This document shows, piece after piece, positions 1 to 36,529 of a stretch of DNA of 36,529 nt. Under the pieces are notes generated by a model. The model saw only the letters and a list, made by a program, of their open reading frames with translations. It ran no database searches and was not told where the DNA came from. This DNA comes from Gemmatimonadota bacterium (GTDB lineage Bacteria; 4572-55; J002): contig RFFQ01000096.1 in the NCBI GenBank assembly GCA_003697105.1, positions 1 to 36,529 of the forward strand, written 5' to 3'. Numbering within the stretch: the stretch's first letter is position 1; every line of letters begins with the position of its first letter. The translations under genes and the position numbers were made by a program.

Positions 1-17
1 GGATGTTTATTTTCCAT
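1..17 (-). CDS. start of an unidentified minus-strand gene, cut by the window edge
   Basis: Read on the minus strand, a strong ribosome binding site (AAGGAGG, complement of 24-30) stands six bases ahead of an ATG at 17-15. The codons that follow give Met-Glu-Asn-Lys-His before the window ends. The near-perfect site and spacing are the only evidence, and no function can be inferred. If real, the gene is transcribed divergently from the downstream plus-strand genes and marks the left border of the cluster. Confidence 0.55.
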
Positions 18-83
18 AAGGAACCTCCTTGATTGAATTTGTAAATTTATCAGTTAGTTACGTTTTCTTATTTTGTTTTGTGT

Positions 84-112
84 TTGACAATTTTTAAGGT
101 TTGTGGTACTGT
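84..112 (+). promoter_or_regulatory. promoter for the polyprenol kinase-like gene (sigma-70 type)
   Basis: TTGACA at 84-89 is followed after 17 bases by TACTGT at 107-112, with a TG at 104-105 giving an extended -10 element. The -35 is perfect and the -10 weak (3 of 6). Transcription would begin near 119. This places the GTG at 103 inside the promoter, so translation of the first gene must begin further downstream. Confidence 0.55.
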
Positions 113-119
113 ATCTCAA
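91..119 (-). promoter_or_regulatory. possible overlapping divergent promoter for the left-edge gene
   Basis: On the minus strand, TTGAGA (119-114) and TAAAAA (96-91) are 17 bases apart, matching 5 of 6 and 4 of 6 consensus bases. It would give a 5' leader of roughly 65 bases for the gene starting at 17. It physically overlaps the plus-strand promoter, so the two could exclude each other. The region is AT-rich, so a chance match is quite possible. Confidence 0.3.
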
Positions 120-177
120 CACCATAATCAATGGTTCCGCAAAAATGTATATGGTAATGTATAGGATGATGTCCCCA

Positions 178-753
178 ATGCAAACCGAACTCAAACGCAA
201 AGCGATTCACTTTTGGGGGGGGGTGTGTATTCCTCTTGGATATTATTTTTATCCGGCTGACCGGCTGGATGAAGCCCGGTATCTGATTTGGAGCGTTGCC
301 GTTGTTGCGGTATGCATCGATGTCCTCCGCTTGCATGTGGCACGGGTTCGTCATTATTTTCTTCGTGCTTTTGGAACGTTGTTGCGTCCCCATGAACAGA
401 CTCAACTAACTGCCGCCTCATATTTGCTGATGGCGTGCGCGCTAAGTGTGTCTATTTTCCCACACCGTATTGCCGTGACCGCCTTGATGTTTTTGGTGGT
501 AGGGGACACGGCGGCGGCGCTGGTAGGCACGTCGTTGGGTCGAATTCGGTTTGGTGACAAATCCCTTGAAGGGAGCCTTGCATGTTTTAGTGTTTGCTTA
601 GGAGTCACCGGGCTGTTTATGAATTTTTCACTTCTGTTTTGCCTCATAGCGGCTACTATCGCCACACTCAGCGAGGCATTACCGGGGATGGATGATAACT
701 TTCAGATTCCGTTGATCTCCGGAGTTGCCCTCTGGACTTTAAGTAATATCTGA
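178..753 (+). CDS. diacylglycerol/polyprenol kinase family membrane protein (SEC59/VTE5-like)
   Basis: This is an integral membrane protein of 191 residues from the chosen start, with several hydrophobic helices. It belongs to the CTP-dependent dolichol/phytol kinase family, which phosphorylates long-chain isoprenoid alcohols or related lipids. The family signature is visible as VVGDTAAALVGTSLGRIRFG followed by KSLEGS, and near the C-terminus EALPGMDDN. The frame is open from a GTG at 103, but that codon lies in the promoter, and the in-frame ATGs at 145-169 lack good ribosome binding sites. I chose the ATG at 178 because family members begin close to the E-L-x-R-K-A-I-H motif seen here and a weak AGGAT lies upstream. 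The exact substrate (dolichol, phytol, undecaprenol or diacylglycerol) cannot be told from sequence. The start is uncertain; family assignment is fairly secure. Confidence 0.8.
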   Translation: MQTELKRKAIHFWGGVCIPLGYYFYPADRLDEARYLIWSVAVVAVCIDVLRLHVARVRHYFLRAFGTLLRPHEQTQLTAASYLLMACALSVSIFPHRIAVTALMFLVVGDTAAALVGTSLGRIRFGDKSLEGSLACFSVCLGVTGLFMNFSLLFCLIAATIATLSEALPGMDDNFQIPLISGVALWTLSNI

Positions 754-868
754 ATAAAGCACTTTTAATGCCAATTTAATCAGTATGATATGCCGTTTGA
801 GGTAGATCATCTTTTTTATCAAGCAATTCTTACGTACCGCCAACCTATCAACGTGTTAGGATTTATTT

Positions 869-1828
869 ATGAATATTCTGTTTATGGGAACACCTGAATT
901 TGCTCTGGAAAGCTTAAAAGCTTTGGTCGAACACGGATGGAATGTGGTGGGTGTGGTCACCCAACCGGATCGTCCGGCGGGAAGGGGGCGTCAAGTGCGA
1001 TATTCACCGGTTAAAACGTATGCTCTGGCACAGCAGTTACCGGTTTACCAACCTCGGCGCGCCTCTCGAAAAGAGTTTGTTGAACAGGTGAAAGCAATGA
1101 ACGTGGATTTGATTGTGGTCGTGGCATATGGTCAACTGCTAAAAAAGCGATTTATCGATATACCTCCCAAAGGCGTGATCAATGTACATGCCTCGCTTTT
1201 ACCGGCGTACCGTGGAGCCGCCCCCATTCAGTGGGCTATTGTTTGTGGTGAGTCCGTAACCGGTATCACCACATTTTATATCGATGAAGGTATGGATTCG
1301 GGCGACATCATCTTAAAACGGGAACTGCCCATTCTACCGGATGAAACTGCCGGTGAACTTCACGACCGGCTGGCGATCCTAGGCGCGGAAGTACTATTAG
1401 ATACGGTTCGCCAGATTGCCGATGGTACCGCCCCCCGTATTCCGCAAGATCACAACCAAGCCACCTATTGCCGTCAATTGACCAAAGCGGATGGGCACAT
1501 CGATTGGACAAAAACGGCGGTTGAGGTTTACAACCATGTTCGAGGGATGACACCTTGGCCCAGCGCATTTACAACGCTTACAACTGCTAAAACACAGAAT
1601 CCACCGGTGCTTAAAATCTGCAAAGGGCATGTGTACGACCTACAAACCCAACCCAACACGACTCCCCCCGGTACGGTGGTAGCCGCCCATCCCAAAATTG
1701 GGATTCGGGTTCAAACCGGCCAAGGCATTTATGTTTTAGATGAGGTTCAACCGCCAAATAAACGTCGCATGACCGTTGCGGAGTATCTTGCTGGAAATAA
1801 AGTTACTGAAGGGGATCAATTCAGCTAA
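869..1828 (+). CDS. fmt: methionyl-tRNA formyltransferase
   Basis: Fmt transfers a formyl group from 10-formyltetrahydrofolate to the amino group of Met on initiator tRNA in the cytoplasm, committing it to translation initiation. The 319 residues match the usual length. The N-terminal Rossmann-type domain opens with MNILFMGTPEFA. The catalytic triad is visible as Asn105, His107 (in INVHASLLPAYRGAAPI) and Asp143 (GMDSGDI). The C-terminal tRNA-binding OB-like domain runs from about residue 205, with VRGMTPWPSAFT near its start. The upstream ribosome binding site is weak (TTAGGA). The gene is followed after 15 bases by comEC. No peptide deformylase gene is adjacent, although def-fmt pairing is common elsewhere. 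Confidence 0.97.
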   Translation: MNILFMGTPEFALESLKALVEHGWNVVGVVTQPDRPAGRGRQVRYSPVKTYALAQQLPVYQPRRASRKEFVEQVKAMNVDLIVVVAYGQLLKKRFIDIPPKGVINVHASLLPAYRGAAPIQWAIVCGESVTGITTFYIDEGMDSGDIILKRELPILPDETAGELHDRLAILGAEVLLDTVRQIADGTAPRIPQDHNQATYCRQLTKADGHIDWTKTAVEVYNHVRGMTPWPSAFTTLTTAKTQNPPVLKICKGHVYDLQTQPNTTPPGTVVAAHPKIGIRVQTGQGIYVLDEVQPPNKRRMTVAEYLAGNKVTEGDQFS

Positions 1829-1843
1829 TTTATTAAGGTCGAT

Positions 1844-4279
1844 ATGGAACGTTTCCCCGTATTACGCACCGTACTTTGGCTGATGTTGGGTATTCTTCTT
1901 GCCAATTATATGACCCTGCCGGTCGGCGTATGGATTACGTTGGCGACCTTTTTTTCCCTCCTAAGTCTTCTCACTCATTGGTTTTCGACCCGGTTTACCT
2001 CCCCTCTGGTTTCATCACTGGCAAACGTATTTCTGGGTTTATGTCTGATTGTTGCGGGTGGGTTAAGCTATATTGCCCGGGTTGATGTTCTGCCGCCAAA
2101 TCACATCCAGTATTTTCTCAACTTACCGCGACCAGTCTTTCTCACCGGAAAAATTGTTTCCGAAGTTCACCAAACGCCATATCGATCTGCCTTTGTGATG
2201 CACGTTGAGGTGATCGATACGGGAGGGTTACACTATCCAGTACAAGGTAACGTTGAGGTTGAGGTGAGCGATTCCGCGGGTGTATGGGCATTTGGCGACC
2301 GGGTGCGGATCAAAGGCCGGTTGCGAGCACCAGAGGAGGCTCGGAATCCATTTGCGTTTGACCGGCGTACGTTTCTGGCGCGGAAAGGTATTCATGGAGT
2401 TGTGCGGGTGTGGCGCAAGGCAGATGTGGACCCGTTGGGGCAAAATGACGGAAATTGGTTTCTGCTCTGGGCTGTGTTTCCGGTGAAGCGCCATATTGAA
2501 AACACCATTGATACGGTATTGAGTGGAAATAGTGCCGGATTACTCAAGGGGATTTTGTTAGGAGACCGCCAATCCTTGCCTTCACGAGTACAAGCTCTAT
2601 TTGCGGACGTGGGTGTCGTCCATGTTCTGGCGGTCTCTGGGTTGCACGTGGGCTTGATCGCTTTTATCATGTTGCTCCTTTTTCAATCCACCTGCCGGAT
2701 GGTACCCGGTTTACCCTTTGGATTACCGTATGTATTGACGTCACTTGTGCTTATCTATTATGTGATTTTGGTGGGTGCGCCTCCGTCTGCCATGCGGGCG
2801 TCAATTATGGTCTTTGCCTTTTTCGGTGGTATATGGTTGGAGCGTAAACTGATTTCGCTTAATACGCTTGCTATTGCCGCCTTATTCATTCTCGTTTTAT
2901 CGCCTCAAATGCTGTTTACCGTCGGTTTCCAGTTATCGTTTACCGCAACATTTGCCATTTTGTACTTACACCAACCCCTAAAACAGGGTTTTCCTTCAAG
3001 TTGGTTTCGCTTCTCATTTTTACGGTATATCATCGAACTTCTGATTGTATCCTGTGCGGCAGTATTGGGTACCATTCCCGTGTTAGCCTATACATTCAAT
3101 CAAATTTCACTGATTTCAGTGATTGCGAATCTTTTTGTTATCCCCCAGATGATGTTTGTGGTCGCGCTTGGTTTAACAAGCGTTGTTCTCGGGGCAATTC
3201 ACCCGGCATTGGCGTTGCCTTTTTTGGCGGTTGACTCGATTTTATTACAGTTTACTCTCTGGGTGGTGGAATGCTTTTCTGCCTTTCCGTATGCCGCTAT
3301 TAAAGTGCCCACACCATCATTGATTTTTACCGGTTTTTATTATGGATTACTGCTGACCGTGTTCCATGTGCGCCAATCGATCTTGGCACGGAAGGCGTTG
3401 GTTTGGGTCCTGTTGATCAGTGCTTCTGCTGGGGTCTGGTCACAGGTGCTTTCCCCAGACCTGCCGGGAGAGCGGTTGCAAGTGACATTTTTAGATGTTG
3501 GGCAAGGGGATTGTTCGGTGATCGAATTTCCAAACGGAAAAACGATGCTGATTGACGGCGGTGACCCCGGTAATGGCTATCGGGTGATTTTACCCTATCT
3601 TTGGAAACGAGGGATTCATCATGTGGATTATGTGGTTAATACCCATCCCCACCGCGACCATCTCGGTGGAATTATGGATATTTTACCGCATATTTCCATA
3701 GGCGAAGCGCTAGATAGTGGGCAGCCATACCTATCATATACCTATCTAACGTATTTGGGGCGGTTGAAAGCGCACAAAATTCCTCGAAAATCGCTGAAAA
3801 TTGGAGATACTTTAAAAATTGATCCAAATTGTGAAATAAAATGCTTGCATCCTGATGAGAAATTTATTACCAATACGTCCCGTTTTTCGGAAGAAGAAGG
3901 GTTTAATCTGAATAATGTGTCGGTTATTTTGAAGATTGAGTATGGTTCGGTTAGCTTTCTGTTTACCGGAGATGCCGAACAAGAAGTGGATGAATGGCTC
4001 ATCCAACGGTTTTTACCGGATGATCTGCGATCCACGGTGATTAAAGTGCCTCATCATGGGAGCCGAACATCGAGCACGGTTTCTCTTTTACGTTGGGTAC
4101 GCCCGCGAGTTGCCGTGATTCAATGTGGCGTTGGAAATAAATTTGGTCATCCAGACCCGGTGATACTCCAGCGATACCGGCAATTAGGCACTCGCCTTTA
4201 TCGAACAGATGTGGATGGGGCCATACGCATCCAAACCGATGGACACCAACTTTTGATAGAACCAACGCTTTCAAAATGA
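1844..4279 (+). CDS. comEC: ComEC/Rec2 family DNA-uptake channel protein
   Basis: ComEC is the inner-membrane channel that brings single-stranded DNA into the cytoplasm during natural transformation. All three expected parts are present in 811 residues: an N-terminal membrane and OB-like region (about 1-200), the polytopic Competence domain (about 220-520, with LAVSGLHVG at 262-270), and a C-terminal metallo-beta-lactamase-like domain starting at LDVGQGD (550-556). The metal-binding motif HPHRDH is at 601-606, followed by GG, and a later HHGSRTSS matches the family. An intact metal site suggests the nuclease-like domain is active. The ATG at 1844 follows AAGGT at a normal distance. The other competence genes are not in this window, so this alone does not show that the organism is transformable. 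Confidence 0.93.
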   Translation: MERFPVLRTVLWLMLGILLANYMTLPVGVWITLATFFSLLSLLTHWFSTRFTSPLVSSLANVFLGLCLIVAGGLSYIARVDVLPPNHIQYFLNLPRPVFLTGKIVSEVHQTPYRSAFVMHVEVIDTGGLHYPVQGNVEVEVSDSAGVWAFGDRVRIKGRLRAPEEARNPFAFDRRTFLARKGIHGVVRVWRKADVDPLGQNDGNWFLLWAVFPVKRHIENTIDTVLSGNSAGLLKGILLGDRQSLPSRVQALFADVGVVHVLAVSGLHVGLIAFIMLLLFQSTCRMVPGLPFGLPYVLTSLVLIYYVILVGAPPSAMRASIMVFAFFGGIWLERKLISLNTLAIAALFILVLSPQMLFTVGFQLSFTATFAILYLHQPLKQGFPSSWFRFSFLRYIIELLIVSCAAVLGTIPVLAYTFNQISLISVIANLFVIPQMMFVVALGLTSVVLGAIHPALALPFLAVDSILLQFTLWVVECFSAFPYAAIKVPTPSLIFTGFYYGLLLTVFHVRQSILARKALVWVLLISASAGVWSQVLSPDLPGERLQVTFLDVGQGDCSVIEFPNGKTMLIDGGDPGNGYRVILPYLWKRGIHHVDYVVNTHPHRDHLGGIMDILPHISIGEALDSGQPYLSYTYLTYLGRLKAHKIPRKSLKIGDTLKIDPNCEIKCLHPDEKFITNTSRFSEEEGFNLNNVSVILKIEYGSVSFLFTGDAEQEVDEWLIQRFLPDDLRSTVIKVPHHGSRTSSTVSLLRWVRPRVAVIQCGVGNKFGHPDPVILQRYRQLGTRLYRTDVDGAIRIQTDGHQLLIEPTLSK

Positions 4280-4330
4280 GTGTAGCGCGGTTTTTGTCAT
4301 CATTTGGCAAAATTTATTCGAAATTAGGTA

Positions 4331-4359
4331 TTGACAATCACCTTTATATTTCCTATTAT
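4331..4359 (+). promoter_or_regulatory. strong promoter for tRNA-Thr-rpmG-secE-nusG-rplKAJL
   Basis: TTGACA (4331-4336) is perfect, the spacer is 17 bases and TATTAT (4354-4359) matches 5 of 6 -10 bases. Transcription would start near 4366, about 48 bases ahead of the tRNA. It is the best sigma-70 match in the window, as expected for stable RNA and ribosomal genes. The surrounding spacer (4280-4413) shows nothing else I can assign. Confidence 0.8.
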
Positions 4360-4413
4360 CCGACGCTAACTGTCCCTGTTTCAAAAATTGTCGCGGAACG
4401 ATTAAACTAAAGA

Positions 4414-4490
4414 GCCCACGTAGCTCAGTCGGTTAGAGTGCATCCTTGGTAAGGATGAGGTCACCAGTTCAACTCTGGTCGTGGGCTCCA
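4414..4490 (+). tRNA. tRNA-Thr (anticodon GGU)
   Basis: The cloverleaf folds completely. The acceptor stem pairs GCCCACG with CGTGGGC, and the D stem pairs GCTC with GAGT. The anticodon stem pairs CATCC with GGATG around the loop TTGGTAA, and the T stem pairs ACCAG with CTGGT around TTCAACT. The anticodon is GGT in DNA, reading ACC and ACU threonine codons. The 3' CCA is encoded (4488-4490). The next gene, rpmG, starts 38 bases downstream with no terminator between, so the tRNA is probably cut out of a longer transcript that also encodes rpmG, secE and nusG. Confidence 0.97.
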
Positions 4491-4528
4491 TTTCGTATTT
4501 AAAGGAAAAACAAGCGAGGAGTATATTA

Positions 4529-4681
4529 ATGCCACGCGATATTATTCGTCTCTCGTGTGATTCATGTAAACGTCGGAATTACAATACCACCAAAAACAAA
4601 CGGAAGCACCCGGAACGGTTGGAAGTCAAGAAATATTGCCCGTTTTGTCGTACCCATACCTTGCATAAGGAAACTCGCTAG
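4529..4681 (+). CDS. rpmG: ribosomal protein bL33, zinc-binding form
   Basis: This is a 50-residue protein of the large subunit, located near the tRNA exit site. Cys10, Cys13, Cys37 and Cys40 form a zinc ribbon, so this is the zinc-containing (C+) type. An in-frame upstream ATG at 4481 lies inside the tRNA acceptor stem and is not used. GAGGAG at 4516-4521 sits seven bases before the chosen ATG, and the protein then begins [10 protein letters not shown]. The order rpmG-secE-nusG is a widely conserved arrangement. Confidence 0.96.
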
Positions 4682-4728
4682 TGTCGGCGCTTCTATATTC
4701 AATGTGATTTGATGAAAGGTTTATACTG

Positions 4729-4932
4729 ATGGGAGACAAAGTTAAAGAATTTTTTCAGAAGAGCATGACTTTTTTGACGGAAGTCAAGGTGGAACTTGGT
4801 AAAGTGACGTGGCCCTCTCAAGGTGAACTGCAAGATTCAACTGTTGCTGTGTTTGTAACGGTGGTCTTTTTTTCGATATTCATCTTTGTATTTGATTGGG
4901 TTTTGAGTCGACTTCTTGATTTTATTTTCTAA
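4729..4932 (+). CDS. secE: preprotein translocase subunit SecE (short form)
   Basis: SecE clamps and stabilises SecY in the inner-membrane Sec translocon. The protein has 67 residues. It has an amphipathic N-terminal helix, the conserved cytoplasmic hinge motif VKVELGKVTWPS (residues 19-30), and a single transmembrane helix from about residue 38 to the end. This is the minimal one-span form, unlike the three-span SecE of Escherichia coli. AAAGG lies nine bases before the ATG. Its partner SecY is encoded 25 kb downstream in the same cluster. Confidence 0.94.
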   Translation: MGDKVKEFFQKSMTFLTEVKVELGKVTWPSQGELQDSTVAVFVTVVFFSIFIFVFDWVLSRLLDFIF

Positions 4933-4955
4933 TTGATTAAAGATGATACAGATTT

Positions 4956-5498
4956 ATGGAATGGTATGTTGTTCACACCTATTCAGGGCACGAGAATAAA
5001 GTAAAAAAAAGTATCGAGCGGGCAATTGCGACTCGTGAGGACTTAAAAGATAAGTTTGGGGAGATTTTAGTACCAACAGAAGATATTGTGGAAATGCGCG
5101 AAGGGAAAAAAGTCTCCATGTCGCGCAAGTACTATCCAAGTTATGTCATCATTCAGATGGAGATGACGAAGGAAACACAATATTTAGTGACGAATGTTAC
5201 GGGAGTAACTAGCTTTGTTGGCAGTGGCGCGGGCAAAAATTCTCGCCCCATCCCGCTTCGAGAATCTGAGGTAAAACGCTTACTTTCTCAAATTCGCAAA
5301 GATGAAGATAAAGAAGCGGTTGAAGTCCCCTTTAAAGTGGGGGATAGTGTGACGGTCATTGATGGTCCCTTCAAAGAATTTACCGGCAAGATTGAAGAAA
5401 TTAACCCCGAACGAAACAAAGTCAAAGTGATGGTTAGCATTTTTGGGCGGGCGACCCCTGTCGAATTTGACTTTTTGCAAGTAAAATTGATTCAGTAA
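4956..5498 (+). CDS. nusG: transcription termination/antitermination factor NusG
   Basis: NusG binds the beta-prime clamp helices of RNA polymerase, reduces pausing and links transcription to Rho or to the ribosome. The N-terminal NGN domain starts with MEWYVVHTYSGHENKVK and contains the RKYYPSYVIIQMEM core. The C-terminal KOW domain spans about residues 124-180, with VGDSVTVIDGPFKEFTGKI near its start. The length of 180 residues is normal and no extra domain is inserted. The ribosome binding site is weak. It lies 23 bases after secE and 24 bases before rplK. Confidence 0.97.
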   Translation: MEWYVVHTYSGHENKVKKSIERAIATREDLKDKFGEILVPTEDIVEMREGKKVSMSRKYYPSYVIIQMEMTKETQYLVTNVTGVTSFVGSGAGKNSRPIPLRESEVKRLLSQIRKDEDKEAVEVPFKVGDSVTVIDGPFKEFTGKIEEINPERNKVKVMVSIFGRATPVEFDFLQVKLIQ

Positions 5499-5522
5499 CG
5501 GTCGAATAAGGAGATTTATACT

Positions 5523-5957
5523 ATGGCGGCGCCAAAGAAGAAGCCCGTTGCCTTCATTAAAATTCAGTTACCGGCGGGGCAAGCTACTCCGGCACCTCCT
5601 GTCGGACCTGCCTTAGGTCAGCATGGGGTCAATATTGCTGATTTTTGTAAGGCGTTTAATGCGCGGACTCAAGCACAAGCCGGTTTAATTATTCCGGTTA
5701 TTATTTCAGTTTACCCCGACCGGTCTTATTCGTTTATTACTAAGACTCCTCCCGCCGCGGTGTTATTGCGGAAAGCGGCTGGGATTCCCAAAGGCTCGGG
5801 CGAACCAAACCGGAATAAAGTTGCCAAAGTGACCCGGGCGCAAGTGAAAGAGATCGCGGAATTAAAAATGAATGACCTCACCGCTTATGATCTGACTGGT
5901 GCAATGTCCATGATCGAGGGTACCGCTCGTAGCATGGGTATTGACGTGGTAGATTAA
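5523..5957 (+). CDS. rplK: ribosomal protein uL11
   Basis: L11 binds 23S rRNA at the GTPase-associated centre and controls factor-dependent GTP hydrolysis and RelA activation. The 144 residues are standard. The N-terminal domain has the proline-rich stretch [20 protein letters not shown], and the C-terminal rRNA-binding domain ends with [18 protein letters not shown] is nine bases before the ATG. In enteric bacteria L1 represses translation from a site just upstream of rplK. The 24-base spacer here is too short for an independent leader, and I could not identify an L1 site. Confidence 0.98.
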
Positions 5958-6003
5958 TGTCTTGACATAATCGCTTAACCACATTTTTAGGAGATGTTCC
6001 ATT

Positions 6004-6714
6004 ATGCCAAAGCATACACGTCGCTTCAAAGAAGCGCTATCAAAAGTTCCCGCTGAACCGGTATCCGACTTGGACACAGCGTTGAACTTGGTGAAAGAGT
6101 GTGCGACTGCAAAATTTGACGAAACCATTGAAATGGCGGCAAAGTTGGGAGTAAATCCACGAAAAGCCGAAGAAATGGTTCGTACCACGGTAGTCTTGCC
6201 TCATGGTGTCGGGAAGACGGTTCGGGTGTTGGTGTTCGCCGAAGGAGACGCCGCTCGAGATGCCGAAAATGCCGGAGCTGATTTTGTAGGCGCCGATGAT
6301 TTAATTACAAAAATTCAACAAGAAAATTGGCTTGATTTTGATGTGGCGATTGCAACCCCCAATATGATGGGGCGTTTGAAAAACTTGGGACGTGTTTTGG
6401 GTCCGCGAGGACTCATGCCGAACCCGAAAGCCGGTACGCTAACGACAGATGTGGCGCGTGCCGTTGAGGAAGCAAAAGCCGGTAAAATTGAGTTTCGCAC
6501 GGATCGAACGGCAAATGTGCATGTTCCGGTCGGCAAAGCCTCATTTGATGTCCCGAAATTACATGATAATGTTGTGGCGTTTTTGCAAGCTTTGTTAAAA
6601 GCAAAACCTGCCTCCGCCAAGGGTACGTATATTCGGAGCTTAACGCTTAGCTCTACCATGGGTCCTGCCATCCGGCTGGATGTGCCCGCGATAGTCAATC
6701 AAGTAAAAGCATAA
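6004..6714 (+). CDS. rplA: ribosomal protein uL1
   Basis: L1 forms the mobile stalk that moves deacylated tRNA out through the E site, and in many bacteria it represses its own operon. The 236 residues contain the signature [20 protein letters not shown] (about 122-141), the most conserved part of the family. AGGAG precedes the ATG. It is separated from rplK by 46 bases and from rplJ by 20, consistent with one transcript. Confidence 0.98.
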
Positions 6715-6734
6715 CGAAGCAGGAGTTAGGGATC

Positions 6735-7277
6735 ATGAAACGAAGTGATAAAACGATTGTAGTAAATCAAGTGGCGGCGAAGCTTCAAAATGCACAAGCC
6801 ATCTATCTGGCGGATTTTACCGGTCTGAATGTCGCTTCTATCTCGGATTTGCGCAATAAATTTCGGGAAGAAGCGGCGAAACACGGAATTGAACTTGAGT
6901 TCCAAGTTATCAAAAATACGTTGATTCGGATCGCGGCTGCCGAAGCAGGTATTGAAGGTTTAGAACCTTACTTAGAAGGCCCTACAGCCGTTGCATTTAG
7001 TTCCGATATTGCCGTGCCGGCAAAAGTGCTGACAGACTTTTCAAAAGAGCATGACGGATTACCTCAGGTAAAAGCCGGTGTGGTGGAAGGTGACCTTTTT
7101 ACAGCAGACCAAGTTAAACAATTAGCGACGTTGCCACCTCGAGAAGTGCTGCTGTCTCAATTACTGGGTTCGTTGCAATCTCCCATTCAAGGATTGGCAA
7201 GTGTCTTACAACAGACGGTCAGCAAATTTGTCCGCGTTGTGGATGCTATTGCGAAGGAAAAAGAAACTCAATCCTGA
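6735..7277 (+). CDS. rplJ: ribosomal protein uL10
   Basis: L10 is the base of the L7/L12 stalk; its C-terminal helix binds L7/L12 dimers. The 180 residues show the N-terminal rRNA-binding domain (about 1-130, with YLADFTGLNV and FQVIKNTLIRIA) and a long C-terminal helix (VLQQTVSKFVRVVDAIAKE). Only 20 bases separate it from rplA, so the long L10-binding leader known from Escherichia coli is not present at this position. AGGAG stands about ten bases before the ATG. Confidence 0.98.
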   Translation: MKRSDKTIVVNQVAAKLQNAQAIYLADFTGLNVASISDLRNKFREEAAKHGIELEFQVIKNTLIRIAAAEAGIEGLEPYLEGPTAVAFSSDIAVPAKVLTDFSKEHDGLPQVKAGVVEGDLFTADQVKQLATLPPREVLLSQLLGSLQSPIQGLASVLQQTVSKFVRVVDAIAKEKETQS

Positions 7278-7345
7278 TAAACAATATATCTTCATCTAAT
7301 TCATCCTCATTTCACTTACTGTTAAACGGAGGTTTGTTGTAAAAA

Positions 7346-7729
7346 ATGTCCGATAAAATCCAACAAATCGTAGAACTTGTTGAGAGTATGACTGTACTTG
7401 AACTCGTTGAGCTTGTTAAAACTCTGGAAGACAAGTTTGGTGTTACTGCCGCCGCACCCGTCGCCGTGGCTGCAGGTCCAATTGCCGGCGGTGCCGCCGC
7501 GGAAGAAGCTGAAGAACAAACGGAATTTGATGTGATTCTACAAAGCTTTGGCGATAAGAAAATCCAAGTGATTAAAGCGGTTCGCGAGGTTACTGACTTG
7601 GGCTTGAAAGAAGCAAAGGAACTCGTGGACAACTTACCTAAGCCCCTCAAGGAAAAGATCAGCAAAGAAGACGCTGAAAAAATCAAAGAAAAAATTGAAG
7701 CCGCCGGTGGGCAGGTTGATATAAAATAA
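7346..7729 (+). CDS. rplL: ribosomal protein bL12 (L7/L12)
   Basis: This is the multi-copy stalk protein that recruits EF-Tu, EF-G and IF-2 to the ribosome. In its 127 residues the N-terminal dimerisation helices (about 1-30), an Ala/Gly/Pro-rich hinge (about 38-58) and the C-terminal factor-binding domain are clear. The latter includes [25 protein letters not shown] at 7328-7332 lies 13 bases upstream of the ATG, slightly far. The gene is followed by a 216-base spacer with two hairpins ahead of rpoB. Confidence 0.98.
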
Positions 7730-7748
7730 TTTTTGTGGCTTAGATATT

Positions 7749-7810
7749 GGGATATTGGGACTTCCGCCATAAACCGGCAGGATGTTCCCATTATCCCTTT
7801 CTTAGTTTTT
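7749..7810 (+). terminator. hairpin with T tract between rplL and rpoB, probable attenuator
   Basis: The arms 7749-7760 (GGGATATTGGGA) and 7786-7797 (TCCCATTATCCC) pair at 11 of 12 positions across a 25-base loop. They are followed by TTTCTTAGTTTTT. This has the form of an intrinsic terminator with an imperfect U tract, which fits partial termination. A similar attenuator between rplL and rpoB is known in Escherichia coli, where it lowers rpoBC expression relative to the ribosomal proteins. The function here is inferred from structure and position. Confidence 0.6.
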
Positions 7811-7846
7811 GGGTTTAATATTTTTAGCTTCTTCTTACTCCAATTT

Positions 7847-7890
7847 TAAAGTTGATTATGTGCTCTTATTCCCAGAGTGGCTCAACTTTA
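7847..7890 (+). promoter_or_regulatory. second stem-loop in the rplL-rpoB spacer (possible RNA-processing site)
   Basis: A perfect 9-bp stem, TAAAGTTGA (7847-7855) with TCAACTTTA (7882-7890), encloses a smaller CTCT/AGAG stem. No T tract follows, so it is not a terminator. In Escherichia coli the same spacer contains an RNase III cleavage hairpin; that role here is a guess. I saw no convincing promoter for rpoB elsewhere in 7730-7945. Confidence 0.45.
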
Positions 7891-7945
7891 GTATTTATCC
7901 TGTTATGGATACCAACAACCTCATGATTAAGGAAGGTGAAGCTCA

Positions 7946-10900
7946 ATGAGTGTCGTACGTAAGCGTCCTCGGCGAGATTTTTCTCGTTTAAAGTCGGCGA
8001 TTGATATGCCAAACCTACTGGCGATCCAGATGGAGTCCTTTGAGCATTTTTTGCAAGGGCAAACCCATCCGGATGAGCGCCGAGATGAGGGGTTACAAGG
8101 TGTGTTTACGAGCATTTTCCCGATTAGTGACCCCAATGAAAATTTTACCTTGGAGTTTGTTCGATATACCTTGGGCGAACCGAAGTATACCGTTCAAGAG
8201 TGCCAAGAACGCGATGTAACTTATGCCGTTCCACTGAAAGTAACGCTCCGGTTGGTCATCCGCGAAACTGACAAATCTGAAAAACGCGTCAAGGATGTAA
8301 TCGAGCAAAATGTGTATCTGGGGGAGTTACCCATTATCACGGATAAGGGTACTTTTATCATTAATGGTGCTGAGAGGGTAATTGTCAGCCAATTGCACCG
8401 GTCGCCCGGGGTCTTCTTTGATGAAGAAATGCACCCGAAAGGCAAACGACTCTTTTCCTCACGGATTATCCCTTATCGCGGATCGTGGGTTCAGTTTAGT
8501 ATGGACATCAATGATGTCATGTATGTCCATATCGATAAACGGCGCAAAATTCCGGTAACCGTACTGCTGCGGGCACTGGGATATGCCACCGATGAGGTTT
8601 TACTGGATATTTTATGTTCAGAAACCATTCCGCTACATCAAATCTCCAAAACCGGAACGGTGCGGATTGAAGGGCGACGAACCGAAAAACTATTTGGGCG
8701 GATTATTACCGAAAATATTATAAATCCGGAAACCGATGAGGTTATTGCAGAAAAAGGAACACTGTTTGACGCCGATCACCTGGAAAAGATACGTGAAGCA
8801 AACGTTAAAGCGATTAAACTTCGGCTTTCAGACCAATCCCCGGCAATTGGCATGGTGGAAAATACGCTGAAAAAGGAGGGGGATGATTTTAAGTCCGAAG
8901 AAAAAGCATTGGAACGCATCTATAACTTATTGCGCCCCGGTGACCTCCCAAATATTGAAACCGCACGTCAACTGTTGGAACGCCTCTTTTTTAATCCCAA
9001 ACGTTACGACTTGGCAAAGGTTGGACGATATAAATTGAATCGCCGGCTCGGCTTGGATAATGTCGAATCGGCACATAATATCAAGAAAAAAGGCAAAGTC
9101 TCTGAAACATTGAGTGTTGAAGGGGAAATTCGGAATATCGAAGGTAATCCAGTCCAGAATGCGCAGGTTTCGATCACCTTTACCCGGCGGGATGCGAGCG
9201 GTACCGCCCAGTTTGGCCCCATTACAACCTATACGAATGCGGAAGGATACTATGAGTTTGAGACCCTACCCCAAGGAGATTATGCGATTACGGTCTCTTG
9301 CGAAGGTTACATTAATACCTCACTAACTGTTGAAAACGTAGAACAACCCTTGGAGATTAATTTCCGCCTCGACCAAACGATTCTGAGCCGGCGCGACTTT
9401 GTTGAAATTGTAAAGTATATGCTCCTGCTTCGTTCGGGTAAAGGTTTTGTTGATGATATTGACCATTTGGGTAACCGTCGAATCCGCAGCGTCGGTGAAC
9501 TTTTGGCAAACCAGTTTTCCATCGGTTTATCCCGAATGGCGCGGATCATCCGGGAAGGAATGACGCTCCATGATGCGGATAATATCACACCGTATGACCT
9601 GATTAATGTACGCACCGTGACCTCAGTTATTCAAAGTTTTTTTGGGTCGAGTCAATTATCACAATTCATGGATCAAACCAATCCCTTAGCTGAATTGACA
9701 CACAAACGGCGGTTGTCTGCGCTCGGACCCGGTGGTTTAACGCGAGAGCGCGCGAGCTTTGATGTTCGAGATGTGCATTATACCCATTATGGCCGGATGT
9801 GTCCGATTGAAACTCCAGAAGGACAAAACATTGGTCTGATTACTTCGATGAGTACCTATGCCCGCATCAATGAACATGGGTTTCTGGAAACGCCGTATCG
9901 TAAAGTGGTTGATGGACAGGTTTTGTCGGAAATCGAATACCTTTCGGCAGATAAAGAAGATTATTATGTGATTGCTGGGGCAAACACCAAAGTTGATGAG
10001 AACGGGATGTTTGTTGAGAGTGAAGTTATTGCACGGCATCGAGGGGATTTCAATTTTTATTCGCCCGATGAAATCCATTATATGGATGTCTCACCGAAAC
10101 AACTTGTGAGTGCGGCGGCGGCGCTGATCCCATTTTTAGAGCACGATGATGCAAACCGGGCGCTGATGGGGTCAAACATGCAACGCCAAGCGGTACCGTT
10201 GATGACCCCCCAATCTCCGGTGGTGGGTACTGGTATGGAGCAAAAAGTTGCGATTGATTCCAAAGCGGCGGTTGCCAGCGATGTGGATGGTGTCGTGGAA
10301 TACGTCAGCTCGGATACGATTCATATTCGCCCCGATGAACAGGAAGCACCCCGGAAAGTTCGATGGTTGGATATGGAACCCTCTTTGAAAACCTACCGCT
10401 TGACAAAATTCCGCCGTTCCAATCAGGATACGTGTATCAATCAACGCCCTATTGTGAAAGTTGGGCAACGCGTGAAAAAAGGACAACCCCTCGCAGATGG
10501 TCCCGCAACACAGTTCGGGGAATTAGCTTTGGGATCCAATGCGTTGGTGGCTTTTATGCCGTGGCGCGGTTACAATTTTGAAGATGCGATTGTGGTCAGC
10601 GAACGGGTTGTTTCCGGTGATAAGTTTACCTCAATCCATATCGAAGAATTTGATCTGGAAGTGCGCGATACGAAACGGGGTATGGAAGAAATTACGCGTG
10701 AAATCCCCAATGTTTCCGATGATGCACTCCGCAATTTGGATGAAGACGGTATTATTCGAGTGGGGGCCCATGTAAAAGCGGGTGACATCTTGGTCGGAAA
10801 AATCACGCCTAAAGGTGAAACGGAATTAACCCCGGAAGAGAATCTGTTGCGTGCTATCTTTGGTGAACGTGCGGGTGATGTTCGGGATGCCTCGCTAAAA

Positions 10901-12094
10901 GCACCTCCCGGCATGGATGGCATCGTCATTGATGTCAAAGTTTTTAGCCGCCGGGAACGGCATGATCGAGCCATCCGAACCGAAAAGAAAAAGATTGAAG
11001 AGATCAAAAGCATTTACCGCCACAAGTTAGGGGCGGTACTGGAACAACGCGATAATTTGCTTCACCAAATGAGTTCACTCTACCCGCTGGCAAATTCGTC
11101 CACATGGCAGAAAATCGAAAATGCGATTAGCGAAAAAGGGCAAAAACTCACCCAGAAATTGATCGATGGGCTTGAGTTTGAACGCTTGCGGGAACAAATT
11201 CAATTAGGTGGGGTTTTTGACCTTGATTTGGAAACCCGCCGCGAATTGAACGAACTGCTGATGAATGTGAATAGGGCTATCAGCGAAATTCAAAGCCAGT
11301 ATGAAAAAGAGGTTGATAAGATTACCCGCGGGGATGAGTTAGCGCCGGGTGTCTTGAAATTAGTTAAAGTGTACATTGCCCGCAAGCAAAAGCTCTCTGT
11401 CGGGGATAAAATGGCCGGGCGTCACGGTAACAAAGGTGTGGTTTCCAAAATTGTACCGGTTGAAGATATGCCTTATCTCGAAGATGGTCGTCCGGTGGAC
11501 GTGTTGTTGAATCCGCTAGGTGTGCCGTCCCGGATGAATGTGGGGCAAATTTTAGAAACTCACCTCGGCTGGGCAGGTGAACGCCTCGGGGTGAATTTCG
11601 CAACGAATGTATTTGATGGGGCTTCTATTGATCAGATTCAAGATTTGCTGGAAGAAGCCGGTCTGCCTCGAGATGGAAAAATGAGGCTCTTTGATGGTCG
11701 CACCGGAGAACCCTTCGACCTGAAAGTGACGGTCGGGGTGATGTACATGATGAAACTGGATCACTTAGTGGATGATAAAATCCATGCCCGATCTATTGGA
11801 CCGTACTCGCTGGTGACCCAACAGCCGTTGGGAGGTAAAGCACAGTTCGGTGGGCAACGGTTTGGCGAAATGGAGGTCTGGGCATTGGAGGCATACGGGG
11901 CCGCATATACCCTGCAAGAACTACTGACGGTCAAGAGTGATGATGTGTATGGGCGTTCCCGAATTTATGAAGCCATTGTCAAAGGTGATAATCCCCCAGA
12001 ACCGGGTATCCCAGAATCATTTAATGTGCTGGTGAAAGAGCTTCAAAGTCTTGCTCTCGATGTCGAATTGATCACGGACGACGAAGAAGAATAA
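7946..12094 (+). CDS. rpoB: RNA polymerase beta subunit with an inserted CarboxypepD_reg-like domain
   Basis: This is the beta subunit of the core RNA polymerase, 1382 residues. Conserved landmarks are present: LNRRLGL (365-370), [17 protein letters not shown] (from 502), the rifampicin region with [13 protein letters not shown] starting at 565, and [11 protein letters not shown] in the active-centre region. Asp576, His586 and Ser591 correspond to the Escherichia coli rifampicin residues Asp516, His526 and Ser531 and are wild type. A long, probably helical flap insert lies at about 1009-1125, as in many Gram-negative bacteria. The oddity is residues about 372-478: instead of a linker of some 10-15 residues there is an in-frame beta-rich domain resembling carboxypeptidase-regulatory-like domains. 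Reading frame and base use continue unchanged across it. GGAAGG precedes the ATG. rpoC follows after an 87-base spacer. Confidence 0.98.
9107..9370 (+). other. CarboxypepD_reg-like (Ig-fold) domain inserted in RpoB
   Basis: Residues 388-475 of RpoB read like a carboxypeptidase-regulatory-like beta-sandwich. They begin with [20 protein letters not shown] (391-410), continue with a [19 protein letters not shown] segment (428-446), then TVSCEGYI, and end in an alternating hydrophobic strand (LEINFRL). The G-x-P-V-x-x-A-x-V, T-x-A-E-G-Y-Y-x-F and L-P-x-G-D-Y patterns are hallmarks of that family, which is best known from secreted and outer-membrane proteins. Normal beta-subunit sequence resumes at [15 protein letters not shown] (479 onward). 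The family call is by pattern recognition only. A role in binding a partner protein or nucleic acid at the polymerase surface is speculation. Confidence 0.8.
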
Positions 12095-12099
12095 TTAAC

Positions 12100-12166
12100 G
12101 ATTTCGGATTTGGGTAACCGGATTACCGGCATTTGGCTGCTGATCCCAAATCCGCCATCCGAAATC
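12100..12166 (+). promoter_or_regulatory. stem-loop with alternative pairings in the rpoB-rpoC spacer
   Basis: The left arm at 12100-12114 (GATTTCGGATTTGGG) can pair in two overlapping ways: with 12145-12154 (CCCAAATCCG) or with 12157-12166 (ATCCGAAATC). A combined fold gives 15 bp with a 7-base bulge on the right side. An inner CCGG-ATTA-CCGG mini-hairpin sits in the loop. The structure ends four bases before the rpoC ribosome binding site (12170-12176). It has no T tract and so looks like a translational or RNA-stability element, not a terminator. Confidence 0.55.
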
Positions 12167-12181
12167 AGCAAGGAGGTTTTC

Positions 12182-15100
12182 GTGCAAGGACGAAATCAAA
12201 ATCTTTCCGAATTTTCAGCGATACGGCTACGGTTGGCGTCTCCCGATGTTATCCGTGAGCAATCCTTTGGTGAAGTGACCAAACCGGAAACTATTAATTA
12301 CCGGTCTTTCAAGCCGGAACGGGATGGGCTGTTTTGTGAACGCATTTTCGGCCCAGTGAAAGATTGGGAATGTAGCTGTGGGAAATATAAACGGATGCGC
12401 TATCGGGGCGTTATCTGTGACCGCTGCGGTGTGGAAGTAACGCTTTCCAAAGTGCGCCGGGAACGCTTGGGACATATCGATTTAGCCGTTCCAGTGGCTC
12501 ATATCTGGTATGTCAAGGGATTACCGAGTCGCGTGGGGAACCTGCTGGATATGTCCGTGCGGGATTTGGAGCGCGTTCTATATTATGAATCCTATTATGT
12601 GATTGACCCCGGTGAGATCGAGGGGATTGCTGCCGGCGAACTGTTGAGCGAAGATGAGTACTACGAACTTTCCCAACAATATGATTATCGGTTGGAAGAA
12701 TACGGGTTTGTCGCCGAAATGGGTGCCCCGGCGTTGAAAAAAATGTTACAAGCCATCAATTTGGAAGAATTGGCGACAGACCTTCAGGCGCGCTTGGGAG
12801 TGGAATCCTCAGAACAACAAAAGAAAAAAATACTGAAACGGCTTAAGATTGTAAAGTCCTTCTTGGATTCTGGTAACACCCCAGAAGAACGAAACAAGCC
12901 GGAATGGATGATCTTAGAAATGATTCCGGTGATTCCCCCTGATTTGCGCCCGTTGGTCGCATTGGAAGGTGGGCGGTTTGCCACCTCGGACTTAAATGAC
13001 TTGTATCGCCGGGTGATAAACCGGAATAACCGCTTGAAAAAATTGATTGAAATCCAAGCGCCCGAAGTCATCTTGCGCAATGAAAAACGGATGCTACAAG
13101 AAGCTGTGGATGCGCTCTTTGATAATGGACGCCGGTCGCGGGCGGTTCGTGGACATGGGAATCGTCCCCTGAAATCCCTCTCAGAAATGTTAAAAGGAAA
13201 GCAAGGGCGTTTCCGTCAAAACTTGCTTGGAAAACGGGTGGACTACTCCGGCCGTTCTGTAATCGTAGTGGGTCCCGAACTCGAAATGCACCAATGCGGG
13301 TTACCCAAAGCGATGGCGCTAGAATTGTTTAAGCCCTTTATTATCCGTCAGTTGGAAAGTAAAGGACACGTCCAAACGGTGAAAAGTGCGAAACGGTTGG
13401 TCGAACGAGAAACCACAGAAGTATGGGATATTTTAGAGGAGATTATTGCCGATCACCCCGTGTTTCTGAATCGTGCTCCTACATTGCACCGTTTGGGGAT
13501 TCAAGCATTTGAACCTGTTTTAGTGGAAGGAAAAGCGATTCGATTGCACCCTTTGGTTTGTGCGGCGTTCAATGCGGACTTTGACGGGGATCAGATGGCG
13601 GTTCATGTGCCGTTAGGATTTGAAGCCCAATTGGAAGCGCGGGTGCTAATGCTTTCCACTTTTAACATTTTATCCCCAGCAAACGGCCGTCCATTGGCAA
13701 CGCCCAGCCAAGATATTGTTATTGGACCTCACTATATGACCAAAATTCGGAAAGGTGGGAAAGGCGAAGGGCGTATTTTTGCCTCCACAGATGAAGCGGT
13801 GATGGCTCATGCCCAAAATCTAGTCGAATTACATTCGCGGATTAAAATCAAGGGTATTAACGTGATCAAGGAAGACCCCTCGTGGACGGAAAATGAGATG
13901 CGTGACCCCAATGCGTGGCAAGATTATACAACCGTCGGGCGCGTTCTCTTTAATCAGATTATCCCAGAGGGTATTTCTTTTCAAAATAAGGAATTGAAAA
14001 AGAAGGAATTAGCTGCGTTGGTTGGGGATGTTTACCGGCAATATGGGCCCATTCGCACCGCACAATTTCTTGACCGGCTCAAGGAAATCGGTTTTGAGTA
14101 TGCCACCCGTTGTGGTTTAACCGTCGGGGTGGAAGATATGATTATTCCGGAAACAAAACAGGCTCTCATTGATAAAGCTCGCACCGAAATCGAGGAAATT
14201 CAGCGCCAATATGATCGGGGTGTGATTACCGATGGGGAACGTTATAATAAAGTGATTGATACGTGGACCCATACCACTTCCGACGTCGCCAAGGAAATGT
14301 TTCGGGAGATGGAACTCAGCTACGATGGGTTTAATCCGATCTACATGATGGCGGACTCCGGTGCGCGGGGTAGTCGCGAACAGGTACGCCAGTTAGCGGG
14401 TATGCGAGGCCTGATGGCAAAACCGCAAAAGAAAATTACGGGCTCCGTTGGGGAAATCATCGAAACACCGATCCTTTCAAGTTTCCGTGAAGGGTTAACC
14501 GTGTTGGAATACTTTATCTCCACACATGGTGCGCGAAAAGGGTTGGCAGATACCGCCCTGAAAACCGCAGATGCGGGGTATTTAACGCGTCGTTTGGTAG
14601 ATGTGGCTCAGGATGCCATTATCACCGAAGAAGATTGCGGCACGGTGCGCGGGATTGACCGGATGGCGTTAAAAGAAGGGGAAGAAGTGATTGTCCCCCT
14701 TAAAGACCGAATTTTAGGCCGGGTTGCCTTGGATGATGTTGTTGACCCCATTACGGATGAAATTATTGTCAACGCCGGTACCGAAATTGACGAAACCGCG
14801 GCAAATATGATTGAAGATGCCAATATCGAACGGGTCCGTATTCGTTCCGTGCTGACCTGTGAAACCCGGCGAGGTATCTGTGTGAAATGCTATGGTCGCA
14901 ATTTAGCCACCGGTCGCATGGTTGAAGTTGGTGAGGCTGTTGGGATTATCGCGGCACAAAGTATTGGTGAACCGGGTACCCAATTGACCTTGCGGACGTT
15001 CCACATCGGGGGTACGGCGGCACGGATTGCGGCGCAATCGCAAAAAACGGTTAAAAGTGCCGGGAAAATCACTTATGAACAGCTTGATACCGTGACCAAT

Positions 15101-16360
15101 AAAGCCGGAAAGACGGTAGCAATTACTCGGAATGGGGTTTTAGTTTTAACTGACCGGAATGGGCGTGAATCCCGTTATGCCGTACCCTATGGGGCCATGG
15201 TGATGGTGTCAGATGGGCAAGATGTTGGAAAAAATCAAGTTATTTTTGAATGGGACCCTTACGCCGACTTGATTCTGGCTGATATTTCCGGTGAAGTCCG
15301 TTTTGTGGATATTGAAGAGGGTATCACAGTCCGAGAGGAATTGGATGAAAGCACGGGGCTTCGTCAGATGGTGATTGTGGAAGACCGGGAGCGCCAAAAA
15401 CACCCCCATATCCAAATTATGGTGAATGGTGAACGCCAACGTAATTACGCGATTCCCATCGGGGCTCATATCTTGGTGCATGACGGTGATAAGATTTCGG
15501 CAGGTGACCTGCTGGTTAAAATCCCCGGTGGGGTAACGAAAACACGAGACATCACCGGTGGTTTACCCCGTGTGGCAGAGCTTTTTGAAGCCCGGAAACC
15601 GAAAGATTGCGCGGTTGTTACCGAAGTTGACGGACGGGTGGTTTTCGGTGACATTGTTCGAGGTATGCGTAAGATCATCATCCAAACGGAGAATGAACTG
15701 GAGGATGGCACTAAGGAAGAACGCGTTTACCATGTCCCTTACGGAAAACACTTGCGGGTTCATGAAGGTGATAGGGTGGAAGCCGGAATGCGCCTATCCG
15801 AGGGTCCCGTAAATCCGCACGATATTTTACGCATTAAGGGTGAATTTGAAGTTCAGGAATATCTGTTGAATGAAATTCAAGAAGTTTACCGGTTGCAAGG
15901 CGTTGGGATTAACGACAAGCATATCGGGGTGATTGTTCGCCAAATGTTGCAAAAAGTCCAGATTGAAAATGCCGGTGATACCAACTTTCTAGAAGGTGAA
16001 CGGGTAGATAAATTCACGTTTCGTGAAGAAAACGAAAAAGTAATGGCTCAAGGTGGGGTGCCGGCAACTGCCCAACCGGTGTTGCTGGGAATCACCAAAG
16101 CCGCACTCTCCACCGAAAGTTTCGTTTCTGCGGCATCATTTCAAGAGACCACCCGGGTATTGACCGAAGCTGCCATTGAAGGGCGCCGGGATAATCTGCT
16201 GGGATTGATGGAAAACGTTATTATGGGTCATCTGATTCCGGCAGGTACAGGGGTTGGAATGTACCGTTCAGCAAAAATCGTGGAGAAAAATGTGGCTCCC
16301 GTCGAACCTGCCCCATCCGGTGGTAGTGATCTCTCAATAAAAAATGTGAGTGAACCATAA
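12182..16360 (+). CDS. rpoC: RNA polymerase beta-prime subunit
   Basis: This is the catalytic large subunit, 1392 residues from the chosen start. The N-terminal zinc finger begins [20 protein letters not shown]. The Mg-binding motif NADFDGD has Asp466, Asp468 and Asp470. The second zinc site is Cys819, Cys893, Cys900 and Cys903. The trigger loop begins at LRTFHIGGT (937-945) and is interrupted by an insert of about 170 residues (about 948-1120) corresponding to SI3 of Gram-negative polymerases. The sequence resumes at [17 protein letters not shown]. The frame is open from an ATG at 12110, but that region is the spacer hairpin. The GTG at 12182 has AAGGAGG five bases upstream, and the protein then begins in the normal place, so GTG is the start. 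Confidence 0.97.
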
Positions 16361-16456
16361 TTTTGATGATTTATATGCGGTTTAAGGTGTAAGTTACTGA
16401 TCTTGAATGGGTTAAATGGTTTTCCAGCGGGGGCATTAAGTCCTTCAAAAAAATGC

Positions 16457-16485
16457 TTGACTTTACTTGCCTGTCGCACTATCTT
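16457..16485 (+). promoter_or_regulatory. promoter for the str operon (rpsL-rpsG-fusA-tuf)
   Basis: TTGACT (16457-16462) and TATCTT (16480-16485) are separated by exactly 17 bases, matching 5 of 6 and 4 of 6 consensus positions. Transcription would begin near 16492, giving a leader of about 36 bases before rpsL. The rest of the 167-base rpoC-rpsL spacer shows no clear terminator, so read-through from rpoBC is also likely. Confidence 0.6.
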
Positions 16486-16527
16486 TGGCAACCCGTTTGA
16501 CTTAAATTATTTTTTTATGAGGAAGAT

Positions 16528-16899
16528 ATGCCTACGATAAATCAGCTAGTTAGGAAAGGTCGCAAAGCGATTAAGAAGAAAACTTCGGCGCCGGCTTTGA
16601 AAGGGTGTCCCCAGAAGCGGGGCGTTTGCACTCGGGTGTACACCTCTACACCGAAAAAGCCGAATTCGGCGCTTCGTAAAGTTGCTCGGGTCCGCTTAAC
16701 AAATGGGGTTGAAGTTACCGCGTATATCCCCGGGGAAGGGCATAACTTGCAGGAGCACTCTATTGTGCTGATTCGTGGAGGACGTGTGAAAGATTTACCC
16801 GGAGTACGTTACCACATTATTCGGGGTGCTTTGGATTCCAGTGGCGTCAATAATCGTAAGCAGAGTCGTTCGAAATACGGTACGAAAAGACCTAAGTAA
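16528..16899 (+). CDS. rpsL: ribosomal protein uS12
   Basis: S12 sits at the decoding centre and contributes to accuracy. The 123 residues contain [11 protein letters not shown] and [13 protein letters not shown]. The lysines in these two loops, whose replacement gives streptomycin resistance in other bacteria, are unchanged. The Asp of VKDLPG is the usual methylthiolation target in some lineages. GAGGAAG precedes the ATG at good distance. First gene of the str operon. Confidence 0.98.
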
Positions 16900-16916
16900 G
16901 ATCAAAAGAGGAAGGT

Positions 16917-17387
16917 ATGTCGAGGAAACGAGCCGCTGAAAAGCGACAATTATTACCAGACCCCAAATATCACGATGTCATGGTCACTCGCTTTATTAAC
17001 AATGTAACTAAGCGAGGGAAAAAGAGTGTGGCGGAACGTAGTTTTTACGCCGCGCTGGATTTGATCGAAGCCCGTACGGGTCAACAAGGTCTGGCAGTAT
17101 TTAAAAAAGCAATTGATAATGTCAAACCGATAGTTGAAGTCCGTTCTCGCCGGATCGGGGGCTCCACGTATCAAGTCCCCACCGAAGTTCGGCCCGACCG
17201 CCAGATTTCTCTGGCGATCCGGTGGTTAATTACCTATTCTAATGCCCGTTCTGAACGTACCTTAGCGGAACGGTTAGCAGGAGAATTTATTGCCGCATCC
17301 AAAGGTGAAGGCGCTTCCATCAAAAAACGGGAAGATACGCACCGCATGGCGGAGGCAAATAAAGCCTTCTCACATTACCGTTGGTAG
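16917..17387 (+). CDS. rpsG: ribosomal protein uS7
   Basis: S7 nucleates assembly of the 30S head and contacts E-site tRNA. The 156 residues match the family, with the conserved [20 protein letters not shown] and the C-terminal [20 protein letters not shown]. It follows rpsL by 17 bases with GAGGAAG before the ATG. In Escherichia coli S7 represses the str operon from the rpsL-rpsG spacer. This spacer is too short for such a site. Confidence 0.98.
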
Positions 17388-17427
17388 TGCAATTTCTCTT
17401 CACACCCGATGATACTGTGGTTTCATC

Positions 17428-19518
17428 ATGAGACATTTTCCTTTGGAGCGATTGCGTAACATCGGGATTATGGCGCATATCGACGCCGGTAAAACGACCA
17501 CCACAGAACGAATATTGTATTATTCCGGTATGATTCATCGACCGGGAAATGTTGATGATGGCTCAACCGTCACCGATTGGATGGAACAAGAAAAAGAGCG
17601 AGGTATTACGATTACCTCTGCCGCCATCTCCTGCTTTTGGGCAGATCACAAAATCAACATTATTGATACCCCCGGGCATGTTGATTTTACGGTTGAAGTT
17701 GAACGTTCTTTGAGAGTGTTAGATGGTGCTGTTGTTGTCTTGTGCGGGGTTTCGGGGGTGGAACCGCAATCGGAGACCGTCTGGCATCAAGCAGATCGCT
17801 ATAATGTACCACGAATCGCTTATATAAATAAGCTTGACCGGGTAGGGGCAAATTTTGATGCTGCCGTTGCTTCTATTGTGGAACGATTGGGCGCTAACCC
17901 GGTTCGGTTGCAACTTCCCATTTTTGAGAAGGATGAATTTACCGGCATTATCGATTTGATCGAAGAGAAAGCGATCTTTTACGACGAGACCTCTTTAGGA
18001 CGGAAGTATAGCGTTCAGGACGTACCGCTGGAATTTTTAGAGTCCGTAGAGTTGTACCGTGAAGAAATGCTCGACGCAATTTCATTATATGATGATGAAA
18101 TGACAGAGCATTATCTGGAAATCGAGAATCATCATCTGCTAAATAAAGATTTGATTCGTCGAGCTATACGAAAGGGTACGATTTCCTGCCAAATTGTCCC
18201 GGTAATGTGTGGGTCATCCTTTAAGTATAAGGGCGTTCAACCGTTGCTTGATGGTATTATTCAATATTTACCCTCCCCGTTAGATGTTCCGCCAGTAAAA
18301 GGGATTCACCCGACGACGCAGATTGAACTTGTTCGGGAAACGGATGATAGCCAGCCGTTGACGGCACTTGCCTTCAAAATTATGGCAGACTCTTACGTCG
18401 GTAAATTAACGTTTTTGCGTATTTATTCAGGCTCTTTGAAGGTGGGCGATTCCGTGCTGAATCCCCGGACTGGAAAAACATCGCGGGTGGGTCGATTGCT
18501 TGAGATGAAAGCGAACCAGCGTACGAATGTGGAGCAAGCCTTAGCAGGTGATATTGTGGCTGCCGTTGGGTTGCGCGATTTTGCTACGGGAGATACCTTG
18601 TGTCTGCCCCAAGACCCTATCGTTCTGGAGAGTATGTCTTTCCCTGATCCCGTAGTCTTCACCGCGGTTGAACCGAAGACGAAAGCGGATGAAGAGAAGC
18701 TACAACAAACATTGCTCCAATTTGCTGAAGAAGACCCCAGTTTTCATGTCTCTATCGATAACGATACGGGTCAAACCTTAATTTCTGGGATGGGGGAACT
18801 TCATCTCGATGTTATTATTGACCGGATGGTGCGGGAATATAACGTTAATGTGAATGTAGGGCGTCCGCAGGTTGCTTATAAGGAATCCATTTTGGCTACG
18901 GCGGAAAGCACCGGTATATTTGAGCGGCAGGTCTCAAATAAAAATATGTTTGCTCAAGTCACATTGCGTGTTCGGCCATTAGAACGCGGCGCAGGATTCA
19001 CGTTTGATTCTGAAGTATCGGATGACATCATTCCGGGCATGTTTCTTCCGGCGATCCAAAAAGGTGTTCAGGACTCTTTGTCAAATGGTGTTTTGGCAAG
19101 TTATCCCCTGACCGATGTCGGGGTTACGGTCATCGACGGGGTGTACCGGGAGCTTGAATCGACAGAATTAGCCTATACGGTTGCCGGTTCTGTTGCGTTT
19201 CGACAGGCATTAAACCAAGCACACCCGGTCTTGTTGGAGCCGGTCATGGATGTGGAAGTGATGGTTCCTGAAGAATATGTGGGGGATGTTATTTCCGATT
19301 TGAACTCGCGGCGGGGGCGTATCCTAAATATTAGCGACCGCAATAATGTGAAGTTGGTTTCAGCAGATGTAGCACTTTCCGAAATGTTTGGGTATGCGAC
19401 CGCATTGCGGTCTTTAACTCAAGGGCGAGCGGTTTATTCCATGGAATTTAAATCTTACGATGTTGTTCCTGAGCAAATACAGAATTCTATCATCAACAAA
19501 TTTACAGGCAATTATTAA
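17428..19518 (+). CDS. fusA: translation elongation factor G
   Basis: EF-G is the GTPase that drives translocation and, with RRF, ribosome recycling. The 696 residues show the P-loop [12 protein letters not shown], switch [16 protein letters not shown], switch [19 protein letters not shown] and INKLDR (the NKxD motif with Leu in place of the usual Met). The later domains are also recognisable: [14 protein letters not shown], and a domain IV/V region with [19 protein letters not shown] and [15 protein letters not shown]. No clear Shine-Dalgarno sequence precedes the ATG, unusual for a gene expected to be highly expressed. The start is nevertheless fixed by the [12 protein letters not shown] motif close to the N-terminus. 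Confidence 0.97.
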
Positions 19519-19578
19519 CGACTTCAACTACCATTTATGGTAACATTAGTTAATTTCTCTTAAGGAGGATATTTCAAA

Positions 19579-20784
19579 ATGGCTAAAGGTGTTTTTGAGC
19601 GGACAAAGCCCCACGTTAATGTTGGAACTATTGGGCACGTTGACCATGGTAAAACTACGTTGACCGCCGCAATTACGTTGGTACAGAGCAAGAAAGGTCT
19701 AGCTGAAGTTCGGGAATTCGGTTCCATTGACAAGGCGCCAGAAGAGCGTGAACGGGGTATTACGATTGCCACAGCTCACGTGGAGTATGAAAGTGAAAAG
19801 CGGCACTATGCGCACGTGGATTGTCCGGGTCACGCAGACTATGTGAAAAACATGATTACCGGGGCCGCGCAAATGGATGGTGCAATCTTGGTCGTTTCCG
19901 CCGCGGATGGTCCGATGCCGCAAACGCGGGAACACATCCTGTTAGCGCGTCAGGTGAACGTACCCTATATTGTGGTTTTTCTGAACAAAGTGGATATGGT
20001 TGATGACGAAGAACTCTTGGAATTGGTTGAGTTAGAAGTTCGGGAACTTCTCTCCCAGTATGACTTTCCGGGGGACGACTTGCCTGTCATCATGGGTAGT
20101 GCATTGCAAGCCATGGAAAATCCCGAAGATGAAGAAAAGACGAAGTGCATTCAAGAACTCATGGATGCATTAGATAGTTACATCCCTGAACCTGAGCGTG
20201 ATGTGGACCGCCCGTTCTTGATGCCCATTGAAGACGTTTTCAGCATTTCGGGTCGAGGTACTGTGGGTACCGGTCGAGTCGAACGGGGTATTGTTAAAGT
20301 GGGGGATAAGCTTCAACGCGTTGGTATTAGAGAAACCATTGATGTGGTGGTTACGGGTGTGGAAATGTTTAATAAGTCCATGCAGGAAGCCCAAGCAGGT
20401 GATAATATCGGTCTTCTGCTTCGGGGTATTAAGAAAGAAGATTTGGAACGCGGTATGGTTCTGGCGGCGCCGGGTTCAGTCACACCCCATACTAAATTCA
20501 AAGCTGAGGTTTACATTTTGACCAAAGAAGAAGGTGGGCGTCATACACCATTCTTCCGGGGTTATCGGCCTCAATTTTTCTTCCGTACCACTGATGTGAC
20601 GGGTTCTATCGTTAATATTACAAGCACTGATGCCGGTGAAGTTGAAATGGTGATGCCCGGGGATAACGTCCGGATGGAAGTGGAACTGATTACCCCGATC
20701 GCGATGGAAAAAGAACTTCGTTTTGCAATTCGCGAAGGTGGACGTACGGTTGGTGCTGGAGTTATTACCGATATTATCGAATAA
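19579..20784 (+). CDS. tuf: translation elongation factor Tu
   Basis: EF-Tu delivers aminoacyl-tRNA to the ribosomal A site as a GTP complex. The 401 residues include the P-loop GHVDHGKTT (19-27), the switch region [32 protein letters not shown], and the domain 3 motif [20 protein letters not shown]. Residue 230 is Gly ([11 protein letters not shown]) where most EF-Tu proteins have Val or Ala. A strong TAAGGAGG lies ten bases before the ATG. The usual LRFAIREGG elfamycin-site segment is intact. A hairpin follows the gene. Confidence 0.98.
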
Positions 20785-20795
20785 AAACGTATTCC

Positions 20796-20850
20796 GAAAA
20801 CTGGGTTGTTGGCATGCGGCGTCGTATTAAGGCAACCCAGTTTTCTTCTC
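20796..20850 (+). terminator. hairpin between tuf and rpsJ, terminator or attenuator
   Basis: A perfect 13-bp stem joins 20796-20808 (GAAAACTGGGTTG) to 20833-20845 (CAACCCAGTTTTC) across a 24-base loop. The right arm ends in TTTTC and continues TTCTC, a weak U tract. It would end or reduce str-operon transcription before the S10 genes. I did not find a strong promoter between it and rpsJ, so partial termination is more likely than a full stop. Confidence 0.6.
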
Positions 20851-20876
20851 TTACGTAAGATTGAAGGTGTAAGCTG

Positions 20877-21182
20877 ATGCAACAGAAAATACGAATCCGA
20901 CTAAAAGCGTATGACCATCGTGTTTTAGACCAATCAACCGCCGAGATCGTGAATACCGCTAAGCGAACGGGTGCACGGGTTGCCGGACCGATTCCCTTAC
21001 CGATTAAAAAGACGGTCTACACGGTCAATCGCTCTCCGCATGTGGATAAAAAAAGCCGGGAACAATTTGAAACGCGAATCCATAAACGATTGATTGATAT
21101 TCATGACAGTAATCCTCAAACGGTAGATGCGTTGATGAAATTGGAGCTACCGGCAGGTGTGGATGTGGAAATCAAAGTTTGA
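20877..21182 (+). CDS. rpsJ: ribosomal protein uS10 / NusE
   Basis: S10 is part of the 30S head and doubles as NusE, binding NusB in antitermination and contacting the NusG KOW domain. The 101 residues are standard, with [13 protein letters not shown] near the start and [27 protein letters not shown] precedes the ATG. First gene of the S10 operon, 92 bases after tuf. Confidence 0.98.
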
Positions 21183-21220
21183 GCATCGATGACATTTATT
21201 TAGGATGAAGGTTTAGAATT

Positions 21221-21844
21221 ATGCTAGGTTTAATCGGGAAAAAATTAGGAATGACCCAAGTCTTTGATGAGTCGGGTTTTTTGGTGCCTGTGACGGCGAT
21301 TGAGGCTGGTCCGTGTGACATTGTGCAGATAAAGACGCCTGAAAAAGAAGGGTATTCTGCACTCCAGTTAGGATTTGGGAAGCGGCGTGAACGGTTATTT
21401 AATAAGCCAACGAAAGGTCACTTTTCCAAGGCAAATGTCAAACCTCGTCCGGTTCTGAAGGAGTTTCGGGTAGATTCTGTTGAGGAATATGAGGTTGGTA
21501 CGCAAATTTCCGTTGATATTTTCGAGACGGGTGAGCGCGTTGATGTTACGGGTACCTCTAAAGGTAAAGGTTTTCAGGGTGTTATCAAGCGCCATAACTT
21601 CCATCGAGGTCCCAAAACGCATGGTTCTCATTCTTACCGTCGAACCGGATCCATCGGTGCTTCCGCAGACCCTTCTCGAGTAGTAAAAGGGAAAAAAATG
21701 CCGGGTCGAATGGGGAATAAACGCATTACCGTAAAGAATCTGGAAGTGGTTAAAATTGATACAGAGCGAAATATAATTTTGGTTCGGGGTGCAGTGCCCG
21801 GTGCGATCAATAGTTATATTATGATAGCAAAGCATAAGAAATAA
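21221..21844 (+). CDS. rplC: ribosomal protein uL3
   Basis: L3 is an early 50S assembly protein with a loop reaching toward the peptidyl transferase centre. The 207 residues start MLGLIGKKLGMTQVF. They contain the conserved TSKGKGFQGVIKRHNF and RRTGSIGASADPSRV, then KGKKMPGRMGN. The residue aligned with the Gln that is methylated in Escherichia coli is not Gln here, so that modification is not expected. GATGAAGG lies ahead of the ATG. Confidence 0.98.
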   Translation: MLGLIGKKLGMTQVFDESGFLVPVTAIEAGPCDIVQIKTPEKEGYSALQLGFGKRRERLFNKPTKGHFSKANVKPRPVLKEFRVDSVEEYEVGTQISVDIFETGERVDVTGTSKGKGFQGVIKRHNFHRGPKTHGSHSYRRTGSIGASADPSRVVKGKKMPGRMGNKRITVKNLEVVKIDTERNIILVRGAVPGAINSYIMIAKHKK

Positions 21845-21862
21845 GCAGAGGAAGAGGTTGTA

Positions 21863-22489
21863 ATGTCCACGGTTACCTATAAGAACAGTTCTGGAAGCAA
21901 TGTTGGTGAGATGTCCTTGGATGCGCGTATTTTTGATGTAGAACCCAACATTCATTTGATGTATGAAGCTGCAAAAATGTATCTGGCGAACCAGCGTCAA
22001 GGTACAGTCGATGTGAAGAGCCGGTCATTTGTCTCTGGGACAACCAAAAAGCCGTTTCGGCAAAAAGGTACCGGGCGGGCACGTCAGGGGAGCCATAAAG
22101 TTCCACATTTTAGAGGTGGAGGGATTCCTTTTGGACCGAGTCCTCGGGATTTTAGTTACTCCATACCGAAAAAGATGAAACGGCAGGCATTATTCTCTGC
22201 GCTTTCGGCGAAACGTCAAGATGGTGAGATGATCTTTTTGGATGAGTTTACGGTTGAGGCGCCGAAAACGCGATTAGCTCGTAATGTGCTCCGTAATTTA
22301 GGCATAGATGATAAAAAAATTCTGGTAGTCACGGATGGAGAAGACCGGAACGTCTATCTCGCGTGCCGAAATCTCCCGAATGTAAACGTCATTCGTGCTC
22401 AAAATTTGAATACATACCATGTGTTGAACTGCGAGGTTGTCCTGATGACACGAAAAGCGGTGGAACGTGTGGAGGAGGTCTTTGGTTAA
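21863..22489 (+). CDS. rplD: ribosomal protein uL4
   Basis: L4 lines the peptide exit tunnel; in Escherichia coli it also represses the S10 operon. The 208 residues show the tunnel-loop region FRQKGTGRARQGSHKVPHFR (about residues 68-87), the hallmark of the family. AGAGG precedes the ATG. The gene ends one base before the rplW start, so translation of the two is probably coupled. Confidence 0.98.
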   Translation: MSTVTYKNSSGSNVGEMSLDARIFDVEPNIHLMYEAAKMYLANQRQGTVDVKSRSFVSGTTKKPFRQKGTGRARQGSHKVPHFRGGGIPFGPSPRDFSYSIPKKMKRQALFSALSAKRQDGEMIFLDEFTVEAPKTRLARNVLRNLGIDDKKILVVTDGEDRNVYLACRNLPNVNVIRAQNLNTYHVLNCEVVLMTRKAVERVEEVFG

Positions 22490-22490
22490 A

Positions 22491-22790
22491 ATGAAATCCA
22501 TTTATCAAATTATTAAACGACCTATTATCACCGAAAAAAGTACAATTCTTCGGGAAACAGGACACCAATATACGTTTGCCGTAGACCCGCGGGCAAATAA
22601 GATTCAAATCAAGCAAGCGATTGAGCAAATTTTCGATGTGCATGTGACGGATGTTCGGACGGCTAAAGTTCATGGCAAACCGCGCCAACAGCGTCCGTAT
22701 CGTGCCGGTCATGCCCCAGATTGGAAAAAAGCGGTTGTAACACTTCATCCTGAAAGTAAACCCATTGATATCTTTGAAGAAGTTGGTTAG
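22491..22790 (+). CDS. rplW: ribosomal protein uL23
   Basis: L23 sits at the tunnel exit and is the docking site for trigger factor and SRP. The frame is open from a GTG at 22467 inside rplD, but GGAGGAGG at 22471-22478 points to the ATG at 22491, giving 99 residues. The N-terminal KRPIITEKS and the EQIFDVHVTDVRTAKVHGKP segment are typical. The ribosome binding site lies inside the end of rplD. Confidence 0.97.
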   Translation: MKSIYQIIKRPIITEKSTILRETGHQYTFAVDPRANKIQIKQAIEQIFDVHVTDVRTAKVHGKPRQQRPYRAGHAPDWKKAVVTLHPESKPIDIFEEVG

Positions 22791-22812
22791 AAACGACATA
22801 AGGTAGGAAACT

Positions 22813-23649
22813 ATGGCGATCAAGAAATATAAACCTACAAGTGCGGGACGTCGCTGGGCGAGTTCACTCACTTTTGATGACATCACTTCAACCGTACCGG
22901 AGAAGTCTTTATTGCGTCCGATAAAAAAGACCGGTGGGCGTAATAATAATGGCCGGATCACCTCTCGACATCGTGGCGGGGGGCACAAACGCAAATATCG
23001 GGTGATCGATTTTAAACGAACCAAAGATAATATCCCAGCAAAAGTGGCTTCCATTGAATATGACCCGAATCGGACCGCGAATATCGCTCTATTGCATTAT
23101 GTCGATGGTGAAAAGCGTTATATTTTAGCTCCAGTGGGGTTAAAAGTTGGTGAATTTGTCATGAGTGGGTCCGAGGCCGATATCAAGATTGGTAATTGCT
23201 TACCCTTACGAGATATTCCCCCGGGAACTTTGGTTCATAATATTGAACTCCAACCGGGACGGGGGGGTCAAATTGCGCGCAGTGCCGGTTCCGCGGCGCA
23301 GTTGGCTGTAAAAGAGGGTCGGTATGCCTTACTATCCATGCCTTCTGGCGAAGTTCGGCGGGTTTTGTTGGATTGCCGGGCGACTGTGGGTCAGGTGAGT
23401 AACGCGGATTGGGCAAACGTCCAATTAGGTAAAGCAGGTCGTGCACGATGGTTAGGAAAGCGCCCCCATGTACGCGGCGTGGCTCAAAATCCCGTTGACC
23501 ACCCGATGGGTGGTGGTGAAGGACGTTCCAGTGGGGGTCGCCATCCGGTATCACCTTGGGGTAAACCGGCTAAAGGTGGGAAGACCCGCCGTAAAAAACC
23601 GTCTGATAAATTGATTGTCCGAAGTCGAAAAGCTAAAAACCGTTCATAG
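22813..23649 (+). CDS. rplB: ribosomal protein uL2
   Basis: L2 is a large, highly conserved 50S protein needed for subunit association and peptidyl transferase assembly. The 278 residues include [32 protein letters not shown] and the C-terminal [20 protein letters not shown], which holds the conserved His near the peptidyl transferase centre. It starts 22 bases after rplW. Confidence 0.98.
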
Positions 23650-23676
23650 TTTGACTCTAATTGAGGTATTGTTTCG

Positions 23677-23961
23677 ATGCGTTCGATTAAAAAAGGTCCA
23701 TATATAGAGAAGAGCTTGCTCAAAAAAGTCGAGGATATGAATAAGCGGAATGAGCGCAAAGTCATTAAGACATGGTCGCGCCGTTCAACCATATCCCCGG
23801 AATTTGTAGGGCATACGTTTGCGGTGCATAACGGCAATAAATTTATCCCGGTGTATGTGTCGGAAAATATGGTGGGACATAAATTGGGCGAGTTTGCGCC
23901 AACTCGTACCTTTCGAGGTCATGCGGGCAAAAAGGCTGAAAAGGGTTCTAAAGTTAGGTAA
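23677..23961 (+). CDS. rpsS: ribosomal protein uS19
   Basis: S19 is part of the 30S head and contacts the A-site finger and S13. The 94 residues begin [18 protein letters not shown]. They contain [20 protein letters not shown] and end with the typical [16 protein letters not shown] segment. It lies between rplB and rplV, the conserved order. Confidence 0.98.
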
Positions 23962-24005
23962 ATCGATTAATCTAAGGAACTATGCAGGTATTGGAGAGTC
24001 GTTTT

Positions 24006-24353
24006 ATGGAAGCGAAAGCTACAACGCGGTATGTTCGTATCTCTCCGCGAAAGATGAGACAGGTCATTGATTTGATTCGGGGTAAAGATGTTGAATCCGC
24101 GTACCAGATTCTACGGTTTACACCGAAGCGTGCGGCATATCCGATCTATAATACGCTCCGATCCGCGGTCAGCAATATTGGGAATATTGCTGATGCCAGT
24201 GGGGTGGAAGTTGAAGATTTGTATGTCAAAAAAATCTTTGTAAATGAGGGTCCTACGTTTCGAGGCCGGTTTCGTCCTCGGGCAATGGGACGTGCGACGC
24301 GGATTCGTCGTCGGACATCACATTTAACCATAGTTGTTGCAGAGAAGAACTAA
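24006..24353 (+). CDS. rplV: ribosomal protein uL22
   Basis: L22 lines the exit tunnel and contacts all domains of 23S rRNA. The frame is open from an ATG at 23982. The ATG at 24006 is preferred because GGAGAG (23993-23998) sits seven bases ahead of it, and the protein then starts MEAKATTRYVRISPRKMRQV, the family's usual beginning. This gives 115 residues, a normal length. The C-terminal hairpin loop region RFRPRAMGRATRIRRRTSH is intact. Confidence 0.95.
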   Translation: MEAKATTRYVRISPRKMRQVIDLIRGKDVESAYQILRFTPKRAAYPIYNTLRSAVSNIGNIADASGVEVEDLYVKKIFVNEGPTFRGRFRPRAMGRATRIRRRTSHLTIVVAEKN

Positions 24354-24368
24354 TAGGAGGTATTTCCG

Positions 24369-25019
24369 TTGGGTCAAAAAACACATCCGATCGGACTTCG
24401 AGTTGGTGTTATCAAAACCTGGCAATCCCGCTGGTTTAGCGAGAGAAATTTTGCAAACTTGCTGGAAGAAGACCAGACGATCCGAAAATATATCAAAAAT
24501 CGACTCAGCCGAGCCAGTGTCTCGAAAATTGATATTGAACGGACGGTGAACCGGGTGAGGGTTACTATCCACACTGCCCGACCGGGAATTGTGATTGGTC
24601 GTCGGGGTGCAGAAGTCGATAAGCTTCGGGATGAATTGAAACATCTGACCGGCAAAGATGTCCATATTGAAATTAGCGAAATTAAGAAAGCAGAATTGGA
24701 TGCACAGTTGGTCGGTGAAAGTATTGCCCGTCAGTTAGAAGGACGTGTTGCTTATCGCCGTGCAATGAAAAAAGCGGTTTCCGCTACCATGCGGGCGGGG
24801 GCAGAAGGGATTCGCGTCGCCTGTTCTGGGCGCCTCGGTGGTGCAGAAATGGCTCGGCACGAAGGCTACCGTGAAGGACGGGTTCCGTTGCATACTCTTC
24901 GGGCCGATATCGATTACGCCTCGGTAACGGCATATACAACCTATGGTACTATCGGTGTTAAAGTATGGATTTTTAAAGGTGAAGTGTTGGGTACGGAAGG
25001 TTCATTACCTTCTGCATAG
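24369..25019 (+). CDS. rpsC: ribosomal protein uS3
   Basis: S3 is at the mRNA entry tunnel and contributes to helicase activity of the ribosome. The 216 residues begin [18 protein letters not shown] and include the KH-domain motif [18 protein letters not shown]. The start codon is TTG. AGGAGG at 24355-24360 stands eight bases upstream and no ATG or GTG fits the conserved N-terminus. It follows rplV by 15 bases. Confidence 0.97.
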
Positions 25020-25064
25020 TTCCGATCTATAGTTGCGATGATATATTAAGGGAGTACTGGACAA

Positions 25065-25484
25065 ATGTTAATGCCGAAGCGTGTAAAACGACGGAAACAA
25101 CAGCGAGGAAATCGACGCGGTAAAGCCTACCGGGGCTCTACCATTTCATTTGGAAGTTACGGCTTACAGGCGCAGGAAGCGGGATGGATTACAAGTCGCC
25201 AGATTGAAGCGGCGCGTATTGCACTAACCCGTAAGATTCGGCGAGGCGGTAAAATCTGGATTCGTATTTTCCCAGATAAACCGATTACCCTCAAGCCCGC
25301 TGAGACTCGAATGGGGAAAGGTAAAGGAAACCCGGAATATTGGGTGGCTGTTGTGAAACCCGGACGAATTATGTTTGAAATGGAAGGTGTCGGCGTTGAT
25401 CTTGCCCGGGAGGCAATGCGACTCGCATCCTTTAAATTACCGATCAAAACAAAGTTTATTGTTCGTGAAGGAATAGAAAGTTAA
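25065..25484 (+). CDS. rplP: ribosomal protein uL16
   Basis: L16 helps position aminoacyl-tRNA in the A site of the 50S subunit. The 139 residues start [15 protein letters not shown], matching the family and fixing the start at the first of two ATGs. The [20 protein letters not shown] segment contains the Arg that is hydroxylated in some bacteria. AAGGGAG precedes the ATG. Its stop codon overlaps the rpmC ribosome binding site. Confidence 0.98.
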
Positions 25485-25495
25485 GAGGTTTGGTG

Positions 25496-25711
25496 ATGCG
25501 TGCTGATGATTTACGGGAATACACCGTGAGCGAACTGGAAGATCATATCCACGATTTAGAAGAAAATTTATTTTCGTTGAGAATGCAGCATGGTACTGGT
25601 CAACTGGATAATACCGCAAAGCTTGCGCAGGTTCGGAAAGATTTGGCTCGGGCAAAAACGGTGCTGAGAGAACATCAACTGGGAATTCGGACTCTGGCAG
25701 GACACAATTAA
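25496..25711 (+). CDS. rpmC: ribosomal protein uL29
   Basis: L29 is a small helical-hairpin protein at the tunnel exit next to L23. The frame is open from a TTG at 25490. The ATG at 25496 is preferred, with TAAGAGG at 25482-25488 seven bases ahead, giving 71 residues. The [20 protein letters not shown] segment matches the conserved core. Confidence 0.95.
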
Positions 25712-25731
25712 AGCTTGACAAGGAGAAAGTT

Positions 25732-25983
25732 ATGCGTGGACGGCGAAAAGTCCGTACAGGGACTGTCGTAAGTGATAAAATGGATAAAACCGTTGTCGTG
25801 AATGTCGAACGTCGCGTGCAACACCCGTTGTATGGTCGAATCGTGAAACGGTCAAAACGGGTCAAAGTACATGATGAGCATAATCAGTGCGGGATCGGAG
25901 ACCGGATTCGTATTATGGAGACGCGACCTTTGAGCCGGGATAAACGCTGGCGTCTTGTCGAAATTATCGAAAAAGCCAAATAA
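25732..25983 (+). CDS. rpsQ: ribosomal protein uS17
   Basis: S17 is an OB-fold protein that binds the 5' domain of 16S rRNA early in assembly. The 83 residues contain [38 protein letters not shown] and the C-terminal [25 protein letters not shown] is close ahead of the ATG. Last gene of the S10 operon by the conventional division; only 25 bases separate it from rplN. Confidence 0.98.
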
Positions 25984-26008
25984 TTGCTTTCTGAGGAGAT
26001 GACCTACG

Positions 26009-26377
26009 ATGATTCAATCCAATACTTATTTGAATGTCGCGGATAATTCCGGCGCAAAACGTGTACAATGTATTACGGTCTTAGGTGGAACACGGCGCCG
26101 GTATGCCCGTATTGGTGATATTATTACCGTGGCAGTAAAAGACGCGCTTCCGAATGCGAATATCAAAAAAGGTGACGTCGTTCGGGCGGTTGTGGTACGG
26201 ACACGAAAAGAAATCCGCCGGAATGATGGCTCGTATATCCGTTTTGATGATAATGCGGCGGTGATTATTAACGATGCTAAAGAACCAAGAGGTACCCGTA
26301 TTTTTGGTCCGGTGGCACGTGAACTCCGCGAAAAAAAGTTTATGCGCATCGTTTCGTTGGCTCCAGAAGTTATCTAA
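26009..26377 (+). CDS. rplN: ribosomal protein uL14
   Basis: L14 forms part of an intersubunit bridge and is the binding site for ribosome-silencing factor RsfS. The 122 residues are exactly the usual size, with [20 protein letters not shown] at the start and [20 protein letters not shown] in the middle. GAGGAG precedes the ATG. First gene of the spc group. Confidence 0.98.
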
Positions 26378-26397
26378 TGTTATAGGTGAGGTGTGTG

Positions 26398-26778
26398 ATG
26401 CATATTGTTAAAGGTGATACGGTTCTGGTTATTTCAGGAAATGATCGGGGTAAAACCGGTAAAGTGCTTAAAGTCTTGCGGAAAGGTCGCAGTCGATGGC
26501 AACGGAATAAACGCATCCGGTCTTATGCTAAGGAGCGTTTAGTTGTGGTTGAACATGTGAATTTTATCAAACGCCACACGCGTAAAAATATGTCTCAGGC
26601 AATGCCCGAAGGTGGGATTTTGGAACGGGAAGCTCCAGTCCATATCTCAAACTTAATGCTTGTGTGCCCCAATTGTGGTGCCCCAACCCGTGCCGCTTCA
26701 CGTGTGTTAGATAATAATGAGCGAATCCGAATCTGCAAAAAATGCGGTGATGATATTCCGAAACCACAAAATGCCTAA
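26398..26778 (+). CDS. rplX: ribosomal protein uL24 with an extra basic segment and a zinc ribbon
   Basis: L24 starts 50S assembly by binding the 5' end of 23S rRNA. The chosen ATG has AGGTGAGG six bases upstream. The longer frame from a GTG at 26386 is rejected because that codon lies within the ribosome binding site. The N-terminal KOW motif (GDTVLVISGNDRGKTGKVLK) is normal. Two features enlarge the protein to 126 residues. One is an extra basic stretch at about residues 29-45 (KGRSRWQRNKRIRSYAK), where most L24 proteins go directly from the KOW strand into the VIVEGVN-like strand. The other is a C-terminal ribbon with Cys90, Cys93, Cys113 and Cys116. The ribbon is known in many bacteria; the basic insert I do not recognise. 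Confidence 0.96.
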   Translation: MHIVKGDTVLVISGNDRGKTGKVLKVLRKGRSRWQRNKRIRSYAKERLVVVEHVNFIKRHTRKNMSQAMPEGGILEREAPVHISNLMLVCPNCGAPTRAASRVLDNNERIRICKKCGDDIPKPQNA

Positions 26779-26800
26779 GTTGAAGGAGGTACGGTGAGAT

Positions 26801-27349
26801 ATGAGTGTGCCGCGTTTAAAACATCATTATCAAGAGACGGTATTGCCCGCTTTGACAAAAGAGTTTGGGTATAAAAACGTCCATCAAGTTCCTAAAATTG
26901 AAAAAATCGTCTTAAATATGGGTGTAGGAGAAGCCACGGATAATCCAGCAATGCTGGATGCAGCGGTTGAAGACCTCTCGATTATTACAGGACAAAAGCC
27001 TAAAATCACAAGAGCTAAAAAGGCGATTGCCAGCTTTAAAATTCGAGAAGGGAACCCCATTGGGTGCAAAGTGACTTTGCGAGGTGCCCGGATGTATGAA
27101 TTTCTGGACCGATTTATCAGCATTGCTATCCCGCGAATTCGTGACTTTCGGGGAATTCCACGTAAATCGTTTGACGGTCGTGGCAATTTTTCAATGGGTG
27201 TCACCGAGCAAATTATCTTTCCTGAAATTGATTATGACCGTGTCAAGAAAATTCGAGGTATGGATATTACAATCGTGACGACAGCAGAAAGTGATGCGGA
27301 AGCATTTGCCCTGTTGCGTGAACTAGGAATGCCATTTCGTAAAGCGTAA
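26801..27349 (+). CDS. rplE: ribosomal protein uL5
   Basis: L5 binds 5S rRNA and connects the central protuberance to the 30S head. The 182 residues include [11 protein letters not shown] and the rRNA-binding [20 protein letters not shown]. The C-terminal segment [20 protein letters not shown] is also family-typical. AAGGAGGT lies upstream of the ATG. Confidence 0.98.
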
Positions 27350-27368
27350 CTAAAGTGAGGAGTTTCAA

Positions 27369-27554
27369 GTGGCTAAAAAGTCGATGATCGCCAAGCAGAA
27401 ACGAAAACCTAAATTTTCCACTCGCCAGTATAACCGTTGCCGTCAATGTGGGCGACCGCGAGCATATATGCGTAAGTTCGGTATTTGCCGCATCTGTTTT
27501 CGGGAAATGGCGTTGGAAGGATTAATTCCAGGCGTGACCAAATCGAGTTGGTAG
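27369..27554 (+). CDS. rpsN: ribosomal protein uS14, zinc-binding form
   Basis: S14 is in the 30S head near S3 and S10. This is the short 61-residue zinc type, with Cys24, Cys27, Cys40 and Cys43 ([20 protein letters not shown]). The start is GTG with GAGGAG seven bases upstream. The following 51-base spacer to rpsH is AT-rich without a clear hairpin. Confidence 0.97.
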
Positions 27555-27605
27555 TTCTCGTTTCGTTTTTCTGAAATTTTAATTTTTTGTGGAGGTAGCT
27601 TCGCT

Positions 27606-28004
27606 GTGTCGATGACAGACCCTATTGCAGATATGTTGACCCGAATTCGGAATGCACTACATGCGAAACATCGCAGAGTGGATATTCCGTCATCTAAACT
27701 CAAAAAGAGTATCGCCAAGATTTTAGTAGAAGAAGGCTATTTGGATGCGGTAAAATATGTGGAAGATGGCAAACAAGGTACGATTCGGTTGTATCTGCGC
27801 TATGACAAAGATGAGCAGAGTGTTATTCGTGGCTTGCAACGTGTCAGCAGACCCGGATTGCGCAAGTATGCCGGAAGCAAAAGTATCCCTCGTGTTCAAG
27901 GTGGCTTGGGTATCGCTATTGTTTCAACGTCCGATGGGGTGCTGGTAGACCGGGATTGCCGGAAGAAAAATGTTGGCGGCGAAGTCTTGTGCTATGTTTG
28001 GTAA
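27606..28004 (+). CDS. rpsH: ribosomal protein uS8
   Basis: S8 is a primary binder of the 16S central domain; in Escherichia coli it represses the spc operon. The 132 residues start [17 protein letters not shown]. The start is GTG at 27606 with GGAGG nine bases upstream; the ATG two codons later is too far from it. The C-terminal [20 protein letters not shown] is the conserved RNA-binding region. The S8 target in Escherichia coli overlaps the rplE start; I did not find an equivalent here. Confidence 0.97.
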
Positions 28005-28020
28005 TAATTAGGAGAATATT

Positions 28021-28563
28021 ATGTCTAGAATAGGAAAACTCCCCATCACCATACCAAGTGCCGTTAATATTTCTATTAAAGACCATGTTGTGACGGTGAA
28101 CGGTCCCAAAGGCGAACTTACTCGTGCCTTTTCGCCGGAAATGATAATTGAGATGGAAAATGGAACCCTCTCTATCCGCCGTCCGTCGGATTCCCCCTCC
28201 CATAAAGCATTACATGGGTTGACACGCTCGCTATTGGCAAATATGGTAGAAGGGGTGACCAATGGTTTTTCTAAAAAGTTGACGATCATTGGCGTTGGCT
28301 ATCGAGCAGAGCTTTCTGGAAAATCGTTAACTCTCCGGTTGGGCTATTCTCATCCGATTACCGTTGAACCGCCAGAAGGCATTACGTTTAGTGTAGATAA
28401 AAATGGTACCGAGATTGTTGTTTCAGGTTCGGATAAGGAAGTTGTCGGACAAGTGGCGGCGAATATCAGAGGGCTACGACCCCCGGAACCGTATAAAGGC
28501 AAAGGGGTCCGTTACGAAAATGAAAATGTTCGTCAAAAAGCGGGTAAGTCCGGTAAGAAGTAA
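28021..28563 (+). CDS. rplF: ribosomal protein uL6
   Basis: L6 lies near the sarcin-ricin loop and factor-binding site. The 180 residues comprise two related domains, beginning MSRIGKLPITIPS and ending with the signature RPPEPYKGKGVRYENENVRQ. It starts 16 bases after rpsH with AGGAG just ahead. Confidence 0.98.
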   Translation: MSRIGKLPITIPSAVNISIKDHVVTVNGPKGELTRAFSPEMIIEMENGTLSIRRPSDSPSHKALHGLTRSLLANMVEGVTNGFSKKLTIIGVGYRAELSGKSLTLRLGYSHPITVEPPEGITFSVDKNGTEIVVSGSDKEVVGQVAANIRGLRPPEPYKGKGVRYENENVRQKAGKSGKK

Positions 28564-28604
28564 TCGTCTCTGGTGTTGTCCAGAGCTTGGTGGAGGCTTT
28601 ATAA

Positions 28605-28979
28605 ATGGAAACTATGAGTAAAAAGCGTCGGTTGGCTCGGGCGGTTCGCCGTCGCCGTGTTCGTAAAAAAGTCATCGGTACGGCAGAACGTCCACGCTTG
28701 AATGTATTTCGTAGTAGTAAGCATATCTATGCGCAATTGATCAATGATAAAAATGGTACGACGTTGGCATCTGCCTCGACATTATCAGAAGATGTTCGAT
28801 CTCAAGTCACCGCAGAAATGAAAAAGTGTGAACGCAGTAAACTCGTTGGGAAAGCAATTGCTGAACGAGCACGCTCCAAAGGAATTACCGCAGTGACGTT
28901 TGATCGAAATGGGTATGTGTATCATGGGCGGATTCAAGCGTTGGCGGAAGGTGCCCGCGAAGCCGGTTTGGAATTCTAA
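28605..28979 (+). CDS. rplR: ribosomal protein uL18
   Basis: L18 binds 5S rRNA together with L5. The 124 residues have the usual basic N-terminus ([20 protein letters not shown]), then [19 protein letters not shown] and the C-terminal [25 protein letters not shown] stands eight bases before the ATG at 28605. An internal ATG three codons later is possible but less well placed. Confidence 0.97.
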
Positions 28980-29003
28980 ATTAGGTAAGAAAGGAGCAGA
29001 TCG

Positions 29004-29516
29004 TTGCAACGGGATCGAAATATGAATGCAGAAGGCATGGACCTCATGGAACGCGTTGTGGCTGTAAACCGATGTGCCAAAGTGGTGAAAGGTGGACGAC
29101 GCTTCCGTTTTAATGCAATTGTTACGGTTGGAAATGGCAACGGTGTTGTCGGAATTGGTTTAGGGAAAGCCAACGAAGTAGCCGATGCGATCCGAAAAGG
29201 GACAGAAGACGCTCGCAAGAACATGATCCGGATACCCCTCGTTAAAGGCGGTACGATTCCGTATCGTATCGTCGGTAAGTATGGTGCCGGAAAGGTATTG
29301 CTCAAACCGGCCGCAGATGGCACCGGCGTAATTGCCGGTGGTGGGGTTCGGGCCGTATTAGAAGTGGCTGGGGTGAAGAACATCTTGACAAAGAGTTTAG
29401 GTTCAAATAATCCGCACAATATTGTGAAGGCAACTTATACGGCACTCAAAAACTTGCGTTCTGCATCTGAAGTTGCAAAAGCGCGAGGCAAGAAGGTCGA
29501 AGAGATTTATAGCTAG
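29004..29516 (+). CDS. rpsE: ribosomal protein uS5
   Basis: S5 shapes the mRNA entry tunnel and affects decoding fidelity; mutations in its first domain give spectinomycin resistance elsewhere. The 170 residues include [20 protein letters not shown] and [20 protein letters not shown]. The start codon is TTG, with AAGGAG exactly seven bases upstream. The first ATG (29022) is 25 bases from that site and is unlikely to be used. Confidence 0.95.
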
Positions 29517-29544
29517 TCTGTTTGTAGAGATAGGGTAGATAATT

Positions 29545-29739
29545 ATGATGCTGAAAGTGACTCAAGTTAAAAGTGTGATTGGTCGTCACACAAAACAAAA
29601 ATTGACCATGCAAGCGTTAGGTCTGCGGAAGATAAATCAAACGGTACTCCATCATGATACGCCTCAGATCCGTGGAATGCTGGATAAAGTTCAACACCTG
29701 GTTTCGGTAGAGGAGGTCGAAGACGATGCAATTGCATGA
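29545..29739 (+). CDS. rpmD: ribosomal protein uL30
   Basis: L30 is a small 50S protein. The conserved half is [20 protein letters not shown] followed by [20 protein letters not shown]. At 64 residues it is slightly longer than many L30 proteins because of an acidic tail. Its end overlaps the rplO start by 14 bases, and the rplO ribosome binding site (AGGAGG, 29711-29716) lies within it, implying translational coupling. Confidence 0.96.
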
Positions 29740-30181
29740 TCTAAAACCGGCAAAAGGCGCGGTTCGGAAACGGAAACGAGTGGGTCGCGGACAAGGTTCT
29801 GGAAAAGGTCGGACGGCGGGTCGAGGGCATAAGGGCCAACGCTCGCGTTCCGGTTTCAAAAGCCGTCCCTGGTTTGAAGGGGGGCAAATGCCTTTAGCGC
29901 GGCGATTACCCGGTAAAGGGTTTAACAACAAAAAATTTAAAACCATCTATCAGATTGTCAATGTAGCGGATTTAGCGAATCTGGAAGGTGAGGTGAATCC
30001 TGCTATCTTAAAAGAGCGGGGATTGATCCGTAAAACTACAGTACCGGTCAAAATCTTAGGTGATGGAGACCTTACGAATCCGTTAACTATTACAGCGGCT
30101 GCATTTAGCCGTTCTGCAAAGGAGAAGATTGAAAAAGCCGGTGGTCAAGCGATTGTTCAATCCGCAGGGAGACACAAATAA
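29726..30181 (+). CDS. rplO: ribosomal protein uL15
   Basis: L15 is a late-assembly 50S protein with a long basic extension into the rRNA. The 151 residues begin [20 protein letters not shown]. They contain [20 protein letters not shown] and the C-terminal [18 protein letters not shown]. secY begins two bases after its stop codon, a conserved and probably coupled arrangement. Confidence 0.98.
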
Positions 30182-30183
30182 AA

Positions 30184-31509
30184 ATGCTGAATAGCTTTCA
30201 AAATATCTTCAAGATTCCGGAGTTACGTAATCGGGTTATCTTCACCTTGTCGATTTTGGTTGTGTACCGGATCGGAGCACATATCCCCGTACCGGGAATT
30301 GATAGTGCGGCAATGGGTGAGTTTATGCGACAGCAGGCAAGCACACTTTTCGGACTATTTGATATGTTCGTGGGGGGTGCTTTGGCAAAAGCGAGTATTT
30401 TCGCACTGGGAATTATGCCGTATATCAGTGCCTCCATTATTCTCCAATTGTTTACGGCGGTCTTCCCGTATTTTGAACGATTGAAAAAAGAAGGTCCCGA
30501 AGGACAGAAAAAAATTACCCAATATACGCGTTATGGAACGGTCGGGCTTTCCGCTTTGCAAGCATGGGGGATGGCGGTTTTTATTGAAAGTATGAATAGC
30601 GCAGGTTTAAACGTCGTTCCAGAACCGGGATGGGGTTTCCGCCTGCTCACGACGTTAACATTGACCGCCGGGACGGTTTTTGTGATGTGGCTCGGTGAGC
30701 AAATCTCAGAACGGGGTATCGGTAACGGGATTTCGCTCTTGATCTTTATTGGGATTGTCGCCACCTTTCCACAAGGTGTTTTGGAATCTGTGGAGTATTT
30801 TCGCCAAGGGTTGATGTCTCTATTCCAAGTAATTTTGTTGGTTGTCTTGGCGGTGTTAGTGACGGCGGCAGTGATTTATATTACCCAAGGACAACGTAAA
30901 ATTCCGGTACAATATGCAAAACAGTTCCGAGGGCGGAAAGTTTACGGAGGGCAAAGTACACATATTCCATTGCGTGTCAATACGGCGGGTGTGATTCCAA
31001 TCATTTTTGCGCAATCATTGATTATGTTTCCCAGCACCATGGCGGCGGTTTTCCGGGTTGAATGGATGCGGGTTGTGGAATCATGGTTTGCGCCCGGCGC
31101 GCCGTTATATCTAATTGTGTATTCCCTGTTGATTATCTTTTTCGCTTATTTTTATACTGCTATTATCTTTAACCCCGTTGATCTTGCCGATAATATGAAA
31201 CGGTATGGCGGGTTCATCCCGGGCATTCGTCCCGGTAAACGGACGTCCGATTATATTGATCGTGTCTTGACGCGGATTACATTACCCGGTGCTATATTTT
31301 TGGCGTTGATCTCAATCTTTCCCTACTTTTTGATTCAGTCCATTCATGCTCCCCAATTGTTGAGTTACAATTTAGGGGGAACTGGATTGCTCATCGTTGT
31401 CGGGGTTGGGCTTGACACGTTGCAGCAAATTGAAACGCATTTACTGATGCGACACTATGATGGTTTCATGAAGAAGGGTAAAATTAGAGGGCGGATTGGT
31501 CGCGGATAA
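30184..31509 (+). CDS. secY: preprotein translocase subunit SecY
   Basis: SecY is the protein-conducting channel of the inner membrane. The 441 residues carry about ten hydrophobic helices. Family motifs include VYRIGAHIPVPGID near the N-terminus (plug region just after), GISLLIFIGIVA, the cytoplasmic loop RKIPVQYAKQFRG and NPVDLADNMKRYGGFIPGIR with GKRTSDYID, a site of SecA and ribosome contact. AGGGAG inside the end of rplO serves as ribosome binding site. SecE is encoded at 4729. Confidence 0.98.
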   Translation: MLNSFQNIFKIPELRNRVIFTLSILVVYRIGAHIPVPGIDSAAMGEFMRQQASTLFGLFDMFVGGALAKASIFALGIMPYISASIILQLFTAVFPYFERLKKEGPEGQKKITQYTRYGTVGLSALQAWGMAVFIESMNSAGLNVVPEPGWGFRLLTTLTLTAGTVFVMWLGEQISERGIGNGISLLIFIGIVATFPQGVLESVEYFRQGLMSLFQVILLVVLAVLVTAAVIYITQGQRKIPVQYAKQFRGRKVYGGQSTHIPLRVNTAGVIPIIFAQSLIMFPSTMAAVFRVEWMRVVESWFAPGAPLYLIVYSLLIIFFAYFYTAIIFNPVDLADNMKRYGGFIPGIRPGKRTSDYIDRVLTRITLPGAIFLALISIFPYFLIQSIHAPQLLSYNLGGTGLLIVVGVGLDTLQQIETHLLMRHYDGFMKKGKIRGRIGRG

Positions 31510-31532
31510 GCCTTTGATAAAGGTCTGACACA

Positions 31533-32180
31533 ATGCACTTATTGCTGTTGGGTGCCCCCGGTTCCGGAAAAGGGACACATGCCAGTCGCTTACAGCATGA
31601 CTACGGCATTCCCCAAATCTCGACAGGTGATATCCTGCGAGAGCATATCCGTAAAGGTACGAAATTTGGGCATATTGCAAAAAAGTATATCGACCAAGGA
31701 GATTTGGTACCGGATGATGTCGTGTTAGATATGATTTCGGTTCGTCTCGATGCCCCGGATTGTAAAAATGGGTTTACCTTGGATGGATTCCCGCGGACCA
31801 TCAATCAGGCGGAAGGGTTAAGCCGGTTACTAAATGCCAAAAATGCTATGTTGGATCATGTCATCAAATTAACGGTTTCACCGGATGTCTTGGTTCACCG
31901 GTTAACGAACCGGCGTATCTGTTCCCAATGTGGGGCGGTTTATAATTTAGTTATAAATCCTCCCCAAAAGCCTCGTGTGTGTGATCGCTGTGGTGGAGAG
32001 GTCATTCAACGTCCTGATGATAATGAACATACGATTCAGAAACGATTTTCAGTTTACATGAATCAAACGCGTCCTTTAGTGGAATATTACCAATCAAAAG
32101 GATTGCTCGTTGACATTTCGGGTGAAGGCTCATTTGATGAAGTTTATCAGCGGATTTTGAGAGTTATTAAGGTGAAGTGA
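31533..32180 (+). CDS. adk: adenylate kinase, long form with zinc-binding lid
   Basis: Adk interconverts ATP plus AMP and two ADP in the cytoplasm. The 215 residues contain the P-loop GAPGSGKGT (7-15), the AMP-binding STGDILRE and DGFPRT, and a long LID domain with Cys130, Cys133, Cys150 and Cys153, the structural zinc site seen in many bacteria. It lies between secY and map, the common arrangement outside the Enterobacteria. Confidence 0.98.
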   Translation: MHLLLLGAPGSGKGTHASRLQHDYGIPQISTGDILREHIRKGTKFGHIAKKYIDQGDLVPDDVVLDMISVRLDAPDCKNGFTLDGFPRTINQAEGLSRLLNAKNAMLDHVIKLTVSPDVLVHRLTNRRICSQCGAVYNLVINPPQKPRVCDRCGGEVIQRPDDNEHTIQKRFSVYMNQTRPLVEYYQSKGLLVDISGEGSFDEVYQRILRVIKVK

Positions 32181-32186
32181 TACAGG

Positions 32187-32975
32187 ATGATCGTCCGAAA
32201 ATCGAAGCGGGAAATTGAGAAAATCCGCGAGAGTTGTCAGATTGTTGCCAAAATCTTGCGAATGCTTGAAGCTGAAATTAAGCCTGGTGTTTCCACGGGT
32301 TATTTGGATACATTAGCAGAAACGTTTATTCAGGACCATGGTGGTTCTCCGGCATTCAAGGGATATAAAATTAAGCAAGAAGGAAAAACCCTTGTTTTCC
32401 CGGGTAGTATTTGTGCTTCCATCAACGATGAGGTCGTTCATGGTATCCCAAATCCGCAACGCTATTTGAGAGAGGGTGACATCATCAGCATTGATGTGGG
32501 TGTGAAAAAGAATGGCTACTATGGGGATTCTGCCTGGACATTTCCTGTGGGTGATGTTAATCCAGACATACAGCGTTTGCTGGATGTCACCAAAACCTGT
32601 TTAACTCTTGCAATTCAGAATGCCCGGGCGGGCAATCGAGTGTCGGACATTGCCAGTGCCGTTCAAGGCTATGCGGAAAAACATAACTGTTCGGTTGTTC
32701 GGGAATATGTAGGACATGGCATCGGACGCAATATGCATGAAGAACCTCAAGTTCCGAACTATGTTCCCTTTCAAAAAGACCCGGTTTTGAAAGCCGGATA
32801 TACCATTGCCATTGAGCCAATGATCAACCTTGGGAGTGCCGAAGTGCGTGTGTTGGATGATGGTTGGACGGTTGTCACCGCAGATGGGAAATGGTCAGCT
32901 CATTTTGAACATACGGTTGTTATTTTACAAGATAAAACTTTGGTTTTAACTCAACTCGATGAGGCATACGGATAA
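32187..32975 (+). CDS. map: methionine aminopeptidase, type I
   Basis: Map removes the N-terminal Met from nascent proteins after deformylation. The 262 residues have the pita-bread fold motifs and all five metal ligands: Asp103, Asp114, His177, Glu210 and Glu241. His84 (VVHGIP) is the other conserved active-site histidine. There is no N-terminal extension. The gene starts six bases after adk with AGGTGAAG within the end of adk, and its stop codon abuts the infA ATG. Confidence 0.98.
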   Translation: MIVRKSKREIEKIRESCQIVAKILRMLEAEIKPGVSTGYLDTLAETFIQDHGGSPAFKGYKIKQEGKTLVFPGSICASINDEVVHGIPNPQRYLREGDIISIDVGVKKNGYYGDSAWTFPVGDVNPDIQRLLDVTKTCLTLAIQNARAGNRVSDIASAVQGYAEKHNCSVVREYVGHGIGRNMHEEPQVPNYVPFQKDPVLKAGYTIAIEPMINLGSAEVRVLDDGWTVVTADGKWSAHFEHTVVILQDKTLVLTQLDEAYG

Positions 32976-33197
32976 ATGGCTAAAAAAGAAGATACAATTC
33001 AAGTTGAAGGTACGGTACTCGAATCCTTACCAAATGCAATGTTCCGGGTTGAGTTGGAAAATGGGCATGAAATTTTGGCATATGTTTCCGGTAAAATGCG
33101 GATGCACTTTATCCGGATTTTACCCGGTGACCGGGTGACCGTGGAGATTTCACCGTATGATCTGTCCAGAGGTCGTATTACTTATCGATTTAAATAA
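32976..33197 (+). CDS. infA: translation initiation factor IF-1
   Basis: IF-1 is a 73-residue OB-fold protein that occupies the ribosomal A site during initiation. It begins [20 protein letters not shown]. It includes [20 protein letters not shown] and ends with [13 protein letters not shown]. The ATG directly follows the map stop codon with no spacer, so the two are probably translationally coupled, with GATGAGG inside map as ribosome binding site. Confidence 0.98.
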
Positions 33198-33212
33198 TAA
33201 GGATAAGGAATT

Positions 33213-33329
33213 ATGAAAGTTCGTCCCTCAGTAAAGCGAATTTGTGAGTATTGTAAAGTGATTAAACGACGGGGAGTTATCCGCGTTATTTGTTCGCGGA
33301 ATCCAAAACATAAACAGCGACAAGGTTAA
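33213..33329 (+). CDS. rpmJ: ribosomal protein bL36, zinc-binding form
   Basis: This 38-residue protein is encoded in a frame starting [20 protein letters not shown]. Cys11, Cys14, Cys27 and His33 form the zinc site, so this is the C+ type. It helps fold helices of 23S rRNA late in 50S assembly. AAGGA lies just before the ATG, and the rpsM ribosome binding site follows the stop directly. Its position between infA and rpsM is the usual one. Confidence 0.97.
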
Positions 33330-33340
33330 AGGAGGTTTTC

Positions 33341-33724
33341 GTGGCTCGTATTGCTGGTATTGACTTACCACGAAATAAGCGGGTAGAAGTAGCTTTGACC
33401 TATATTTATGGGATTGGGCGTACCTCTGCCAAAAAAATTTTGGATGCCGCAGGTGTGGATTATAGTACGCGCGTCCATGACCTAACCGAAGGTGAGATCA
33501 ATCGCCTTCGCCGTGAAATTGAAGCGAACTATAAAGTGGAAGGCTCGCTTCGTGCGGAAGTAAATATGAATGTGAAACGACTAATGGATATTGGATGTTA
33601 TCGGGGTCTGCGCCATCGTCGAGGGTTGCCGGTGCGAGGACAACGAACCAGTACCAATGCTCGTACACGGAAAGGTCCTAAACGTACTGCCGGTTCCGGA
33701 CGTCGTAAGATTACAAAGAAATAA
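33341..33724 (+). CDS. rpsM: ribosomal protein uS13
   Basis: S13 forms intersubunit bridges with L5 and contacts P-site tRNA with its C-terminal tail. The 127 residues begin [20 protein letters not shown] and contain [20 protein letters not shown]. The start codon is GTG, with AGGAGG five bases upstream. I could not recognise the S4-binding pseudoknot that precedes rpsM in Escherichia coli; only 11 bases separate rpmJ from rpsM. Confidence 0.97.
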
Positions 33725-33751
33725 TTAATAAACCATAGGAGTAGCAATTCA

Positions 33752-34147
33752 ATGGCACAACCGAAGAAGAAACGCGGTCAGAAAAAGGTTAAAAAAAGAG
33801 TAGAGGCGTTAGGGGTTGCCCATATTCGGGCAACATTCAATAACACTATTGTAACCATCACCGATATGTCAGGAGGAGTTATCTCTTGGGCAAGTGCCGG
33901 AAAGATTGGTTATAAAGGCTCCAAAAAAAGTACTCCTTTCGCGGCAGGTCAAGCCGCTGAGGCGGCTGCAAAAGAAGCAATGGATATGGGCCTGCAAAAA
34001 GTTGAAGTTTGGGTGAAAGGTCCAGGCTCGGGTCGAGAATCTGCCATTCGTTCCTTGCAAGTGGCAGGATTGACCATTGTCGCAATTAAAGATGTAACCC
34101 CTATTCCTCATAACGGATGCCGTCCGCGTAAGCGTCGTCGGGTTTAG
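33752..34147 (+). CDS. rpsK: ribosomal protein uS11
   Basis: S11 is part of the 30S platform. The 131 residues include a lysine-rich N-terminal tail, [20 protein letters not shown] and the C-terminal [13 protein letters not shown], which is nearly invariant. It overlaps nothing and ends 15 bases before rpsD. Confidence 0.98.
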
Positions 34148-34162
34148 TGAAGGAGATCATTG

Positions 34163-34783
34163 ATGGCAAGATATACGGGTCCTGTTTGTAAATTATGTCG
34201 TCGGGAAGGACAAAAGTTATTTCTCAAAGGTGAACGATGCTTTTCGGACAAATGCGCAATTGAGCGTCGTAATTTTATTCCGGGCCAACACGGTCAGCGG
34301 CGGCGGTCTAAAATTTCCGAGTACGGTATTCAATTGCGGGAAAAGCAAAAAGTTCGTCGAATGTATGGTGTTTTGGAACGTCAATTTCGGACGTACTTCA
34401 AAAAAGCGGCACGCAAATCCGGTGTGACCGGGCATAACCTGCTTCAAATATTGGAACGACGCTTGGATAACGTCGTTTATCGCTTAGGTATTGCGCCGTC
34501 TCGTCAGGCAGGTCGCCAATTGGTACGACATGGCCACTTTTTGGTGAATGGCCGGAAAGTCAATATTCCATCCTATCTGGTCAATGCCGGGGATGAAATT
34601 ACCGTGCGAGAAAAAAGCATGGAAGTTGTTCGAAATTTATCCCGGAAAGGTCGGATAAATATCCCTGCATGGTTGTCCCTCGATGCCCCTAAACTGACCG
34701 GCACCGTTTTACAATTACCCACCCGGGATGATATTACGGTTCCGATTCAAGAACAGCTTATCGTGGAGTTGTATTCAAAATAA
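34163..34783 (+). CDS. rpsD: ribosomal protein uS4, zinc-binding form
   Basis: S4 nucleates 30S assembly and forms part of the mRNA entry site. Cys9, Cys12, Cys26 and Cys31 give the N-terminal zinc finger. The S4 RNA-binding domain is visible from [20 protein letters not shown] (about 94-113) to [16 protein letters not shown]. The start is the ATG at 34163, seven bases after AAGGAG. An in-frame TTG directly before it is closer to that site and less likely. Length 206 residues is typical. Confidence 0.97.
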
Positions 34784-34820
34784 ACACAACTTGTACAGAT
34801 GCTGGAATACGATTCTGTAT

Positions 34821-34856
34821 GTTAAATTCTGCTCGAATCTTTCACAGAATTTTAAC
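34821..34856 (+). promoter_or_regulatory. stem-loop with competing arms in the rpsD-rpoA spacer
   Basis: GTTAAATTCTG (34821-34831) pairs with CAGAATTTTAAC (34845-34856) over 11 bp with one bulged base and a 13-base loop. An upstream ATTCTGT (34812-34818) can instead pair with ACAGAAT (34844-34850). Only A-rich sequence follows, so it is not a terminator. It lies just ahead of the rpoA ribosome binding site. Confidence 0.45.
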
Positions 34857-34879
34857 CTAAAAAAGGATAATAGCGTCAT

Positions 34880-35899
34880 ATGAAATTAAAAGGCTTTCAG
34901 ATGCCTCGTTCGATCCAATTTGATGAGGACACCCTGACTCCCCAATACGGTGAGTTTATTGTCGAACCGCTGGAGCGAGGTTTTGGTACAACTCTTGGTA
35001 ATGCATTGCGCCGCACGTTATTGTCATCTATCGAAGGTGCCGCGGTAAGCGCCGTTAAATTTGATGGTGTCTTACATGAATTTTCCGCATTGCCCGGCGT
35101 CGTTGAGGATGTGCCGGAAATCATTCTGAACTTAAAAAGTCTCGCGGTTCGATTGCATGGCGATGAAGATAAGAAAATATACTTAAATGCCAAACGTGAA
35201 GGTGAAATTACAGCGGCGGATATTCGTACGGACGGTACCGTTGAGATCGTAAACCCCGATTTATATATTGCTACGCTCAATAAAGGTGCAGAACTCAATA
35301 TGGAACTCACTGTAACCAAAGGGCGCGGGTATGTGGAAGCGGTTAACGGGCAGAATCACTCGATCGGTATGATTCCAATCGATGCGATTTATTCCCCGGT
35401 AAAACGAGTTAATTATCGGGTCATGAATACCCGTGTGGGACAACGAACAGATTATGACCGTTTGCTCTTGGAAGTGGTTACGGATGGGTCGTTATCGCCA
35501 GATGATGCGGTAATTCAAGCCGCACATGTGCTACGCGAACACCTCTTGTTATTTGTCAACCTGCGGGAAGAACCGGTAGATGTGGAAGAAGAAGAGGTCG
35601 ACCGAGAACGAGAACGGATCCAAAAGCTATTGCAGATGAGTGTAGATGAACTTGAACTTTCTGTTCGCTCCAGCAACTGCTTGCAAGCCGCAAATATTGA
35701 TACCTTAGGTGATTTGGTGCAAAAAACTGAAGTGCAAATGCTGAAATATCGGAATTTTGGACGGAAATCCCTGCAAGAAATTTCTTCAATTTTAGAAGAG
35801 CTCGGTCTGCATTTTGGAATGGATGTAGCCCCCTATCTGGATGAAGCACCGGTGGAAGATTCCGCTTCGGATGCTGATGTGACAGAAGATGATGAATAA
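34880..35899 (+). CDS. rpoA: RNA polymerase alpha subunit
   Basis: Two alpha subunits scaffold core RNA polymerase, and their C-terminal domains contact UP elements and activators. The 339 residues show the N-terminal dimerisation domain (EPLERGFGTTLGNALRRTLL at about residues 29-48) and the alpha-CTD helix-hairpin-helix region (VRSSNCLQAANIDTLGDLVQ, then YRNFGRKSLQEI). The Arg and Asn that bind DNA in Escherichia coli are conserved. The last 20 or so residues are strongly acidic. AAAAGGA is about 12 bases ahead of the ATG; a Met at residue 8 is a less likely start. Confidence 0.97.
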   Translation: MKLKGFQMPRSIQFDEDTLTPQYGEFIVEPLERGFGTTLGNALRRTLLSSIEGAAVSAVKFDGVLHEFSALPGVVEDVPEIILNLKSLAVRLHGDEDKKIYLNAKREGEITAADIRTDGTVEIVNPDLYIATLNKGAELNMELTVTKGRGYVEAVNGQNHSIGMIPIDAIYSPVKRVNYRVMNTRVGQRTDYDRLLLEVVTDGSLSPDDAVIQAAHVLREHLLLFVNLREEPVDVEEEEVDRERERIQKLLQMSVDELELSVRSSNCLQAANIDTLGDLVQKTEVQMLKYRNFGRKSLQEISSILEELGLHFGMDVAPYLDEAPVEDSASDADVTEDDE

Positions 35900-35924
35900 A
35901 CCTTAACCAAAAGTGGTGTGATTA

Positions 35925-36326
35925 ATGCGACATCGTAAATCTATTGCAAAACTCGGTCGAACCGCAAGCCACCGGAAGGCACTGATGCGGAATATGGCAC
36001 TCGCGCTTTTAAAATACCGTCGAATTCGGACGACACAAGCAAAAGCAAAAGCGCTCCGGCCGTATGTGGAAAAGTTGATAACCCTCGCCAAACGAGGTGA
36101 CCTCCACGCTCGACGCCAAGTGTTGAAACATATCCAAGACCCCAAATTGGTCAGAGTGTTATTTGATGTGTTGGCGCCGCGTTATATGGATCGACCCGGA
36201 GGTTATACCCGCATTTTGAAGTTAGACAATCGAACCGGTGATGGTGCGCCAATGGCGATCTTGGAACTGGTCGATGAAGATTTTGAAACTTTCGGTACGG
36301 ATTCTGACGAAAACAGCGGGGAATAA
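35925..36326 (+). CDS. rplQ: ribosomal protein bL17
   Basis: L17 is located near the tunnel exit and closes the alpha operon as in most bacteria. In the 133 residues the conserved core is [20 protein letters not shown], then [20 protein letters not shown]. The C-terminal half includes [20 protein letters not shown]. An acidic tail follows. The gene ends 24 bases before a strong terminator. Confidence 0.98.
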
Positions 36327-36350
36327 CGGGTTTAGAAAATATTCAATCAA

Positions 36351-36401
36351 GTTCAATAAAAAAGACAGATAGCATACCACTATCTGTCTTTTTTATTGAA
36401 C
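36351..36401. terminator. perfect 22-bp bidirectional terminator after rplQ
   Basis: Arms 36351-36372 and 36380-36401 are fully complementary over 22 bp around a 7-base loop (CATACCA). The core stem GACAGATAG/CTATCTGTC is flanked by an A tract on the left and a T tract on the right, so it can end transcription from both directions. It marks the end of the whole supercluster. The remaining 128 bases to the window edge contain no gene I can support. Confidence 0.9.
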
Positions 36402-36529
36402 AAAGGGAAACAGTCTGGGGCGGTATTTATCCCACATTGAGCAGTTGCCCCATGTAAAAAAATGATTTATCGTGATAGATTTTGTTTTTGGTCTTATTTT
36501 GGAATCAGTTACGTTGGTTCCAGTTGATA

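Follow-up and report, generated by a model that had tools for sequence, protein, structure and literature searches.

What kind of domain interrupts the beta2 lobe of this bacterial RNA polymerase beta subunit (RpoB), where did it come from, and what could it do in a cytosolic core enzyme? The locus lies in a window of 36,529 nucleotides (the whole stretch of DNA that was analyzed), in which rpoB sits in the normal rplJ-rplL-rpoB-rpoC neighborhood. By the ORF list and the profile match, the 1382-residue RpoB is complete, with an uninterrupted frame, and its N-terminus is not hydrophobic. The coordinates of the features discussed below are collected in Table 1.

Table 1. Features of the rpoB locus, with residues counted along RpoB and positions along the window
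Feature	Residues	Window	Strand	Basis
rpoB, RNA polymerase beta subunit	1-1382	7946..12094	+	1382-aa ORF; NCBIfam TIGR02013, 1848.8 bits
Second lineage-specific lobe insert, betai4 site, BEAN-like	~247-293	8684..8824	+	alignment to betai4 chains and the B. subtilis insert
In-frame insert of 101 aa, missing in relatives	372-472	9059..9361	+	boundaries versus PDB 9n9p_C; insert-less RpoBs
N-terminal linker of the insert, with basic stretch KKKGK	372-389	9059..9112	+	low model confidence; composition
CarboxypepD_reg (PF13620) transthyretin-like beta-sandwich (predicted)	390-475	9113..9370	+	Pfam, six-frame search, AF2, Foldseek

Boundaries and fold of the insert

Compared with relatives and solved polymerases, the beta2 lobe is normal up to residue 371 and again from residue 473. 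The alignment to PDB chain 9n9p_C breaks after the former and restarts at the latter while the template runs contiguously at 372|373, so the insert comprises residues 372-472. A preliminary description of this DNA had claimed about 100 extra in-frame residues between normal flanks, which the 101 residues delimited by this alignment bear out; of the span that it gave (9060-9385), the 5′ end holds, but the 3′ end reaches ~24 bases into normal RpoB, the true end being 9361. The insert is positioned between VGRYKLN and a ten-residue segment of the beta2 lobe, at the same point as in B. subtilis, and in our local RpoB set the spacing from VGRxKxN to DDIDHL is 36 residues in most relatives versus 137 here. 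Its GC fraction is 0.448 as against a mean of 0.473 (SD 0.025) for rpoB windows, and its codon likelihood falls at the 80th percentile relative to the rest of the gene. In both GC and codon use the insert blends with the remaining rpoB, as had been proposed together with a non-recent insertion. We found no inverted repeat at the insert and no convincing repeats at its junctions, a 12-nt repeat (9062/9477) lying away from the 3′ junction. An intein or other self-removing element was rejected, as there is no family match of that type and the insert is much too short.

The residue pattern had suggested a CarboxypepD_reg domain, and the Pfam profiles concur: PF13620, with a curated cut-off of 32.3 bits, matches the whole RpoB at 45.4 bits (E 1e-11; residues 390-475) and the isolated segment at 50.9 bits (E = 2.1e-13; profile positions 1-81 of 82), and PF13715 is likewise over its own cut-off on the insert. 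A six-frame search of the genome puts the PF13620 match at the same place in rpoB. As a negative control, PF13620 was absent from 48 RpoB relatives scanned identically, this genome's being the one of the 49 N-terminal regions that matches. The AlphaFold2 (AF2) model of the insert, computed from its alignment with 31 PF13620 domains, of which this genome supplied 30 and a different genome the remaining one, displays seven strands with a mean pLDDT of 88.7 and core blocks above 94, an ordered domain of the expected family rather than a disordered or differently folded segment. Foldseek searches of the PDB with this model, with E from 3e-6, recover the transthyretin-like domains of carboxypeptidases D/N/M (E ~4e-6), further matches being to CnaB-like domains and intradiol dioxygenases, and 6hif_Y is matched at an rmsd of 1.7. 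By these predictions, the insert is a seven-strand transthyretin-like sandwich of the CarboxypepD_reg family. The earlier assignment thus stands as to the beta-sandwich family, although transthyretin-like/CarboxypepD_reg is a more exact label than the Ig domain that had been proposed.

The linker that precedes the sandwich has a pLDDT of 61-76 in the domain model and below 50 in the model with context. In a model of beta residues 1-700, the flanking lobe helices (357-368 and 482-496) are retained, while the insert itself, being covered by no second sequence, has a poor prediction; how it is oriented on the lobe in this model is left aside. The sandwich part is acidic (4 K+R versus 12 D+E), and this composition, together with the KKKGK linker, would suit a face that binds protein and a linker placed near downstream DNA.

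Distribution and origin

The phylum is represented by two genomes in our collection, this one and G001, of the same class and 93% complete, whose assembly has no rpoB match. Among 386 diverse bacterial genomes, 340 of them with an RpoB match, the insert is covered in none other among the matches listed. It is also absent from 200 genomes of a phylum that is Gemmatimonadota by tree position, and the RpoBs of 133 genomes of another, Zixibacteria by tree position, are without it. We found no RpoB carrying it in three smaller phyla (5, 7 and 5 genomes), no second case among the best 80 named RpoB loci and no relatives in viral contigs scanned with the insert segment; a same-fold insert, if strongly diverged, could escape all these searches. 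The weak matches obtained in Gemmatimonadota, Zixibacteria and the smaller phyla are to the domain alone, within ORFs of other proteins, and a large-ORF match that was followed up belongs to a lipoprotein, not RpoB. In a tree of RpoB minus the insert, the sequence is a long branch whose neighbors are Eisenbacteria and unnamed phyla, within the Gemmatimonadota/Zixibacteria/Latescibacterota region, with moderate support.

Domains of this sequence family and predicted fold are otherwise those of carboxypeptidases D/N/M and of the N-termini of many outer-membrane proteins. An exported or envelope context is usual, though not defining, for PF13620, and the insert departs from it in having RpoB as its host. 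The six-frame search yields 92 PF13620 matches in the 4.18 Mb of this genome, among which that in rpoB ranks 32nd; several others stand in tandem in a single ORF. When the host ORF starts of 33 other matches were examined (3 of these ORFs run beyond the stretch examined before their start), nearly all had a signal-peptide-like or lipoprotein N-terminus, whereas the rpoB copy lies inside a cytosolic core enzyme, the sole plainly cytosolic host found among those examined. Given the 92 matches, with nearly all of those examined in exported proteins, the module in this cytosolic enzyme is probably a captured one of envelope type; that it came out of an envelope protein and has since resided in rpoB for long appears to be the simplest reading.

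Might an envelope-protein fragment instead have been fused into rpoB by faulty assembly or binning? The insert is supported by one genome only, and the sole same-class genome compared offers no rpoB match against which to set it. Such an artifact would nevertheless have had to keep the reading frame at both junctions, strike a known insertion site exactly, leave a 1382-residue frame unbroken and show rpoB-like codon use, and the genome contains no close copy of the domain as its source (the nearest is 41% identical over 32 aa); we consider it highly improbable.

A known insertion site with a different fold

Alignments place the insert at betai5 (betaln5/SI1) of the beta2 lobe, a site that is already known, so that what appears new is the fold found there. 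The flanks of this RpoB align to 6wvj_C, the B. subtilis beta chain (PMC7749167), up to residue 283 on the left and from residue 377 on the right, and the B. subtilis betaln5/betai5 insert thus lies at the same point. PDB chains 8i23_C and 7l7b_C also have a long insert at this site, and an Oscillospiraceae RpoB (L038) has one of the Firmicutes type. Two actinobacterial RpoBs, L110 (6001-6411) and L087 (6001-6408), display ~45-50 unrelated extra residues here.

A 2024 survey places most lineage-specific beta inserts in a single fold group, BEAN, whose type 3 insertion spans residues 286-370 of Oceanobacillus beta (PMC11515920). The beta2 lobe has been termed a hot spot, and the B. subtilis insert was without a structural match (PMC7749167). 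The B. subtilis/Firmicutes betaln5 (betai5, SI1; type 3 BEAN) shares with our insert its insertion point and approximate length (~90-105 residues), but combines the BEAN fold with a PcrA-binding hairpin, whereas the present insert has a predicted CarboxypepD_reg transthyretin-like fold without such a hairpin. Examined for the BEAN features, a TGD/E motif and a bracket-like alpha-beta fold, residues 372-472 contain no TGD/E motif, and they have a predicted all-beta fold and the PF13620 match. The E. coli betai4/Si1 (type 4 BEAN) is a lineage-specific lobe insert as well, but differs in its earlier lobe position, its fold and its known contact with TraR (PMC6970531); our RpoB additionally possesses a domain of this betai4 type.

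We found no published case of the transthyretin-like fold in RNA polymerase beta, the Lane and Darst 2010 catalogue being judged through later papers. As far as the literature searched shows, the fold at this site is new for RNA polymerase beta. Novelty consequently attaches to the fold, for which no other case emerged, and not to the site, a hot spot that had been missed in the preliminary description. The betai5 site can evidently accept a fold unrelated to BEAN, apparently derived from envelope proteins; the case separates the usefulness of a place on the polymerase from that of a particular fold, and helps in testing whether lobe inserts are general docking sites or mere ornaments.

The two neighboring inserts also bear on helicase binding. 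In B. subtilis, the Tudor domain of PcrA is bound by SI1/betai5 through a VDPETGEIL hairpin (PMC8318588). By motif alignment, INPETDEVI (residues 259-267; window 8720-8746), in the betai4 domain of our RpoB, is a variant of this helicase-interaction hairpin that keeps the invariant Glu and reads Asp where the TGE triad, retained in most relatives, usually has Gly. No VDPETGEIL-like hairpin with the invariant Glu was found in residues 372-472. The insert might still be thought to substitute for the Firmicutes SI1/betai5 as a PcrA/UvrD landing site, given the shared position with the PcrA-binding SI1 and a PcrA/UvrD Tudor domain encoded in this genome; its lack of homology to SI1, its lack of the hairpin and the presence of the variant in the adjacent betai4 domain instead make this improbable. 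Because the variant persists in betai4, the helicase can probably dock independently of the new insert, the partner of which is probably something other than the helicase.

Possible roles on the beta2 lobe

With moderate confidence, we favor an account in which the PF13620 sandwich at betai5 would have been taken from among the many envelope CarboxypepD_reg domains of this genome, would fold independently behind its flexible N-terminal linker and would act as a surface appendage of the beta2 lobe. Less surely, this appendage may, like SI1 and Si1 for PcrA/UvrD and TraR, offer a docking face to a lineage-specific transcription or repair factor, which would act close to the channel for downstream DNA or to the rim of the secondary channel. 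A docking surface on the lobe is the most likely role by analogy with the SI1-PcrA and Si1-TraR pairs, the lobe contact of TraR being mostly via E. coli Si1 (PMC6970531), and the motif arrangement makes it more likely that the insert adds another face beside the helicase site. Against docking counts the location of the site's known docking motif, as a variant in the betai4 domain, and its absence from the new insert. We raise only tentatively the further idea that, in this deep, nearly unsampled phylum, the core RNA polymerase took up a protein-binding module of envelope type to serve as the dedicated receptor of a transcription partner restricted to the lineage.

Less probable than the favored account is a neutral or near-neutral ornament, a domain brought into a tolerant beta2-lobe loop by chance recombination and kept without specific function. 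Deletion of the large E. coli beta inserts causes relatively minor growth defects (PMC2939025), which leaves room for this reading, and the loop is a hot spot (PMC7749167) that has received unrelated inserts of ~45-105 residues in Firmicutes and actinobacteria. Yet the family pattern is intact and the fold confidently predicted even though the insert has come to share the codon use of rpoB, which indicates that the insert has long been kept folded; avoidance of misfolding alone could explain as much.

Downstream of rpoB, the rpoC frame has its listed start at a TTG (window 12110), ~30 residues ahead of the conserved N-terminus, and the true start probably lies further downstream.
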